DNA of 64,000 nucleotides from assembly GCA_910575585.1 (NCBI GenBank), contig CAJTGF010000001.1, positions 310,197 to 374,196 of the forward strand. Reading direction: 5' to 3'. The notes below the pieces were generated by a model. It saw nothing but the letters and a program-made list of their open reading frames with translations. It ran no database searches and was not told where the DNA came from. Source of the stretch: Clostridiaceae bacterium. GTDB taxonomy: Bacteria; Bacillota; Clostridia; Lachnospirales; Lachnospiraceae. This document shows, piece by piece, positions 1 through 64,000 of this stretch. Each line of letters opens with the position of its first letter. Position 1 is the first letter of the stretch. A program made the translations under genes and the position numbers.

Positions 1-3000
1 TTTGTGGAGGCTCCCAAAAACTCCCTGCTGAAACAGCGGGAGGCCCAGGTAAGAAGGGAGATTGAGGAGAAGATCTTAAACCATCCCATGTTCGGGGGAG
101 GCGCTGCCGGGCAGAGAACTTATGAGGAAGGGGAAGCGGCCGAACAAAAGCATTTCGGCAATGCCGCGTCCGCCGGGAAAGGGCCAAAGGACAGGCCGCC
201 TTCCGGCGTAAAAAAGCCTGGGGCAGCCCCGGCGGACGGTCCCGTCCTGCCCCAGACGGGAAGGGACTCTTTTTCCAAGGAAAACCGCAGATTCGGCAGT
301 TACCAGAGAAAGAGCGACAACCCGGACGTGCTTTACGGACGGGATTTTGAGGACGAGTTTTCCCAGATCCGGGATATCGGCGGCGAGATGGGGGAGGTGA
401 CCATCCGGGGTAAGATCATTGCGAAAGACAGCCGCCTTTTAAAAAGCGGAAAGACCATCGTGATCTTTGACGTCACCGATTTTACGGACACCATCACGGT
501 GAAGCTGTTTGTCCGGGAGGACGCTTTGGAGGACATTGACAAGGCCGTGACCAAGGGGCAGTTTATTAAGCTGAAAGGCATGACCACCATTGACAAGTTT
601 GACGGGGAGCTGACCATCGGTTCGGTGGTTGGCCTGAAAAAGTGCGAGGATTTCTCGGACCAGCGGACGGACAACAGTTTGGTCAAGCGGGTGGAGCTCC
701 ACTGCCACACCAAAATGAGCGATATGGACGGGGTCAGCGATGTGAAGGATCTGGTGAATCGGGCAAAAAAGTGGGGCATGCCGGCCCTGGCCATTACGGA
801 CCATGGGTGCGTTCAGGCATTTCCGGACGCCAGCCATGCCCTGGATAAAGAGGATGCGTTTAAGGTGATCTACGGGGTGGAAGGGTATCTGGTGGACGAC
901 GAAAAGCAGCTGGTGGAAAACGGCAAAGGCCAGGATCTGGACGACCCTTACGTGGTGTTTGATATTGAGACTACAGGATTTTCGCCTCTGACCAACCACA
1001 TTATCGAGATTGGCGCCGTGCGGGTGGAGAAGGGGAAGATCGTGGACCGGTTCAGCACGTTTGTAAACCCGGATGAGCCTATTCCGTTCCGCATTGAGCA
1101 GCTGACCAAGATCAATGACTCCATGGTCCTTGACGCCCCCAGGATCCACCAGGTTTTGCCGGAGTTTTTAACGTTCTGTCAAGGGGCGGCCCTGGTGGCC
1201 CACAACGCCTCCTTTGACGTCAGTTTTATTGACCGGAACGCCAGGCTTTTGGGCCTTGCCTTTGATCCCACGGTGCTGGATACGGTGGCCCTTGCCCGGA
1301 TGCTGCTGCCTCAGATCAGCCGCTATAAGCTGGATACGGTGGCAAAGGTTCTGAACATTTCCCTGGAGAACCACCACCGGGCTGTGGAGGATGCCGAGAC
1401 TACGGCGGAGATCTTTGTGGCCTTTCGAAAGATGTTAAAGGAAAGAGGCATCCAGACCTTAAAGGAGTTAAATCGCCTGGGGGATTTGGACAAGGATAAG
1501 ATAAAAAAGCTGCCGTCTTACCACATCATCATCCTGGCTAAAAATGATCTGGGGCGGACCAACCTGTACCGTCTGGTGTCCAAATCCCACATCGAGTATT
1601 ACCACAAAAGGCCCAGGATCCCCAAAAGCCTGCTGCGCAAACACCGGGAGGGACTGATCATCGGCTCGGCCTGCGAGGCGGGAGAGCTTTACCAGGCCGT
1701 GCTCCGGGGGATCCCGGACACGGAGGTGGGAAAGATCGTGGAGTTTTACGATTACCTGGAGATCCAGCCTTTGGGCAACAATGACTTTATGCTTCGGGAC
1801 GAGGACAGCTCCATCAAAAGCGAGGACGACCTAAAGGACATCAACCGGAGGATCGTCCATCTGGGGGAGGAGTTTTGCAAACCGGTGTGCGCCACCTGCG
1901 ACGTGCATTTTCTGGACCCGGAGGACGAGATCTACCGCCGGATCATCATGTCCCACCGGAAATTTAAGGACAGCGACGACCAGGCGCCGCTGTATTTGCG
2001 CACCACTCAGGAGATGCTGGATGAGTTTTCCTACTTAGGGCCGGACAAGGCGGAGGAGGTGGTGGTTACCAACACCAGGCGTATTGCCGACCAGTGCGAA
2101 AGGATCTCGCCGGTCAGGCCGGACAAATGCCCGCCGGTGATCGCAAGTTCCGACGAGACCCTTAGGAATATCTGCTACAACCGGGCCCATGAGCTTTATG
2201 GGGACGATCTGCCGGAGATCGTGGTGGAGCGGCTGGAGCGGGAGCTGAACTCCATTATCTCCAACGGATTCGCGGTGATGTACATTATCGCCCAGAAGCT
2301 GGTGTGGAAGTCCAATGAGGACGGGTATCTGGTGGGCTCCCGAGGCTCCGTAGGATCCTCTTTGGTGGCCACCATGTCGGGGATCACGGAGGTTAACCCC
2401 TTAAGCCCCCACTATTACTGTCCCAAATGCCATTTCTCTGACTTTGACTCCCCGGAGGTAAAAAAATTCGGGGGTATGAGCGGGTGCGATATGCCGGACA
2501 GGGAGTGTCCCAAATGCGGGACTATGATGAACAAGGACGGCCACGACATTCCCTTTGAGACGTTTTTGGGATTTAAAGGGGACAAGGAGCCGGATATTGA
2601 CTTAAACTTTTCCGGCGAGTACCAGAGCCATGCCCACGATTACACGGAGGTGATCTTCGGAAAGGGACAGACTTTCCGGGCCGGGACCATCGGCACTCTG
2701 GCGGACAAGACGGCTTACGGGTATGTGAAGAACTACTATGAGGAGCGGGGGGACCGAAAAAGAGGCTGCGAGATCAACCGCATTGTCCAGGGGTGCGTAG
2801 GCGTTCGGCGGACTACGGGACAGCACCCGGGAGGCATCGTTGTTCTGCCGGTAGGGGAGGAGATCTATTCCTTTACCCCGGTTCAGCGGCCGGCCAATGA
2901 CATGGAGACCACCACCATAACCACCCATTTTGACTACCACTCCATTGACCACAACCTTTTAAAGCTGGATATACTGGGACACGATGATCCCACCATGATC

Positions 3001-4026
3001 CGGATGCTGCAGGACTTGACGGGGCTGGACCCGGTAAAGGACATACCTCTGGACTGTAAGGAGGTTATGTCTCTGTTCCAGAACACCTCGGCTTTGGGGA
3101 TCACGCCGGAAGATATCGGCGGCTGTCCTTTGGGGGCCCTTGGGGTGCCGGAGTTTGGGACGGATTTTGCCATGCAGATGCTCCTGGACGCCAAGCCCAA
3201 GTATTTTTCCGACCTGGTGCGGATCGCCGGTCTGGCCCACGGTACGGATGTGTGGCTGGGCAATGCCAAGGATCTGATCTTAAGCGGACAGGCCACCATC
3301 CAGACAGCCATTTGCTGCCGTGACGATATTATGGTTTACCTGATCCAAAAGGGCATGGAGGAGGGCTTGTCCTTTACCATCATGGAGTCGGTGCGTAAGG
3401 GAAAGGGGCTGAAGCCGGACTGGATCGAGGCCATGCTGGCCCATGACGTGCCGCAGTGGTATATTGATTCCTGCCTGAAGATCAAGTACATGTTCCCCAA
3501 GGCCCATGCGGCGGCCTACGTGATGATGGCCTGGCGCATCGCCTACTGCAAGGTGTTTTATCCCCTGGCCTACTATGCGGCGTTTTTCAGCATCCGGGCC
3601 AATGCTTTCAGCTACGAGATCATGTGCCAGGGCCGGGACAAGCTGGAGTACTATATCGCGGATTACCGGAAACGGTGGGATTCCCTGTCAAAGAAGGAGC
3701 AGGATTCCATGCGGGATATGCGGGTGGTCCAGGAGATGTATGCCAGAGGGTTTGAGTTTGAGCCTTTGGATATCTATAAGGCCAAGGCCAGGGATTTTCA
3801 GATTGTGGGCGGGAAGCTGATGCCGTCGTTTGCCAGTATTGAAGGTTTGGGGGATAAGGCGGCAGACGGTGTGGTGGATGCGGTGAAGGATGGGGTGTTC
3901 TTGTCTAAGGAAGATTTCAGAAACCGGACTAAGGTTAGCAAAACTATCTGTGATTTGATGGGAGATCTGGGGCTTTTTGGGGATTTGCCGGAGTCGAATC
4001 AGTTGTCGTTGTTTGATTTTGCGTAG
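1..4026 (+). CDS. polC: DNA polymerase III alpha subunit, PolC type (5' end cut by window)
   Basis: Replicative DNA polymerase of Gram-positive bacteria with a built-in proofreading exonuclease. The window opens inside the gene; about 1340 residues are visible. In order they show an OB-fold (about residues 120-215), the start of a PHP domain (VELHCHTKMSDMDGV, about 230), an inserted DnaQ-like exonuclease (FDIETTGFSP near 318, HNASFDVSF near 400, HRAVEDAETT near 458), the second PHP part, a zinc-binding segment (CPKC...CPKCG, about 805-840) and the palm motif PDIDLNFSGEYQ near 862. Full PolC proteins run about 1430-1500 residues, so roughly 100 N-terminal residues lie upstream. No terminator hairpin directly follows; a family A repeat begins 39 bases after the stop. 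Confidence 0.97.
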   Translation, partial: FVEAPKNSLLKQREAQVRREIEEKILNHPMFGGGAAGQRTYEEGEAAEQKHFGNAASAGKGPKDRPPSGVKKPGAAPADGPVLPQTGRDSFSKENRRFGSYQRKSDNPDVLYGRDFEDEFSQIRDIGGEMGEVTIRGKIIAKDSRLLKSGKTIVIFDVTDFTDTITVKLFVREDALEDIDKAVTKGQFIKLKGMTTIDKFDGELTIGSVVGLKKCEDFSDQRTDNSLVKRVELHCHTKMSDMDGVSDVKDLVNRAKKWGMPALAITDHGCVQAFPDASHALDKEDAFKVIYGVEGYLVDDEKQLVENGKGQDLDDPYVVFDIETTGFSPLTNHIIEIGAVRVEKGKIVDRFSTFVNPDEPIPFRIEQLTKINDSMVLDAPRIHQVLPEFLTFCQGAALVAHNASFDVSFIDRNARLLGLAFDPTVLDTVALARMLLPQISRYKLDTVAKVLNISLENHHRAVEDAETTAEIFVAFRKMLKERGIQTLKELNRLGDLDKDKIKKLPSYHIIILAKNDLGRTNLYRLVSKSHIEYYHKRPRIPKSLLRKHREGLIIGSACEAGELYQAVLRGIPDTEVGKIVEFYDYLEIQPLGNNDFMLRDEDSSIKSEDDLKDINRRIVHLGEEFCKPVCATCDVHFLDPEDEIYRRIIMSHRKFKDSDDQAPLYLRTTQEMLDEFSYLGPDKAEEVVVTNTRRIADQCERISPVRPDKCPPVIASSDETLRNICYNRAHELYGDDLPEIVVERLERELNSIISNGFAVMYIIAQKLVWKSNEDGYLVGSRGSVGSSLVATMSGITEVNPLSPHYYCPKCHFSDFDSPEVKKFGGMSGCDMPDRECPKCGTMMNKDGHDIPFETFLGFKGDKEPDIDLNFSGEYQSHAHDYTEVIFGKGQTFRAGTIGTLADKTAYGYVKNYYEERGDRKRGCEINRIVQGCVGVRRTTGQHPGGIVVLPVGEEIYSFTPVQRPANDMETTTITTHFDYHSIDHNLLKLDILGHDDPTMIRMLQDLTGLDPVKDIPLDCKEVMSLFQNTSALGITPEDIGGCPLGALGVPEFGTDFAMQMLLDAKPKYFSDLVRIAGLAHGTDVWLGNAKDLILSGQATIQTAICCRDDIMVYLIQKGMEEGLSFTIMESVRKGKGLKPDWIEAMLAHDVPQWYIDSCLKIKYMFPKAHAAAYVMMAWRIAYCKVFYPLAYYAAFFSIRANAFSYEIMCQGRDKLEYYIADYRKRWDSLSKKEQDSMRDMRVVQEMYARGFEFEPLDIYKAKARDFQIVGGKLMPSFASIEGLGDKAADGVVDAVKDGVFLSKEDFRNRTKVSKTICDLMGDLGLFGDLPESNQLSLFDFA

Positions 4027-4064
4027 GTGGTGGTCTTGGGTAAAATGATTAAATTGCTGTTTAG

Positions 4065-4302
4065 TTGAGTGAGCAAAGGCGGGGGGTTGTCGTGGAGCCA
4101 GGGCGGGAAGGGTGGAATGGTACCGTCCGGGTTCAGATATGCCAAACATTCCGATGAGCCCTTAAGGCAGAAAACACTCGGGGTGAGGCCCTCCTGTTTT
4201 CCTGGTCTCATCTTCATGGCATATATTCACCCTGCCGGTACCATCCCACCCTTCCCGCCCTGGCAAAAGCAGATATTCGCTGGCCGGGATTTGCTCGCTT
4301 AA
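4065..4302 (-). repeat. Family A long hairpin repeat, copy 1 (reverse)
   Basis: About 238 bp bounded by imperfect terminal inverted repeats (TTGAGTGAGCAAA at 4065-4077, TTTGCTCGCTTAA at 4290-4302). Inside lies a stem of about 28 bp (left arm near 4098-4125, right arm near 4236-4263) with one G-T wobble, then a partly paired region and a conserved loop containing ATATGCC/GGCATAT and GATGAG/CTCATC pairs. The loop and ends match four other copies in this window, but the stem sequence does not. Seen directly; function unknown. No reading frame through it looks real. Confidence 0.85.
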
Positions 4303-4805
4303 GGTGTTTCCGATAGGGGCGCTGTTTCAACGTTGCGGCGGAAAGATATCTGTTTTATCGACAGTAAAGTTTGCGCATGGTATTTATCGGAACAGATCCT
4401 GCCTGTTATACTTTGGGTGTTAGCCAAAAGGATGTTGTTTGAGTCCGCAAATGCCATAAACATAATCCTTTCATATGGTTGAAATATGGCGGCTAATATA
4501 GATACTGACCAACACCATATTTTAATAACACGAGGAAAAACACCGGAAAACACGGCCTTTTTATAATTTTCCATATTTTATAAAGCAGGACGTGGAGTAT
4601 CCATGCGTGTATAGGAACATAAAAACTCGAATACCCGAATCCGCGGAAGAACGGAATCTTGCTATTGCTTTCAATTGCAAGGCGGCAGATCCTTTCAGGT
4701 TCACAGCAACCCCGCCTTAACCTTACTCAACAATATACTTGAGGCCATAAAAAGAAGCTGTTTTTTCGCTGCAAAGTCGAAACAGCGTCCCCTACCGAAA
4801 CCACC
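4303..4805. other. Noncoding spacer between inverted family A copies
   Basis: AT-richer stretch with no credible gene. Its two ends are also inverted copies of each other: the block starting GGTGTTTCCGATAGGGG (4303 on) mirrors the block ending CCCCTACCGAAACCACC (up to 4804). The mirrored region therefore extends beyond the hairpins. A 91-codon reverse frame (4299-4574) exists but starts inside a repeat end and has no recognisable content. Confidence 0.6.
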
Positions 4806-5030
4806 TTAAGTGAGCAAACCTTAGCCAGCGAATTCTGGTTTTGCCAGTCAGAGGAGAGCTGTCCCGTCCGGGTGAATCTATGCCATGGAGATGAGACCAG
4901 GAAAACAGGAGGGCCTCACCCCGAGTGTTTTCCGCTTTGGGCTCATCGGAATGTTCGGCATATCTGAACCCGGACGGGACAGCTCTCCTCTGACTGGCCT
5001 CACGACAATCCCCGCCCATTGTTTACTCAA
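4806..5030 (+). repeat. Family A long hairpin repeat, copy 2 (forward)
   Basis: About 225 bp, in opposite orientation to copy 1. Ends are TTAAGTGAGCAAA (4806-4818) and TTGTTTACTCAA (5019-5030). The stem starting GCCAGTCAGAGGAGAGCTG is perfectly paired for about 31 bp with its right arm (near 4968-5000). The loop carries CTATGCCATGGAGATGAGACC and CTCATCGGAATGTT, as in the other copies. Confidence 0.87.
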
Positions 5031-5154
5031 CAATACAGCAATTTAATTTTTTCTATTTTGCGCAAGAAATCGTTCTCAGCACTTAAGTTAATGCCATTGC
5101 CTGTGAACAGTAACAGCGAAACAGCGCATCGTAAGACAAAAAAACAAATAAAGA

Positions 5155-5183
5155 TTGCAGGACACCCGGGCTTACTATATAAT
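5155..5183 (+). promoter_or_regulatory. Sigma-A-type promoter for the Rpn gene
   Basis: TTGCAG (5155-5160), a 17-bp spacer and TATAAT (5178-5183), ending 30 bp before the start codon. A Shine-Dalgarno AGGAGG precedes the ATG. Confidence 0.6.
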
Positions 5184-5213
5184 GAAAATAAGGAGCCCTG
5201 CATAGGAGGAAGC

Positions 5214-6032
5214 ATGACAGTCAAAGAAAAAATACTGATAAAACAATTCAAGCCGGTTACCATCCAAGATGACATGATGTTTGGCACCGTGATGGCAGAT
5301 CCCAAATGCTGCAAACCGTTTCTGGAAACTATTCTTGGGATAAAAATCCAGAAAATCGAGTACCCGGAAAGGCAGAAGACCATAGCCTTGGCTGCCAATG
5401 CGAAATCAATCCGGATGGACGTGTATATCGAGGATGAGGAACGCACGGTCTATGATGTGGAGATGCAGACAGGGAGAAACAGGAACCTTCCAAGGCGTTC
5501 GAGGTACTACCAGGGAATGATCGATCTGAACATCCTTGCCAAAGGGGAGGATTACGTCAATCTCAAAAAAAGCCTGGTGATCTTCGTATGTACCTTTGAT
5601 CCCTTTGGCTATGACGAGTATATTTACCGCTGCGGGGAATACTACCAGCTAAGTGACGGCTCATACCGTCAGCTGGGGGATGACGCCTGGAAGATTTTCG
5701 TGAATGCTGACGGTCATAAGGGAAATGTCAGTGATGCGTTTAAAATCCTGATGCGCTATATCATGGAAGGAGAAGCGAAAGATCCTTATACTCAGACATT
5801 GGAAGAGAAGGTGACGGCCATAAATAACAATGACGAATGGAAGGTGAGTTATATGACGTGGGCAATCAAACTAGCGGATGAACGGCGGGACGCCCGCGAG
5901 GAGGGCCGCAAGGAAGGCCGCAAGGAGGGCTATGAGGAATTACTAAAAAATCTGGTAAAATCAGGTGATCTTTCGCCTGAAAAAGCAGCGCAGTATTCCC
6001 GGAATGGCTCGTTAACCGTTTCTGGGACATAA
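5214..6032 (+). CDS. Rpn family recombination-promoting nuclease / putative transposase
   Basis: 272 residues of the Rpn/PD-(D/E)XK transposase-like family (TIGR01784 type). Family members are DNA endonucleases linked to RecA-independent recombination. Visible features: the N-terminal block PVTIQDDMMFGTVM, the nuclease core with RMDVYIEDEERTVYDVEMQ (conserved D and E-x-Q) and a charged C-terminus with the RKEGRKEGYEE repeat usual in the family. The frame is open further upstream, but ATG 5214 follows AGGAGG and a good promoter. It sits beside the inverted family A pair, a common accessory setting. Substrate and role here are unknown. Confidence 0.85.
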   Translation: MTVKEKILIKQFKPVTIQDDMMFGTVMADPKCCKPFLETILGIKIQKIEYPERQKTIALAANAKSIRMDVYIEDEERTVYDVEMQTGRNRNLPRRSRYYQGMIDLNILAKGEDYVNLKKSLVIFVCTFDPFGYDEYIYRCGEYYQLSDGSYRQLGDDAWKIFVNADGHKGNVSDAFKILMRYIMEGEAKDPYTQTLEEKVTAINNNDEWKVSYMTWAIKLADERRDAREEGRKEGRKEGYEELLKNLVKSGDLSPEKAAQYSRNGSLTVSGT

Positions 6033-6152
6033 ATTTCTTTCCCATCCATCTAAAAAAAATCGACGCATATAAAGTATGGCCTTGTCAATCCCCCGAAAGT
6101 ATGGTAATTATGAAATGGTATGTACCATAAGAAGCAGCAGAAAGGAAAGATC

Positions 6153-7088
6153 ATGACAGAGTCCAAAGAAAGATTGTGCTTTCGGCCCGTAAAGGCCGAG
6201 AGCATCGAGATACTGGAACCATACTTTTGCCTAAGGCCCAACAAGACCTGCGACAGTGTGTTTCTGGAAAGCTTTTTGTGGAGGAAGTACAGCAATCTCC
6301 GCTATGCCATCAGCAAAAACAGAGCCGTCCAGTGGATCATGAATATTAAGGGGGAGGAGACGGGGGCCATGCCCCTGTGCAGGCAGGAGGATCTGCGGGA
6401 GAGTTTTTTTGAGATGGTCCGCTATTTTAACCAGGAGCTGGGCCTTCCCTACAAGGTGGGCCTGGCAGACGAGGAGGCGGTGAGAATTTTAGATCTGGAC
6501 CCGGACAAGTATCAGGTCAGCGAGGTGGAGGATCTGAAAGACTATCTCTACGACGGGGAGGCCATGCGGACGCTGGCGGGGAAAAAGCTCCACAAGAAGA
6601 AAAATAACCTGAACGCCTTTAAACGGGAGTACGAGGAACTGGCAGAGTACCGCCGTCTCTGCTGTTCGGACCGGTACGATGTGTGGGATTTTCTGGACCG
6701 GTGGAGGGAGGGGAAAGGTCAGGACGTGGAAGAGCATCTGGATTATGAGATCGAGGGCATCCACGAGATCCTGAACAACTGCTCTATTCTGGATGTAAGG
6801 ATGGGCGGCATTTACATCCAGGGAAAGCTGGAGGCATTTTCCATAGGCAGCTACAACCCCTGCGAGAACATGGCCGTCATCCACATCGAGAAGGCCAACC
6901 CGGACATGAGGGGATTGTACCAGTTTATCAATCAGCAGTTCCTTATTCACGAGTTTCCGGGGGTACAGCTGGTGAACCGGGAGGACGATTTAGGGCTTGA
7001 GGGGCTTCGGCGGGCAAAGATGAGCTACTGTCCCATAGGATTTGCCAGAAAATATTCGGTGGCGCAGAGAAAGATAGGCATCCTATGA
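6153..7088 (+). CDS. DUF2156 domain protein (GNAT-like fold)
   Basis: 311 residues resembling DUF2156/phosphatidylglycerol lysyltransferase C-terminal domains, which use a GNAT-like fold to transfer an acyl or aminoacyl group. No membrane segments are present, so it is the soluble form. Recognisable parts are the N-terminal FLESFLWRKY block, the KKLHKKKNNLNAFKREY segment and the C-terminal LVNREDDLGLEGLRRAK motif. Start ATG 6153 is chosen for the preceding AAAGGAAAG; an earlier ATG at 6120 is less likely. The stop overlaps the next gene by four bases, so the two are co-translated. The exact acceptor is not known. Confidence 0.8.
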   Translation: MTESKERLCFRPVKAESIEILEPYFCLRPNKTCDSVFLESFLWRKYSNLRYAISKNRAVQWIMNIKGEETGAMPLCRQEDLRESFFEMVRYFNQELGLPYKVGLADEEAVRILDLDPDKYQVSEVEDLKDYLYDGEAMRTLAGKKLHKKKNNLNAFKREYEELAEYRRLCCSDRYDVWDFLDRWREGKGQDVEEHLDYEIEGIHEILNNCSILDVRMGGIYIQGKLEAFSIGSYNPCENMAVIHIEKANPDMRGLYQFINQQFLIHEFPGVQLVNREDDLGLEGLRRAKMSYCPIGFARKYSVAQRKIGIL

Positions 7089-8146
7089 TCCGGTATCTGG
7101 GCCAGGAGGAAAAGAGAGAGAGCCTTCTTTTGTGGCGGGAGGCGTTTTTAGAGGATTCGGACCGTTTTTTGCGGTACTATTACAGGGAAAAGACAAAGGA
7201 CAACCGGATACTGGTGAAAGAGGAGGGGGATAGGATCGTGTCCATGGTCCACCGAAACCCTTACCGGCTCCAGGTGGGGGACCATGTCCGGGATGTGGAC
7301 TATGTTGTGGCAGTGGCCACGGCAGAGGATCGAAGGCGCCGGGGGCTGATGAGGAGCCTTTTGACCCGCATGATGGAGGATCAGTACCGGGAGGAGATGG
7401 GATTTTGCTTTCTCATGCCGGCGGATGTAAGGATCTACGCCCCTTTTGATTTTGTCACCGTCTGCCGTCAGCCCCGATTTACGTTAAACGGCCGGGGGCG
7501 GAAGCTTCTGGAAAGGCAGCGGATTCGGCGAAAGGGGCAGGATATCCTTATTGCGGCCAGGTGGATGGAGAGATGGCTTAAGGAGCGGTACGACGTTTTT
7601 GCCAGGCGGACGCCGGAGTATGTAAGGCGGCTTTTGCTGGAGCTGGAAAGCGAGGACGGATGGATGGAATTTCTGACGTCCGCCGGGACTAAGGCAGGGG
7701 AAGAAAGTTATGGGGAAAGAACCATTGAGGGCCTTTGGGGCTGGTGGGGCATAGAGAAAAAGGAGCAGAGGATGCTTTTTGCCGGAGAGGAATGGACCGA
7801 ACCCGAAGCAGAGGAGGGGCCGGTGATTATGGTCAGGATCATCCATCTGAAAACATTTCTCCGATCCATAAAGCTGTCCCCAAAAGGCGGCAGCGCTCCT
7901 CTGTCGGTGCGTCTTGGGGTAAGGGACGGGGTGTGCAGGGAGAACAACGGGGTATTTCTCTGGACCATTAAAAAGGACGGCTCCTGCCTTTTGGCCTGGG
8001 AGGAGGGGATGGAAGCCCAGGAGCGGCTGGAGGTTTCCATCGGACAGCTGACCGGATGGCTGCTTGGAGGAGAGGGATGCAAAGGTTTTGCCTGGATGGA
8101 GCGGGTTAAGGGCTTAAGTCGGATCTTTTTGGATGAGGTGGTGTGA
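7085..8146 (+). CDS. GNAT family N-acetyltransferase, Eis-like
   Basis: 353 residues with an N-terminal acetyl-CoA-binding GNAT core (VVAVATAEDRRRRGLMRSLLTRM, the RxxG-type pyrophosphate loop, about residues 76-100) followed by a longer C-terminal half of the Eis/enhanced-intracellular-survival type. Relatives acetylate amines, including aminoglycosides or protein lysines; the substrate here cannot be told. It overlaps the preceding DUF2156 gene (ATGA), suggesting a two-gene operon of acyl-transfer enzymes. The molybdenum operon starts under its own promoter after it. Confidence 0.8.
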   Translation: MIRYLGQEEKRESLLLWREAFLEDSDRFLRYYYREKTKDNRILVKEEGDRIVSMVHRNPYRLQVGDHVRDVDYVVAVATAEDRRRRGLMRSLLTRMMEDQYREEMGFCFLMPADVRIYAPFDFVTVCRQPRFTLNGRGRKLLERQRIRRKGQDILIAARWMERWLKERYDVFARRTPEYVRRLLLELESEDGWMEFLTSAGTKAGEESYGERTIEGLWGWWGIEKKEQRMLFAGEEWTEPEAEEGPVIMVRIIHLKTFLRSIKLSPKGGSAPLSVRLGVRDGVCRENNGVFLWTIKKDGSCLLAWEEGMEAQERLEVSIGQLTGWLLGGEGCKGFAWMERVKGLSRIFLDEVV

Positions 8147-8176
8147 AGCCAGCGCGAGTGTTACTTTGAAAACTGC

Positions 8177-8205
8177 TTGTTTTCTTTTGATACTTCCGGT
8201 ATAAT
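8177..8205 (+). promoter_or_regulatory. Promoter of the molybdenum operon
   Basis: TTGTTT (8177-8182), 17-bp spacer, TATAAT (8200-8205). It lies 38 bp upstream of the first gene and is the only strong promoter-like sequence I found before modC. No Moco riboswitch-like fold is evident in the short leader. Confidence 0.65.
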
Positions 8206-8242
8206 AAGAAAAAACACACAAGGAAGGGGAAAAAGCTTATAG

Positions 8243-9181
8243 ATGAAAGTGACAGGCGCGGTGCTGGTAGCAGCCGGTCTGTCGTCCCGCATGGAGGCGT
8301 TTAAGCCCATGCTCCCATTTGGCGACTCCACCGTTTCCCGCCATATTGTCAATATGCTAAGGGACATGGGGATCGATCCCGTGGTGGTGGTTATCGGACA
8401 CCGGGGCGACGAGCTGCAGCAGCACCTTTCATTTACAGGCGTTCGGTTTATAAAAAACGAACGGTATCAGGAAACGGAGATGTTTGATTCCGTGCGCTTA
8501 GGCGTTGAAGCCATCAGCGGGGAGTGCCAGCGGATGATGATACTGCCTATGGATCTGCCGGCCATTATGCCGGACACCATCCGCCAGCAGCTGATGATCG
8601 ACGCGCCCATTATCCGCACGGTATGCCATGGAAAGCCGGGGCATCCCATTATGGTGTGGAGCCAGGTGGCCCGGCAGCTGTGCGCCTACAAGGGGGACGG
8701 AGGGCTGCGAAAAGCCATTGAAGAATCGCGGATTACTGTTACCGACGTGGAAGTGGATGACGAGGGGATCTACCGGGATCTGGATACAAGGCAGCAGTAC
8801 CAGGAGCTTTTGGACTGGAATTACCAGCGTGGACAGGGGTATCCCATACGCCCCCAGATACAGATCCGCCTGACGGCCAGCGAGCCTTTTTACGGTCCCG
8901 GTGTCCAGAATCTTTTAAGCTGGATCGCCAAGACCGGATCGCTGCAGGAAGCGTGCTTTCACATGGATCTGTCCTACAGCAAAGGGAGAAAGATGATCAA
9001 GCAGCTGGAGCAGCAGCTGGGGGCGCCTGTGGTCCAGCGGTGGACCGGCGGCAACGGAGGCGGAGGATCGGTTCTGACGGAAAAGGGAAAGAATTTGATG
9101 GAAGCTTACGAGAATTTGGTGGCATCGGTGCAGGATTTTACAGACCAGGCATACCAGAAATATATGGGAAAGGGATTTTGA
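8243..9181 (+). CDS. MocA-like nucleotidyltransferase fused to a ModE-type HTH domain
   Basis: 312 residues. Residues 1-195 are an NTP-transferase of the MocA/MobA group (LVAAGLSSRMEAFKPMLPFG nucleotide loop; LPMDLPAIMPDT metal-binding region; GHPIMV). The loop is closer to MocA (molybdopterin cytidylyltransferase) than MobA, so it probably attaches CMP to the cofactor for hydroxylase-type enzymes. Residues about 212-310 form a winged-helix like the ModE N-terminus (GPGVQNLLSWIAKTGSLQEAC, SYSKGRKMIKQLEQQLG). ModE normally binds operators of molybdate genes. The fusion suggests one protein linking cofactor maturation and operon control; that link is inference. First gene of the operon, two bases before the next. 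Confidence 0.85.
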   Translation: MKVTGAVLVAAGLSSRMEAFKPMLPFGDSTVSRHIVNMLRDMGIDPVVVVIGHRGDELQQHLSFTGVRFIKNERYQETEMFDSVRLGVEAISGECQRMMILPMDLPAIMPDTIRQQLMIDAPIIRTVCHGKPGHPIMVWSQVARQLCAYKGDGGLRKAIEESRITVTDVEVDDEGIYRDLDTRQQYQELLDWNYQRGQGYPIRPQIQIRLTASEPFYGPGVQNLLSWIAKTGSLQEACFHMDLSYSKGRKMIKQLEQQLGAPVVQRWTGGNGGGGSVLTEKGKNLMEAYENLVASVQDFTDQAYQKYMGKGF

Positions 9182-9182
9182 T

Positions 9183-10244
9183 ATGACAGACATGAGATTG
9201 ATCCGCACCCAGGAGGCGGAGGGCGCGGTGCTGTGCCACGATATTACCCAGATCATCCCAGGCGTCAAAAAGGACGCCGTGTTTCGAAAGGGACATATTG
9301 TGAGGAAGGAGGATATTCCCGTGCTCCTAAGCGTAGGCAAGGATCATCTGTATGTGTGGGAGCAAAAAGAGGGGATCCTCCATGAAAATGACGCGGCCGA
9401 GATCTTGTGTACCATGTGCCTAAATGATCATATGAGCCGGTCAGAGGCAAAAGAGGGCAAGATCGATATCGTGGCAAAGCGGGACGGCCTGCTTAAGGTC
9501 AAGAGAGAGGGCCTTAAGGCGGTCAACGGTTTTGGGCAGATGATGATCGCCTGCCGCCACGGGGATTTTGCCGTGAAAAAGGGGGACAAGCTGGCTGGGA
9601 CCAGGATCATCCCACTGGTGATCGAAAAGGAGAAGATGGAAGAGGCCCGCCGGGCTGCCGTGGAAGTTGCCGGGGAAGAGCCCCTTTTACAGCTGAAACC
9701 CTTTGTACATAAAAAAGTGGGCATTGTGACTACAGGCAGCGAAGTGTTTTACGGCCGGATTAAGGACGCCTTTACCCCGGTGATCCGCCAGAAGCTGGAG
9801 GAGTTTGACACGGAAGTCATCGGTCATGTGATCCTGGACGACGACGACAAAAAGGTGACAAGCTCCATAAAAGACATGATTGAAAAGGGGGCGGATGTGG
9901 TCATCTGCACAGGAGGCATGAGCGTGGACCCTGACGATAAGACTCCCCTGGCCATTAAGAACACCGGGGCCCGGATCGTGTCCTACGGCGCTCCGGCACT
10001 GCCGGGAGCCATGTTCCTTCTGGCCTACTATGAGGCGCCGCAGCAAAAAAAGGCTGTGGCCATCATGGGATTGCCGGGCTGCGTCATGTACGCAAGGCGG
10101 ACCATCTTTGATCTGGTGCTTCCAAGAGTCATGGCCGACGACTGGGTGTGCCAACAGGAATTGGCGGCTCTGGGCGAGGGGGGATTGTGCTTAAACTGTG
10201 GAACGTGTACATTCCCCAACTGCGGATTCGGGAAAGGAAGATAG
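9183..10244 (+). CDS. MoeA-like molybdopterin-binding protein
   Basis: 353 residues with a MoCF-biosynthesis domain in the second half (VGIVTTGSEVFYGRIKDAF, about 180; GADVVICTGGMSVDPDDKTP, about 238; GAPALPGAMFLLAY; IMGLPGC). This fold binds molybdopterin or adenylyl-molybdopterin and inserts molybdenum. The C-terminus ends in a cysteine cluster, CLNCGTCTFPNC, a possible Fe-S or zinc site not found in standard MoeA. It is the type seen with xanthine-dehydrogenase-like accessory genes. Start ATG 9183 directly follows the previous stop; the stop precedes the moaA TTG start. Confidence 0.83.
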   Translation: MTDMRLIRTQEAEGAVLCHDITQIIPGVKKDAVFRKGHIVRKEDIPVLLSVGKDHLYVWEQKEGILHENDAAEILCTMCLNDHMSRSEAKEGKIDIVAKRDGLLKVKREGLKAVNGFGQMMIACRHGDFAVKKGDKLAGTRIIPLVIEKEKMEEARRAAVEVAGEEPLLQLKPFVHKKVGIVTTGSEVFYGRIKDAFTPVIRQKLEEFDTEVIGHVILDDDDKKVTSSIKDMIEKGADVVICTGGMSVDPDDKTPLAIKNTGARIVSYGAPALPGAMFLLAYYEAPQQKKAVAIMGLPGCVMYARRTIFDLVLPRVMADDWVCQQELAALGEGGLCLNCGTCTFPNCGFGKGR

Positions 10245-10246
10245 TT

Positions 10247-11269
10247 TTGAGAGACGATTTTCAGCGGGAGATCGATTATATGCGGATATCCATCACGGAC
10301 CGCTGTAACCTGCGGTGCTGCTACTGTATGCCAAAGGGGATCCGGCGGGAGCCTGCAAAAGATATCCTGACTTTGGAGGAATATGGAAAGGTTGCCTCCT
10401 GCGGGGCCCGTCTGGGCATCCGCAAGATCAAGGTTACAGGGGGAGAGCCTTTGGCGCGTCTTGGCTGCTGTCAGCTGGTGGCTATGCTGAAGGAGACGCC
10501 GGGCATCGAGAAGGTGACCATCACCACCAACGGCATACTGCTGGAGCAGTATCTGGAGGATCTGATTCAGGCAGGGATCGACGGGATCAACGTCAGTCTT
10601 GACACTCTGGATGAAAATTTGTACAGCATCCTTACAGGCGGAGGCAGGTTAAAAACGGTGATGTCTGCCCTGGAGAGGGGGCTGAAAGCCTGTTATCAGC
10701 GGCAGATTCCCATAAAGATCAACGCCGTGTCCCTGGATCTGGAGGCTGTGGCCCGGCAGCTTGGATGCGGCGGCGGAGACTATGGCTGGCACAGCCTCCT
10801 AAGGCTTGCCAAAACGTATCCGGTGGATGTACGGTTTATCGAGATGATGCCCGTAGGTTACGGAAAGGGATTTCAGACGCTGGATCATCAAACCCTTTTA
10901 AAGGAACTGGAAAGAAGATACCCTGGTATGGAAAAGGATGAAAGGGTCCATGGCAACGGGCCAGCGGTGTACTATCGGATCCCCGGTTTTTTGGGGAGCG
11001 TGGGCTTAATAAGCGCCATCCACAATAAGTTCTGCCCAGGGTGCAACCGGGTGCGTCTTACCTGCCAGGGGTATCTGAAAAGCTGTCTGTGCTATGAGGA
11101 CGGCGTGGATCTAAGACAGATCCTTCGGGGAAAGGGAAGCTGGGGTGAGAAAGAGGGAAGGCTTCTTGCGGCCATGGAGGGAGCTATAAAGAAAAAACCT
11201 ATGGCCCACTGCTTTGAGCGTCCGGAGGATATGACGGAACATGACAATATGGTAAGTATCGGAGGGTGA
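10247..11269 (+). CDS. moaA: GTP 3',8-cyclase MoaA
   Basis: Radical SAM enzyme for the first step of molybdenum cofactor synthesis, converting GTP to the 3',8-cyclo intermediate with MoaC. N-terminal SAM cluster motif CNLRCCYC (near residue 23), the GGEP-type motif KVTGGEPLAR, and the C-terminal second cluster CPGCNRVRLTCQGYLKSC. About 340 residues, usual for the family. I start it at TTG 10247 because MoaA proteins begin about ten residues before the RISITDRCN motif and GGAAAGGAAG precedes it. The frame is open upstream to 10148 but overlaps the previous gene. moaC follows after one base. Confidence 0.92.
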   Translation: MRDDFQREIDYMRISITDRCNLRCCYCMPKGIRREPAKDILTLEEYGKVASCGARLGIRKIKVTGGEPLARLGCCQLVAMLKETPGIEKVTITTNGILLEQYLEDLIQAGIDGINVSLDTLDENLYSILTGGGRLKTVMSALERGLKACYQRQIPIKINAVSLDLEAVARQLGCGGGDYGWHSLLRLAKTYPVDVRFIEMMPVGYGKGFQTLDHQTLLKELERRYPGMEKDERVHGNGPAVYYRIPGFLGSVGLISAIHNKFCPGCNRVRLTCQGYLKSCLCYEDGVDLRQILRGKGSWGEKEGRLLAAMEGAIKKKPMAHCFERPEDMTEHDNMVSIGG

Positions 11270-11270
11270 T

Positions 11271-11750
11271 ATGGAATTTACACATTTTGACCAACAGGGC
11301 AACGCGCGGATGGTGGATGTGGGGGAAAAGGCGGATACCAAGCGGGAGGCTATGGCCCGTGGAAGTATTTTTATGGATCCGCAGTGCTTTTCCATGGTAA
11401 AGAGCGGTTCCATGAAAAAGGGGGATGTGCTGGCCGTGGCCCGGATAGCCGGGATCATGGGGGCAAAAAGGGCCCCGGAGCTGATCCCTTTGTGCCATGG
11501 GCTCAATTTGACAAAGCTGAATGTGGATTTTCATCTCGATGAAGAAAATCATAGGATCCAGGCAGTGTGTACGGCCCGTACCACGGGAAAGACCGGGGTG
11601 GAGATGGAGGCCCTTACGGGGGTCACGGTGGCGCTGCTCACCATTTACGATATGTGCAAAGCCGTAGACAAGTCCATGGAGATGGGGGAGATCTATCTGG
11701 AGAGAAAATCGGGAGGAAAGAGCGGGGATTTTCACAATCCGGCTCACTAA
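11271..11750 (+). CDS. moaC: Cyclic pyranopterin monophosphate synthase MoaC
   Basis: 159 residues, normal length for MoaC, which completes cyclic pyranopterin monophosphate formation from the MoaA product. Diagnostic segments: MVDVGEKADTKREA at the N-terminus, KKGDVLAVARIAGIMGAKR, LIPLCHGLNL, and MEALTGVTVALLTIYDMCKAVDK with the catalytic acidic/lysine residues. It follows moaA with one base between stop and start, consistent with joint translation. Confidence 0.95.
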   Translation: MEFTHFDQQGNARMVDVGEKADTKREAMARGSIFMDPQCFSMVKSGSMKKGDVLAVARIAGIMGAKRAPELIPLCHGLNLTKLNVDFHLDEENHRIQAVCTARTTGKTGVEMEALTGVTVALLTIYDMCKAVDKSMEMGEIYLERKSGGKSGDFHNPAH

Positions 11751-11824
11751 TGCATCCGGCGGGAATGTTTTTTGAAACACACCATAAGGCCCAGGACAAA
11801 AACAGGCGAAAGGAGCGCGCAGGT

Positions 11825-12796
11825 ATGATAACCGGGATCGTAAAGGCTGTCTGTGTCAGCCAGAAGAAAGGAACGGAAAAACAGAATGTGGATCGGGTCC
11901 ATGTAAAGCCCCGCCACGGGATCGTGGGGGACGCCCACGCGGGAGACTGGCACCGGCAGGTAAGCCTGCTTTCCTATGACAAGGTGAAAGCGTTTAACGA
12001 GAAGGGGGCCAATGTGGATCACGGCGCCTTTGGGGAGAATCTGGTAGTGGAGGGGATTGATTTTCGGAGACTTCCTGTGGGGAGCCTGTTCTTGGCGGGG
12101 ACGGCGGTGCTGCAAATGACCCAGATCGGGAAGGAGTGTCACAGCCACTGCGCCATCTTTAAGCGCATGGGCGCGTGCATCATGCCCCATGAAGGGGTGT
12201 TTGCCCAGGTGGACAAGGAGGGGGATATCTGCGTCGGCGATCAGATGACCGTGGTATTGCCAAAGCCTGACCGGCCGTTTTCGGCGGCCGTGGTCACGGT
12301 CAGCGACAAGGCAGCCAGGGGACAGCGGGTGGACGAAAGCGGCCCGGCGGCAAAAGCGGTCCTTGAGACGGCAGGCTTTCAGGTGGTGGAGACCCTGGTG
12401 GTTCCGGATGAGCCGGAGCTTTTAAAGACCCAGCTAAAGCGGCTGGCAGACGGGCGGCAGGTGGATCTGGTGGTCACAAGCGGCGGGACGGGCTTTTCCC
12501 GGCGGGATCTGACACCGGAAGCCACCATGGCAGTATCAGACCGCAATGCGCCGGGGATCGCGGAGTACATGCGCAGCCGTTCCATGGAGATCACCAGCCG
12601 CGCCATGTTAAGCCGCGGGGTGTCGGTGATCCGGAAATCCACGCTGATCATTAACCTGCCCGGCAGCCCCAGGGCCGTGGAGGAAAGCCTGGGATTTCTT
12701 TTGGACAGTTTGCCCCATGGGCTGGAGATCCTAAGGGGGACCGGCGGAGAGTGCGCCAGGGGGAAAGAGGATGGATCAGAGGGAGAGGGCTCATGA
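11825..12796 (+). CDS. MOSC domain - MogA/MoaB fusion protein
   Basis: 323 residues. Residues about 1-145 are a MOSC domain (HGIVGDAHAGDWHRQVSLL, GAFGENLVVEG, and a conserved cysteine in QIGKECHSHC), a fold used in sulfur transfer to metal centres such as the cofactor sulfurase C-terminus. Residues about 155-320 are a MogA/MoaB domain (VVTVSDKAARGQRVDESGP; VVTSGGTGFSRRDLTPEA; LPGSPRAVEE) that adenylates molybdopterin. Start ATG 11825 follows AAAGGAGCG; the frame is open further upstream through moaC. The stop overlaps the modA start (ATGA). The fusion suggests adenylation/insertion coupled to sulfuration; this is inference. Confidence 0.88.
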   Translation: MITGIVKAVCVSQKKGTEKQNVDRVHVKPRHGIVGDAHAGDWHRQVSLLSYDKVKAFNEKGANVDHGAFGENLVVEGIDFRRLPVGSLFLAGTAVLQMTQIGKECHSHCAIFKRMGACIMPHEGVFAQVDKEGDICVGDQMTVVLPKPDRPFSAAVVTVSDKAARGQRVDESGPAAKAVLETAGFQVVETLVVPDEPELLKTQLKRLADGRQVDLVVTSGGTGFSRRDLTPEATMAVSDRNAPGIAEYMRSRSMEITSRAMLSRGVSVIRKSTLIINLPGSPRAVEESLGFLLDSLPHGLEILRGTGGECARGKEDGSEGEGS

Positions 12797-13614
12797 ACAA
12801 GGGACGGTTGACGACAGCCGCGGCGCTGGGGCTTGGATTTCTGGCCATTTTTGGCCTGGTTGGCGCGAAAGGCCGGGATACTGCCGGCAAGCAGGTGGAG
12901 CTGTCCGTGTTTGCTGCCGCGTCCATGACGGAGACCCTGACCAAGATCGGACAGCAGTACAGCCAGGTAAGGCCGGATGTGGCCATTGTTTTTACGTTTG
13001 ACTCCTCCGGCGCCCTAAAGACCCAGATCCAGGAGGGCGCTGACTGTGATATCTTTATTTCCGCCGCCCAAAAGCAGATGGACCAGCTGGATCTTTCCGC
13101 AGGGGCAAAGAGAAATCCCCAGGGCCTGGATCTTATTGACAGGGACAGCCGGTTTAACCTGGTGGAAAATAAGGTGGTGCTGGCGGTTCCGGAGGGAAAT
13201 CCGGCGGACATCCGGTGTTATGAGGATTTGGGTACAGAGAAGGTAAAAGCAGTGTGCATCGGCAATGAGGACGTTCCCGTAGGCGTTTACTCGGAGGAGA
13301 TCTTAAGGGATCTTGGGATCTTTGACAGTCTGAAAGCCCGCGGAATAATCACCTACGGCTCCAATGTAAAGGAGGTCACCACCCAGATTAAGGAAGCGTC
13401 TGTGGACTGCGGCATCATCTACGGCACCGACGCCAGGGCGGCAGGGCTTTTAATAGTGGATACGGCTAAAGGCCAGTGCAGTCCGGTGGTCTACCCGGCG
13501 GCCATGGTAACCAGGTCACGAAAGAAAGAGGAGGCCCAGGCGTTTTTAGACTACCTTTCCGGCGGGGAGGCCAGGGCGGTGTTTGAGGCGGCAGGGTTTT
13601 CCATGGCAGAATAG
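12793..13614 (+). CDS. modA: Molybdate ABC transporter substrate-binding protein ModA
   Basis: 273 residues. N-terminal hydrophobic export signal (about residues 6-26), then the ModA core: ELSVFAAASMTETLTKIG, FTFDSSGALKTQIQEGADCDIFISAA (oxyanion-binding serines) and a C-terminal lobe ending FLDYLSGGEARAVFEAAGF. The usual lipobox cysteine is absent, so anchoring is uncertain. Captures molybdate (or tungstate) outside the membrane for ModBC. Translationally coupled to the preceding fusion gene by a 4-bp overlap. Confidence 0.93.
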   Translation: MNKGRLTTAAALGLGFLAIFGLVGAKGRDTAGKQVELSVFAAASMTETLTKIGQQYSQVRPDVAIVFTFDSSGALKTQIQEGADCDIFISAAQKQMDQLDLSAGAKRNPQGLDLIDRDSRFNLVENKVVLAVPEGNPADIRCYEDLGTEKVKAVCIGNEDVPVGVYSEEILRDLGIFDSLKARGIITYGSNVKEVTTQIKEASVDCGIIYGTDARAAGLLIVDTAKGQCSPVVYPAAMVTRSRKKEEAQAFLDYLSGGEARAVFEAAGFSMAE

Positions 13615-13628
13615 TAAGGAGGGCAGAG

Positions 13629-14306
13629 ATGGACTGGTATCCTCTTTACAACTCGCTGCGGATTGCCGCTGTCTCCAGCGTGATCGTGTTTTTTGCGGGC
13701 ATTTTTGCCGCCTACTACGTGGCCAAGCTAAACCGGTTGGCAAAGGGGGCGCTGGATGTGCTCCTGACGCTGCCTATGGTGCTTCCGCCTACGGTGGTAG
13801 GGTATTTTCTTCTGCTGTTTTTAGGCAACCGGCGGCCTTTGGGGGCGTGGTTTCTGGAGCGGTTCGGAGTCGGTTTGGTGATGAACTGGTATTCCGCCGT
13901 CTTTAGCGCCGTGGCCGTGGCCTTTCCTTTGATGTACCGCACGGCCCGGGGGGCCTTTGAAAGCTTTGACGAGACCCTGGCCTATGCCGGTCAGACTCTT
14001 GGGCTGTCAAACGTTTACATCTTCTGGCGCGTCCGCCTGCCCGCCTGCCGCCAGGGCATCCTGGCAGGGGCGGTATTGGCCTTTGCCAGGGCCTTGGGGG
14101 AGTACGGAGCCACCAGCATGGTGGCAGGCTACACGCCGGGGCGGACGGCAACGATTGCCACCACGGTTTATCAGCTGTGGCGGACAGATAATGAGGCGCT
14201 GGCCTTTCGGTGGGTCATGGTCAACATGGCTATCTCCGCGGCAGTGCTTTTGGCGGTGAATATGCTGGAGCAGAATAACCGCGCAGGGAAAGAAAAGAGA
14301 GGTTAA
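13629..14306 (+). CDS. modB: Molybdate ABC transporter permease ModB
   Basis: 225 residues with about five membrane segments and the EAA loop typical of importer permeases (ARALGEYGATSMVAGYTPGRT, about residues 155-175). It forms the channel for molybdate with two ModC subunits. GGAGGG lies just before the ATG; the gene sits 14 bases after modA and three bases before modC. Confidence 0.94.
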   Translation: MDWYPLYNSLRIAAVSSVIVFFAGIFAAYYVAKLNRLAKGALDVLLTLPMVLPPTVVGYFLLLFLGNRRPLGAWFLERFGVGLVMNWYSAVFSAVAVAFPLMYRTARGAFESFDETLAYAGQTLGLSNVYIFWRVRLPACRQGILAGAVLAFARALGEYGATSMVAGYTPGRTATIATTVYQLWRTDNEALAFRWVMVNMAISAAVLLAVNMLEQNNRAGKEKRG

Positions 14307-14309
14307 GCC

Positions 14310-15434
14310 ATGTCATTGTATGTGGATGTGGAGAAAACATTAGGCGCTTTTCGGCTTTCGGTCCGGTTTCAGGCGGGGAATGAGGTTTTTGGCATTCTTG
14401 GGGCCTCCGGGTGCGGAAAGAGCATGACCCTAAAGACCATTGCCGGGATCGAAAAGCCTGACCGGGGCAGGATCGTTTTGGACGATCAGGTTTTGTTTGA
14501 CGCGGAAAAGGGGATTGATCTTGCGCCGCAGAAGCGGCAGGTAGGGCTTTTGTTCCAGAACTACGCCCTGTTTCCCAACATGACGGTGGAAAAGAATCTT
14601 CTGGCAGGAGCGCGGGCGTCAAAGGAGCCCAGGGACCAGGCGAAAGCCCGGGTGGCGGACATGATGGACCGGTTTTACCTGACCGGACTGGAAAAGCACA
14701 GGCCCCATCAGCTGTCCGGCGGCCAGCAGCAGAGAGCGGCCCTGGCAAGGATATTGCTGACAAGGCCCCGGCTTTTGATGCTGGATGAGCCTTTTTGCGC
14801 TTTGGACGGGTATTTGAGCTGGAAATTGGAACTGGAGCTGATGGATCTCTTAAAAGACTTCGGGTGTACGGCGCTGTTTGTGTCCCACAAAAGGGACGAG
14901 ATCTACCGCCTATGCCAAAGAGCCTGCGTCATGGACGGCGGCATCTCTACCCCGGCCATGGCGGTAAAGACCATGTTTGAGGAGCCGGGCACTCTGGCTG
15001 TTTGCCGCTTATCCGGCTGTAAAAATTATTCCTCCGTTCAGCCCGTCCATCCAGCTTGTAAGGACGGCGGGGAAGAGGACCGGTGGGTCTATGCGTCTGA
15101 CTGGGGAACGCGCCTGAACTGCGGGCGTAAGGCGCCGCCAAATACCGCCTATATCGGCGTCAGGAGCCATGATATTCATGTGTGTTTAAAGGGAGAGGAG
15201 GAGAACGGGGAGAATGTGATCCCGTGCCGGATCATCCGCGTGGTGGAGGATTTGTACCATATGGTGGTCATGGCCGTCCCCCTTTCTGCTGCCGGTAAAA
15301 GCGGCAGCAGCCAGATCCGCCTGGAGATGCCAAAGGAACGGTGGAACGCATACATAAGCCATAACAAGGCAGAAGAAGGGGAGGAGATCCGCTTGCGGAT
15401 CGCTCCCCGGGACATCCTGCTGCTGAAAAGATAA
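14310..15434 (+). CDS. modC: Molybdate ABC transporter ATPase ModC
   Basis: 374 residues. Walker A GASGCGKSMTLKT (about 31-43), Q-loop LLFQNYALFPNM, signature LSGGQQQRAALAR (about 134), Walker B LLMLDEPFCALD and the switch histidine FVSHKRDE. After about residue 250 comes a TOBE/MOP-like C-terminal region (AYIGVRSHDIHV; RIIRVVEDLYHMVVM) that in ModC binds oxyanions and regulates transport. Last gene of the operon; a hairpin terminator follows at 15603-15652. Confidence 0.93.
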   Translation: MSLYVDVEKTLGAFRLSVRFQAGNEVFGILGASGCGKSMTLKTIAGIEKPDRGRIVLDDQVLFDAEKGIDLAPQKRQVGLLFQNYALFPNMTVEKNLLAGARASKEPRDQAKARVADMMDRFYLTGLEKHRPHQLSGGQQQRAALARILLTRPRLLMLDEPFCALDGYLSWKLELELMDLLKDFGCTALFVSHKRDEIYRLCQRACVMDGGISTPAMAVKTMFEEPGTLAVCRLSGCKNYSSVQPVHPACKDGGEEDRWVYASDWGTRLNCGRKAPPNTAYIGVRSHDIHVCLKGEEENGENVIPCRIIRVVEDLYHMVVMAVPLSAAGKSGSSQIRLEMPKERWNAYISHNKAEEGEEIRLRIAPRDILLLKR

Positions 15435-15468
15435 GCCCTGGCATACCATGTTACGGGGCCTTGGAAGA

Positions 15469-15651
15469 TCAGAGACGGATCGGGTCTTTGGATTCCCTGG
15501 TCCAGTACAAGATCCCGTCCCGGCAGCCTCTGGAACATTCCTCCATGTCGTAAAGGTATTCCAGGCAGGAGAAAGAGAGGTTGTGAGTCGGATAGACGGC
15601 ACAGCCGCCGTAAAACAGATTCCCGTTGTCTGCTTTACGGCGGTCTCTCTT
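15469..15651 (-). other. Possible small reverse ORF or gene remnant, cysteine-rich
   Basis: A 60-codon reverse frame with coding-like third positions but no ATG near its upstream stop. The only ATG lies 25 codons from the end. The product contains YGGCAVYPTHNLSFSCLEY and EECSRGCRDGILYWTRESKD. It overlaps the modC terminator hairpin, which makes a full-length gene doubtful. It could be a decayed gene, a non-ATG small protein, or chance. I do not recognise it. Confidence 0.3.
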
Positions 15652-15652
15652 T
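15603..15652 (+). terminator. Rho-independent terminator after modC
   Basis: GCCGCCGTAAAACAGA pairs with TCTGCTTTACGGCGG across a short loop and is followed by TCTCTCTTTT. It closes the molybdenum operon. Confidence 0.8.
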
Positions 15653-15671
15653 TAGGTAGGAAAGACAGGAA

Positions 15672-17159
<1,488 letters not shown>

Positions 17160-17170
17160 TTAATAAGAAA

Positions 17171-17199
17171 ATTTTACCACGCCGGCGTGGGACTGTCAA
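17171..17199 (-). promoter_or_regulatory. GH1 promoter with palindromic operator in the spacer
   Basis: Read on the reverse strand: TTGACA (17194-17199), 17-bp spacer, TAAAAT (17171-17176). The spacer contains the perfect 14-bp palindrome CCACGCCGGCGTGG (17177-17190). A repressor bound there would block RNA polymerase, fitting sugar-induced control. The regulator is not in this window. Confidence 0.6.
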
Positions 17200-17292
17200 T
17201 TAGGGGATGGCCGGTTGAGGCGTTTTTTTAGGCGGCACAAAGGACGGCCTTTCGGATTACGGGGGGAAAGGGAAAATATAAAAAGCGCCGCG

Positions 17293-17321
17293 TAGACAAG
17301 CGTGGAAAATTGTGCTATCAT
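17293..17321 (+). promoter_or_regulatory. Promoter of the flavodiiron gene
   Basis: TAGACA (17293-17298), 17-bp spacer, TATCAT (17316-17321), about 60 bp before ATG 17383. Confidence 0.5.
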
Positions 17322-17382
17322 AGGGAAACGTATTGATGTGAGACATGGGAAGGACCAAGAAGAGAAAAGAGAGGGCAAGAGC

Positions 17383-18555
17383 ATGGAGAAATATCATATT
17401 ACGGACAGCATTAAGTATGTGGGGGTAGAGGACCTTGACCTGGATCTGTTTGAGAGCCAGTACCCGGTGCCGGACGGGGTTACCTACAACTCCTACGTGA
17501 TTCTGGATGAGAAGACGGCCATTATGGACACGGTGGATCAAAGAGGCAGCGACCAGTGGCTTTTGAATGTGGAGAAGGCTTTGGACGGCAGGGATCTGGA
17601 CTATTTGGTGGTGTCCCACATGGAGCCTGACCACGGCGCCAACATCGCCCGTCTGGCACAGCGCTACCCGAAGGCGGCGCTGGTGGGCAATGCCAAGACA
17701 TTTCCTATGATAAAGCAGTTTTTTGACCTGGATTTGGAGGGTCGGACCCTGCTGGTGAAGGAGGGGGATACGCTTTCCTTGGGGCGTCACACTCTTCAGT
17801 TTTTCATGGCGCCTATGGTACACTGGCCGGAGGTGATGATGAGCTATGAAAAGACGGAGAAGATCCTGTTTTCCGCCGACGGCTTCGGCACCTTTGGGGC
17901 AGACTCCGGGCTGGGGGAAGACTGGAGCGAGGAGGCGGCCAGGTACTACCTGAATATTGTGGGAAAATACGGGGTGCAGGTCCAGGCAGCGCTGAAAAAG
18001 GCGGCAGGACTGGACATTCGCGCCATCTGTCCCCTTCACGGACCGGTTTTAAAAGAAGATCTGGGATTCTACCTGGAAAAATACCGGATCTGGAGCAGCT
18101 ATGAGGCGGAGCAAAAAGGCGTGATGATCGCCTGCGCCTCCATCCACGGCAACACGGCCAAGGCGGCCGATGAGCTGGCGGAGCTGTTAAAGAGCAGAGG
18201 GGAGAGCCAGGTGGAGGTGGTGGATCTGGCCAGGACGGATGTGTCCCTTGCGGTGCGAAAGGCGTTTTATTACGACCGGATCGTGGCTGCCGCGGCAACT
18301 TACGACGGCGGCATGTTTCCGGCTATGGAAAGCTTTTTGGAGCATCTGCGGGCCAAGAACTACCAGAAGAGGACCGTGGGCCTTGTGGAAAACGGCACCT
18401 GGGCGCCTGTGGCGGCAAAAGCCATGCGGACCATGTTTGAAGGCATGAAGCAGATCCTGGTGGTGGAGCCGGCGGTGACCATCCGCTCCGCCCTGGATCA
18501 GGACAGCAGAAAGGCCCTGGAAAATCTGGCGGATGTTTTGACGCAAAAACAGTAA
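17383..18555 (+). CDS. Flavodiiron protein (FprA-type A flavoprotein)
   Basis: 390 residues. N-terminal metallo-beta-lactamase-fold diiron domain (YVILDEKTAIMDTVD; HMEPDHGANI giving the H-x-E-x-D-H iron ligands near residue 79; MVHWPEVMM; LHGPVL) and a C-terminal flavodoxin domain from about 245 (VMIACASIHGNTAKAAD, YDGGMFPAMESFL). Such proteins reduce oxygen to water or nitric oxide to nitrous oxide and protect anaerobes. No rubredoxin domain is fused, so an outside electron donor is needed. Start ATG 17383 fits the family N-terminus; the frame is open to 17302. Confidence 0.94.
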   Translation: MEKYHITDSIKYVGVEDLDLDLFESQYPVPDGVTYNSYVILDEKTAIMDTVDQRGSDQWLLNVEKALDGRDLDYLVVSHMEPDHGANIARLAQRYPKAALVGNAKTFPMIKQFFDLDLEGRTLLVKEGDTLSLGRHTLQFFMAPMVHWPEVMMSYEKTEKILFSADGFGTFGADSGLGEDWSEEAARYYLNIVGKYGVQVQAALKKAAGLDIRAICPLHGPVLKEDLGFYLEKYRIWSSYEAEQKGVMIACASIHGNTAKAADELAELLKSRGESQVEVVDLARTDVSLAVRKAFYYDRIVAAAATYDGGMFPAMESFLEHLRAKNYQKRTVGLVENGTWAPVAAKAMRTMFEGMKQILVVEPAVTIRSALDQDSRKALENLADVLTQKQ

Positions 18556-18606
18556 GGAAGCCTGTCCGGGATAAGAACCTGCCCCGGGAGAAAGGATGTG
18601 GACCGG

Positions 18607-19536
18607 ATGATAGAAAAAGGATTGTTTCCTGTAAAGCCTACGCCCGTTCAGTATCTGGGAAAGCTGCCTAAGGGCCAGGAGATCTTTATGAAGCGGGACG
18701 ATTTGCTGGGATTCTCCTTTGGGGGGAACAAGGCCAGGATCGGAGCGGCGTTTCTGCAGGATATGGAGAAAAAGGGAAAGGATTTTATGGTCTCCTACGG
18801 CAGCTGCGGTTCCAACTTAAACCGGACCATGGCCCTTTTGTGCAAAAGCAGAAATATCCCCTGTCTGATCATTGTCTCCGGGCAGGAGGCAGGGGGCCAG
18901 ACTTTTAACCGGCAGATCGCGGCAGACACAGGCGCGCGGCAGGTCCTATGCGGAAAGGACGGCGTGGCGGCGGCGGTGGAGCAGGTGATGGAGGAACTAA
19001 AGGGGCAGGGATATAAGCCTTACTACCTTTACGGCGATGCCAGGGGCATGGGCAACGAGGAGGCGGCAAGATCGGCTTATATGGGGGCCTATGAAGAGAT
19101 TAGAAGGTGGCAGCAGGAAAGCGGGGTAAGGCTTACCCACATCTTCCACGCCAGCGGCACCGGCATGACCCAGGGAGGGCTTGTGGCGGGAAAGGAATTG
19201 GCAGGGGGCCAGGAGGAGATCATCGGCATCTCCGTGGCCAGGGATGCCGAAAGGGGGATCAGCGCCGTCAGACGGTATGCAGGGGAAGGAGCGGGAGCGA
19301 TCCGGTTTGAGACGGATTACCGGTGCGGCGGATATGGGCTTTATGACAGGGATATCCAGGAGGTCATCCGGGAGATGATGAACTGCCATGGCATTGCTTT
19401 GGATCCTACTTATACGGGGAAGGGTTATAGCGGCATGGTGAAGTGGCTGGCGCGGTATGGGGATGGAAGTGAGAGGGTGTTGTTTATTCATACTGGGGGG
19501 TTGCCGTTGTATTTTGATTATCTTAGGGGATTATAA
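18607..19536 (+). CDS. PLP-dependent D-cysteine desulfhydrase / ACC deaminase family protein
   Basis: About 309 residues of the fold-type II PLP group containing D-cysteine desulfhydrase and 1-aminocyclopropane-1-carboxylate deaminase. The PLP lysine lies in FSFGGNKARIG (about residue 41), with GSCGSNLNRTMAL and the glycine loop HASGTGMTQGGLVAGKEL. Substrate is not fixed by these motifs; a thiol- or amino-acid lyase is likely. I start at ATG 18607 because the AAAGG site is too close to GTG 18598. An uncharacterised in-frame 53-codon stretch follows the stop. Confidence 0.85.
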   Translation: MIEKGLFPVKPTPVQYLGKLPKGQEIFMKRDDLLGFSFGGNKARIGAAFLQDMEKKGKDFMVSYGSCGSNLNRTMALLCKSRNIPCLIIVSGQEAGGQTFNRQIAADTGARQVLCGKDGVAAAVEQVMEELKGQGYKPYYLYGDARGMGNEEAARSAYMGAYEEIRRWQQESGVRLTHIFHASGTGMTQGGLVAGKELAGGQEEIIGISVARDAERGISAVRRYAGEGAGAIRFETDYRCGGYGLYDRDIQEVIREMMNCHGIALDPTYTGKGYSGMVKWLARYGDGSERVLFIHTGGLPLYFDYLRGL

Positions 19537-19698
19537 ATTGTAATTGAGGAAGGCGATGTTGTGGTGGGCCCGGGAGGATTGGACAGATCCTATAATGCGA
19601 TTATCATTTTGGACAGGGTAATTTATGACGGCCCAATCAAACAAGTGCAAAATGAAACCTTTGGCTATTTTAAATTACTAGGCGTGTTTGATAGCTGA
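19537..19698 (+). pseudogene. Unidentified coding-like fragment after the PLP enzyme
   Basis: 53 codons in the same frame as the preceding gene, directly after its TAA, without an ATG. The translation contains IEEGDVVVGPGGLDRSYNA and FGYFKLLGVFDS and ends at TGA 19696-19698. The EEGD/GP pattern is faintly like a KOW motif, but I cannot assign it. The rest of the gap up to the family A copy (19699-19821) is AT-rich with nothing recognisable. Confidence 0.3.
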
Positions 19699-19821
19699 TG
19701 ATGCTTTTGGACAGTAATTCGGGGGCTCACTTCCTAATTCTGTCATTTCACTTCCGCCATTTCAACAAAGAGAAAAAATGGATAGGCATTTATGCCAATA
19801 TCTTTCCATGCAGGAAACCAT

Positions 19822-20041
19822 TTAAGCAAGCAGACCTAAGCCAGCGAATCCTGCATTTGCCGTAGAGAGAGGCGGTCCCGTCCGGGTGAATATATGCCAT
19901 GGAGATGAGACCATAGAAAACAGGAGGGCCCAACCCCGAGTGTTTTCTGTTTTACTGGGCTCATCGGAATGTTTGGCATATCTGAACCCGGACGGGACCG
20001 CCTCTTTCTACGGCCTGCCACAACGCCGACTATATTGCAAT
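19822..20041 (+). repeat. Family A long hairpin repeat, copy 3 (forward, single)
   Basis: Ends are TTAAGCAAGCAGA (19822-19834) and a degraded right end near 20041. The stem starting GCCGTAGAGAGAGGCGG pairs over about 30 bp with its right arm (near 19993-20022), with one G-T wobble. The loop matches the others (ATATGCCATGGAGATGAGACC; GGGCTCATCGGAATGTTTGG). Unlike the other copies it has no mirror partner nearby. Confidence 0.82.
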
Positions 20042-20189
20042 CATGTAAAATCAAAAGTACCATTTTACCTGGATTAGGAAGATGCAAGAAAAAAGGCGCA
20101 GGCTTTAGCCATACCCTTTTCTTTGAACACATTACAAGATCACAAGCTCAAAAAAGCTTCGGCAGTCCATTTGGCAGAGAGGAGGCGCA

Positions 20190-21803
20190 ATGGAGATCAA
20201 CACAAAAAGGCGAAGGAAAGCAAACCTGGCGGTTGCGGCGCTGGCCGCGGTCCAGATCCTGGTCCTGCTTTTATTTGGAGGGCAGAAAAAGGGATACTTT
20301 ATCGACGAGATCTATTCCTGGGGATTGGCAAACAGCTACTACAAACCCTTTGTGGCGTCCTACGACGTGTTTGACAGGTGGGTCACAGAGGATGTGGCCG
20401 CAGACTACATGACGGTCCAGAAGGGGGAAAGGTTTGCCTACCAGTCGGTGTACTACAACCAGGCCCAGGATGTACATCCGCCTTTTTTCTATATGGCGCT
20501 GCACACCATCTGTTCGTTTACGCCTCAGGTCCACAGCAAATGGCAGGGGCTAATATTGAACGCGTTCTTTTACGGCGGATGTCTGTGGCTGGTCTTTCTC
20601 ACTGCCAGGAGCCTGACTGAGAGCCATAAGGCGGGATTGGCCGCCATGGCGGCGTGGGGCTTTTCCCCGGGAGGGCTTAGCACGGGGCTGTATATCCGCA
20701 TGTACATGATGATGACGTTTTTCACCATGGCCACCGTGTACCTCCATGTAAGGATGGCAAAGGACGGCCAGAGCTTGAAAAAACTTTTTCTCATCTGTCT
20801 GGTGACGTTTCTGGGGCTGCTGACCCAGTACTATTTCGTGTTTATGGCCTTCTTTTTGTCAGCGGTTTATGTGCTGTGGAAACTGTGGGGCAGAAGATGG
20901 AAGGAGGGAGCCGTGTATTCGGCGGCGCTTTTTGGCAGCGTGGGCCTTATGGCTGCGGCGTTTCCCGCCTGCATCACCCAGCTGACCAGGACGGATGAGT
21001 TTGTGGCCAATGAGACCAGGAACAATTTTATGAACGGCGGGGTGATTATCCGCAATCTGATTTCCTACCTTTCGGACATCAACATGGATTTCTTTGGAGG
21101 GAGGCTTCGGGAGGCGGCAGCGGCAGTCCTTGTTTTGGCAGTCCTGTGCCTTGCGCGAAGGAGGAAGGAACAAAGACTCTGGGAAAATGGCAGCGGTGAC
21201 CGTTTGGGCGCAGGGCTTTTGGCGGTGTGGAGTCTGTCGTTTTTGGCTGTGTCCATGGCCGCCGTTGTCACAGGCGTCCGGTATATCTACAATCTTTATC
21301 CTTTGTTTGTGGTGTTGGCGGTGTGGGTATTGGCAGCGATGATCAGGTGGGGATTTGGAGAGGGAAAAAGGGCAAAGGTTCTGCAGGCCGGGATGGGGGT
21401 CCTGGTTGGCGTCCTGTTTTTGAACGGGTATGGTCTTGGGTATGTGAGATATCTTTACCCGGAAAATGAGGAGCGGGTTCGTCTGGCCCGGGAGTATCAG
21501 GATCTGTACTGCCTGTATATCAACGACTATGAGAATGCGCCTTTGACCCAGGATCTGATGGAGCTTTTCGTTTTTGAGGGGCTGTATGTGATGCCCCAGG
21601 AGGAGATTGAACATGTTCAGGATGTTTTTGAGGGAAAGGATCTGAAAGCCGGACTGGTGGTGTATGTGGATACCGACGGGTTTTGGAGCAGCGGGTACGA
21701 CGCCGGTGAGGTGCTGGAACGGATAAAACAGCAGACAGGCGCCGCAGGGTATGAGTATCTTTACGGAAATGTGCTGTCAGACACGTATCTGTTAAGCTTT
21801 TGA
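20190..21803 (+). CDS. GT-C type membrane glycosyltransferase (PMT/ArnT-like)
   Basis: 537 residues with about ten or more membrane segments. The first external loop holds the acidic pair DEIYSWGLAN (about residue 33) and a second motif DVHPPFFYMALH (about 95), typical of GT39/GT83-like enzymes that use lipid-linked sugars outside the membrane. The C-terminal 110 residues are soluble. The sugar and acceptor are unknown; it may decorate a surface polymer, given the flippase and GT2 downstream beyond the L,D-transpeptidase. A hairpin terminator follows. Confidence 0.8.
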   Translation: MEINTKRRRKANLAVAALAAVQILVLLLFGGQKKGYFIDEIYSWGLANSYYKPFVASYDVFDRWVTEDVAADYMTVQKGERFAYQSVYYNQAQDVHPPFFYMALHTICSFTPQVHSKWQGLILNAFFYGGCLWLVFLTARSLTESHKAGLAAMAAWGFSPGGLSTGLYIRMYMMMTFFTMATVYLHVRMAKDGQSLKKLFLICLVTFLGLLTQYYFVFMAFFLSAVYVLWKLWGRRWKEGAVYSAALFGSVGLMAAAFPACITQLTRTDEFVANETRNNFMNGGVIIRNLISYLSDINMDFFGGRLREAAAAVLVLAVLCLARRRKEQRLWENGSGDRLGAGLLAVWSLSFLAVSMAAVVTGVRYIYNLYPLFVVLAVWVLAAMIRWGFGEGKRAKVLQAGMGVLVGVLFLNGYGLGYVRYLYPENEERVRLAREYQDLYCLYINDYENAPLTQDLMELFVFEGLYVMPQEEIEHVQDVFEGKDLKAGLVVYVDTDGFWSSGYDAGEVLERIKQQTGAAGYEYLYGNVLSDTYLLSF

Positions 21804-21827
21804 ACCTTACAGTACAAGACGCAAAAA

Positions 21828-21871
21828 GGGAAGGCCCCCGCCGATGTCGGCAGGGGCCTTCCTTTTTTATC
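21828..21871. terminator. Bidirectional terminator
   Basis: GGAAGGCCCCCGCCGA / TCGGCAGGGGCCTTCC hairpin with an A-run before and T-run after. It serves the converging GT-C and L,D-transpeptidase genes. Confidence 0.85.
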
Positions 21872-21887
21872 ATAATGTGTTAAGAGA

Positions 21888-23288
21888 TCACTGCTGCTGT
21901 CCGTACTGGGCCACAGCTACAGGGTCCGTAGGATCCCAATGCTGATCGCTGGGGATTACTTCCTCGATGGCAGGTCTCTCGTAAGGACCCGGGATCAGGG
22001 AATTGTAAACTTCCACCGTGGTGCCGATGGGGCAGTTGTCGTAGATCCACTTTGCATCCCCGGAGGTGAAGCGGATGCAGCCTGCGGAGCGGGCTACGCC
22101 CAGATAGTTGTAAGTCTCCGGCCACATGGTATTCACATCCGCTCTGTCGTAGATGATGGAGTGGAACAGAAAACTAAGCCCGGACCCCAGGCGTGTGGCA
22201 TACTGACAGGACACGCCGCTGTTCATCAGACGCCAGCGGTACTTCTCCGGTGTGCGGAACGTTCCCACAGGCGTGTCGTCACCGCAGGAGCACAGGAAAG
22301 ATTTTAACGGGATGATGTAGCCGTTGGCTCCGTCCTGGACGTACACGGTGGTGGTGTTCATCTCCTTATTGATGCGCAGGAGGAACGGGCCGTTGGCCCC
22401 GATCAATGGCTCCAGATCCTGGACAAGCTTTCCGTCCTCGGCGAAATAGTACTTATAGCCGTCTATGTACTGCCAGCCTGTGACAGGGTAGGAGTCCACA
22501 AAGTAGTAGCGGTCATTGCCCAGCCAGCCCCATCCCGTAAAGTTGGAGCCGTCGCCGTGGATGTAGCGCAGAGCGCCGTCAATGGTCTGGATGCCGTCGG
22601 CGTGGTCGGAGACGACGGGCTTGGCCATATCCAGAGACGGTGTGTCCCCTTTGCGGAAGAAGGCCATGCGGAATGCCTTTAAGGGCATGCCCTTGTTGAT
22701 GGAACCTACGGTGGCGCCGTTCTTACCCCACCCGGTCTGGGTTTCGTCGGCGAACATGCCGCTGTAGTAGATGTCCATATTGTTGCCTACGGCGCCGCTG
22801 AAGCGGATCTGGACAGCCTCAATGGGGGCGAAGTCCGCCGGGATGTTGGTCTGCTGACCGTTCATAACCCAGTTTGTCCAGCCGTTGGTGGACGTGTAGG
22901 CCCGGTACAGGATGTTGCCCACCGCGTTCTCCATAAAGATGGAGATGGAATAAAAAGTCTGGTCGCCCGCGTCGCACCACTGGTCGTTGACAAATGGCTG
23001 GGACCACTGATGCTGGCTAAGCAGTACCGTGGTCTGGAGACGGGGCATCTGGATGATTCTGTCTGACTGGGGAGCCTCTGCCTCTGGCGGGGTCTCCGGA
23101 ACTGCCTCCTCTGGCGGCGTCTGGTTATCCTCCTGGCTTGCAGCTGGGGTCTCTTCCTGGAGTCCAGGGTTGAGATTCGGGTCAAAGCCGGGTCCCACGT
23201 TATTCGCTGCAAGGGAACACAGGGAGCTGTTCAGTGCCATGACGCCGGTTAACAGCAGTGTCAGCTGCAATTTCCTTGTTTTTTTCAT
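21888..23288 (-). CDS. Secreted L,D-transpeptidase (YkuD) with cell-wall-binding repeats
   Basis: 466 residues. Signal peptide at 1-28 (MKKTRKLQLTLLLTGVMALN), a Pro/Glu-rich linker (about 35-75), a beta-rich region (about 80-240), choline/cell-wall-binding-type repeats (WGWLGNDRYYFVDSYPVTGW, YIDGYKYYFAEDGKLV, about 250-290) and a YkuD domain (about 300-430) with catalytic histidine FHSIIYD and cysteine ARSAGCIRF. It makes 3-3 peptidoglycan cross-links or anchors proteins to the wall. It runs opposite to the polymer genes around it. A second YkuD protein lies at 56150. Confidence 0.92.
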   Translation of the reverse strand: MKKTRKLQLTLLLTGVMALNSSLCSLAANNVGPGFDPNLNPGLQEETPAASQEDNQTPPEEAVPETPPEAEAPQSDRIIQMPRLQTTVLLSQHQWSQPFVNDQWCDAGDQTFYSISIFMENAVGNILYRAYTSTNGWTNWVMNGQQTNIPADFAPIEAVQIRFSGAVGNNMDIYYSGMFADETQTGWGKNGATVGSINKGMPLKAFRMAFFRKGDTPSLDMAKPVVSDHADGIQTIDGALRYIHGDGSNFTGWGWLGNDRYYFVDSYPVTGWQYIDGYKYYFAEDGKLVQDLEPLIGANGPFLLRINKEMNTTTVYVQDGANGYIIPLKSFLCSCGDDTPVGTFRTPEKYRWRLMNSGVSCQYATRLGSGLSFLFHSIIYDRADVNTMWPETYNYLGVARSAGCIRFTSGDAKWIYDNCPIGTTVEVYNSLIPGPYERPAIEEVIPSDQHWDPTDPVAVAQYGQQQ

Positions 23289-23443
23289 ACAAAAACCTCC
23301 TAAACAATAGTGTCCTTTGTTAATTTATCACATTTATGCAAAAAAAGCCATATAGGATTTACATTTTTTGGGGAATCATGTAAAATGAAAGGTATTGGCA
23401 AAGGAATCGTAAGAATAATGTCATACTTTGTTGAGGAGAAGAG

Positions 23444-24877
23444 ATGAAGCAGAAAGTAATAGCGGGATTGTTCTGGAAGATCTTGGAGAACGGAGGCTCC
23501 CAGGGCGTCCAGTTTGTGGCGGCCATCCTGCTGGCAAGGCTTTTGACCCCGGCGGAGTACGGCACGGTGGGTATTATCATGATTTTTATCACCATTGCCA
23601 ACGTGATCGTGCAAAACGGGTTCAGCACGGCCCTGATCCAGAGGCGGCAGGCGGACGAGACGGATTTTTCGTCGGTGTTTTTTTTCAGCCTTGGGGCGGC
23701 TTTTGGGATGTACGGCCTGTTGTGGGCCGCGGCTCCAAGGATCGCCGGGTTTTATGCCATAGAAGAATTGTCAAAGATCATCAGGGTCCTGGCTCTTGTG
23801 CTGTTTCCCGGGGCAGTGATCTCGGTGCAGACGGCATGGGTGTCCAGGAAGATGGAATTTAAGGGATTGTTTGTGTCCACCTTCGGGGCGTCCGTGATCT
23901 CGGGCGCTGTCAGCATCTTTATGGCGTATGAGGGATTTGGCGTATGGGCCATGGTGGGACAGCAGCTGGCCTACTATGTGGCGCTGACGGCCGCGCTCTT
24001 TGTCGCCGTGTCCTGGAAGCCGGCTTTTTTATTTGCCTGGGAGAGCATCCGGCAGCTTCTTGGGTTTGGGTGGAAGCTTTTGGCCGCGTCTCTTCTTGAC
24101 ACGCTGTTTACCAACCTTTACGGCCTTATTATGGGAAAGATCTACAATGAGGACGTGCTGGGGACCTACAACCGGGGGGAGCAGTTCCCAAAGCTGATCA
24201 TAAGCAACTTAGGGGCGGCCATCCAGTCGGTGCTCCTGCCGGCCTTTTCCCAGAGCCAGGGGGACAGGGCGGCCATGAAGGGGATGCTGCGCCGGGCGGT
24301 GAAGCTTGGCGCCTTTCTGGCGTTGCCTATGCTTTTTGGCCTGTGCGCCGTGGCGGACACCCTGGTGCTGGCCCTTTTGGGGGAGAAATGGACGGCCTGC
24401 GTGCCTTATCTGCGGATCATGTGCGTCGCCTACTCATTCTGGCCGATCCATATCACCAATCTGCAGGCCGTCAACGCGGCAGGCCGCAGCGATATCTTTC
24501 TTAAACTGGAGATCGTAAAAAAAGTCATGGGTCTTGGAGGTCTGATCCTGGGAATCCGGTTCGGCCCTGTGATACTGATCGCCATCAAGGCGGGGATGGA
24601 TTTTCTCACTACCTTCGTCAATGCCTGGCCCAATAAAAAGCTGCTGGGATACGGGATTTTCCGCCAGTGGGCAGACATCCTGCCGTCGGCCATCTTGTCT
24701 CTGGCCATGGCCCTGGCAGTGTATATGGTGGGGCTTATAGCGCCGGGGGGAGCGTGGATGCGGCTGGGGATCCAGGTTATGTGCGGCGCAGGGATCTATG
24801 TGACCGCGGCGGCGGCGTTTCATATGGAAAGTTTTTTGTATCTGCTGGGGATAATAAGGAGAAAGCGGGATCAATAG
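23444..24877 (+). CDS. Polysaccharide flippase (Wzx/MVF-type)
   Basis: 477 residues, about 12-14 membrane segments, in the oligosaccharide flippase family: N-terminal GLFWKILENGGSQGVQFV and LLARLLTPAEYGTVGII are diagnostic, resembling WzxC-type proteins. It moves lipid-linked repeat units across the membrane for a capsule, exopolysaccharide or wall polymer. GAGGAGAAG precedes the ATG. The GT2 gene follows after 27 bases. Confidence 0.9.
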   Translation: MKQKVIAGLFWKILENGGSQGVQFVAAILLARLLTPAEYGTVGIIMIFITIANVIVQNGFSTALIQRRQADETDFSSVFFFSLGAAFGMYGLLWAAAPRIAGFYAIEELSKIIRVLALVLFPGAVISVQTAWVSRKMEFKGLFVSTFGASVISGAVSIFMAYEGFGVWAMVGQQLAYYVALTAALFVAVSWKPAFLFAWESIRQLLGFGWKLLAASLLDTLFTNLYGLIMGKIYNEDVLGTYNRGEQFPKLIISNLGAAIQSVLLPAFSQSQGDRAAMKGMLRRAVKLGAFLALPMLFGLCAVADTLVLALLGEKWTACVPYLRIMCVAYSFWPIHITNLQAVNAAGRSDIFLKLEIVKKVMGLGGLILGIRFGPVILIAIKAGMDFLTTFVNAWPNKKLLGYGIFRQWADILPSAILSLAMALAVYMVGLIAPGGAWMRLGIQVMCGAGIYVTAAAAFHMESFLYLLGIIRRKRDQ

Positions 24878-24904
24878 CCGCTGGCAAAGGAGTAAAATAA
24901 GCGC

Positions 24905-25921
24905 ATGAGCATGGAGATAGACGAAAAAAGGAAACAAAACAGCGGGGAGCCTTTGGTAAGCATCTGCTGTCTTACTTACAACCACGAGGCGTACATCAGG
25001 GATGCCCTGGAGGGATTTTTAAAGCAGAAGGTGCCGTTTTCCTATGAGATCCTGATCTATGACGACGCCTCCACAGACGGGACGGCGGATATCATCAGGG
25101 CCTACCACAAGATTTACCCGGACATTATCAGGCCGATTTTGCAGACCGAGAACCAGTACTCCAAGGGGATCACAAATCCCAGCGGGGCCTTTAATTTTCC
25201 CAGGATCCGGGGGAAGTACGCGGCCATGTGCGAGGGGGACGATTACTGGACGGATCCGGACAAGCTGCGGCGGCAGGTGGAGTATCTTGAGGTTCATCCC
25301 GGCTGCAGCCTGTGCTTTCACAGCGCCAGGATCCTTACGGTGGACGGGTCCATATCCGACAGACGGATGCGCCCCTACCGAAGGGACCGGCAGGTGAGCC
25401 CCCAGGAGATGATCGATAAAAGCTGCGGGTATCCCACGGCTTCCATGGTGTTTCGCAGTAAGCTGGTAAATCAGCTGCCTTCCTATTATACGGAATGTCC
25501 TGTGGGGGATACGCCGCTGCAGCTGATGGCGGCCGCGGCGGGATACGGTTTTTATATGGACAGGGATATGAGCGTTTACCGGGTGGGAGGCGCTTCTTCC
25601 TGGACCGCGGCGGAAAAGAGGGGCGACTATGAGGCAAAGCAGAGGATATATTGTGAGAACATGAAAAGGACCTACCTGGATTTTGACAAGGCCACAGGCA
25701 GGCGGTTCCATGAGGCGGTGAAAAGCGCGGCAAGGCGCACCTGGTTTCTGACCAAGGTAAATACCAGAAAGTACAAGGTGGTCTTAAGCCGCGGATACCG
25801 CCGGTACTATAAAGAACTGACAGGGCGCACCCGGTTTTACATCACCCTGGAGGCCAGGCTGCCCCGGGTCTACGGGCTGCTTTCGCGGATCGCCGCAAAG
25901 ACAAGGAGTGGGAAGTCATGA
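24905..25921 (+). CDS. Glycosyltransferase family 2
   Basis: 338 residues with a GT-A fold: VSICCLTYNHEAYIRDAL at the N-terminus, nucleotide/metal region YDDASTDGTADI, the acceptor-side motif MCEGDDYWTDPDKL and a C-terminal basic tail. Cytosolic, adds a sugar to a lipid-linked intermediate. The donor sugar cannot be deduced. Its stop overlaps the ATP-grasp gene start (ATGA), so the pair is probably co-translated. Confidence 0.9.
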   Translation: MSMEIDEKRKQNSGEPLVSICCLTYNHEAYIRDALEGFLKQKVPFSYEILIYDDASTDGTADIIRAYHKIYPDIIRPILQTENQYSKGITNPSGAFNFPRIRGKYAAMCEGDDYWTDPDKLRRQVEYLEVHPGCSLCFHSARILTVDGSISDRRMRPYRRDRQVSPQEMIDKSCGYPTASMVFRSKLVNQLPSYYTECPVGDTPLQLMAAAAGYGFYMDRDMSVYRVGGASSWTAAEKRGDYEAKQRIYCENMKRTYLDFDKATGRRFHEAVKSAARRTWFLTKVNTRKYKVVLSRGYRRYYKELTGRTRFYITLEARLPRVYGLLSRIAAKTRSGKS

Positions 25922-26931
25922 ATATACTGCTTACCAGCGCAGGAAGACGGACGTATTTGGTGGAATATTTTAAGGAGGCGCTTCATATGGCCGGGGAGCC
26001 GGGGCTGGTTCACGCGGCCAACAGCAAAGTAAGCCCGGCATTTTTTGCGGCGGACAGACAGGTGGTGACGCCTTTGATCTACAGCAAGGAATACATTCCG
26101 TTTCTGCTGGATTACTGCCGAAAGTGGGAGATCCGGCTTTTGATCCCTTTGTTTGACATCGACCTTCCGGTGCTGGCCGCTTTTCGGGAAGACTTTGAGC
26201 GTCAGGGGACCATGGTGGTGACGGGGGATGTCCAGGCGGTGGATATCTGCAACGACAAGTGGAAGACGTACCAAACCCTGACCCGGCAGGGCATCGCCAC
26301 GCCGAAAAGCTGGCTGGACGTCAATGAGGTAAGCAAGGCCCAAAAGGCGGGCCTGGCATCCTACCCCTTTATTTTAAAACCGCGGTGGGGCATGGGCTCT
26401 CTGTCAGTGTACCAGGCCGATGATGAGCAGGAGCTTTTTGTTTTGGACAGGAAGATCCGGCGGGAGATCCAGGACAGCTATCTAAGGTATGAGGCGGTCA
26501 GGGATCCGGCCAACGTGATCATCCAGGAAATGATCAAAGGGCAGGAGCTGGGGCTTGACGTGGTCAACGATCTTAAGGGGGAGCTGCGGGTGGTGGTGGC
26601 AAAGCGCAAGAACGCCATGCGGGCCGGGGAGACCGACGAGTCGGAGACTGTGGAGGACAAAGAGCTGGAGGATCTTGGCAGGCGTCTGTCGGGCCTTTTG
26701 CGCCACCGGGGGAACCTGGACGTGGATGTGCTGGGGGAAAAAGGGAGGTATTCTGTGCTGGAGATGAACGCCAGGTTCGGAGGCGGCTATCCTTTCAGCC
26801 ACGCGGCCGGCCTTAACCTGCCCTACGCCCTGGTGATGTGGGCTTTGGGAAAGGAGCCGGAGGAAGCATGTTTAAGAGCCAGGGCCGGCGTTGTGGCCTT
26901 AAAGGATATCCGGCTGCTGGTGTGGGGGTGA
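25918..26931 (+). CDS. ATP-grasp domain protein, carbamoyl-phosphate-synthase-like
   Basis: 337 residues. An N-terminal pre-ATP-grasp region (MNILLTSAGRRTYLVEYF), then an ATP-grasp fold: YPFILKPRWGMGSLSVY (about 142-158), VIIQEMIKGQELGLDVVND (about 200) and the metal site VLEMNARFGGGYPFSHAAG (about 278). Such enzymes ligate a carboxylate to an amine through an acyl phosphate. Next to a glycosyltransferase and flippase it probably adds an amino-acid-like or acyl group to a polymer precursor. This is inference; the substrate is unknown. Confidence 0.82.
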   Translation: MNILLTSAGRRTYLVEYFKEALHMAGEPGLVHAANSKVSPAFFAADRQVVTPLIYSKEYIPFLLDYCRKWEIRLLIPLFDIDLPVLAAFREDFERQGTMVVTGDVQAVDICNDKWKTYQTLTRQGIATPKSWLDVNEVSKAQKAGLASYPFILKPRWGMGSLSVYQADDEQELFVLDRKIRREIQDSYLRYEAVRDPANVIIQEMIKGQELGLDVVNDLKGELRVVVAKRKNAMRAGETDESETVEDKELEDLGRRLSGLLRHRGNLDVDVLGEKGRYSVLEMNARFGGGYPFSHAAGLNLPYALVMWALGKEPEEACLRARAGVVALKDIRLLVWG

Positions 26932-26958
26932 CAGCGGCCCGGTATTGGAAGAAAGGCT

Positions 26959-26989
26959 GTAACAGTTCAAGGGTTATCTGAACTGTTAC
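26959..26989. repeat. Family C short hairpin, copy 1
   Basis: GTAACAGTTCA and TGAACTGTTAC form a perfect 11-bp stem around AGGGTTATC. The same sequence with one change recurs at 40118-40148. It may also end transcription of the polymer genes, but no T-run follows. Confidence 0.6.
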
Positions 26990-27018
26990 GAAAGGCTGGA
27001 AAAAGTTTCATCTTAGCA

Positions 27019-27047
27019 TTGACTTTTTCTTGACAAAGTGAGATAAT
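27019..27047 (+). promoter_or_regulatory. Promoter of pckA
   Basis: TTGACT (27019-27024), 17-bp spacer, GATAAT (27042-27047). A second TTGACA overlaps at 27030. AAGGAGG precedes the start codon. Confidence 0.55.
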
Positions 27048-27085
27048 GAACTCAAATTTTGTTTTTCAAATTAAGGAGGATCAGA

Positions 27086-28783
27086 ATGTCAACAAAAGCT
27101 TATTACCCAATTAGCGAAATCGGAGCAGGCAAGCCAGGATTTTCCACTACCAGATCCATCATCGAAGCTGCCTTCTACGGAAACAATGTGATTAAGGTAA
27201 ACACCTTGAAAGAGGCTTATGAGTTAGCAAAGAATTCTCCGGGAACGGTTGTAACGGATATGCCCGTATATAGAGGCGAGGAGTTCGGCCTTGAGAAGGA
27301 CGCCAAGGTGCTTCTGTTCAACGACGGAGCCATCACCGGACGCTACGCTACGGCCCGCCGCATTTCTGGTGAGCCAGGGGTGAACTGCGCGGCCCTTGAC
27401 CGTGTGGCCATGGACGCTGTCTATGAGTCCCGCTGGAAGACCATGTATCATGCAGAGGTGTTTGTGGGCCTTGATCCGGAGTTTATGGTGAAAGCGCATC
27501 TTCTGATCCCGGAGGGCGAAGAGAACATTATGTACAACTGGATGCTGAACTTCCAGTACATGTCCGACGAGTATGTAAAGATGTACAAGAACTCCAAGCC
27601 TGTAGGCGACGGAAAGGAAGCGGATATCTTCATCTTCTCCGATCCCCAGTGGACCGGCTCCGACCGTCCCAACGTGTCTCTGGACTGCCTGTCTGATCCT
27701 CAGAAGAAGACGCTTTGCTACTTTAACACCGAGACCAACTGCGCCTGCATCCTGGGCATGAGATACTTCGGCGAGCACAAGAAGGGGACTCTGACCATGG
27801 CATGGGCCATTGCCAACCGCAACGGCTACGCTTCCTGCCACGGCGGACAGAAAGAGTATACGTTGGCTGACGGCAGCAAGTACGTTGCTTCCGTATACGG
27901 CCTGTCCGGCTCCGGCAAGTCCACGCTGACCCACGCAAAGCACGGCGGAAAGTATGAGATCAAGGTACTTCACGACGACGCGTTTATCATCAACACCGAT
28001 ACCTGCGCTTCCATTGCCCTGGAGCCTACGTATTTTGATAAGACAGCCGATTATCCCACAGGCTGCGCGGACAACAAGTATCTGTTAACGGCTCAGAACT
28101 GTTCCGCCACTCTGGACGAGGAGGGCAAGATCCAGCTGGTGACCGAGGACATCCGCAACGGCAACGGCCGCGCCATCAAGTCCAAACTGTGGTCTCCGAA
28201 CCGGGTGGACAAGATTGACGCTCCGGTTAACGCCATCTTCTGGATCATGAAGGATCCGACGATCCCGCCGGTAGTGAAGCTGAAAGGCGCTTCCCTGGCA
28301 TCGGTTATGGGCGCGACTCTGGCTACCAAGCGTTCTTCTGCAGAGCGTCTTGCTCCAGGCGTGGATCCCAACAAGCTGGTTGTGGTTCCCTACGCCAATC
28401 CATTTCGGACCTATCCTCTGGCCAACGACTATGAGAAGTTCAAAAAGCTGGTTGAGGAGAAGAACGTGGACTGCTACATTGTCAATACTGGCGATTTCAT
28501 GGGCAAGAAGGTAAAACCATCGGATACCCTTGGCATCCTGGAGGCCATTGTGGAGGGGACAGCCAAGTTCCATCAGTGGGGACCGTTCTCTGACATCGAG
28601 ATCCTTGACTGGGAGGGCTTTGTGCCGGATATGAACGACGCGGACTATGTAGGTCAGTTAAAGGCCCGCATGAACGACCGTGTCAATGAGATCAAGGAAT
28701 TTGCCACTGCAAAAGAGGGCTACGACAAACTTCCGGACGACGCGCTGGCAGCTCTGGAGAAAGTGGTAGCGGAACTGAAATAA
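27086..28783 (+). CDS. pckA: Phosphoenolpyruvate carboxykinase (ATP)
   Basis: 565 residues. Interconverts oxaloacetate and PEP with ATP/ADP, in anaerobes often running toward oxaloacetate. P-loop YGLSGSGKSTLTHAKHG (about 272-288), the following metal/substrate site VLHDDAF, and RYATARRISGEPG near the N-terminus. It belongs to the divergent PEPCK branch common in Clostridia. Strong Shine-Dalgarno (AAGGAGG) and different codon use from its neighbours (more C-ending, ribosomal-like) suggest high expression. Start ATG 27086; the frame is open to 27059. Confidence 0.95.
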   Translation: MSTKAYYPISEIGAGKPGFSTTRSIIEAAFYGNNVIKVNTLKEAYELAKNSPGTVVTDMPVYRGEEFGLEKDAKVLLFNDGAITGRYATARRISGEPGVNCAALDRVAMDAVYESRWKTMYHAEVFVGLDPEFMVKAHLLIPEGEENIMYNWMLNFQYMSDEYVKMYKNSKPVGDGKEADIFIFSDPQWTGSDRPNVSLDCLSDPQKKTLCYFNTETNCACILGMRYFGEHKKGTLTMAWAIANRNGYASCHGGQKEYTLADGSKYVASVYGLSGSGKSTLTHAKHGGKYEIKVLHDDAFIINTDTCASIALEPTYFDKTADYPTGCADNKYLLTAQNCSATLDEEGKIQLVTEDIRNGNGRAIKSKLWSPNRVDKIDAPVNAIFWIMKDPTIPPVVKLKGASLASVMGATLATKRSSAERLAPGVDPNKLVVVPYANPFRTYPLANDYEKFKKLVEEKNVDCYIVNTGDFMGKKVKPSDTLGILEAIVEGTAKFHQWGPFSDIEILDWEGFVPDMNDADYVGQLKARMNDRVNEIKEFATAKEGYDKLPDDALAALEKVVAELK

Positions 28784-28806
28784 GGGAATTTTATGTTCAA
28801 TAAAGG

Positions 28807-28838
28807 GGGACGCAGCTATAGCTGCGTCCTTTTTTCAG
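28807..28838 (+). terminator. Terminator after pckA
   Basis: GGACGCAGCTATAGCTGCGTCC hairpin followed by TTTTTT. Confidence 0.85.
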
Positions 28839-28884
28839 ATAGCATTATGACCACAGCCTGGCTTTTAAAGAAGAGGAGGGAGAA

Positions 28885-29541
28885 ATGGAAAGAACACACA
28901 TACTGTTTGATTTGGACGGGACGCTGACGGACCCTATGGTGGGCATCACCAAGTCGGTGCAGCACGCCTTAAGCTCTTACGGCATCCAGGAGCCGGACCT
29001 TAGGGCCTTGTGTCCTTTTATTGGGCCGCCTTTAAAGGAGAGCTTTATGAAGTACTACGGGTTTTCCCAGGAAAAGGCCCAGGAGGCCATCGGTCGTTAC
29101 CGGGAATATTTTGCGGACAAGGGCATCTTTGAGAATCGGGTCTATGAGGGGATCCCTCAAATGCTGGACAGGCTCAAAGACAGGGGATGCCGGCTGTTTG
29201 TGGCTACCTCCAAGCCGGAGGCATTTGCGGTTCGGATCCTGAAGCATTTCCGTCTGGACAGGTATTTTGACCAGGTGTACGGGGCCAGCATGGATGAGCG
29301 GCTGGTGAGGAAAGGGGATGTTATCGCCTATGCCCTTGAGTCGGCGGGCATTGGGGATGTGTCAAAGACCGTCATGGTAGGCGACCGGGAACACGATGTC
29401 CTGGGGGCAAGGGAGAACGGCATGGACTGCATAGGAGTCCTGTTCGGATACGGCTCCAGACAGGAACTTTCGGACGCGGGAGCTTTGAAGATCGCCGAGA
29501 CGGTGGAGGATTTGGGGCGGATCCTGCTGGAAGACAGGTAA
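28885..29541 (+). CDS. HAD family hydrolase, phosphoglycolate-phosphatase-like
   Basis: 218 residues of HAD subfamily IA. Motif I FDLDGTLTDPMV, cap domain of helical type, motif II VATSKPEAF, motif III lysine in VRKGDVI, motif IV VMVGDREHDVLGAREN. Dephosphorylates a small phosphoester such as phosphoglycolate or a nucleotide; the natural substrate is not evident. It stands alone between the pckA terminator and the carD promoter. Confidence 0.87.
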   Translation: MERTHILFDLDGTLTDPMVGITKSVQHALSSYGIQEPDLRALCPFIGPPLKESFMKYYGFSQEKAQEAIGRYREYFADKGIFENRVYEGIPQMLDRLKDRGCRLFVATSKPEAFAVRILKHFRLDRYFDQVYGASMDERLVRKGDVIAYALESAGIGDVSKTVMVGDREHDVLGARENGMDCIGVLFGYGSRQELSDAGALKIAETVEDLGRILLEDR

Positions 29542-29570
29542 GGCCCTTGGTGAATAAAATGGTAAAATAT

Positions 29571-29579
29571 TGTTATAAT
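29571..29579 (+). promoter_or_regulatory. Extended -10 promoter before carD
   Basis: TGTTATAAT at 29571-29579 is an extended -10. No good -35 is at the usual distance. The carD start is 57 bp downstream. Confidence 0.45.
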
Positions 29580-29635
29580 GAAATTAGAGAGAAGTATATC
29601 CTGTTTGCGGCTTCATTGACTGACTAGAAGAAAGG

Positions 29636-30178
29636 ATGAGAAAATTGTTTAGTAAAGGAGAGTATATTGTTTATGGAACTACCGGTGTGTGCCGGGTGAG
29701 GGATATTACGGCTATGACGGCCGGGGACGCGTCGAGAGAGAAACTGTATTATGTATTGGAACCTGTAGGGGTTGCGGGCAGCAGGATCATGACTCCGGTG
29801 GAGGGCAACAAGAGCATCCTGAGGCCCATTATGTCCAGGGAGGAGGCTTACCGGCTGATTGACGGGATTTTAGAGGTGGAACTGCTGCGGATCGCCGACG
29901 ACAAGCAGAGGGAGGCCATGTACAAGGAGGCCCTTAAGACCTGCGACTGCAGGGAGTGGGTGGGCATCATCAAGACGCTGCACATGCGCAAGAAGGATCG
30001 TCTGGCCAGAGGCAAAAGGCTTACGGAGGTGGACGAGCGGTATCTGAAAAAGGCCAAGGACAACCTGTACCGGGAGCTGTCTATTCCTCTGGAGATCCCG
30101 GCGGAGGATGTGGAGCGGTTTATCACGGAGAGGATCGGGGAGCAAAGCGGGAAGCGGGAAGCGGTTCCGGCAGGCTGA
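29636..30178 (+). CDS. CarD/CdnL family transcription regulator
   Basis: 180 residues. An N-terminal Tudor-like RNA-polymerase-interaction domain (KGEYIVYGTTGVCRVRDI, LYYVLEPVG) and an all-helical C-terminal DNA-contact domain (REWVGIIKTLHMRKKDRLA, VDERYLKKAKDNLYRELS) define the family. CarD proteins bind the RNA polymerase beta subunit and stabilise open promoter complexes, notably at rRNA promoters. Located just upstream of ylxM with a 106-bp gap. Confidence 0.92.
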   Translation: MRKLFSKGEYIVYGTTGVCRVRDITAMTAGDASREKLYYVLEPVGVAGSRIMTPVEGNKSILRPIMSREEAYRLIDGILEVELLRIADDKQREAMYKEALKTCDCREWVGIIKTLHMRKKDRLARGKRLTEVDERYLKKAKDNLYRELSIPLEIPAEDVERFITERIGEQSGKREAVPAG

Positions 30179-30284
30179 TGGAAGAAAAAAGAGAGAGTCG
30201 GGCATTGGGAAGGCCGGAGGCTTTCTCTTTTTATTTTCCTTGACACTGCCACGGTTTTTCGATATGCTGACATGGGTGATGAAA

Positions 30285-30629
30285 ATGGAAAAGATTGTTT
30301 GGCAGGGACTTTTGTATGATTTTTACGGCGAGCTGCTGACAGAGCGCCAGCGGCATATATACGAGGACGTGGTGTTTAACGACTTATCATTAAGCGAGAT
30401 CGCCAGGGAAGAGGGCATCTCCAGGCAGGGGGTCCACGATCTGGTAAGGCGGTGCGACAAGATTTTGGAGGAGTATGAGGAGAAGCTGCGTCTGGTGAAG
30501 AAGTTTCAAAAGACAAAGGAACTGGCGGGCCAGGTGGAGGAACTTTTGGATGAGTATGAGCGGGGGAGTGAAAAGGAGTGCCTTAGGAGGGCCAGGGAGA
30601 CGGCCAGGAGGATTGTGGAGATTTCTTAG
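30285..30629 (+). CDS. ylxM: YlxM family putative DNA-binding protein (UPF0122)
   Basis: 114 residues. A sigma-70 region-4-like helix-turn-helix (LTERQRHIYEDVVFNDLSLS, EIAREEGISRQGVHDLV). YlxM is normally encoded right before ffh and is thought to influence signal recognition particle assembly. Here about 2.7 kb separates the two. In-frame ATGs at 30264 and 30279 also exist; 30285 best fits the family N-terminus MEK. No clear Shine-Dalgarno is seen. Confidence 0.9.
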   Translation: MEKIVWQGLLYDFYGELLTERQRHIYEDVVFNDLSLSEIAREEGISRQGVHDLVRRCDKILEEYEEKLRLVKKFQKTKELAGQVEELLDEYERGSEKECLRRARETARRIVEIS

Positions 30630-30953
30630 ATGCCTCCGGCATTAACTGGTTTCTGGATTGAATCATCTTTGAAAATCTCGCCCAAGGAACAAACCGAGGT
30701 TCTGGAACGGATTTTTGGTGAATCATCGGATTATTCTTCGGATGTACGAACGATTCTTGAAGAAGTTATGTTTTTTCCGGAATTAAGTGATGAAACCTGC
30801 AAAATTTACGGAAAAACAGGTATGGGAAAAAGTAATAACATTACAGTGGACTGTTGGTATGCAGGTTTTGCGGATGTGGGACATCGAATTTACTTTTGTA
30901 TTCATTTAGGTGAAACAGAAAGGTATTTAAAACGGGTTATACTAGTACATTAG
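30630..30953 (+). CDS. Hypothetical protein, possible -1 frameshift near the end
   Basis: 107 residues, unrecognised, starting immediately after the ylxM stop. It is AT-richer than ylxM. At 30926-30932 the sequence T TTA AAA fits a -1 slippery heptamer. Reading on in the -1 frame from 30932 adds 28 residues with TSTLAREIAASLIKNTK, ending at TGA 31016-31018, and looks more protein-like than the annotated tail LKRVILVH. This could be programmed frameshifting, a mutation or a sequencing error. The tail would end inside the first 24-bp direct repeat. Confidence 0.5.
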   Translation: MPPALTGFWIESSLKISPKEQTEVLERIFGESSDYSSDVRTILEEVMFFPELSDETCKIYGKTGMGKSNNITVDCWYAGFADVGHRIYFCIHLGETERYLKRVILVH

Positions 30954-30994
30954 CGCGAGAAATTGCCGCTTCATTGATTAAAAATACAAAAGAA

Positions 30995-31018
30995 AGTTTG
31001 TCAAGAAAAAACACTTGA
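30995..31018. repeat. 24-bp direct repeat, left copy, bordering the accessory segment
   Basis: Identical over 24 bp to 33280-33303. It starts AGTTTGTCAAG and ends AACACTTGA. Together they bracket 2.3 kb of accessory DNA between ylxM and ffh. Confidence 0.9.
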
Positions 31019-31021
31019 TAT

Positions 31022-31184
31022 ATGTACTCTCGGAATCTCTCTTGCACCTGCCTTTGCGGATGATTTTCCGTCATATGCACATAAATTTAATCAACGTATG
31101 TTCCACGTACGCCTCATAAATTTATGCGCATCTGACAAAAAATCATCTCACAAAATCAGGCACAAAGAGACTCCGAGAGTACAT
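31022..31184 (-). mobile_element. Family B palindromic element, copy 1
   Basis: 163 bp, starting ATGTACTCTCGGA and ending TCCGAGAGTACAT, and self-complementary through much of its length (for example CATAAATTTA arms around a central CGTATGTTCCACGTACG). Nearly identical in reverse orientation to 38791-38953, with a shorter relative at 63284-63411. No gene inside, so it behaves like a miniature inverted-repeat element. It abuts the left direct repeat. Confidence 0.85.
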
Positions 31185-31398
31185 ATGTGCCCACGGAGGT
31201 TTTCTTTTGTGGAGAGTCCCTGTGCTGGGGAGTCGCAAATCCCGACATCCTCCCCCAGATGTGGGGGAAGTCTGTAACATTTCGTTATCCAGTCCCCCCA
31301 GAGATTCCAGGGCTATTTCCTGTCGGGTTCCGGGCTGAAGACCTGCTGACAAAGGAAAAAGCCCCCAGAAATAGTCCCGGAGGCCCAGCAGAAGAGGA
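31185..31398. other. Noncoding stretch downstream of the Uma2 gene
   Basis: No credible gene. It holds a small hairpin CTCCCCCAGATGTGGGGGA (near 31250-31270) and C-rich runs. It may include the 3' untranslated end of the reverse-strand Uma2 operon. Confidence 0.4.
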
Positions 31399-31956
31399 TC
31401 ACAGCTCCAGCTCCGCAAAGTCAATCCACAGATCATCATAGATATTGACCTTTATTTTGTCCTGGACGGTGTAAGAGTCAGCTTTAAAATCTGTTTCCTC
31501 GAGATGGTACACAAAGATTTTCATGCTAAGGGGGTCCACAATCCAATACTCCCTCACTCCAGCGTCCATGTAAAGATTTAATTTGCGTACATAGTCATGA
31601 CTGGAATTGCTGGGAGAGACAATCTCCACAATCCAGTCCGGCGCTCCGGTACAGCCTCGGTCCGTCAGCTTGTTGGGGTCACAGATCACGCTGATGTCTG
31701 GCTCCACCACGTTTCTGTCATCTTCTGAAAACGGCTTGACGGCAAAGGGGGCCGGGTAGACTTCACAGGGGCCGTCTTTAGAATCAATATAGTTGGCAAT
31801 TCTGACATGGAGAAAAGATAGTATCTTCTGGTGTATCCTGCTGGGAGCCGACATGTAATAGATTTGACCGTCTATGAGTTCGGCTCTGACGTTCTCCGGC
31901 AGGTTGTAGTAGTCCTCTTCTGTATAAATGTTTGCGTGGGCTAATGCTTTTGACAT
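31399..31956 (-). CDS. Uma2 family (DUF820) predicted nuclease
   Basis: 185 residues of the Uma2 family, a PD-(D/E)XK restriction-endonuclease fold. Seen: ELIDGQIYYMSAPSRIHQ, VEPDISVICDPNKL (acidic core), PDWIVEIVSPSNSSHDYVRK (E-x-V plus lysine) and GVREYWIVDP. The true function of Uma2 proteins is poorly defined. It lies 23 bp downstream of a ribbon-helix-helix gene on the same strand; the pair shares an apparently self-regulated promoter, like toxin-antitoxin operons. That reading is inference. Confidence 0.85.
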   Translation of the reverse strand: MSKALAHANIYTEEDYYNLPENVRAELIDGQIYYMSAPSRIHQKILSFLHVRIANYIDSKDGPCEVYPAPFAVKPFSEDDRNVVEPDISVICDPNKLTDRGCTGAPDWIVEIVSPSNSSHDYVRKLNLYMDAGVREYWIVDPLSMKIFVYHLEETDFKADSYTVQDKIKVNIYDDLWIDFAELEL

Positions 31957-31979
31957 AGGATTTTCCTTTCTGGGTAAGG

Positions 31980-32192
31980 TTATGGGGTTTCGGAGGCAGC
32001 AGGGGAAAGATTGTCCCGATTCATGGTTTCGGTGATTGCACGTCCTATAAAGCCATTGACGCTTTCACCATGGGCTTCTGCATGGGATTGAATGGTATCC
32101 TTTTGACCTTTAGGAACAGTTAAATTGATTCTGTCATAGGCTTTTGAAATGTATTTGTTCGTGGCCTTTTGTTGAGCTTTTGAGGCTGGCAT
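31980..32192 (-). CDS. Ribbon-helix-helix (Arc/CopG-like) DNA-binding protein
   Basis: 70 residues. The segment DRINLTVPKGQKDTI is the beta strand and first helix, and HAEAHGESVNGFIGRAITE the second helix of an RHH fold. Such proteins bind palindromic operators as dimers and often act as antitoxins. The promoter upstream carries a perfect 18-bp palindrome in its spacer. It is first in a two-gene unit with the Uma2 gene. Confidence 0.78.
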   Translation of the reverse strand: MPASKAQQKATNKYISKAYDRINLTVPKGQKDTIQSHAEAHGESVNGFIGRAITETMNRDNLSPAASETP

Positions 32193-32253
32193 ATTGCACC
32201 TTCTTTCTCTTCTAAGGATTGAGGAAATAGAGAAATATTATTCCCAGTATAAA

Positions 32254-32288
32254 CAATACTATACCACAATTATATAATTGTGTAAATA
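32254..32288 (-). promoter_or_regulatory. RHH-Uma2 promoter with an 18-bp palindrome in the spacer
   Basis: Reading the reverse strand: TTTACA, a 17-bp spacer, TATAGT. The spacer lies within CACAATTATATAATTGTG (32265-32282), a perfect inverted repeat. An extra AGTAT/ATACT repeat lies just downstream. Binding of the RHH dimer here would shut the promoter, the usual autoregulatory design. Confidence 0.65.
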
Positions 32289-32327
32289 TAGTATACTTCT
32301 ATCATCAACAGAGAGGAGACAAACAGA

Positions 32328-32780
32328 ATGAAGCAGATAACCAACATAAGAAAAGCTGTTTGTATCATGGCCAATGAATTAAAAGGCAGGCTATTCCTTG
32401 TCAGAGGCTTTTAAAAGGCATGGCAGAGAGTGAAGCTTTCCATGACCGTTAGAGCCAGAGGGACAAGCTTTGGGAACCGTCAGGAGTGCCTGGGATTCAT
32501 CAAACAGTTCAGGCCGGATAATTTAAGCGTAACACTGGAAAAAGAGCCTGGAAATAAGTTTCATAGCAACGCTATACGAATTGTGGTTCATATCCATCCC
32601 ATTTCCAAAAAGACAATCATTGGATACGTACCAAAGGGGTTAGCAAGGGAGCTTTCTCTAATTGACATCATGCTTGACGGTTTGGACGATGTAGAAGAGG
32701 CCCAGGTTGATCTGGCCTATCTGGCAGGTCTGGCCGACTGTCTCCTGATTCTGGACCAGCTGGAACTGTTTCAGCTGTGA
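32328..32780 (+). pseudogene. Broken HIRAN-domain gene (two compensating frameshifts)
   Basis: ATG 32328 follows AGAGGAGAC. Frame 1 reads MKQITNIRKAVCIMANELK. The sequence then makes sense only one base later (AGYSLSEAFK) and returns to frame 1 at AWQRVKLSMTVRARGTSFGN. Both shifts fall in AAAAGG runs (near 32380 and 32413). The intact 3' part (32430-32780) encodes a HIRAN-like domain (KQFRPDNLSVTLEKEPGN, NAIRIVV, IGYVPKGLARELS), a fold found on DNA-repair helicases and as a stand-alone module. Translation could still start at GTG 32430. Confidence 0.7.
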
Positions 32781-32790
32781 GGGGGTGGTC

Positions 32791-33036
32791 ATGAACACAA
32801 ACAATCAGGATTATGCGGAGGATATTATATCAATTATGTCGAAGATTAAAAACAAATCATTGCTTAAGAGGATTTATAACCTGGCTGAATACTTGTATAT
32901 TCATGTAGATGGAGGTGCGGCAGGAAAGCCACAACTTGTACAAATTATAAATCATATTACAATACTTATATCAAGGATACTATCGGAAAAAAGCAGATTG
33001 CGAAGATTACAAAGGCTGACTGCCAGAGAATCATAA
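32791..33036 (+). CDS. Small hypothetical protein, C-terminus likely scrambled
   Basis: 81 residues. The first 45 (MNTNNQDYAEDIISIMSKI, LLKRIYNLAEYLYIHV) resemble short proteins often found beside mobile elements in Clostridia. After about residue 50 the frame runs through a tyrosine-recombinase remnant in a different frame, so the C-terminus is probably not original. GAGGGGG precedes the ATG. Confidence 0.45.
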   Translation: MNTNNQDYAEDIISIMSKIKNKSLLKRIYNLAEYLYIHVDGGAAGKPQLVQIINHITILISRILSEKSRLRRLQRLTARES

Positions 33037-33250
33037 ATGAAATGGTTCAGGACGGCAAAAAGCACTCTACTATGTCCAACCTGAAAAGCTGTTTGAATAT
33101 TGTATTTGAATGCGCTTTGGATGATGATATTATTACCAAGATTCCCGCAAAGAACTTGCAAGTGCCGCAGACAGAGAGTAAAAAACGGACAGCAATGTGC
33201 TGTTTAATTCAGGCATGAGAATTGGGGAAATGGCAGCAGTATTGAAATAA
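32937..33250 (+). pseudogene. Remnant of a tyrosine recombinase (Tn916-type integrase)
   Basis: One frame gives an integrase core-binding segment: NTYIKDTIGKKQIAKITKAD, INEMVQDGKKHSTMSNLKSC, IVFECALDDDIITKIPAKN, then stops at 33216. Two bases over, SGMRIGEMAAVLK matches the Box I arginine motif (T-G-M-R-I-G-E). The N-terminus, the segment between these pieces and the catalytic C-terminus are missing, so it is inactive. It marks the accessory segment as a decayed mobile element. Confidence 0.75.
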
Positions 33251-33279
33251 GCAGTGACAACACAAGATGGAGAAACACT

Positions 33280-33303
33280 AGTTTGTCAAGAAAAAACACT
33301 TGA
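33280..33303. repeat. 24-bp direct repeat, right copy
   Basis: Identical to 30995-31018. This copy overlaps the -35 box of the ffh promoter. It contains the inverted pair TGTCAAG/CTTGACA. Confidence 0.9.
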
Positions 33304-33328
33304 CACATGGCCTCTTTTCATGTATGAT
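33299..33328 (+). promoter_or_regulatory. Promoter of ffh
   Basis: TTGACA (33300-33305), 17-bp spacer, TATGAT (33323-33328). The -35 lies partly in the right direct repeat, so ffh kept or regained its own promoter where the accessory segment separates it from ylxM. Confidence 0.6.
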
Positions 33329-33360
33329 TACACAGGTGACAGGAGGGATTGAAGAACGCT

Positions 33361-34716
33361 ATGGCCTTTGAGAGCTTATCGGATAAATTACAGAATGTAT
33401 TTAAGAACCTGCGGGGCAAGGGACGCTTAAGTGAGGCTGACGTAAAAGCCGCGTTAAAAGAAGTGAAGATGGCTCTTTTAGAGGCGGACGTAAGCTTTAA
33501 AGTGGTAAAGCAGTTCATAAATTCCGTCCAGGAGCGGGCTGTGGGCCAGGATGTCTTGAACAGCCTGACGCCGGGCCAGATGGTGGTGAAGATCGTCCAC
33601 GAGGAACTGATCGGACTTATGGGGTCCGAGACCACGGAGATCGCCCTAAAGCCGGCAAACGAGATCACCATCATCCTGATGGCAGGTCTTCAGGGAGCCG
33701 GAAAGACTACCACCACGGCCAAGATCGCGGGAAAGCTGAAGTCAAAAGGGAGAAAGCCTCTTCTGGCGGCCTGCGACGTGTACCGGCCTGCGGCTATTGA
33801 GCAGCTGCAGATCAACGGAGAGCGGCAGGGAGTCCCCGTATTTGCCATGGGCAGCCATCAAGATCCGGTGGACATTGCCAAGGCGGCGGTGGAACACGCC
33901 CAGAAGAACGGTTTTAACGTGGTGATCCTGGATACGGCGGGACGTCTCCATATTGATGAGGACATGATGGAGGAGTTAGCCCGCATCAAGGAGGCCCTTG
34001 ACGTCCATCAGACCCTTCTTATTGTAGATGCCATGACCGGCCAGGACGCGGTCAATGTGGCGGAGAGTTTCGAGAAGAAGATCGGCATTGACGGGGTGAT
34101 CCTGACCAAGTTAGACGGCGACACCAGAGGCGGCGCGGCCCTGTCCATTAAGGCGGTTACCGGGAAGCCGATTCTGTACATCGGCATGGGGGAGAAGCTT
34201 TCGGATCTGGAGCAGTTTTATCCGGACCGCATGGCTTCCAGGATCCTGGGGATGGGAGATATCCTTTCCCTGATCGAGAAAGCCGAGCTGGAGGTGGATC
34301 AGGAGAAAGCAAAGGAGCTGACCCAGAAGCTTAAGAAGGCGGAGTTTGACTTTAACGATTTTCTGGACCAGATGAATCAGATCAAGAAGATGGGCGGCAT
34401 GGCAAGCATTATGAGCATGATGCCGGGGATGCCCCAGATAAAGGGCGACATGGACATTGACGATTCCGCCATGAACCGGGTGGAAGCCATTATCCTGTCC
34501 ATGACAAAGGAGGAGAGAGCCAATCCCTCCATATTGAACCCATCCAGAAAGCAGCGCATCGCCAGAGGCGCCGGAGTGAATATCCAGGAAGTGAACCGCA
34601 TCGTAAAGCAGTTTGATCAGATGAGGAAGATGATGAAGCAGCTGCCGGGCATGATGGGCGGCAAGCGGCGGGGCGGACTGGGCGGTATGCTGGGGAAGTT
34701 TAAGATGCCCTTTTAA
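33361..34716 (+). CDS. ffh: Signal recognition particle protein Ffh
   Basis: 451 residues. N-domain (FESLSDKLQNVFKNLRGKG), GTPase G-domain (AGLQGAGKTTTTAKIAGKL; DVYRPAAIEQL; DTAGRLHIDEDMM; TKLDGDTRGGAALS) and the methionine-rich M-domain (about 300-451: MSMMPGMPQIKG, MRKMMKQLPGMMGGK) that binds signal peptides and SRP RNA. Guides ribosomes making membrane and secreted proteins to FtsY. Start ATG 33361; an in-frame TTG at 33349 is closer to AGGAGGG. It begins a co-directional ribosome-related block. Confidence 0.97.
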   Translation: MAFESLSDKLQNVFKNLRGKGRLSEADVKAALKEVKMALLEADVSFKVVKQFINSVQERAVGQDVLNSLTPGQMVVKIVHEELIGLMGSETTEIALKPANEITIILMAGLQGAGKTTTTAKIAGKLKSKGRKPLLAACDVYRPAAIEQLQINGERQGVPVFAMGSHQDPVDIAKAAVEHAQKNGFNVVILDTAGRLHIDEDMMEELARIKEALDVHQTLLIVDAMTGQDAVNVAESFEKKIGIDGVILTKLDGDTRGGAALSIKAVTGKPILYIGMGEKLSDLEQFYPDRMASRILGMGDILSLIEKAELEVDQEKAKELTQKLKKAEFDFNDFLDQMNQIKKMGGMASIMSMMPGMPQIKGDMDIDDSAMNRVEAIILSMTKEERANPSILNPSRKQRIARGAGVNIQEVNRIVKQFDQMRKMMKQLPGMMGGKRRGGLGGMLGKFKMPF

Positions 34717-34797
34717 GGGCGCCATACGTATTTGTTAGCAAAGCAGGATAGTTTCTGTTTTTGTCTATAGAGGATCTTTTTGAGGATTTCGGAAAGG

Positions 34798-34853
34798 TCC
34801 ATGGGGATGGGATTGATAGGCATGCCTGCCCCCAGGAAGCAGGATACCATGGA
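34798..34853 (+). promoter_or_regulatory. Structured leader before rpsP
   Basis: TCCATGG (34798-34804) pairs with CCATGGA (34847-34853), enclosing an inner CCTGC/GCAGG stem. The fold sits 20 bases before the rpsP start and ends just before GAGGAGG. It could be a ribosomal-protein autoregulatory leader; no known family is recognised. Confidence 0.35.
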
Positions 34854-34872
34854 ATGAGGAGGTGAGACAGAC

Positions 34873-35115
34873 ATGGCAGTAAAGATGAGATTAAGAAGAA
34901 TGGGACATAAGAAAGCTCCTTTCTATAGAGTCGTTGTTGCAGATTCCAGATCTCCGAGAGACGGCAAGTTTATTGAAGAGGTTGGTTACTACGATCCGAA
35001 CCAGGAACCCAGCGTGATCAAGTTCAATGAGGAGAAAGCCAAGAAGTGGCTGACCACAGGCGCGCAGCCTACGGAGACCGTTAGCAAGCTTTTGAAGATT
35101 GCCGGCATCCAGTAA
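34873..35115 (+). CDS. rpsP: 30S ribosomal protein S16
   Basis: 80 residues, normal for S16 ([40 protein letters not shown]). Structural protein of the small subunit body. GAGGAGGTGAGACAG precedes the ATG. khpA follows after 15 bases. Confidence 0.98.
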
Positions 35116-35130
35116 TCTGAGGTGAGGGAT

Positions 35131-35358
35131 ATGAAAGAATTAGTTGAAGTAATGGCGAAAGCCCTTGTGGAACATCCCGAAGAAGTTACCGTAACGGAGA
35201 CCGAGAAAAACGGCGAGACGATCCTGGAACTAAAGGTGGCTCCCTCAGACATGGGGAAAGTCATCGGAAAGCAGGGGAGGATTGCCAAAGCCATCCGCTC
35301 CGTTGTCAAGGCAGCAGCCTCGAAAGAAGAGAAAAAAGTAGTTGTTGAGATCCAGTAG
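35131..35358 (+). CDS. khpA: KH-domain RNA-binding protein KhpA
   Basis: 75 residues with a single KH domain (ILELKVAPSDMGKVIGKQGR, the GxxG loop GKQG). In related bacteria KhpA works with KhpB as a broad RNA chaperone. Its position between rpsP and rimM is conserved in Firmicutes. Start ATG 35131; the frame opens at GTG 35122. Confidence 0.93.
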   Translation: MKELVEVMAKALVEHPEEVTVTETEKNGETILELKVAPSDMGKVIGKQGRIAKAIRSVVKAAASKEEKKVVVEIQ

Positions 35359-35364
35359 GACAGA

Positions 35365-35400
35365 TAAGACCGCCGCCCCTTAGGGGAAGACGGTCTTATT
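35365..35400 (+). terminator. Terminator after khpA
   Basis: AAGACCGCCGCCCCTTAGGGG pairs back with the arm ending GACGGTCTT, then ATTTAT. It is imperfect and may let some transcription through to rimM. Confidence 0.6.
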
Positions 35401-35406
35401 TATCCG

Positions 35407-35438
35407 CAGATTAGCAGATTAGCAGATTTGCAGATCTA
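35407..35438 (+). repeat. 8-bp tandem repeat (CAGATTAG-type) before rimM
   Basis: Four units: CAGATTAG, CAGATTAG, CAGATTTG, CAGATCTA. The array ends directly at the Shine-Dalgarno region of rimM. A close relative (GATTGGCA units) sits at 56081-56136. Confidence 0.8.
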
Positions 35439-35462
35439 AGGAGACAGGAAAGGGAATTGCGC

Positions 35463-35975
35463 ATGGAAGATACTTTGAGGGTAGGCGTCATCACATCCAC
35501 CCATGGAGTCCGGGGGGAAGTGAAGGTATTTCCCACTACAGATGACGCCGCCCGGTTTAAGGATTTGAAAGAAGTGCTTTTGGATACGGGAAGAGAGCTT
35601 AAGCCTATGGAGATCAGCCAGGTGAAGTTTTTTAAGAACATGGTGATCGTAAAATTCAAAGGCTATGATACCATAAATGACATTGAGATCTACAAGGGGA
35701 GAGATCTTCTGGTTACCAGGGACAAGGCGGTAAAACTGGGGCCAAACGAGAATTTTATTGTGGATCTGATCGGTCTTAACGTTGACACGGATGAGGGGGA
35801 ATGTCTGGGGACATTGACGGATGTGATTCAGACAGGGGCCAACGACGTGTATGAGGTGACCGACGAAAGCGGAAGGACGGTGCTTCTGCCGGCCATAAAG
35901 CAGTGTATTTTGGATGTGGACTTGGAAGCAGGGAGAGTTTTGGTCCATGTTTTGGACGGGCTTTTGGATCTGTAG
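35463..35975 (+). CDS. rimM: Ribosome maturation factor RimM
   Basis: 170 residues. N-terminal RimM domain (LRVGVITSTHGVRGEVKVFP) and a C-terminal PRC-barrel (VDLIGLNVDTDEGECLG, GANDVYEVTDESGR, LLPAIKQCILDVDLEAGRV). Assists maturation of the 30S head. Start ATG 35463 after AGGAAAGGG; a frame extension to TTG 35457 is possible. Confidence 0.95.
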   Translation: MEDTLRVGVITSTHGVRGEVKVFPTTDDAARFKDLKEVLLDTGRELKPMEISQVKFFKNMVIVKFKGYDTINDIEIYKGRDLLVTRDKAVKLGPNENFIVDLIGLNVDTDEGECLGTLTDVIQTGANDVYEVTDESGRTVLLPAIKQCILDVDLEAGRVLVHVLDGLLDL

Positions 35976-36028
35976 AACCGTAAGGCAGCAGTCAGGTTTT
36001 GGAATGGGGACTGCGGAAAGGACATGTG

Positions 36029-36805
36029 ATGAATTATCATATTCTCACCTTATTTCCCCAGATGGTGACAGAGGGACTCAATACCAGCATTATCGGGAGG
36101 GCGGCGGAAAAAGGGCTCATAACCATCAACGCCCTCAACATACGGGACTACTCAAAGGACAAACACCGGCACGTGGATGACGCGCCCTACGGCGGCGGCG
36201 CCGGCATGGTGATGCAGCCGGGGCCGGTGTGCGACTGCTATGAAGATCTGTGCAGGAGGCTGAACAAGCGGCCAAGAGTGCTGTATATGACGCCTCAGGG
36301 CCGGGTGTTCAGCCAGGCGATTGCTCAGGAGCTGGCGCGGGAGGAGGATCTGGTGTTTCTCTGCGGCCATTACGAGGGCATTGACGAGCGGGCCCTGTCC
36401 CGGATCGTCACGGATCATCTGTCCATAGGGGATTATGTTCTCACAGGCGGGGAACTGCCTGCCATGGTGATGATCGACTGCATTTCCAGGCTGGTGCCGG
36501 GAGTCTTAAACAACGACGAGTCCGCCCAGATCGACTCTTTCCACGACAATCTGCTGGAGTATCCCCAGTACACCAGGCCGGAAATTTATGAGGGGATGCA
36601 GGTGCCTCCGGTGCTTTTGTCAGGCCATCACAAGAATATTGAAGCCTGGAGGCGGCAGGAGTCCATTAGGCGGACCCTTACGATGCGGCCGGATCTTTTG
36701 GAGAACGCCAGCCTGACGAAGAAAGAGCAGGAGTTTTTAAAGGCGCTGCGGGAGGAAATTCACGAAGAAAGTGCTTGCGCCCAGGAATATAGTGTGATAG
36801 AATAA
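36029..36805 (+). CDS. trmD: tRNA (guanine37-N1)-methyltransferase TrmD
   Basis: 258 residues. SPOUT methyltransferase that methylates G37 of tRNAs to prevent frameshifting. Motifs: NYHILTLFPQMV, the DDAPYGGGAGMVM loop, FLCGHYEGIDERAL and the knot SIGDYVLTGGELPAM. Start ATG 36029 after GGAAAGGACATGTG; an upstream in-frame ATG at 35999 is less suitable. It overlaps nothing and precedes rplS by 84 bases. Confidence 0.96.
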   Translation: MNYHILTLFPQMVTEGLNTSIIGRAAEKGLITINALNIRDYSKDKHRHVDDAPYGGGAGMVMQPGPVCDCYEDLCRRLNKRPRVLYMTPQGRVFSQAIAQELAREEDLVFLCGHYEGIDERALSRIVTDHLSIGDYVLTGGELPAMVMIDCISRLVPGVLNNDESAQIDSFHDNLLEYPQYTRPEIYEGMQVPPVLLSGHHKNIEAWRRQESIRRTLTMRPDLLENASLTKKEQEFLKALREEIHEESACAQEYSVIE

Positions 36806-36889
36806 ATTGGTTTTCAAAATAAGAGATGGTCCTCTGTTACCGAAATACGGGTATTACGAACATCAAACATATTTTAAGGAGGTTCCAAA

Positions 36890-37237
36890 GTGAACGAGAT
36901 CATCAAAAGCATCGAAGCAACTCAGCTGAAGGCGTCTGTGCCGGAGTTCCATGTTGGCGATACCGTAAGAGTACACAACAAGATCAAAGAGGGTAACCGG
37001 GAGAGGATTCAGGTATTTGAGGGAACGGTCATCAAGAGGCAGAACGGCGGAGCGAGAGAGACCTTTACCGTGAGAAAGAATTCCAACGGTATCGGCGTTG
37101 AGAAGACATGGCCGGTACACTCTCCGTTTGTGGACAACATTGAGGTAGTCCGCAGAGGTAAGGTAAGGAGAGCGAAACTGTACTACTTAAGAGACAGAGT
37201 AGGAAAGGCGGCCAAGGTAAAAGAGTTGGTAAAGTAA
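36890..37237 (+). CDS. rplS: 50S ribosomal protein L19
   Basis: 115 residues ([60 protein letters not shown]). Located at the 30S-50S interface. Starts with GTG after AAGGAGG. The 84-bp leader may hold an L19 autoregulatory structure, but I cannot define one. Confidence 0.97.
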
Positions 37238-37259
37238 TTTATTTTCAGATGCAGCCCAG

Positions 37260-37288
37260 GGACAATAAAGACGATTTATTGTCCTTTT
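37260..37288 (+). terminator. Terminator after rplS
   Basis: GGACAATAAA / TTTATTGTCC stem, loop GACGA-like, followed by TTTTCTT. Confidence 0.85.
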
Positions 37289-37336
37289 CTTACTTTACAG
37301 GAAATCTATGACGGAATGTGACAGGCAGGTGTAAGT

Positions 37337-37882
37337 TTGGAATTTTATCAGATAGAGGATACAACCCCTCTAAGAAGGGCCATAAAGTGGGTCGTCGATA
37401 TTGTGGTGGTGATCTCCCTGGCCTGGTTTGTGGCCTATGGGTTCGGCACCCAGATCAAAATCGCCGGACAGTCCATGGCGCCTCTGCTTTTGGGGGATGA
37501 TGTGGTGCTGATGAACCGGCTTGCCTATGACTTTGGAAGTCCCGGGCGGCTGGACGTGGTGGTGTTTGAAAGGGAGGACGGCAAGTCCAATGTAAAAAGG
37601 GTCATCGGCCTGCCCGGCGAGGTGGTCCAGATCACCGACGGATTTGTCTATATTGACGGCAGGAAGCTGGAGGGAGAACAGGGGCTTGACATGGCTGTGC
37701 TTCCGGGCATTGCGGAGAATCCGGTGACTCTGGGGGAGGAGGAGTATTTCCTTCTGGGGGATAACCGGGAAGGGAGCGAGGACAGCCGTTTTGTGAATAT
37801 TGGAAATGTAAAGAGGGATCAGATCAAGGGAAAGGTATGGCTGCGTCTGATGCCCCTTTTGGATATAGCATTGATAGAATAG
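37337..37882 (+). CDS. lepB: Signal peptidase I
   Basis: 181 residues. One N-terminal membrane anchor (VVDIVVVISLAWFVAYGFG, about 20-38), catalytic serine GQSMAPLL (about 46), lysine NVKRVIGLPGE (about 85) and box E LGDNREGSEDSR. Cleaves signal peptides on the outer face of the membrane. Starts at TTG 37337; no ATG is available in frame before the anchor. rbgA starts 11 bases after its stop. Confidence 0.93.
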   Translation: MEFYQIEDTTPLRRAIKWVVDIVVVISLAWFVAYGFGTQIKIAGQSMAPLLLGDDVVLMNRLAYDFGSPGRLDVVVFEREDGKSNVKRVIGLPGEVVQITDGFVYIDGRKLEGEQGLDMAVLPGIAENPVTLGEEEYFLLGDNREGSEDSRFVNIGNVKRDQIKGKVWLRLMPLLDIALIE

Positions 37883-37893
37883 GAGTTGTCAGT

Positions 37894-38787
37894 ATGAATA
37901 TACAGTGGTATCCCGGCCATATGACCAAGGCCAGGCGGGCTATGAAGGAAGATATGAAGCTGATCGACCTGATCATCGAACTGGTGGATGCCAGGGTGCC
38001 GGTTTCCAGCAGGAATCCGGATATTGATGAGCTGGGCAGGCAGAAGGCCAGGCTGGTGCTCCTCAACAAGGCCGATCTGGCCGGCGAAGGGGCCAATGAC
38101 GCCTGGGTCCGGTGGTTTCGGGGCCAGGGAGTCCAGGCGGTGAAGCTGGATTCCAGAAGCCGGGCCGGGTTAAAGCAGATCCAGGCAGCGGTCCAGGAGG
38201 CTTGCAGAGAGAAGATCGAGAGGGATAAAAAGCGGGGCATTTTAAACCGCCCGGTGCGGGCCATGGTGGTAGGCATCCCCAACGTTGGCAAGTCTACATT
38301 CATCAATTCCTACGCGGGGAAAGCCTGCGCCAGGACAGGCAATAAGCCGGGGGTCACCAAGGGGAACCAGTGGATAAGGCTGAACAAGAGCCTGGAGCTT
38401 CTGGACACTCCCGGCATCTTGTGGCCCCGGTTTGAGAGCCAGGAGGTGGGGCTCCATCTGGCGCTGATCGGCTCCATCAATGACCAGATCCTGGACAGGC
38501 AGCAGCTGGGGGCAGAGCTTATTTGTCTTCTGGCAGAGCGGTATCCTTTGGCGCTTGCCCAGCGGTACGGGGACATAGGGGCCGGGGGGCATTTAGTCCA
38601 GGTCGATGGTTTAGAAGAGGCGGCCGGGATCTTGGAGGAGATCGCAAGGGCCAGAGGCTGTCTTATGAAGGGCGGTCAGTGCGATCTTAAGAAGGCGGCG
38701 GATCTTCTGCTGGATGATTTCAGAAGCGGGAGATTGGGCAGGATCACCTTGGAGTTTCCGCCTGATGAAGAGAACACGGATGGTTGA
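37894..38787 (+). CDS. rbgA: Ribosome biogenesis GTPase RbgA (YlqF)
   Basis: 297 residues. A circularly permuted GTPase: NIQWYPGHMTKARRAM, G4 LVLLNKADL, G1 VGIPNVGKSTFIN, G2/G3 GVTKGNQWI and LLDTPGILWP, then a helical C-terminal domain. Needed for late 50S assembly. Start ATG 37894 after AGGAG; a family B palindrome follows the stop directly. Confidence 0.96.
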   Translation: MNIQWYPGHMTKARRAMKEDMKLIDLIIELVDARVPVSSRNPDIDELGRQKARLVLLNKADLAGEGANDAWVRWFRGQGVQAVKLDSRSRAGLKQIQAAVQEACREKIERDKKRGILNRPVRAMVVGIPNVGKSTFINSYAGKACARTGNKPGVTKGNQWIRLNKSLELLDTPGILWPRFESQEVGLHLALIGSINDQILDRQQLGAELICLLAERYPLALAQRYGDIGAGGHLVQVDGLEEAAGILEEIARARGCLMKGGQCDLKKAADLLLDDFRSGRLGRITLEFPPDEENTDG

Positions 38788-38790
38788 GAC

Positions 38791-38953
38791 ATGTACTCTC
38801 GGAGTCTCTTTGTGCCTGATTTTGTGAGATGATTTTTTGTCAGATGTGCATAAATTTATGAGGCGTACGTGGAACGTACGTTGATTAAATTTATGTGCAT
38901 ATGACGGAAAATCATCCACAAAGGCAGGTGCAAGAGAGATTCCGAGAGTACAT
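38791..38953 (+). mobile_element. Family B palindromic element, copy 2
   Basis: 163 bp, reverse complement of copy 1 with only a few changes. It sits between rbgA and rnhB. It starts 4 bp after the rbgA stop and ends 26 bp before the rnhB start codon. It opens the rnhB frame upstream, but the rnhB Shine-Dalgarno lies just outside the element. Confidence 0.87.
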
Positions 38954-38978
38954 AGACACGAAAAGGAGGAAAACTGCC

Positions 38979-39686
38979 ATGGCCGTAAAACCGTTGACAG
39001 GAGAAAAACTGGAAAAAGAATTGGCCCGGCTGGAAGCTATGACAGCGTATGAGCGGTCCTGTGAGGAAAAGGGGCGGGTCTGCTGCTGCGGGATCGACGA
39101 GGCGGGCCGTGGTCCTTTGGCAGGGCCGGTGGTGGCCGCTGCGGTGGTCCTTCCAAAGGACTGCCGGATCTTATATCTGAATGACTCCAAAAAGCTTTCC
39201 CCAAAAAAGCGGGACATGCTGTACGACGAGATCACGGTCAAGGCTGTTGCTTTTGGGGTGGGCATGGCGTCGCCGGGGCGTATTGACGAGATTAATATCC
39301 TGCAGGCCACTTATGAGGCCATGAGGCAGGCCATCCGGCAGCTGGGCGTTGCGCCAGATGTTCTCCTTAACGACGCGGTGGTGATCCCGGGCATTGACAC
39401 CCAGCAGATCCCCATTGTGAAGGGGGACGCCAAAAGCGTGTCCATCGCCGCGGCCAGCATCCTGGCCAAGGTGACCAGGGACCGGATGATGGAAGAGTAT
39501 GACCGTCTCTATCCCCAGTACGGATTTGGAACGCATAAAGGGTATGGGACGGCGGCTCACATAAGGGCTCTTAGGGAACACGGCCCCTGTGCCATTCACA
39601 GGCGGACGTTTTTGAAGAACTTTCATTTGGAGGAAAGGCGGGAGATTGCAGGAGAGGAATCGGCGGAAAGCAGGCAAATGCTATGA
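38979..39686 (+). CDS. rnhB: Ribonuclease HII
   Basis: 235 residues. Removes RNA from RNA-DNA hybrids and excises misincorporated ribonucleotides. Catalytic acids: CCGIDEAGRGPLAGPVVAA (D and E), LNDSKKLSPKKRD, and the later D in LLNDAVVIPG and KVTRDRMM. Start ATG 38979 after AAAAGGAGG; the frame is open to 38895 inside the family B element, which is not a real start. It overlaps the yraN start by 41 bases. Confidence 0.95.
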   Translation: MAVKPLTGEKLEKELARLEAMTAYERSCEEKGRVCCCGIDEAGRGPLAGPVVAAAVVLPKDCRILYLNDSKKLSPKKRDMLYDEITVKAVAFGVGMASPGRIDEINILQATYEAMRQAIRQLGVAPDVLLNDAVVIPGIDTQQIPIVKGDAKSVSIAAASILAKVTRDRMMEEYDRLYPQYGFGTHKGYGTAAHIRALREHGPCAIHRRTFLKNFHLEERREIAGEESAESRQML

Positions 39687-39996
39687 GGATTTGGCGGCTC
39701 TTTACTTAAAAGAGCAGGGGTATGAGATTTTGGAACGCAATTACAGGGACCGGCTGGGCGAGATCGACCTTATTGCAAAAGACGGGCAGTATTTGGTCTT
39801 TGTGGAGGTGAAGTACCGCAGGGACCCAAAGAGCGGGTATCCGGAGGAGGCGGTTGGCGGGCGGAAACAAAAAAAGATCCGTCATACGGCTTCCTACTAT
39901 CTCTACCGCCGCGGGTATGGGGAGGACATGCCCTGCAGGTTTGATGTGGTGAGCATTGCGGGGGAGGAGATCTCCCTGATCAAGGACGCGTTTTGA
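39646..39996 (+). CDS. yraN: YraN family (UPF0102) nuclease-like protein
   Basis: 116 residues of the UPF0102 family, a small PD-(D/E)XK nuclease fold: CYEDLAALYLKEQGYEIL, RDRLGEIDLIAKDGQYLVF, VEVKYRR (E-x-K), FDVVSI. Usually encoded beside rnhB, with an unproven role in DNA maintenance. Starts at TTG 39646 inside the rnhB end. Confidence 0.9.
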   Translation: MQERNRRKAGKCYEDLAALYLKEQGYEILERNYRDRLGEIDLIAKDGQYLVFVEVKYRRDPKSGYPEEAVGGRKQKKIRHTASYYLYRRGYGEDMPCRFDVVSIAGEEISLIKDAF

Positions 39997-40013
39997 AGGC
40001 ATGATGACAGAAA

Positions 40014-40148
40014 GTAACAGTTCAGGCAGGTCTGCGCATTTACTTGCGCTGACCGTACGAAAACGTAATGGTAGCAGGCATCCGGCCCATCGCGAAGCGA
40101 TTTTTATGGCCGGATGTGTAACAGTTCAAGGGTTATCTGAACGGTTAC
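40014..40148. repeat. Family C hairpin cluster, copy 2
   Basis: Starts GTAACAGTTCAG and ends with the hairpin GTAACAGTTCAAGGGTTATC to 40148 that nearly equals 26959-26989. Between them is a two-level hairpin, CATCCGGCCCATCGC-GAA-GCGAT-GGCCGGATG. The inner shape (outer stem plus an ATCGC/GCGAT inner stem) recurs at 52446-52488 with different outer arms. No gene. Confidence 0.65.
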
Positions 40149-40167
40149 GAAAGAAAGGAGAAAGGCC

Positions 40168-40716
40168 ATGGTATTGGAGACAGGCAGGTTGTATCTTTTG
40201 TCCCCTGACAGCGTGGACGCGGAGGCAGTTGCGGAGTATGTCTGCAGGAACCGGGAGTTTATGCGGGAATTTGAGCCGGAGCGGGATAAGGAGTATTACA
40301 CCGCGGATTTTCACAGAACGATGCTTGGGCAGCAGGAGAAGGACTGGAATGATCAAAGAGGCTACCGGTTTTACATATCCCCCAAAGACCACAAAGATCG
40401 GATCATCGGGTTTGTGGGGCTTAGCAATGTGGTTATGGGGGCTTTTTGTTCCTGCTTTATCGGGTGTCAGCTGGATAAGGATCACCTAAGGCAGGGGCTT
40501 ATGACGGAAGCGGTGAATCAGGTGGTAACGTACGCCTTTGACAGCCTGGGGCTTCACCGCATTGAGGGGAATATTATGCCCAGGAACAAGGCGTCCATCG
40601 GCGTGGCCAAAAAGTGCGGGTTTGCGGAGGAAGGGCTTTCCAGGAAGTATCTGAAGATCAACGGCGTCTGGGAGGATCACCTTCATTTTGTCAGGCTTAA
40701 TGAGGAGATGGAGTGA
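40168..40716 (+). CDS. GNAT acetyltransferase, RimJ/RimL-like
   Basis: 182 residues (ETGRLYLLSPDSVDAEAVAE, IGCQLDKDHLRQGLMTEAVN, LHRIEGNIMPRNKASIGVAKKCGF). The family acetylates protein N-termini or small amines with acetyl-CoA. Substrate unknown. AAAGGAGAAAGG precedes the ATG. Its end overlaps the open frame of pgeF. Confidence 0.87.
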   Translation: MVLETGRLYLLSPDSVDAEAVAEYVCRNREFMREFEPERDKEYYTADFHRTMLGQQEKDWNDQRGYRFYISPKDHKDRIIGFVGLSNVVMGAFCSCFIGCQLDKDHLRQGLMTEAVNQVVTYAFDSLGLHRIEGNIMPRNKASIGVAKKCGFAEEGLSRKYLKINGVWEDHLHFVRLNEEME

Positions 40717-40742
40717 GTGTTCGCAATAAGGAGGGGCTGGAT

Positions 40743-41603
40743 ATGGAGATTTGCTGGGTCCGCCGGGGCGAGAAAAATGCTGCGGTTGTCAGTGAGGTAG
40801 AGAGAGCGGGCGTCCGTTATCTGACGTTCCCGCTTTTGGAAGAGAGCGGGCTTGTGTCCCACGGGTTTGCCACCAGGCTGGGAGGCGTCAGCCAGGGCAA
40901 GTTTGCCCAGATGAACTTAAGTTTTACCAGAGGGGACGACCCGGACCATGTGAGGGAGAATTATCGCCGCATGGCTAAGGCCCTGGAGGTGGACATGGAG
41001 CGGATGGTGCTGGCATACCAGACCCACACCACCAACGTCAGAAGGGTCACAAAAGAGGATGGAGGAAAAGGGATCCTGCGGGAGCGGGATTACCGGGATG
41101 TGGACGGGCTGATCACGGATGCGCCGGGAATCACCCTGGTGACGTTTTTTGCGGACTGCGTTCCCCTTTATTTTTTGGACCCTGTCCACAGGGCCATAGG
41201 GCTTAGCCATTCCGGGTGGCGGGGAACCGTAAGGCGCATGGGAAGAGCGACTTTGGAGGCTATGGGGGAAGCTTTTGGCACCAGGCCAAAGGATGTGCTT
41301 GCCTGCGTCGGTCCCAGCATCTGCAGGGACTGCTTTGAGGTGGGACGGGAAGTGGCAGAGGAGTTTCAAAAGGAATTTTCCAGGAAGTACTGGGATGAGC
41401 TGTTTTATGAAAAGGAAAACGGGAAGTTCCAGCTGGATTTGTGGAGGAGCAATGAGATCATCCTGCAGGAGGCGGGAGTTTTGCTGGAGCATATCCAGGT
41501 TACCGATATCTGCACCAGATGTAATCCCCAATATCTGTTCTCCCATCGGTTTGCAGGGGAGGAGAGAGGCAATCTGGCGGCGTTTTTGTGCCTGAAAGAG
41601 TAA
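40743..41603 (+). CDS. pgeF: Purine nucleoside phosphorylase / YfiH family (PgeF)
   Basis: 286 residues of the YfiH/LACC1 family with the zinc-site pieces LAYQTHTTNV, FFADCVPLYF and GLSHSGWRGTVRRM. Family members are peptidoglycan-editing factors or purine nucleoside phosphorylases/deaminases. Start ATG 40743 after AATAAGGAGGGG; the frame is open to 40713. Confidence 0.9.
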   Translation: MEICWVRRGEKNAAVVSEVERAGVRYLTFPLLEESGLVSHGFATRLGGVSQGKFAQMNLSFTRGDDPDHVRENYRRMAKALEVDMERMVLAYQTHTTNVRRVTKEDGGKGILRERDYRDVDGLITDAPGITLVTFFADCVPLYFLDPVHRAIGLSHSGWRGTVRRMGRATLEAMGEAFGTRPKDVLACVGPSICRDCFEVGREVAEEFQKEFSRKYWDELFYEKENGKFQLDLWRSNEIILQEAGVLLEHIQVTDICTRCNPQYLFSHRFAGEERGNLAAFLCLKE

Positions 41604-41631
41604 GTTTTATATCGTGACAGCAAAAAGCATT

Positions 41632-41678
41632 GCCCCGGAAAGGATCTCTATATTTCGATGGATCCTATCCGGGGCAAG
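41632..41678. terminator. Bidirectional terminator after pgeF
   Basis: TTGCCCCGGAAAGGATC pairs with GATCCTATCCGGGGCAA around a 15-base loop. It serves the converging pgeF and the reverse-strand hypothetical gene. Confidence 0.75.
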
Positions 41679-41684
41679 ACGGTT

Positions 41685-42617
41685 TTATAAGTTGAGAGAA
41701 ACTGCGGATGTGTCGGTTTCGCCGGGAAAAGTCTGGGCCAGCAAATAGGCGGCCTGGGCTTTTTGCTGCATGGCGCCAAAGATGTCCAAACCTTCTTCTG
41801 CCAAAGATGAGGACGGATCGCCATTACCGGCGTTTTCCTGTTCCGCCTTGGCCCACCGGGCTTCCTCATCCAGAATCGCTTTCATAATGGTTCCTTCTTC
41901 CGCGGCGTCATCGGCGGACGACTCCGGCACGGCAGGTTTTTTCTCTTCCTCTTGTTTGGGGATCTCGTATTCTGCCGCGTCTTTTGCTTCTTTGGCCGGC
42001 TCCTGGCCGGAAACGGCGTTTAAGTCCAGAACCGTATTTTGAACGCCCTCTGCCTTGTCCTTATCTTTGGCAGGCAATAGGGTGTCGGGAAGGGTCTTAT
42101 ACTCCGGAGTGTCGATAAATTCATGCATGGCATCGTCAAGAGCGGCGGCTTTGTAGTGCTCCATCTGAAGCAGCTCCTGCTTTTGCTCCCGGGACAGGTA
42201 GGTGTTTTTCAAAATGGATCTGACCCGGTTGACCGCCGCCTCGGCGTGGCTGGCTTTCAGCTGCTCAACCTCTTCCTTGGTGCTGCAGGATTCCAGGGAT
42301 TTCTCGTAGGATTTCCGTTCCCTCTCGATGATCTTGGCTTTCTGGTAAGTCCCGGGGTTGTGCTTTTTTAAGTAGTTCATCTCCTGGCTGGTAAGTTCTT
42401 TTCCGGCAGTCAGCTTGATCTCAATGTCTCCCTCCATCCGGCTGGAGCGGTCATATTCGGGATAACGCATGTCATCCACCTGCTTTTTAAACGTATTGTC
42501 AGGGGGAGCGGTGGTATCCGGGGCATAGTCGCCTTCTTCCTGCCTTTTCTGCCACCGCATCCGCATCTCCAGGTTCTTTGTGAGAGAACTTAGAGACGTG
42601 ACCATCATAATACTCAT
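41685..42617 (-). CDS. Hypothetical protein, charged and helical
   Basis: 310 residues, unrecognised beyond being of a kind seen in Lachnospiraceae. The N-terminus MSIMMVTSLSSLTKNLEMRM has no signal peptide. The middle (about 55-150) is strongly helical with coiled-coil-like charge patterns (KAKIIERERKSYEKSLESCS, EEVEQLKASHAEAAVNRVRS). A long acidic, Ala/Pro-rich low-complexity stretch follows (about 185-280). Start at 42617 is chosen for the AAAGGAGG before it. Cytosolic; function unknown. Confidence 0.75.
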   Translation of the reverse strand: MSIMMVTSLSSLTKNLEMRMRWQKRQEEGDYAPDTTAPPDNTFKKQVDDMRYPEYDRSSRMEGDIEIKLTAGKELTSQEMNYLKKHNPGTYQKAKIIERERKSYEKSLESCSTKEEVEQLKASHAEAAVNRVRSILKNTYLSREQKQELLQMEHYKAAALDDAMHEFIDTPEYKTLPDTLLPAKDKDKAEGVQNTVLDLNAVSGQEPAKEAKDAAEYEIPKQEEEKKPAVPESSADDAAEEGTIMKAILDEEARWAKAEQENAGNGDPSSSLAEEGLDIFGAMQQKAQAAYLLAQTFPGETDTSAVSLNL

Positions 42618-42763
42618 AGAAAACCTCCTTTTCCTCATAGGACTGGGCCCATAGACAGGCCCAAATATGGATTGATGTATTACTATATATATCGTCGGAT
42701 CGCGGAAATGGTTAACCTAACCCAGATAAACCGGAACTTTAAATTCGTTATGTTGCTGTATTG

Positions 42764-42999
42764 TTGAGTGAGCAAAGGCGGGGATTGTGGCGGAGCCCGG
42801 GAGGGAAGGCAGGCTGTGTGCCGTTCGGGTTCAGATATGCCAGACATTCCGATGAGCCCTTAAAACGGAAATCAGTCGGGTATCATCCCTCCTGCTTTCC
42901 TGGTCTCATCTCCATGGCATAGATTCACCCGCCCGGCACACAGCCTGCCTTCCCTCCCGGGCAAAAGCAGAATTCGCTGGCCGGGATTTGCTCACTTAA
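42764..42999 (-). repeat. Family A long hairpin repeat, copy 4 (reverse)
   Basis: 236 bp with ends TTGAGTGAGCAAA (42764-42776) and TTTGCTCACTTAA (42987-42999). The stem starting GCCCGGGAGGGAAGGCAGG pairs perfectly for about 29 bp. Loop ATATGCCAGACATTCCGATG is as in the other copies, but the inner loop reads GGTATCATCCC where copies 1-3 read GGTGAGGCCC. Confidence 0.86.
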
Positions 43000-43152
43000 G
43001 GTGGTTTTGATAGGGAACGCTGTTTCGACTCTGTAGTGAAAAGATAACTGCTTTGGCGGCGGTGATAGGTTGTGCATAATATCTATGGGAACGAATCCTG
43101 CTTCTATATTTTTCACTGCAAAGCTGAGGCAGCGTCCCCTACCGAAACCACC

Positions 43153-43377
43153 TTAAGTGAGCAAACCTTAGCCAGCGAATTCTGGTTTTGCCAGGCAGAG
43201 GAGAGCTGTCCCGTCCGGGTGAATCTATGCCATGAAGATGAGACCAGGAAAGCAGGAGGGCTGATACCCGACTGATTTCCGCTTTGGGCTCATCGGAATG
43301 TTTGGCATATCTGAACCCGGACGGGACAGCTCTCCTCTGACTGGCCTCACGACAATCCCCGCCTATTGCTCACTCAA
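43153..43377 (+). repeat. Family A long hairpin repeat, copy 5 (forward)
   Basis: 225 bp, mirror partner of copy 4 across a 153-bp spacer. The stem starting GCCAGGCAGAGGAGAGCTG is nearly that of copy 2, with one mismatch between its own arms. The inner loop variant (GGGCTGATACCCGACTG) is shared with copy 4, not with copy 2. The rest of the gap (42618-42763, 43000-43152, 43378-43471) shows no gene. Confidence 0.86.
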
Positions 43378-43471
43378 CAATACATTTTGCCATTTTGCGC
43401 AAGAAATCGTTCTTAAGGGTCTAAAAATACGCAGGGCGGCGATGGCGGCCGAAAAAGGCGGGGATTGCCGG

Positions 43472-44686
43472 TCACATCTCCTCTTCCCAGTCTTTTAGCT
43501 TCTTCTCCGAAGAGCGGTAGCTCTGGATCAGCTTCTGGAGTTTTTCCGTGGGCGACAGGGTCCGCTCAATGGAAACGTCGTGGTTTAGGGCGTTGATGAT
43601 GGCGGCCAAAAACTTGCTCATGTCCGCTTCCACATACCAGGGGCGGGACAGGAGCTGGGGAGTGCGGTAGGTAAGGTTGGTGGTTATGACGGAGTCAATG
43701 TATCCCTTCTCATAAAACTCATCAAACTGTCCTAAGCCGCTGGTGAAAAGGCCGAAGGTGCAGCAGATGATGACTTTGTTCGCTTTTCGGTCTTTCAGCT
43801 CTTTGGCAGTGTCCAGCATGCTCTCCCCGGAGGAGATCATGTCGTCGATGATGAGTACCGTCTTGCCCTCTACGGAGGATCCTAAAAATTCGTGGGCAAC
43901 AATGGGGTTGCGGCCGTTTTCGATCCTGGAATAGTCCCGGCGCTTGTAGAACATCCCCATGTCCACGCTTAAGTTGTTGGCCAAATAGACGGCCCGGTTC
44001 ATGGCGCCCTCGTCGGGGCTTATGACCATAAAGTGTTCTTTGTCAATGGTAAGGTCCTTGTAGTGACTGAACAGGGTCTTTACAAACTGGTAAGTGGGCA
44101 TAAAGTTGTCAAAGCAGTGGAGGGGAATGGCGTTTTGGACTCTGGGATCGTGGGCGTCAAAGGTGACGATGGTTTTGACTCCCATGGCGATCAGCTCTTC
44201 CAGAGCCATGGCGCAGTCTAAGGATTCCCGGTGGGCTTTTTTGTGCTGCCGGCTTTCGTACAGAAATGGCATGATCACATTGACCCGGTGGGCCGTTCCC
44301 GCGGTGGCTCCGATGATGCGCTTTAAGTCCTGAAAATGGTCGTCAGGTGACATGTGGTTTTCGTGTCCGAACATGCGGTAAGTGAGACTGTGGTTGGTGA
44401 TGTCAGCCATGGCGAAGATATCGGTCCCGCGGACCGATTCTCCCAGATGGGCCTTGGCTTCCCCGGAACCGAAGCGGGGACAGCGCATGGTGAGAAGGTA
44501 GGAATCTACATCATATCCTCGGTAGTTTAAGTCTGCCTTCCGGCGTTTCAGCTCTTCCATGTCATGTCTGCGAAAATGTACAATGTGGTCGTTGACTAAG
44601 GAAGCCAGATCTTTGCAGCCTTCCAGGGCCGCCAGCTTTAAAGGGGCCAGGGGAAGGGAATCTTTAAATAGATAATTGCTTGCCAT
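43472..44686 (-). CDS. prs: Ribose-phosphate pyrophosphokinase, long form
   Basis: 404 residues, against about 315 in common PRPP synthetases. The C-terminal half keeps the family signature: FDAHDPRVQNAI, HFMVISPDEGAMNRAVYLA and the PRPP loop VLIIDDMISSGESMLDTAKE. Makes PRPP from ribose 5-phosphate and ATP for nucleotides, His and Trp. The N-terminus carries about 80 extra residues (ELKRRKADLNYRGYDVDSYL); this longer form occurs in Clostridia. Own promoter upstream on the reverse strand. Confidence 0.92.
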   Translation of the reverse strand: MASNYLFKDSLPLAPLKLAALEGCKDLASLVNDHIVHFRRHDMEELKRRKADLNYRGYDVDSYLLTMRCPRFGSGEAKAHLGESVRGTDIFAMADITNHSLTYRMFGHENHMSPDDHFQDLKRIIGATAGTAHRVNVIMPFLYESRQHKKAHRESLDCAMALEELIAMGVKTIVTFDAHDPRVQNAIPLHCFDNFMPTYQFVKTLFSHYKDLTIDKEHFMVISPDEGAMNRAVYLANNLSVDMGMFYKRRDYSRIENGRNPIVAHEFLGSSVEGKTVLIIDDMISSGESMLDTAKELKDRKANKVIICCTFGLFTSGLGQFDEFYEKGYIDSVITTNLTYRTPQLLSRPWYVEADMSKFLAAIINALNHDVSIERTLSPTEKLQKLIQSYRSSEKKLKDWEEEM

Positions 44687-44742
44687 AAGGCGTTTCCTCC
44701 ATTTTTTCCGGGATGACGAAAATATTTAACGGTTGTGGGGAA

Positions 44743-44772
44743 ATTATACCATTTGGGTGGGAATTGCGTCAA
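44743..44772 (-). promoter_or_regulatory. Promoter of prs
   Basis: Reverse strand: TTGACG (44767-44772), 18-bp spacer, TATAAT (44743-44748). Confidence 0.55.
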
Positions 44773-44809
44773 CATTTCGTGCATAAGTACTGGAAAAAAA
44801 ACAGCGTTC

Positions 44810-44838
44810 TTTACAAACGGTGATAATCTTGTTATCAT
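44810..44838 (+). promoter_or_regulatory. Promoter of the DUF512-der-plsY-gpsA group
   Basis: TTTACA (44810-44815), 17-bp spacer, TATCAT (44833-44838). Divergent from the prs promoter. Confidence 0.5.
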
Positions 44839-44896
44839 AAGGTTAAGACGGGGCGTTAAGTCTGCCTATTAATTAAGGAAAGAAAGGAAACAGGTC

Positions 44897-46270
44897 ATGG
44901 CAAAGGGACACAGGATAAAGGCGGTGGATCCGGGGTCCATCGGAGATGAGCTGGGGCTGGAGCCGGGAGACCGGCTTTTGACCATAGACGGACATGAGAT
45001 CGAGGACATCTTTGATTACGAATACTATGTAGGCAGCCAGTCTATTGTGGCCGTGGTGGAGAAAGGCAACGGGGAGCAGTGGGAGCTGGAGATCGAACAC
45101 GATTATGAGGATTTGGGGCTGACGTTTGAGAACGGGCTCATGAGCGAGTACCGCTCCTGCAAAAACAAGTGCATTTTCTGTTTTATTGATCAGATGCCCA
45201 AGGGGATGAGAGAGACTCTGTACTTTAAGGATGACGATTCCAGGCTTTCCTTTCTGCAGGGGAATTATGTGACGCTGACCAATATGTCGGACAGGGATAT
45301 TGACCGGATCATCACGTTTAAGCTGGCGCCCATCAATATCTCCGTACACACCACCAACCCCCAGCTGCGGTGCAGGATGTTAAATAACCGGTTTGCGGGG
45401 GAGGCGCTAAAAAAGATAGACCGGCTTTATGAGGCCGGGACACCGATGAACGGCCAGATCGTCATGTGCCCGGGCATCAATGACAAAGAGGAACTGGAGC
45501 GGACCATCCAGGATCTGTCCAGGTATATCCCCTGCATGGAGAGCGTGTCCGTGGTGCCGGTGGGACTGTCAAAGTTCCGGGAAGGGCTGTATCCCCTGGA
45601 GGCAGTGACAAAGGAGGACGCCGTCAGGACCATTGACCTTGTGGAGCGGTGGCAGAAAAAGCTTTATCAGGCCCACGGGACCCATTTTATCCATGCCAGC
45701 GATGAGTTTTATATTCTGGCAGGTAGAAAGATGCCGGAGGCGGAGCGGTATGACGGCTACGCGCAGCTGGAAAACGGGGTGGGCATGATCAGGCTTATGA
45801 CCCAGGAGGTGAGGGAAGCCCTAAAGGATCTGAAAGGCGACGACCGGGAGGACGAGCTTTCCATAGCCACAGGATGTTTGGCCTATGCGTATCTGAAGGG
45901 GTATGTGGAGGACATAGGCAGGAAGTTTCCGGGGGTTAAGGTGCATCTGTATCCCATTGTCAATGAGTTTTTTGGAGAGAGGATCACGGTCAGCGGGTTG
46001 ATTACCGGCAGGGATCTGATCCGGCAGCTGAAGGGCAGGACTTTGGGCCGCAGGCTGCTGCTTCCGGCCTGCATGTTCCGCAGCGGGGAGGAGGTGTTCC
46101 TGGACGATATTACCAGGCAGGAGGTAAAAACTGCTTTACAAGTTCAGGTGGATATTGTAAAATCAAGCGGATATGATTTTGTGAATGGAGTGTTAGGGCT
46201 TTCCCGGCAGGAGCAGGACTGCTGCCACGGAGAGTATGAACTGAGCGAAGAGGAGATAATCTATGAGTAA
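44897..46270 (+). CDS. DUF512 protein with PDZ and radical-SAM-like domain
   Basis: 457 residues. N-terminal PDZ-like segment ([20 protein letters not shown], residues 6-60), then [18 protein letters not shown] (near 91), a C-x3-C-x2-C cluster site, and a DUF512 C-terminal part ([20 protein letters not shown]). The family is often encoded beside der, as here. Its reaction is unknown; a radical-SAM-like Fe-S role is inferred from the cysteine motif. The stop overlaps der by eight bases. Confidence 0.88.
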
Positions 46271-47591
46271 ACCCATCGTTGCCATCGTGGGCAGGCCCAA
46301 TGTAGGCAAGTCCGCGTTGTTTAATGCCATTGCCGGGGAGACCATTTCCATTGTGAAAGATACGCCCGGGGTGACCAGAGACCGGATCTACGCGGACTGC
46401 ACCTGGCTGGATATGAATTTTACGCTGATCGACACAGGGGGCATTGAGCCGGATACGGATGATATCATTTTGTCCCAGATGAGGGAGCAGGCGCAGATCG
46501 CCATGGCCACGGCGGATGTGATCGTTTTTATGGTGGATGTGCGCCAGGGGCTGGTGGACGCGGACTTCAGGGTGGCGGATATGCTGAGAAAGTCGAAAAA
46601 GCCGGTGGTGCTGGTGGTCAACAAGGTGGACAGCTTCCAGAAGTTCGGCAATGACGTGTATGAGTTTTACAATCTGGGTATCGGCGAGCCCATAGCCGTG
46701 TCGGCGGCCTCAAGGCTTGGGATCGGGGATATGCTGGACGAGGTAAGCCGCCATTTCAGCTCCCGCTATCTGGCGGCAGAGGATGATGACAGGCCCAGGA
46801 TCGCCATTGTGGGCAAGCCTAACGTAGGCAAGTCCTCCATCATCAACAAGCTGACCGGGGAGAACCGGGTTATTGTGTCGGATATCGCAGGCACCACCAG
46901 GGACGCGGTGGATACCCAGGTGATACACGACGGGACGGAGTATGTGTTTATCGACACCGCCGGACTTCGCAGAAAGAACAAGATCAAGGAAGAGCTGGAG
47001 CGCTACAGCATCATCCGGGCCGTGACGGCGGTGGAGCGGGCCGACGTGGTGGTGCTGGTCATTGACGCGGTGGAAGGGGTCACGGAGCAGGACGCCAAGA
47101 TCGCGGGCATTGCTCATGAGCGGGGCAAGGGCGTGATCATTGCCGTCAACAAGTGGGACGCCATTGAGAAGAATGACAAGACCATGAATGAGTTTACGAA
47201 AAAGGTCCGTGACATCTTGTCGTTTATGGCTTACGCGGAGATCATCTTTATTTCCGCGCTGACCGGGCAGAGGCTGGGGAAACTGTTTGACACCGTTGAC
47301 ATGGTGCGGCAGAATCAGAATATGAGGGTCTCCACCGGTGTTCTCAATGAGATCATGACGGAGGCGGTGGCGCTGCAGCAGCCGCCCAGCGACAAGGGAA
47401 AGCGGCTTCGGCTGTATTACATGACCCAGGTGGCGGTAAAGCCCCCAACCTTTGTGATCTTTGTCAATGACAAGAAGCTGATGCATTTTTCTTATACCAG
47501 GTATCTGGAGAACAGGATCAGGGAAGCGTTTGGATTTCGGGGGACGGCTCTTAAGTTTATTATTAGGGAGCGGTCCGGAAAGGATTCATGA
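46263..47591 (+). CDS. der: Ribosome biogenesis GTPase Der (EngA)
   Basis: 442 residues with two tandem GTPase domains ([15 protein letters not shown] at residue 8 and [15 protein letters not shown] near 184; DTPGVTRDR and AGTTRDAVD switch regions; NKVD and NKWD specificity motifs) and a C-terminal KH-like domain. Required for 50S subunit assembly. Start overlaps the DUF512 end; stop overlaps plsY by four bases. Confidence 0.97.
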
Positions 47592-48235
47592 GGTGTGTGA
47601 GTATGGAGAGAGTGATCTGTCTGGTAATCGGGTATTGTTTCGGGCTGTTTCAGACCGGGTATCTGTACAGCAAGGCCCATAATGTGGATATTAAGAAGGA
47701 GGGCAGCGGCAATTCGGGAAGCACCAACGTGCTGCGGGTCATGGGGGTAAAAGCAGGCGCTATCGTGTTCTTCGGGGACTGCTTTAAGACCGTGTTTGCC
47801 TGTCTGGCTGCCAGGCTGCTGTTTGCGGACCAGCCGGATATGGTGGGGCTTTTGGTGCTGTACGCGGCGTTTGGAGCGATACTGGGGCATAATTATCCGT
47901 TTTATATGCATTTTAACGGCGGGAAAGGGATTGCCTGCACGGCAGGGCTTTTGGTTTCCATTGACTGGAGGCTTACCCTGATCTGCCTGATCGTGTTCGC
48001 GGTTATCGTGGGGGTGACCAGGTATGTGTCTTTAGGGTCTTTGGTGGTGGTGAGTATTTTCCTGGCCTGGATGGTGGTGTTCGGGACAATGGGAGAGTAC
48101 GGAGTAAGGGCCGGTCTTTTGTGGGAGTTCTACGGAGTGGCAGGCATGATCGCGGCTTTGGCGTTTCTGCGGCACCGGGCCAATTTAAAGAGGCTGTTTT
48201 CGGGAACGGAAAATAAGATCGGAGTAAAGAAATAG
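47588..48235 (+). CDS. plsY: Acyl-phosphate:glycerol-3-phosphate acyltransferase PlsY
   Basis: 215 residues, about five membrane segments. Motifs [32 protein letters not shown] (acyl-phosphate loop), [20 protein letters not shown] and a C-terminal [16 protein letters not shown]. First step of phospholipid synthesis. It directly precedes gpsA, which supplies its substrate glycerol 3-phosphate. An alternative start is ATG 47603. Confidence 0.95.
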
Positions 48236-48247
48236 GATGGAGGAGTT

Positions 48248-49255
48248 ATGGCGAAAATAGGAATCATCGGCGCAGGAACCTGGGGTACAGCCCTGGGTCT
48301 TGTGCTTTATGGGAATGGGCATCAGGTGACTTTGTGGTCGGCGTTTTCAGAGGATGCCAAGGAGCTTGACAAGAAACGGGAGCACAAGAATCTCCCTGGG
48401 GTAAGACTGCCCGGGGATATGGAGTTTACGGATTCCATGGAACAGGCCATGGAAGAGAAGGAGGTTTTGGTGCTGGCAGTGCCTTCGATCTACGTCCGGT
48501 CTACGGCAAAGGAGATGGCGGCGTTTTGCAGGGCCGGCCAGGTGATCGTCAATGTGGCCAAAGGCATTGAGGAGGATTCTCTTTTGACGCTGTCCCAGGT
48601 GATCGAAGAGGAGCTTCCCAATGCCGACGTGGCGGTTTTGTCCGGGCCCAGCCATGCGGAGGAGGTAAGCCGCGGGGTGCCTACGACCTGTGTGGCCGGC
48701 GCCTCAAAGCGGGAGCTGGCGGAAATGGTCCAGAACCTGTTTATGAGTCCCAAGTTTCGGGTGTATATAAGCCCTGACGTGCTGGGGATCGAGCTGGGAG
48801 GAGCGCTAAAGAACGTGATCGCCCTGGCCGCAGGCATTGCCGACGGGCTGGAGTATGGGGATAACACCAAAGCGGCGCTGATCACCAGAGGGATCCACGA
48901 GATTGGGCGTCTGGGCATGAAAATGGGCGGGGAATCGGAGACCTTCGGCGGTCTGTCCGGCATCGGCGACCTTATTGTGACCTGCGCCAGCATGCACAGC
49001 CGAAACCGGCGGGCCGGCATCCTGATGGGCCAGGGTTATTCCGTGGAGGAGGCCATGAGCCAGGTGGGCATGGCGGTGGAGGGCGTGTACTCGGCCAAGG
49101 CTGCCTGGAAGCTGGCCAGGGAATACCGGGTGTCCATGCCTATTGTGGAGCAGGTGAACCAGGTGCTGTTTGAAGGGAAGGATCCGGCGGAGGCGGTCAG
49201 GGAACTGATGATGCGGGATAAGACCAGCGAGATGGGGACGGCGGCGTGGAAGTAG
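48248..49255 (+). CDS. gpsA: NAD(P)-dependent glycerol-3-phosphate dehydrogenase
   Basis: 335 residues. Rossmann motif IGIIGAGTWGTALGLVLYGNG, substrate/catalytic segment LSGPSHAEEVSRGVPT and ELGGALKNVIALAAGIADGL with the active lysine, then FGGLSGIGDLIVTCAS. Reduces dihydroxyacetone phosphate to glycerol 3-phosphate for PlsY. GGAGGAG precedes the ATG; 12 bases separate it from plsY. Confidence 0.97.
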   Translation: MAKIGIIGAGTWGTALGLVLYGNGHQVTLWSAFSEDAKELDKKREHKNLPGVRLPGDMEFTDSMEQAMEEKEVLVLAVPSIYVRSTAKEMAAFCRAGQVIVNVAKGIEEDSLLTLSQVIEEELPNADVAVLSGPSHAEEVSRGVPTTCVAGASKRELAEMVQNLFMSPKFRVYISPDVLGIELGGALKNVIALAAGIADGLEYGDNTKAALITRGIHEIGRLGMKMGGESETFGGLSGIGDLIVTCASMHSRNRRAGILMGQGYSVEEAMSQVGMAVEGVYSAKAAWKLAREYRVSMPIVEQVNQVLFEGKDPAEAVRELMMRDKTSEMGTAAWK

Positions 49256-49320
49256 ATAAGGGGCTTGGAGAAGAAGGCGGTTTGTGGGGAAAATAAGAGG
49301 CAGGCAGAGGGGGAAGGAGC

Positions 49321-50916
49321 ATGGGGATTTACGTGAATCCAAGGAACGTGGCGTTTCGAAGGGCTTTAAACGGGGATATCTACATTGACAAGACGGATCT
49401 GATCACCCATGTGAATGAGAGGATCGGCAAGCCGGACTGTTTTTTGTGCGTCAGCCGCCCCCGGCGGTTTGGAAAGTCCATGGCGGCGGATATGCTGGCG
49501 GCGTATTACAGCAAGGGGTGCGATTCGGCGCAGCTATTTGCGGGGAAGAAGGCGGAGAAAGCCCAAAGTTTCCGGAAACATCTGAACCAGTACCATGTGA
49601 TCCGGCTGGATGTGCAGCGGTTTGTGGAGACCCGGCGGGATCTGGATACGTTTATCGGGGAGATGGAAAGCCGGATCGTGGCAGAGCTGGCGAGAGAATT
49701 GGAATTGCCGGATCGCGGCGGATGTGTGTCTGATCAAAGGTTGAAGGATGTTCTGCAGCAGAGTTTTTATGAGACGGGACACGGTTTTATATTCATCATT
49801 GATGAATGGGACTGCGTGTTCCGCATGGCCAAGGCCAGAAAGGATGTGCAGAAGGCGTATCTGGATTTTCTGCGGGGGCTGTTTAAAGGGTCCGAGTATG
49901 TGGAACTGGCTTATTTGACGGGGATTCTGCCGATCAAGAAATACGGGGAGCATTCGGCGATCAATATTTTTGGGGAGTACTCCATGGTTGACCCGAAAAA
50001 TCTTGGGGAGTATTTTGGATTTACGGGGGAGGAGGTCCAAAAAGAGTGTCAGAGCCATGGGGTGGATTATGAGGAGGTGGCCAGATGGTACGACGGGTAT
50101 CTGCTGGGAGGGCTCCATATTTATAATCCGAAGTCTGTGGTTGATGTGCTGACCTGGAAGAAGTTTAAGAGCTATTGGACAGGCACGGAGACGTACGAGG
50201 CGCTGAAAGTATACATTGATATGAATTTTGACGGGCTGAAAGAGGCGGTTGTCATGATGTTGGGGGGCGGACGGTGTAAGATCGACCCTACTACCTTTCA
50301 GAATGATATGACCACATTTAAGACTAGGGATGATGTACTGACTCTTTTAGTGCATTTGGGATATTTAACTTATGATGAGAAAGACAGTGTGGTTTTTATT
50401 CCCAATCAAGAGATTAGCCAGGAATTTATGCGCGCGGTAAAGGTGGGCGGCTGGGACGGCGTCATGGACGCGCTGAAGCGCTCTAAGGAGCTTCTTGCCA
50501 GCACCTGGGCTATGGATGAGAGGGCAGTGGCCGATGGGCTGGGCAAGATCCACAGCGAGACCGCTTCCATGCTGAAATATAATGATGAAAATTCTCTGAC
50601 TTGCGCCATCCTTATGGCGTACTACAGCGCCAAGGCATACTATTTGAATCCCATTATGGAACTGCCTACCGGGAAAGGATTTGCGGATGTGGCATACCTT
50701 CCCAAGCCGGGAGTGGACAAGCCGGCTTTGGTGGTGGAGTTAAAGTGGGATCAAAACGCCAGAGGAGCCATAAGCCAGATAAAAGAGAAGAGGTATGGGG
50801 ACTGGGTTTCGGGATATACAGGGGAGATTCTGTTAGTGGGGATCGGGTATGACAAGAAAAAGAAGACCCATCAGTGCGTGATTGAACGGTGTGATCAGAA
50901 AGAAAGGTTATACTAA
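49321..50916 (+). CDS. AAA-ATPase-like protein with PD-(D/E)XK nuclease domain (DUF1703)
   Basis: 531 residues. N-terminal AAA-ATPase-like part: YIDKTDLITHVNERIG and the Walker A variant SRPRRFGKSMAADML (about 42-56), with FIIDEWDCVF as Walker B. C-terminal PD-(D/E)XK part: GKGFADVAYLP and LVVELKW (E-x-K) near 470. This family is abundant in gut bacteria, often in many copies, with unproven function; a mobile or defence link is suspected only. It stands alone between gpsA and livJ. Confidence 0.87.
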   Translation: MGIYVNPRNVAFRRALNGDIYIDKTDLITHVNERIGKPDCFLCVSRPRRFGKSMAADMLAAYYSKGCDSAQLFAGKKAEKAQSFRKHLNQYHVIRLDVQRFVETRRDLDTFIGEMESRIVAELARELELPDRGGCVSDQRLKDVLQQSFYETGHGFIFIIDEWDCVFRMAKARKDVQKAYLDFLRGLFKGSEYVELAYLTGILPIKKYGEHSAINIFGEYSMVDPKNLGEYFGFTGEEVQKECQSHGVDYEEVARWYDGYLLGGLHIYNPKSVVDVLTWKKFKSYWTGTETYEALKVYIDMNFDGLKEAVVMMLGGGRCKIDPTTFQNDMTTFKTRDDVLTLLVHLGYLTYDEKDSVVFIPNQEISQEFMRAVKVGGWDGVMDALKRSKELLASTWAMDERAVADGLGKIHSETASMLKYNDENSLTCAILMAYYSAKAYYLNPIMELPTGKGFADVAYLPKPGVDKPALVVELKWDQNARGAISQIKEKRYGDWVSGYTGEILLVGIGYDKKKKTHQCVIERCDQKERLY

Positions 50917-50975
50917 ATATAACTTTTCTGTATGGCTTTACCATGGCAAAAAGCCAATGCGAAAAAGCAAAAGTG

Positions 50976-51004
50976 TTGACAAGTGAAAATGTTGAAGCTA
51001 TAAT
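50976..51004 (+). promoter_or_regulatory. Promoter of the liv operon
   Basis: TTGACA (50976-50981), 17-bp spacer, TATAAT (50999-51004), a near-consensus site 51 bp before livJ. Confidence 0.75.
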
Positions 51005-51054
51005 GTAAAAAGTTTTACTTGAAATGTTTGCATAAGTATGAGGAGGAGAACATT

Positions 51055-52254
51055 ATGAAAAAACTGATCGCATTAGGATTAACGGCGGCTATGGCTGCTT
51101 CCTTAAGCGCCTGCGGCGGCAACGGAGGGGATACCACCACGGCTGCGGCAGGAGGGGAGACTGCGGCTGCTGCGGATAACACGACGGCAGGTACTGACGG
51201 AGGCTTTAAGATCGGCGTGATCGGGCCCCTTACGGGACCGGCTGCGGCATACGGCATCGCGGTTCAAAACGGCGCGGACCTGGCTGTGAAGGAGATCAAC
51301 GAGGCAGGCGGCGCCAACGGCATTATGCTGGAGATGAATGCCCAGGATGATGAGCATGACCCCCAGAAATCCGTTAACGCTTACAATACTTTGAAGGACT
51401 GGGGCGCTCAGGCTATCGTAGGCTCCACCACATCAGACCCCTGTATCGCGGTGGCGGCGGAGACTTCCAATGACAATATGTTCCAGATCACTCCGTCCGG
51501 CTCCGCCGTAGAGTGTGTGGCTCCGGACAATGTGTTCCGCGTATGTTTCGCCGACCCGGATCAGGGTACGGCTTCCGCCGTGTACATTGGCGAGAACAAG
51601 CTGGCTACGAAGATCGCGGTGATCTATGACAGCTCCACCACCTATTCTTCCGGCATTCGGGAGGCTTTCGTGAAAGAGGCTGCCAACCAGGGTCTGGAGG
51701 TTGTGGCTGACGAGGCGTTTACCGCCGACAATGCCACGGACTTTTCCGTACAGCTGGACAAGGCAAAAGAGGCCGGCGCGGAGCTGGTGTTTTTACCCGT
51801 CTACTATCAGGAGGCTTCCGTTATTTTAAAGCAGGCCAGCGATAAGGATTTTGCTCCCATCTTCTTTGGATGCGACGGCATGGACGGTATCCTGACGGTT
51901 GAGAATTTTGACACGGCGCTGGCCGAGGGGCTGATGCTTTTGACTCCTTTCTCCACAACCGAGGAGAGCAGCAAGTCCTTTACCGAGGCTTATGTGGCGG
52001 CTTACGGGATTGAACCCAATCAGTTTGCGGCAGACTCCTATGACGCGGTTTACGCCATCAAGGCGGCTCTGGAGAAATCCGGTGTTGCCGCGGACGCCGA
52101 TTACTCTGCGGTGTGCGACGCGTTTAAGACGGCCATGACCGAGATCACCATCGACGGGCTCACCGGAGAGGGCATGACCTGGAACGCGGCAGGAGAGCCG
52201 GACAAGGCGCCTAAGGCGGTTAAGATCGTAAACGGCGTTTACGAGATGCAGTAA
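51055..52254 (+). CDS. livJ: Branched-chain amino acid ABC transporter substrate-binding lipoprotein
   Basis: 399 residues. Lipoprotein signal with lipobox LSAC followed by GGNGG (cysteine about residue 20) and an Ala/Thr/Gly-rich linker. The periplasmic-binding fold follows: KIGVIGPLTGPAAAYGIAVQ, DEHDPQKSVNAYNTL, FNIDGLTGEG-type end (ITIDGLTGEGMTW). Binds Leu/Ile/Val or a related amino acid outside the cell. Start ATG 51055 after AGGAGGAG. Separated from livH by 348 bp with several hairpins. Confidence 0.94.
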   Translation: MKKLIALGLTAAMAASLSACGGNGGDTTTAAAGGETAAAADNTTAGTDGGFKIGVIGPLTGPAAAYGIAVQNGADLAVKEINEAGGANGIMLEMNAQDDEHDPQKSVNAYNTLKDWGAQAIVGSTTSDPCIAVAAETSNDNMFQITPSGSAVECVAPDNVFRVCFADPDQGTASAVYIGENKLATKIAVIYDSSTTYSSGIREAFVKEAANQGLEVVADEAFTADNATDFSVQLDKAKEAGAELVFLPVYYQEASVILKQASDKDFAPIFFGCDGMDGILTVENFDTALAEGLMLLTPFSTTEESSKSFTEAYVAAYGIEPNQFAADSYDAVYAIKAALEKSGVAADADYSAVCDAFKTAMTEITIDGLTGEGMTWNAAGEPDKAPKAVKIVNGVYEMQ

Positions 52255-52275
52255 ATAGTCTGGGATGGACCAGTT

Positions 52276-52304
52276 AAGGGGGTTGTCGTATGACGGCCCC
52301 TTTT
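52276..52304 (+). terminator. Hairpin after livJ, probable attenuating terminator
   Basis: AAGGGGGTTGTCG pairs with CGGCCCCTTTT across a TATGA loop. It lies 21 bases after the livJ stop and would raise livJ levels over the membrane genes, as is usual for binding-protein operons. Confidence 0.55.
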
Positions 52305-52345
52305 ACATAGGATGGAAAGGTGTGAAAGTTTGTCAGAGCAATCGT

Positions 52346-52376
52346 AAGAAGGGCTGTCGCTATGACGACCCTTCTT
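52346..52376 (+). repeat. Second hairpin of the same design
   Basis: AAGAAGGGCTGTCG / CGACCCTTCTT with a CTATGA loop. It shares the TGTCG-TATGACG core with 52276-52304 but has different arms. Confidence 0.5.
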
Positions 52377-52391
52377 CCATTCCTGTTGACA

Positions 52392-52488
52392 CCATGGCTA
52401 ATCACTCCGCTGATTCGCCATGGGCCAGTGCCGTTACGGGGGCAGGCATATGTCCCATCGCCGCAGGCGATTTTAAATGGGCATATGC
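52392..52488. repeat. Family C two-level hairpins, copy 3
   Basis: CCATGGC...GCCATGG (52392-52423) encloses AATCA/TGATT. Then GCATATGTCCCATCGCCGCA (52446 on) pairs with the arm ending ATGGGCATATGC (52488), enclosing ATCGCC/GGCGAT. The second matches the architecture at 40074-40118. The remaining sequence between livJ and livH shows no gene. Confidence 0.55.
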
Positions 52489-52602
52489 GGTTACGTTATA
52501 GCGGGCGGGCTAAGGGAATCTTTGCCTTGCGCATCGTTTTTACCTGTGATATAATTCGACATAATATTGTTTTTTATTCTAATGGAGTGAAGGGGTGGAT
52601 TC

Positions 52603-53484
52603 ATGAGTTTTCTTTCGTATCTAATCAGCGGGGTCAGCCTGGGCAGCATTTACGCGATCATTGCCCTTGGGTATACCATGGTGTACGGCATTGCCAGGAT
52701 GCTGAATTTTGCCCATGGGGATATTATCATGGTAGGGGGCTTTGCCATTTTCACCATGGTCAGCACCCTGGGCATGGCGCCTATGGTGGGGATCTTGACG
52801 GCGGTGGCGGTGTGTACGGTTTTAGGCGTTACCATTGAGTTTGTGGCGTACAGGCCGCTGCGGGGGGCTTCCTCTCTGGCGGTGCTGATTACGGCCATCG
52901 GCGTCAGCTACCTTTTGCAGAACGTGGCGCTTCTCATCTTCGGCTCCAATGCCAGACAGTTTACGTCCGTGGTCACCGTGCCGGGGATCAAATTGGCAGG
53001 GGGGCGGCTGTCCATATCCGGCGAGACCATCGTTACGATCGTGGTCTGCTTTGTCATCATGGCTGGGCTGACCGCGTTTATCAACAAGACAAAGGTGGGG
53101 CAGGCCATGCTGGCGGTGTCCGAGGACCGGGGAGCCGCCACTCTTATGGGGATCAATGTGAATAAGACCATTGCCATTACCTTTGCGATCGGTTCGGCTC
53201 TGGCAGCCATCGCAGGGGCTCTTTTGTGTTCCACCTATCCGTCCCTGACACCGTACACCGGCTCCATGCCGGGGATCAAGGCGTTTGTGGCGGCCGTGTT
53301 CGGCGGGATCGGTTCCATACCCGGGGCCCTGATTGGCGGCATCATCCTGGGAGTTGTGGAAAATCTGTCAAAGGCGTACATTTCTTCCCAGCTGTCGGAT
53401 GCCATCGTGTTTTCTCTGCTCATTATCATCCTGTTGGTGCGTCCTACGGGAATCCTGGGCAAGAAGATCAATGAGAAAGTGTAG
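52603..53484 (+). CDS. livH: Branched-chain amino acid ABC transporter permease LivH
   Basis: 293 residues, about eight membrane segments. Family hallmarks SLGSIYAIIALGYTMVYGIA, MLNFAHGDIIMVGGF, MLAVSEDRGAATLMGINVN and FVAAVFGGIGSIPGALIGG. Half of the import channel with LivM. AAGGGGTGG precedes the ATG. Confidence 0.96.
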   Translation: MSFLSYLISGVSLGSIYAIIALGYTMVYGIARMLNFAHGDIIMVGGFAIFTMVSTLGMAPMVGILTAVAVCTVLGVTIEFVAYRPLRGASSLAVLITAIGVSYLLQNVALLIFGSNARQFTSVVTVPGIKLAGGRLSISGETIVTIVVCFVIMAGLTAFINKTKVGQAMLAVSEDRGAATLMGINVNKTIAITFAIGSALAAIAGALLCSTYPSLTPYTGSMPGIKAFVAAVFGGIGSIPGALIGGIILGVVENLSKAYISSQLSDAIVFSLLIIILLVRPTGILGKKINEKV

Positions 53485-53493
53485 GTGTGTGTG

Positions 53494-54588
53494 ATGGTGA
53501 AAGGAAAGAAGAATAAACTGCTGATTCAAAACGGCATTACCTACGCCATGGTGATCCTCTTTTGGGCGGTGATTCAGGCGCTGTCGGCAGGGGGCCATGT
53601 GTCCAGCCTGATGAAGGGGCTTTTGGTGCCGCTGTGTATCTATGGGATCCTGGCGGTGTCTTTGAATCTTACGGTGGGGATCTTGGGGGAGTTAAGCCTT
53701 GGCCATGCGGGCTTTATGTGCGTGGGCGCTTTTTCCGGGGCCTTTTTTACCAAATGCGCGGAGACCATGATTCCAAGCGTTGGGGCGCGGTTTTTCATTG
53801 CGCTGGTTGTGGGAGCGGCTGTGGCGGGGGTGTTCGGCATCCTGATCGGGATCCCGGTCCTTCGGCTGAAAGGCGACTATCTGGCCATTGTGACACTGGC
53901 CTTTGGGGAGATCATTAAGAACCTTATCAATGTAATGTTTATCGGAAAAGACTCCAGGGGCTTTCATTTTTCCATTAAAGACAGTTTGTCTCTGGGGCTG
54001 GAGGACGGAGGCGAGGTGATCGTCAAGGGCGCCCAGGGCATCACCGGCACGCCAAGGGCCGCTACTTTTACCATCGGGATCCTGCTGCTTTTGCTGACTT
54101 TGGCAATCGTTTTGAACCTGATCAATTCCCGTACCGGGCGTGCCATCATGTCCATCCGGGACAACCGGATCGCGGCGGAGTCTATCGGGATCAATATCAC
54201 CAAGTATAAGCTGATGGCGTTTTCCATCTCCGCGGCGCTGGCAGGCATGGCAGGGGTTCTTTATGCCCACAGCCTGGCTACGCTGGCTGCCACATCGGCC
54301 AATTTCGGATACAACAAGTCCATCATGATCCTGGTGTTTGTGGTGCTGGGAGGTCTGGGCAATATCCGGGGGTCTGTGATCGCGGCTATTGTGCTGACGG
54401 CCCTTCCGGAGCTTCTGCGGGGGCTTAACGACTACCGCATGCTGATCTATGCCATTGTGCTGATCGTGATGATGCTGTTTAATTCCAGCCCCAAGGCCAT
54501 TGAGATGCGGGGCATCATGATGGAGCGGCTTAAGGGAAAGAAGGCGGGATCTGCCCAATCTTCCCAATCTGCCGCAAAGGAGGCTTGA
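53494..54588 (+). CDS. livM: Branched-chain amino acid ABC transporter permease LivM
   Basis: 364 residues, about nine to ten membrane segments. SLNLTVGILGELSLGHAGFM, LRLKGDYLAIVTLAFGEIIK, IMSIRDNRIAAESIGINITK and VFVVLGGLGNIRGSVIAAIV are diagnostic. Start ATG 53494; GTG 53485 is an alternative. Its stop shares its last base with the livG start. Confidence 0.95.
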   Translation: MVKGKKNKLLIQNGITYAMVILFWAVIQALSAGGHVSSLMKGLLVPLCIYGILAVSLNLTVGILGELSLGHAGFMCVGAFSGAFFTKCAETMIPSVGARFFIALVVGAAVAGVFGILIGIPVLRLKGDYLAIVTLAFGEIIKNLINVMFIGKDSRGFHFSIKDSLSLGLEDGGEVIVKGAQGITGTPRAATFTIGILLLLLTLAIVLNLINSRTGRAIMSIRDNRIAAESIGINITKYKLMAFSISAALAGMAGVLYAHSLATLAATSANFGYNKSIMILVFVVLGGLGNIRGSVIAAIVLTALPELLRGLNDYRMLIYAIVLIVMMLFNSSPKAIEMRGIMMERLKGKKAGSAQSSQSAAKEA

Positions 54589-55352
54589 TGAGTATGGCAA
54601 TGTTGGAAGTAAAGAACCTTGGCATTTCGTTTGGAGGGTTAAAGGCGGTAGATAATTTTAGCATGACCATTGAGAAGGGGGAACTGTACGGGCTGATCGG
54701 ACCAAACGGCGCCGGCAAGACCACGGTGTTCAACCTTTTGACCGGAGTGTACCGGCCAGATATGGGGTCGATCCATCTGGACGGGAGAAACATTACGGGA
54801 AGAAAGACCATTGAGATCAACCAGGACGGGATCGCCAGGACTTTCCAGAACATCCGCCTGTTTAAGGAGCTAAGCGTTCTGGATAATGTGAAGGCGGGGC
54901 TCCACAACCACCACCCCTATTCCACCATTGAGGGTATTTTCCGGCTTCCTAAGTATTACAGGGTGGAGCGGGAGATGAATGAGCGGGCCATGGAGCTTTT
55001 GAAGGTGTTTGATCTGGACAGGGAGTGTGATTACAAGGCGTCCAATCTGCCTTACGGCAAGCAGAGGAAGCTGGAGATCGCCAGGGCCCTGGCCACAGGT
55101 CCCAAGCTTTTGCTGCTGGATGAGCCTGCCGCAGGCATGAACCCCAACGAGACGGCGGAGCTGATGGAGACCATCCGCTTTGTGCGGGAAACGTTTGACA
55201 TGACCGTTTTGCTGATTGAGCATGACATGAAACTGGTGTCGGGCATCTGTGAGAAATTGACGGTGCTGAACTTCGGCCAGGTGCTGACCCAGGGGGAGAC
55301 GTCGGCGGTGCTCAATGACAAGCGGGTCATCACGGCATATCTTGGAGAGTAG
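54588..55352 (+). CDS. livG: Branched-chain amino acid ABC transporter ATPase LivG
   Basis: 254 residues. Walker A GPNGAGKTTVFNLL (about 38), the LivG-type long insertion (KAGLHNHHPYSTIEGIFRLP), signature LPYGKQRKLEIARAL, Walker B LLLLDEPAAGMNPNE and switch histidine LIEHDM. Start ATG 54588 after AAAGGAGG. Confidence 0.96.
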   Translation: MSMAMLEVKNLGISFGGLKAVDNFSMTIEKGELYGLIGPNGAGKTTVFNLLTGVYRPDMGSIHLDGRNITGRKTIEINQDGIARTFQNIRLFKELSVLDNVKAGLHNHHPYSTIEGIFRLPKYYRVEREMNERAMELLKVFDLDRECDYKASNLPYGKQRKLEIARALATGPKLLLLDEPAAGMNPNETAELMETIRFVRETFDMTVLLIEHDMKLVSGICEKLTVLNFGQVLTQGETSAVLNDKRVITAYLGE

Positions 55353-55366
55353 GAGGAGAGGACGTT

Positions 55367-56077
55367 ATGGCGATACTGGAGGTAAAAGACCTGGAAGTCT
55401 ATTATGGCGTGATCCAGGCCATTAAGGGAATCTCTTTTGAAGTAAACCAGGGGGAGATCATTGCCCTTATCGGGGCTAACGGCGCAGGGAAGACGACGAC
55501 TCTCCAGACGGTCACGGGGCTGATCGCGGCTAAGGCGGGAAAGATCATCTACGACGGCGAGGATATCACCAGGATCGCCAGCCACAAGCTGGTGGGCATG
55601 GGGATGGCTCATGTGCCGGAAGGGCGGCGGGTGTTTTCCCAGCTGTCCGTTCTGCAGAATCTGAAGCTGGGGGCTTATACCAGAAGGGATAAGGGGGAAG
55701 TGGAGGAGTCTCTTAGGACCATTTACGCCCGTTTTCCCAGACTGGAGGAGAGAAAGAATCAGCCGGCAGGGACCTTGAGCGGCGGGGAACAGCAGATGCT
55801 GGCCATGGGGCGGGCGCTGATGTCCCATCCTAAGCTGGTGGTCATGGATGAGCCGTCTATGGGACTTTCCCCGATTTATGTCAATGAGATCTTTGATATT
55901 ATAAAGGAGATCAATGAAAGCGGCACCACGGTGCTCTTGGTGGAGCAGAATGCCAAGAAGGCTCTTGGCATCGCCCACAAGGCTTATGTGCTGGAGACAG
56001 GGAAGATCGTGTTAAGCGGCGACGCGAAGGAACTGATGAACGACGATTCGGTGAAAAAGGCTTATTTAAGCGAATAG
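55367..56077 (+). CDS. livF: Branched-chain amino acid ABC transporter ATPase LivF
   Basis: 236 residues. VYYGVIQAIKGISFEVNQGE, Walker A GANGAGKTTTLQTV, VPEGRRVFSQLSV (LivF-specific), signature LSGGEQQMLAMGRAL, Walker B VVMDEPSMGLSP. Last gene of the liv operon; an 8-bp tandem repeat starts three bases after the stop. Confidence 0.96.
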   Translation: MAILEVKDLEVYYGVIQAIKGISFEVNQGEIIALIGANGAGKTTTLQTVTGLIAAKAGKIIYDGEDITRIASHKLVGMGMAHVPEGRRVFSQLSVLQNLKLGAYTRRDKGEVEESLRTIYARFPRLEERKNQPAGTLSGGEQQMLAMGRALMSHPKLVVMDEPSMGLSPIYVNEIFDIIKEINESGTTVLLVEQNAKKALGIAHKAYVLETGKIVLSGDAKELMNDDSVKKAYLSE

Positions 56078-56080
56078 CGG

Positions 56081-56136
56081 GATTGGCAGATTGGCAGATT
56101 GGCAGATTGGCAGATTGGCAGATTTGGAGATTGGGA
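56081..56136 (+). repeat. 8-bp tandem repeat (GATTGGCA) before the L,D-transpeptidase
   Basis: Five perfect GATTGGCA units (56081-56120) and two imperfect ones (GATTTGGA, GATTGGGA). The last unit runs into the GGGAGG Shine-Dalgarno of the following gene. Copy number could vary by slippage. Confidence 0.85.
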
Positions 56137-56149
56137 GGTTTTAAGTCAT

Positions 56150-56938
56150 ATGAGAAAAGGCCGGAGTGTGGCAGGCAGGAAAAAAAGAACGGCCAGGATT
56201 CTGGCGGCGGTTTTCGCGGCAGCGGTTTTGAGCGCCGGCACTGCTTTTGGGGCCGTGACCCAGGTTGGGCCGGGGGTGCCAAAGGCGAAAGAGGCGTTTC
56301 AGGCAAAGGAGTTTGCGCTTCCGGAGGAAGCCAGGGTACTGGTGGTGGTGGAAGGGACCGGTGGCAGCGACTGTAAGGTCTATGCTTATGAGAAGGCGGA
56401 TGAGAGCTGGGAGCTGCGGGTTGAGACGGCGGGGATCCTGGGAAAGAACGGCATGAGCAATCACCGGACTACCGGAGATAAGACCACCCCCATCGGCGTG
56501 TTCCGCATGAATACTCCGTTTGGGCAGAGCGAGGCCCAGGAGGGCTTTCCCGGGGATTATATTAAGGTGAAGGAGAGCCATGTGTGGTCCGATGACCAGA
56601 ACCGGCTGGTGGACGACGCCGGTGAGGTTGGGGAGCATGTGGGGACCGCGGCGTACCAGGGATATTATGATTACGTTATTGACGCGGGATTTAATCCAAA
56701 GGCCATCCCAGGTCAGGGGAGCGCGCTGTTTCTGCACTGCCGGGTGCCGGAGGCCGCCAGCACCGGCGGGTGCGTAGCCATCCCTAAGGAGGAGATGGAG
56801 AAGGTCATGAGGCTGTATGGGACTTACGGCAGTGGGGCATGTTTTATCGCTCAGGCGCCGGAGGGGACTTTTTCGAAGATCTATGAGTCCTATGGGGTCA
56901 ATGACGGGCTGTCTCCGGCCGGTGATTTTGGCGTGTGA
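56150..56938 (+). CDS. L,D-transpeptidase family protein (YkuD)
   Basis: 262 residues. Basic N-terminus and hydrophobic export segment (TARILAAVFAAAVLSAGTAF, about 15-35), then a YkuD-like fold: VLVVVEGTGGSDCKVYAYEK, TPIGVFRMNTPFGQSE, and the catalytic H...C pair LFLHCRVPEAASTGGCVAIP (near 205). It probably cross-links or trims peptidoglycan; spoIVA follows, so a spore-cortex role is possible but unproven. Start ATG 56150; the frame is open through the tandem repeat to TTG 56099. Confidence 0.88.
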   Translation: MRKGRSVAGRKKRTARILAAVFAAAVLSAGTAFGAVTQVGPGVPKAKEAFQAKEFALPEEARVLVVVEGTGGSDCKVYAYEKADESWELRVETAGILGKNGMSNHRTTGDKTTPIGVFRMNTPFGQSEAQEGFPGDYIKVKESHVWSDDQNRLVDDAGEVGEHVGTAAYQGYYDYVIDAGFNPKAIPGQGSALFLHCRVPEAASTGGCVAIPKEEMEKVMRLYGTYGSGACFIAQAPEGTFSKIYESYGVNDGLSPAGDFGV

Positions 56939-56948
56939 GAATTATTAT

Positions 56949-56977
56949 GAATAAGTTTTTACCCCCTTGCATATATT
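56949..56977 (+). promoter_or_regulatory. Candidate sigma-E promoter of spoIVA
   Basis: GAATAAGT (56949-56956), 13-bp spacer, CATATATT (56970-56977). This resembles the mother-cell sigma-E pattern, which drives spoIVA in Bacillus. The -10 lies in the loop of a terminator-like hairpin. Confidence 0.5.
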
Positions 56978-57003
56978 TTAGAAGCACAGCAAGGGGGTAT
57001 TTT
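56962..57003 (+). terminator. Hairpin between the transpeptidase and spoIVA
   Basis: CCCCCTTGC and GCAAGGGGG form a 9-bp stem followed by TATTTTTA. It would end read-through from upstream. The right arm supplies the AAGGGGG Shine-Dalgarno of spoIVA, so in read-through RNA that site would be hidden. Confidence 0.6.
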
Positions 57004-57004
57004 T

Positions 57005-58480
57005 ATGGAGCAATTTTCTGTATACAAGGATATTCAGGCAAGGACCGGAGGCGAGATCTATCTTGGGGTGGTGGGACCTGTGCGGACGGGGAAATCCACA
57101 TTCATCAAGCGGTTTATGGAGCTTATGGTGCTTCCGGAGATGGAGGATGAACACACCAGAACACAGGCCAGGGATGAGCTGCCCCAGAGCGCGGCGGGGA
57201 AGACCATTATGACCACAGAACCGAAGTTTATTCCCAAGGAGGCGGCCCAGGTGGCTTTGGGGGACGGCATTGATGTCCTGGTAAGGCTGATTGACTGCGT
57301 GGGATTTATGATCGACGGGGCTGCGGGACATATTGAAAATGACAGCGAGCGGCTGGTGAAAACGCCGTGGTACGATCATCAGATCCCATTTACCAAGGCG
57401 GCGGAGATCGGCACCAGAAAGGTTATTACGGACCACTCCACCATTGGGATTGTGGTGACGACAGACGGGACCATCGGGGATATTAAGCGGACTGCCTATG
57501 TTCCGGCGGAGGACAGAACAGTCAGCGAGCTGAAGGAGCTGGGGAAACCGTTTATCATCCTGCTTAATTCGGTGAAGCCGTTTTCCGACGATACCAGGCA
57601 GCTGGCGGCGGAGATGAACAGCAAGTACGGGGTGTCTGTTCTGCCGGTAAACTGCGAGCAGTTAAAGAAGGACGATATCTTACATATTCTGGAAGTGGTT
57701 TTGAAGGAGTTCCCGGTGACCCAGCTGAATTTTAAGATCCCCAAATGGCTGGAGATCCTGCCGTCGGACCACTGGCTGAAAGCCGGTGTGATACAGGCGG
57801 TGCGGGATCTTATGGGCAAGGTCAACCAGATGAAAGATGTGACGGCGGCCCTGGCCGGGGTGGTGACAGATGTGGTCCGGGGCATGAAGACAGACCGGAT
57901 GGATCTGTCTGACGGCACGGTGTCCGTGGATGTGAATGTGGATGACCATTATTATTATGATATTTTAAGCGATTATGTGGGGATCCCCATTAACGGGGAA
58001 TATCAGCTGATGCAGCAGCTGCGCAGCCTTGCCAGGATGAAGCAGGAGTATGAGAAAGTCCAAAGCGCCATCAGCCAGGTGCGGCTGCGGGGCTACGGGG
58101 TGGTGACGCCGGAGAAATCGGAGATCATCCTGGATGAACCTCAGGTGATCCGCCACGGGAATAAGTACGGGGTGAAGATGCGGGCGGAGGCGCCGTCCAT
58201 TAACATGATAAAGGCCCATATTGAGACGGAGATCGCGCCTATTGTGGGCAGTCAGCAGCAGGCGGAGGATCTGATCGCGTATATTAAGCAGAATGCCCGC
58301 AACAGCGACGAAGGCATATGGAATACGAATATATTTGGCAAATCTATCGAGCAGATCGTGGAGGACGGCATACAGGCCAAGGTATCACAACTGACCGAAG
58401 ACTGCCAGATGAAGTTACAGGATACACTGCAGAAGATCATTAATGACAGCAAAGGGGGGATGATCTGCATTATTATTTAG
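57005..58480 (+). CDS. spoIVA: Stage IV sporulation protein A
   Basis: 491 residues, full length. Spore coat morphogenetic ATPase that assembles on the forespore surface and anchors the coat basement layer. Walker A LGVVGPVRTGKSTFIKRFME (about 20-38), the switch/Walker B region VRLIDCVGFMIDGA, VITDHSTIGIVVTTDGTIGD, and the C-terminal segment ending GGMICIII that targets the protein. Its presence shows that the organism forms endospores. A candidate sigma-E promoter lies directly upstream. Confidence 0.98.
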   Translation: MEQFSVYKDIQARTGGEIYLGVVGPVRTGKSTFIKRFMELMVLPEMEDEHTRTQARDELPQSAAGKTIMTTEPKFIPKEAAQVALGDGIDVLVRLIDCVGFMIDGAAGHIENDSERLVKTPWYDHQIPFTKAAEIGTRKVITDHSTIGIVVTTDGTIGDIKRTAYVPAEDRTVSELKELGKPFIILLNSVKPFSDDTRQLAAEMNSKYGVSVLPVNCEQLKKDDILHILEVVLKEFPVTQLNFKIPKWLEILPSDHWLKAGVIQAVRDLMGKVNQMKDVTAALAGVVTDVVRGMKTDRMDLSDGTVSVDVNVDDHYYYDILSDYVGIPINGEYQLMQQLRSLARMKQEYEKVQSAISQVRLRGYGVVTPEKSEIILDEPQVIRHGNKYGVKMRAEAPSINMIKAHIETEIAPIVGSQQQAEDLIAYIKQNARNSDEGIWNTNIFGKSIEQIVEDGIQAKVSQLTEDCQMKLQDTLQKIINDSKGGMICIII

Positions 58481-58490
58481 AAGGTGTTTG

Positions 58491-58557
58491 CAAATGGATG
58501 GTTTGCCTGCGGGAGTATGGATTGGCTTGCAGGGGGATCCATCCATTTTTTGTTATA
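58491..58557 (+). terminator. Terminator after spoIVA
   Basis: AAATGGATGG pairs with CCATCCATTT, enclosing CCTGC/GCAGG, and is followed by TTTTGTTAT. Confidence 0.7.
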
Positions 58558-58588
58558 GGGGCGGGCGGTTGGGATAAGGATAAACTGG

Positions 58589-58617
58589 TTGAGATACCTT
58601 GGAAAACCATGTATAAT
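58589..58617 (+). promoter_or_regulatory. Promoter of the PARG-like gene
   Basis: TTGAGA (58589-58594), 17-bp spacer, TATAAT (58612-58617). Confidence 0.65.
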
Positions 58618-58648
58618 GAAAGCGGAGTGTTGCGAGGAACGGAGTAAT

Positions 58649-58804
58649 ATGAGCAACAAAAGTGAAAAGAGTATGGGGATGATAAGCGGTTGGACAAACA
58701 CTGCTGGCAGAATATCAGAAGATCGATATCCGTCTGTGGACTCTGGAGCAGGAGAAGCCATTGGTAAGGTATGCAAAGATGAGAGGTTTAGAGAAAAGGA
58801 GTAA
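58649..58804 (+). CDS. Small ORF before the PARG-like gene
   Basis: 51 residues (MSNKSEKSMGMISGWTNTAG...), ATG after GGAGTAAT, first frame of the transcript. Not recognised. One base over, the same DNA encodes a more protein-like stretch, TLLAEYQKIDIRLWTLEQEK then PLVRYAKMRGLEKRSNKGYG, so a frameshifted remnant is equally possible. It ends eight bases before the next start. Confidence 0.3.
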   Translation: MSNKSEKSMGMISGWTNTAGRISEDRYPSVDSGAGEAIGKVCKDERFREKE

Positions 58805-58812
58805 CAAAGGCT

Positions 58813-59751
58813 ATGGACAGAAAAGCAGTTGCCAGAGAGACGCTTCATATTTTGAAACAGGGCTACTATGATGCGCCGGTTAAAGCTAAGGGCGGGACAA
58901 AAGCCGGGGAACAGGAGAAAAAGCGGGTAAGTATCGCGGATGATATGAAATGGTCTGTCAGCCACAGCATTTTGATCACGCCGCAGGAGAGCAGCAGGCT
59001 GCTGGAAACGTATGAGGCAGAGGTTGAGGCGGCATTTGGCGAAAAACCAGGGGAAGCGGGAGCGATGGCAGATAAAAAGGCAGACAGGCAAAGTCAAACC
59101 GTGGATATGGGCAGCCGGGTGGAGAACATCTCCACGGTGGATGCCATCCGAATGCTTTTTGCGGAGGGGAAAGTGAAGATAGGGGTTTTAAATTTCGCCA
59201 GCGCCAAGAATCCGGGAGGCGGGTTTCTTAACGGAGCCATGGCGCAGGAGGAGAGCCTGGCGGCATCTAGCGCGCTTTATGAGACTTTGACGGCCAATGA
59301 GGAGTATTACAGGGTGAATCGGGCCAACAGGTCTATGATGTATACGGATTACGGCATTTATTCGCCTAATGTGACCTTTTTTAGGGACGGCAGGTTTTGC
59401 CTGACGCAGGAGCCGGTGAAGGCTTCGGTGCTGACGATGCCGGCGGTGAATATGGGGCAGGTCCTGCTAAAGGGCGAGGATATGGAGGAAGCAAAAAGGG
59501 TGATGCGGCGGCGGATGAAGCTGACGTTGGCCATTTTTGCCAATCAGGGGGCAAAAGATCTGGTTCTTGGGGCTTATGGGTGCGGCGTGTTCCGAAATGA
59601 TCCCTTGCAGGTGGCCGTGTGGTGGAAGGAGATCCTGGAGGAAGGATTTGACCGGTATTTTGAGTCCGTGATCTACGCGGTTCTGGATCGTTCCAGGGAT
59701 CAGACTTGTATTAGGGCGTTTCAGAAGGTTTTTTTGGGAGAAGGGGAGTAG
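58813..59751 (+). CDS. TIGR02452 family protein (bacterial-type PARG macrodomain)
   Basis: 312 residues with the poly(ADP-ribose) glycohydrolase signature: VLNFASAKNPGGGFLNGAMA, then QEESLAASS, that is GGG followed by QEE with the two catalytic glutamates (about residue 150-160). The C-terminal macrodomain end has LVLGAYGCGVFRNDP. Such proteins remove ADP-ribose from targets. The N-terminal 100 residues include a charged linker (EKPGEAGAMADKKADRQSQT). No ADP-ribosyltransferase is seen in this window. Confidence 0.88.
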   Translation: MDRKAVARETLHILKQGYYDAPVKAKGGTKAGEQEKKRVSIADDMKWSVSHSILITPQESSRLLETYEAEVEAAFGEKPGEAGAMADKKADRQSQTVDMGSRVENISTVDAIRMLFAEGKVKIGVLNFASAKNPGGGFLNGAMAQEESLAASSALYETLTANEEYYRVNRANRSMMYTDYGIYSPNVTFFRDGRFCLTQEPVKASVLTMPAVNMGQVLLKGEDMEEAKRVMRRRMKLTLAIFANQGAKDLVLGAYGCGVFRNDPLQVAVWWKEILEEGFDRYFESVIYAVLDRSRDQTCIRAFQKVFLGEGE

Positions 59752-59844
59752 AAAAAGGCAGGATCAGGGGAAGATGGGACAGATGAGCTAAAAAACAGAG
59801 GGGAAAAAGAGGGGGCAAAGAAACAGGGGGAGGGACAGGCGGGA

Positions 59845-60645
59845 TCATGCCCGTCTGCCCAGCTGCCAGAAGGCCACGGCGCTTGCGGCGGCGACATTGA
59901 GGGAATCCACCCCATGGAACATGGGGATCCGGACCGTATAGTCGCAGCTGTTGATGGTGGAGTCGGTCAGGCCGTCACCCTCGGATCCCAGAAACAGGGC
60001 CAGTTTTTCCTCACCCATAAGTTTGGGGTCGTCAATGGACACGGAGCGGTCTTTTAAGGCCATGGCAGCGGTTTTAAAACCCATTTCATGGAGGGAACAG
60101 GTTCCCAGATACGTCCATGGGATCTGAAACACGCATCCCATGCTGACTCTTATGGCGCGGCGGTATAAGGGATCGCTGCACCCGCCGGTCAGCAGGACGG
60201 CGTCCATGCCAAGGGCAGCCCCGGAGCGGATGATGGCGCCTACGTTGGTGGGGTTCATGACATTTTCCAGAACCACTACGCGGCGGGCGCCGGCGCAGAG
60301 ATCCCGGGCGTCGGGCAGAGGGCGGCGGTTCATGGCGCACAGCATGCCTCTGGTCAGATGGAAGCCTGTAAGCTTTGACAGGACTTGGGAGTCAGCGGTA
60401 AAGACGGGGATATGGCCGCATCGGGACAGAACGTCTTTTCCTTCTCCGGAAAGCTGTCCCGGCTCCGCAAGGATGGAGATGGGGCGGTATCCGGCGTCCA
60501 GAGCCCGCAGGATGACCTTGGGACTCTCGGCGATGAAGACTCCCGGGGCAGGTTCATTGAGATGGAGCAGCTGTGGCTCCGTCAGCCGCGCATAGATGTC
60601 TAATTCCGGCGCGGAAAGGTCGGTGATGGTTATAAGTTTGGGCAT
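59845..60645 (-). CDS. TrmH/SpoU family RNA 2'-O-methyltransferase
   Basis: 266 residues. N-terminal substrate-binding region (FIAESPKVILRALDAGYRPI) and a C-terminal SPOUT knot: VVVLENVMNPTNVGAIIRSG (motif 1), ALFLGSEGDGLTDSTI (motif 2), VRIPMFHGVDSLNVAAASAV (motif 3). Methylates a ribose in rRNA or tRNA; the site is not predictable. Reverse strand, alone. Confidence 0.92.
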   Translation of the reverse strand: MPKLITITDLSAPELDIYARLTEPQLLHLNEPAPGVFIAESPKVILRALDAGYRPISILAEPGQLSGEGKDVLSRCGHIPVFTADSQVLSKLTGFHLTRGMLCAMNRRPLPDARDLCAGARRVVVLENVMNPTNVGAIIRSGAALGMDAVLLTGGCSDPLYRRAIRVSMGCVFQIPWTYLGTCSLHEMGFKTAAMALKDRSVSIDDPKLMGEEKLALFLGSEGDGLTDSTINSCDYTVRIPMFHGVDSLNVAAASAVAFWQLGRRA

Positions 60646-60777
60646 ATGGGACTCCTTTATGGCGATGGTTTTCCGTCAGTTATTCTGATGGTAATGGTAT
60701 CACATGGCTGTCGATTTCGCAAGCGTATACCTTACCGTGTAAAGAGAGCATATTTAGATGAAGAGGAGGAATCGGGC

Positions 60778-61497
60778 ATGGATCATCAGCTGGTCCGGAA
60801 GGCGCTTATCAACTGGGAGAGGGTAGGCAGAGACAGTTATCTGCGGGATATTGAGGCTATTAGGGGGCTGGATGAGATTGAATTTACCAGCTCCATTACG
60901 TTTTTTGTGGGGGAAAATGGAAGCGGAAAGTCCACGGTGCTGGAGGCCATCGCCATTGCCTGTGGATTTAACCCGGAAGGGGGGAGCAGGAATTATCGAT
61001 TTTCCACCTATGATTCCCACTCGGAGCTTTGCGGGGCCATGAGGATCGTGCGGGGAGTCCGCAGACCGGAGTGGGGATATTTTCTAAGGGCGGAGAGTTT
61101 TTACAATGTGGCGACCAAGGAGGAGGACTATGCTGATTCCCTCCATCCTTCCCAGAGGTTTCACGAGAAATCCCATGGGGAAAGTTTCCTTGCCATTGCC
61201 CAGACACAGTTAAGGCCAAAGGGGCTGTATTTTCTCGATGAGCCGGAGGCGGCTTTGTCTGTGCAGCGGCAGCTGACTCTGCTGGCGGAGATTGACGAGT
61301 GCGCCGGGCAGGGATCCCAGTTTATTATTGTGACCCATTCCCCTATTCTTCTTGGGATCCCGGGGGCGCGGATCTTGACTTTTGACAGCGGGCAGGTCCA
61401 TGGCTGCCAGTACGAGGAGACGGACAGTTATCAGGTGACGGAGATGTTTATCAACAATCGAAAACAGTTGCTTACAAGGCTTATTGGGAGAGGGTAG
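60778..61497 (+). CDS. Small AAA/ABC-type ATPase
   Basis: 239 residues. Walker A FFVGENGSGKSTVLEAIAIA (about 42-60), FNPEGGSRNYRFST, an ABC-like H(G)ES signature SHGESFLAIAQTQL (about 135) and Walker B GLYFLDEPEAALSVQRQ, then IVTHSPILLGIPGARIL. It resembles stand-alone SMC/RecF-like ATPases of unknown role, seen in many gut bacteria. Start ATG 60778 after GAGGAGGAAT; the frame is open to 60646. Confidence 0.82.
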   Translation: MDHQLVRKALINWERVGRDSYLRDIEAIRGLDEIEFTSSITFFVGENGSGKSTVLEAIAIACGFNPEGGSRNYRFSTYDSHSELCGAMRIVRGVRRPEWGYFLRAESFYNVATKEEDYADSLHPSQRFHEKSHGESFLAIAQTQLRPKGLYFLDEPEAALSVQRQLTLLAEIDECAGQGSQFIIVTHSPILLGIPGARILTFDSGQVHGCQYEETDSYQVTEMFINNRKQLLTRLIGRG

Positions 61498-61539
61498 GGC
61501 ATTTTTTGGACTGGATATGGCCAAAAGGAGGGGAACAGG

Positions 61540-61567
61540 AACCAAATTCATTGTGGGACATAAGATA
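61540..61567 (+). promoter_or_regulatory. Possible sigma-K promoter of the collagen-like gene
   Basis: AACC (61540-61543), 15-bp spacer, CATAAGATA (61559-61567), fitting CATAnnnTA of the late mother-cell factor. It lies about 190 bp before the start codon. Weak evidence. Confidence 0.25.
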
Positions 61568-61756
61568 TAGTAAGCCAAGCATTTCCCCGGGGGTTCTAAG
61601 GAGCCATAGGAGAGGGAGTGGAGAAGCCGCGGGGAAGGCTGGCTGACAATGCAGGAAGCGCGCTGAAAGGTGCAGACGGAGCGGCGGAAAACGTCCCTGG
61701 CAGCAGGGAGACGGAGCGTATTTCCTGCATGAGGCATGAGCAGAAAGGAGAAGATT

Positions 61757-62572
61757 ATGTTTCCAGATGAATTAGACGGACTTGATAACGTAAATGACTG
61801 GAGCTGTCCCGAGGGGGAGTACCTGGCGGAAGAGAGCTTAGACATTTTAGTTGAAGAAGGGCGGAGAATGTGCTGCAACCAGTGGAATGGCTGCTGCTGC
61901 CGGGGACCCAGAGGCCCAAGGGGACCGCAAGGTCCTGCGGGAGTTCCTGGAGCAAGAGGCCCGAGAGGATTTCAGGGTCCTATGGGAGTGCCGGGCCCTG
62001 TGGGAGCGATGGGCCCCCAGGGACCCGTAGGGCCCACCGGACCGGCAGGGTCCGGGGCGGCAGGTCCAACAGGTCCTCAAGGCCCGCAAGGTCCGGTAGG
62101 CCCACAGGGGCCTGTTGGCGCAACGGGAGCGACCGGGGCGATGGGACCCACTGGCCCCCAGGGGCCAATGGGTCCGGCAGGAGCGACGGGAGCAACGGGA
62201 GCGGTAGGTCCTCAAGGCCCCCAAGGTCCGGCAGGAGCGACGGGAGCGGTAGGTCCGACAGGTCCGCAGGGTCCGGCAGGAGCAACGGGAGCGGTAGGTC
62301 CGACAGGTCCGCAGGGTCCGGCAGGAGCGACGGGAGCAACGGGAGCGGTAGGTCCGACAGGTCCGCAGGGTCCGGCAGGAGCGACGGGAGCAACGGGAGC
62401 GGTAGGTCCGACAGGCCCGCAGGGTCCGGCAGGAGCAGCCGGAGCAGAAGGCCCCACAGGCCCGCAAGGACCAACAGGAGCCACGGCTCCTTATATTTAT
62501 ACAAAACAACTACAGACCCATATCAAGACCGAAAGAGCAGATCGGCAGATTGATAGCTATGCCATCTTTTAA
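61757..62572 (+). CDS. Collagen-like Gly-X-Y repeat protein, probable spore-surface protein
   Basis: 271 residues. N-terminal domain of 50 residues ([20 protein letters not shown]) with a cysteine cluster ([11 protein letters not shown]), then about 190 residues of unbroken Gly-X-Y, rich in GPQGP, GATGAT and GPTGPQ. The last part is built from 15- or 18-residue units ([15 protein letters not shown]). After the repeats only 28 charged residues follow ([19 protein letters not shown]), without the globular trimerising domain of BclA-type filaments, so the 3' end may be lost. The N-terminus has no export signal, fitting a mother-cell exosporium or coat protein. Start ATG 61757 after AAAGGAG. Confidence 0.85.
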
Positions 62573-62693
62573 AGACAACATAAAGATACTTGTTTTTGTT
62601 GGTGATCCAAGCATCATACCCCTTTGCCATTCACATCATTCACATAATAAGCAGCTTCCCGCCCCATTTACTCATACTTTTTACGTGAAATAC

Positions 62694-63025
62694 TTCACTC
62701 CGAAGGAGCCTGCATTACAGCATGCTCTTCGTTTGACGCCTGTTGTACTGTGAGAGCATCGGTCTCGCTGATTTTTTCGTTTATTTGCCCTGATATTTTT
62801 ACCGCATCTGCGGTTAATGCGGCAGCCTTTTGCTGTAACTGCACAAGTTTTTTCGTTCTTAGCAATTGATTGGGTATCGCCTGTTCTTCCTTTATCCATT
62901 TTTATCTCGCTCTCCGGTACCATGGCTTCTCCTTCCGCCTGGGGCTGTGAGGATCGCACGACTCTCTTTTTTCGCGCTATTTGTGCTACAGCCTTGGTAA
63001 ATACTTGTGCAAATTTTTCTTTCAA
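62694..63025 (-). pseudogene. Frameshifted reverse-strand gene, unidentified
   Basis: The 5' part reads MKEKFAQVFTKAVAQIARKK (TTG start 63025) up to KMDKGRTGDTQ. Beyond there a different frame is clearly coding: KLVQLQQKAAALTADAVKIS then NEKISETDALTVQQ, ending near 62694. A one- or two-base indel near 62860 joins them. Helical, charged; family not recognised. Probably a mobile-element gene. Confidence 0.5.
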
Positions 63026-63052
63026 TGGGCTTCAACAGATAATGAAAGGCGG

Positions 63053-63130
63053 ATGCGTCAAAGGACTCTTTCTACCACATATAAGAAGAAGTACGGCATG
63101 AGTTCCTATGAGTATCGACGAAAAGGAAGA
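63053..63130 (+). pseudogene. C-terminal scrap of an AraC-family regulator
   Basis: In one frame the DNA reads STTYKKKYGMSSYEYRRKGR then TGA, matching the last helix of AraC-type HTH domains (FKKKYGMSPYEYR). The rest of the gene is gone. Confidence 0.5.
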
Positions 63131-63283
63131 TGACAGTAGATCCGGCCAAGGCGCTCTTTGTGGGAAACCATGGGGAGCGTTTTTTGGCGTGATAAAAATG
63201 AGGAAGAGGAAAGAAAAGGGACCGGTGCCGGGAAATGATATTGGACAAATGTGCTGTCATAAACTATGTTATATAATAAATAA

Positions 63284-63411
63284 ATGTACGTTCGGAATCT
63301 CTCTTGCGCCTGTCTTTGTGTGTGATTTTCCGTCATATGCATATAAATTTATCTACATCTGACAAAAAATCATCTCACAAAATCAGGCACAAAGAGACTC
63401 CGAGAGTACAT
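63284..63411 (-). mobile_element. Family B palindromic element, copy 3 (shortened)
   Basis: 128 bp. It has the same orientation and right end as copy 1, but about 35 bp of the centre is missing, consistent with deletion between the two ATAAATTTAT repeats. The left end begins ATGTACGTTCGGA. Confidence 0.8.
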
Positions 63412-63447
63412 GATAATGTGAAAGGAGGATGGAACATTTGGAAGCCG

Positions 63448-63804
63448 CTAGAGCGTGTTTGGATAACCAAACCCAAACATTTTGATAAATTCATGCCATC
63501 CTAAAATACAGATCCCCAACCCAAACAATGCGGCAAAGGCCAGAAGTGGCAGCCATACGAAAGTCTTCTTTTTATAAAAGCATTCTTTGCACAATGAGAA
63601 TGTTACGGGCAGGATCGCAAGCAGCCAGAGCAACAGTCCTATAAGTCCCAAAAACACAGCAATATCAGCTTCTGATCCCATGTCATACATATATCCCTTT
63701 CCATGTCCGGTGATGTTCATGTATATACAGCCGACCCAAAGAGGCGAAGAAATGCTCATAAACAAGAACCATAGTATGGAAAGGGCGGTCTTTACTTTTC
63801 GCAT
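63448..63804 (-). CDS. Small membrane protein, unknown
   Basis: 118 residues with three likely membrane segments (about 8-28, 48-70 and 80-102). No family recognised. Start at 63804 is preceded by GGAGG on the reverse strand; the frame is open to 63879. The remaining 120 bases to the window end show nothing clear. Confidence 0.6.
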   Translation of the reverse strand: MRKVKTALSILWFLFMSISSPLWVGCIYMNITGHGKGYMYDMGSEADIAVFLGLIGLLLWLLAILPVTFSLCKECFYKKKTFVWLPLLAFAALFGLGICILGWHEFIKMFGFGYPNTL

Positions 63805-64000
63805 ATGATTTCCTCCAATATTATGGGTTGTTAATTTCTTTGCTGATCCAAGTATAGCACATCTTCCGGCCCAGGACAATCAGTGTTTTAGAGAGTGTTT
63901 GAAAGTTTGCAGAAGATTGGACCCAGATGAGGGAGCGTAGTGGGCTTGGCTGACCGAATAAGGACCAAATATGCCGCAAAGTGGGGCGTGCCTGGCGCCG

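Follow-up and report, generated by a model that had tools for sequence, protein, structure and literature searches.

A Lachnospiraceae family of mobile DNA hairpins: conserved tip, strictly paired stems of free sequence

The long hairpins in the stretch of DNA analyzed here (64,000 nucleotides of a Clostridiaceae bacterium, GenBank assembly GCA_910575585.1, contig CAJTGF010000001.1, positions 310,197 to 374,196; hereafter the window) belong to a real, mobile family that occurs across several Lachnospiraceae genera and in which the sequence of the stem is free and its pairing strict. An initial annotation of the window had proposed conserved structure with free stem sequence from five copies; this is borne out, and other genomes show it much more plainly than the window does. 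We tentatively explain the family, by the most plausible of the readings weighed here, as mobile, non-autonomous DNA hairpins of Lachnospiraceae with a structured tip under selection and a free-sequence stem whose arms are homogenized mainly by template switching. What keeps the arms alike is something that we infer, and the function is putative.

Hairpins of the window and their composite elements

All five hairpins reported earlier have near-perfect arms, and every arm pair was located in the window. The features are as follows:

4041..5090, no strand: composite element I, made up of copies 1 and 2; approximate borders; at the right, end X in an older form
4097..4264, minus strand: hairpin A, copy 1; arms 4097-4144 and 4217-4264; model tip match 4118-4244
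4832..5009, plus strand: hairpin B, copy 2, mirrored; arms 4832-4884 and 4957-5009; model tip match 4858-4982
19859..20014, plus strand: hairpin C, copy 3; arms 19859-19899 and 19974-20014; model tip match 19872-20000
42717..42747, plus strand: end Y; short hairpin CCGG-ATAAA-CCGG in the consensus, left side CCAG here
42718..43423, no strand: composite element II (copies 4 and 5); 706 bp, end Y to end X; row L030
42795..42962, minus strand: hairpin A, copy 4; arms 42795-42842 and 42915-42962; model tip match 42816-42942
42949..43203, no strand: mirrored inner repeats round a short spacer; arms 42949-43042 and 43110-43203, 81% complementary
43179..43356, plus strand: hairpin B, copy 5, mirrored; arms 43179-43232 and 43303-43356; model tip match 43205-43329
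43390..43418, minus strand: end X; short hairpin AAGAA-CGAT-TTCTT

Both the sequence and the repeat layout confirm that copies 1 and 2 are arranged in mirror image at 4065-5030. The five copies had been described as separate elements bounded by shared ends. Instead, copies 1 and 2, like copies 4 and 5, are the halves of single composites that extend past those ends, and we reject the idea of five independent copies. Each composite is one mobile-looking element, laid out as end, hairpin A, spacer, mirrored hairpin B and end; repeat families D2, D4, D11, D13 and D20 are common to 4041-5076 and 42740-43413. Beside copy 3 (19859..20014), the model scored no second hairpin within the window. When the five hairpins are aligned in one orientation, the tip is common and the stem differs. 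The stems are of three kinds, however, and not five: B is the nearly identical stem of copies 2 and 5, A is the stem of which copies 1 and 4 have diverged variants, and C is that of copy 3. Among loci fetched from the window genome, 36 hairpins have an A-type stem and 31 a B-type stem, and a 32-row alignment of short composites of this genome conserves both halves and both stems. The claim that each copy has its own stem therefore fails in the window genome, a Hungatella genome whose subfamilies A, B and C each have a stem in common, and holds strongly in several other genomes.

The five copies are real, yet they are merely the window's share. The end motif alone has 244 matches at no more than 1 mismatch in the window genome, against 1 for a reversed control. 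The tip model gives 132 matches there, which is the whole number scored; some of them may be one palindrome read a second time, more weakly, in reverse, and the matches listed include at least 85 distinct places. The five window copies score 129-142 bits with the covariance model, all five being among its 13 training rows.

The window also holds a second, unrelated family of long inverted repeats (31018-31184, 38787-38954 and 63280-63412), with arms 31021-31184 and 38791-38954 that are 98% complementary and 7.6 kb apart, and short repeat arrays at 56073-56140 and 62071-62475 with steps of 8 bases and of 9 + 45 bases. Positions 5214-6029, directly adjoining element I, encode a PD-(D/E)XK nuclease family transposase (Rpn-like, PF12784, E 1.5e-11).

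A shell with two unlike ends in the window genome

X and Y are two unlike ends that lie outside the mirrored halves. Of 26 elements of the window genome in which two ends were recognized, 24 run from X to Y and 2 from X to X; a T stands before X in 23 and a G after Y in 24. Target duplication is absent from this shell, since in none of the 26 do the two edges have 6 bp or more in common (chance 1.1%), and the X/Y elements resemble IS200/IS605-type shells in this respect. The inner unit occurs both ways round: in 19 X-Y elements longer than 550 bp, with the halves distinguished by short motifs, half A lies beside X in 11 and half B in 7, and 1 is unclear. Small single-hairpin forms exist as well, and three of the four inspected (L083, L098 and L128) have arms from both halves. 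Separately, a hairpin-free X-Y piece about 67 bp long (L207, G003:C27) was seen in 1 of 26 genomes of the genus, G003 itself.

At the locus of element II, genomes G010 and G011 lack the element: 118-120 bp separate the matches to prs and to the other neighbor, compared with 839 in the window, and this interval is too diverged to fix the element II junction. In G024, the same matches are about 1.9 kb apart with other content between them. The view that these repeats are unlike a transposon end is not supported: the hairpins lie in transposon-like shells that have ends and occur in many copies, and two congeners lack the element at one locus. No transposase was recognized by eye among the open frames of L081, L162 and L310; element II had no match in 50,697 phage and 72,556 plasmid records, and three exact tip patterns had none in viral contigs. 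A long collagen-like open frame (L162 1618-3657, G000:C19) lies close to two element copies.

The tip is conserved and the stem is free

The tip spans about 100-110 nt and consists of short covarying helices split by fixed internal loops. One loop is a tandem GA/GA, found between covarying helices in 80 of 96 rows; the block GGAATG is present in 74 of 96. In the 13 Hungatella hairpins from which the covariance model was built, 21 of 38 consensus pairs changed on both sides. An exact tip pattern found 20 stretches, every one titled Hungatella, and a DNA search found relatives in 10 of 61 genomes including the own genome, one being a weak match outside the genus. With the own genome counted, covariance-model matches were found in 9 of 26 Hungatella genomes and, under stricter filters, in 11 of 299 genomes of the family, where at most 11 matches were scored per genome and the counts per genome may include reverse readings of one palindrome. 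In these other genomes, the tip is retained and the stems are altered. The model search that the initial annotation proposed, of the own genome and of Lachnospiraceae, finds a persistent tip with stems that vary elsewhere, except that the own-genome stems are shared within their subfamilies. Mirrored hairpin pairs with the outward arrangement of the window also occur in another genus (G280; L265 1529-1660/1970-2100 and L277 1456-1584/1774-1904).

Rfam gave no match at gathering score in the window or in 20 loci. Matches below that score on the hairpins, to plant microRNA and similar families, look like chance matches to long hairpins. Beside a hairpin of G016, L319 409-503 matches the GA-cis RNA at 44.6 bits (gathering score 34.7). 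We found no account of this hairpin family in open-licence PMC text.

How free the stems are was compared genome by genome, with shuffled stems and the conserved core as references:

G280 (12 hairpins): stem identity 0.34, shuffled 0.25, core 0.74, arm pairs 344/353
G145 (5 hairpins): stem identity 0.31, shuffled 0.35, core 0.79, arm pairs 245/262
G156 (4 hairpins): stem identity 0.29, shuffled 0.30, core 0.80, arm pairs 404/407
G239 (3 hairpins): stem identity 0.34, shuffled 0.39, core 0.51, arm pairs 54/58
G016 (13 hairpins): stem identity 0.34, shuffled 0.22, core 0.75
G005 (4 hairpins): stem identity 0.47, shuffled 0.39, core 0.78

Stems are more alike in G131, G246 and G022 (identity 0.63, 0.56 and 0.65), so some genomes show a strong and others a partial copy-specificity of stems. 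Arms of the same copy match at 0.97, 0.99 and 0.82 in G280, G156 and G145, compared with 0.37, 0.33 and 0.32 across copies. Arm lengths range from 18 to 121 across the sets compared, those of G156 being 75-121 bp long.

Pairing chemistry of arms and tip

Arm pairs were counted in 90 of the 96 rows of alignment A3 (E <1e-10), leaving out L300 and L326-L329 (contig ends) and a partial match in L316. Of 3002 pairs, 2840 were Watson-Crick, 44 G.T, 30 A.C and 88 other. As a control we used the SRP RNA of 23 relatives (23 of 30 loci fetched, 7 at contig ends being dropped), whose 1932 pairs in the RNAalifold consensus comprised 1514 Watson-Crick, 362 G.T, 16 A.C and 40 other; the control differs in kind, with one essential gene per genome and consensus-based pairs, and so bounds the comparison and does not calibrate it. 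G.T makes up 1.5% of arm pairs compared with 18.7% in SRP RNA. The ratio of G.T to A.C differs between arms and SRP RNA with p 1e-15, and with p 5e-8 in a subset chosen by hand without G022, G224 and L314 (19 G.T and 12 A.C in 2128 arm pairs), these and the other p-values given here overstating independence because the rows are related.

A structured RNA with one functional strand should have G.T well above A.C, and the arms do not (44:30). Since G.T in the arms is almost as rare as A.C, unlike in SRP RNA, a one-strand RNA helix is disfavored for the arms. Pairing would rather be kept at the DNA level, or on both strands alike, and a helix of one RNA strand is unlikely. The readings left for the arms are a DNA fold, arm-to-arm copying and a need for pairing on each of the two strands. 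The initial annotation had suggested a fold selected as RNA or single-stranded DNA, or arm-to-arm copying; for the same reason both DNA options fit best, and one-strand RNA loses ground for the stem. For the tip, selection on one RNA strand is less clearly disfavored. Model pairs in 95 distinct rows comprised 3344 Watson-Crick, 119 G.T, 38 A.C and 63 other, 67 of the G.T falling in two pairs; the inner tip without three pairs has 21 G.T and 5 A.C. On the strand that reads CCATGGAGATGAGACC, there is a mild bias toward G.T in the tip and hardly any in the arms. We reject an ordinary known RNA gene on the grounds of the Rfam result at gathering score and the wobble test against SRP RNA.

What may keep the arms alike

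Based on these findings, we propose the following scheme. The unit would be a conserved tip on a stem of free sequence of about 18-121 bp. The tip would be recognized by some protein and held by selection; it keeps mismatches (GA/GA, GGAATG), and unselected copying would tend to erase tip mismatches such as GA/GA. The stem would have no preferred sequence, and the main process that keeps its arms alike may be template switching at the inverted repeat when the DNA is replicated. Template switching is described as homogenizing arms and inverting spacers (PMC8604942) and as making imperfect palindromes more perfect in E. coli (PMC7202029). It would also explain the inverted inner segments, the chimeric small palindromes and the very long G156 arms. 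Several results suggest this reading: arms of the same copy match and arms of different copies do not (G280, G156, G145); G145 and G156 stems are no more alike than shuffled ones while their tips are 0.79-0.80 identical; G.T and A.C are 44 and 30 of 3002 in arms compared with 362 and 16 of 1932 in SRP RNA; G156 arms of 75-121 bp pair at 404 of 407 positions; and the inner unit occurs in both orientations, with small forms mixing arms of both halves. Copies would spread inside unrelated shells, IS200/IS605-like and without target duplication in the window genome, and with terminal repeats and duplications of up to 13 bp in G022, the latter presumably of the kind that IS4-type elements make.

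The G022 shell was found in 21 elements (18 in G022, 2 in G007 and 1 in G016), where the hairpin stands between repeats like AGGTAATTGCGAAAC. At the edges, 16 of the 21 share at least 6 bp and 12 share 9-13, compared with 3.6% of shuffled pairs; this shell thus has the terminal inverted repeat and direct target duplication of a target-duplicating MITE, and the hairpin module occurs in two different types of transposon shell. In the G022 elements, a single inverted repeat comprises the stem as well as the outer ends of the shell. Read in register, 20 stems have 26 two-arm and 22 one-arm changes, with 31 of 460 cells unmatched, whereas 18 pairs of outer ends have 3 two-arm and 57 one-arm changes, with 99 of 396 cells unmatched (p 6.5e-9 for two-arm versus one-arm changes, p 9e-14 for unmatched cells). 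No other result speaks as strongly for selection on the stem, and this contrast is also the chief obstacle to plain arm copying. Within one inverted repeat, the stem retains its pairing and the outer ends do not, which disfavors indiscriminate arm copying, since that should have made the ends match as well: arm copying would have to stay close to the tip, or selection holds the stem.

Close behind arm copying we place selection for a hairpin of folded, single-stranded DNA, a live explanation although by itself less likely than not. The stem would have to pair in any sequence, and the folded strand would be read by a transposase or structure-reading enzyme, as for REPINs and attC; one-arm changes would be lost by selection and two-arm changes would be compensations. 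REPIN spacers behave likewise, their length and pairing being required, their sequence not fixed and their changes compensatory, as PMC3116915 describes. Besides the G022 contrast, this explanation suits the X/Y shell, which lacks target duplication and has short subterminal hairpins, and the slight surplus of G.T over A.C, which folded DNA should show if G.T disturbs it less than A.C does. That surplus, mild as it is (11 to 4 in G022 stem changes, 21 to 5 in the inner tip), counts against arm copying. On the other hand, G156 arms of up to 121 bp with almost no mismatch exceed a protein's need, and G022 and its relatives have a target-duplicating shell; the transposases of such shells usually act on double-stranded ends.

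The gene context brings in a third explanation. Outside the window genome (G000), 58 of the 83 hairpins with an open reading frame on one particular side have it pointing at them (p 0.0004), compared with a more even 42 of 77 on the other side. On the first side, the distance from the end of an open frame of at least 90 codons to the hairpin is -16 to 75 bases in 45 of 85, compared with 24 of 85 on the other, the frames being mechanical and possibly including false ones. This non-random orientation is unexplained by copying and counts against arm copying alone. The hairpins could be 3'-UTR RNA elements, often read from both strands, that stabilize or end the transcript of the preceding gene; between convergent genes both transcripts would have to fold, which would forbid G.U on either strand. 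The strong covariation and conserved internal loops of the tip also suit an RNA. Even so, we regard this as improbable: G.T is far scarcer in arm pairs than in SRP RNA, contexts are convergent on both sides in just 26 of 85, no run of T follows the hairpins printed with flanks, and the small wobble bias goes the wrong way on the strand running off the gene, whose G.U is the A.C of the counted strand. A few neighbors recur between genera; prs, for example, lies beside element II and beside L275 of G280.

Finally, it is very unlikely that the stem arises afresh at every insertion through inverted copying of the target DNA, the arms being pieces of the site: the shuffled-like stems of G145 and G156 would agree with this, as would the L252 arm (one of four in G156), whose full-length match is solely to its own two arms in its genome, but G280 stems keep some likeness (0.34 compared with 0.25 shuffled), 13 weak pieces of the L252 arm (19-49 bases, 77-95%) recur in G156, two as an inverted pair, and window-genome copies carry their stems along. 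As far as this one of the four G156 arms tells, capture of stems from genes elsewhere is disfavored too. Template switching around a selected tip is the explanation that we tentatively retain. Rather doubtful is the further idea of a mobile, structured DNA tip that has no particular stem sequence belonging to it. The stem would then be built or rebuilt at each locus by side-to-side copying, each copy would turn into a near-perfect palindrome unlike all others, and pairing, not sequence, would be inherited.

Significance and comparison with known systems

If template switching homogenizes the arms, these hairpins would allow the correction of long palindromes to be observed in many natural replicates within bacterial genomes; if selection acts on the arms as folded DNA, gut bacteria would have a structure-reading mobility system that is yet to be discovered. 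Covariation alone would call such DNA palindromes RNA. Comparing G.T with A.C against a real RNA of the same organisms is a simple test to tell DNA palindromes from RNA genes among covarying hairpins.

REPINs and REP sequences are alike in being short mobile hairpins with many extragenic copies, often in mirrored doublets. In the present family, the tip is conserved, the stem is free and the hairpins measure 122-345 bp. REP stems are 5-13 bp (GTAG) or 8-9 bp (CGTC) with a GTAG or CGTC tag, according to PMC3733652, whose text does not mention Firmicutes. The arms of 18-121 lie outside those stem lengths; by eye, CGTC stands at the 3' base in several G280 copies and not in other genomes. The bcr repeats of the Bacillus cereus group are MITE-like and intergenic, some with conserved secondary structure, often in UTRs (PMC3446304); they belong to another taxon, and the portion of that paper used here does not mention copy-specific self-matched stems. 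Corrected quasipalindromes are short, single cases, whereas here correction would act on a family of elements with a conserved tip.

The attC sites of integrons have copy-specific, self-paired stems and are recognized as folded DNA. They conserve their base, whereas the present hairpins conserve their tip, and no cassette array was seen. MITEs of the IS200/IS605 type and of the target-duplicating (IS4) type are alike as small non-autonomous shells in many copies; the difference is that here both kinds carry the same hairpin module as cargo.
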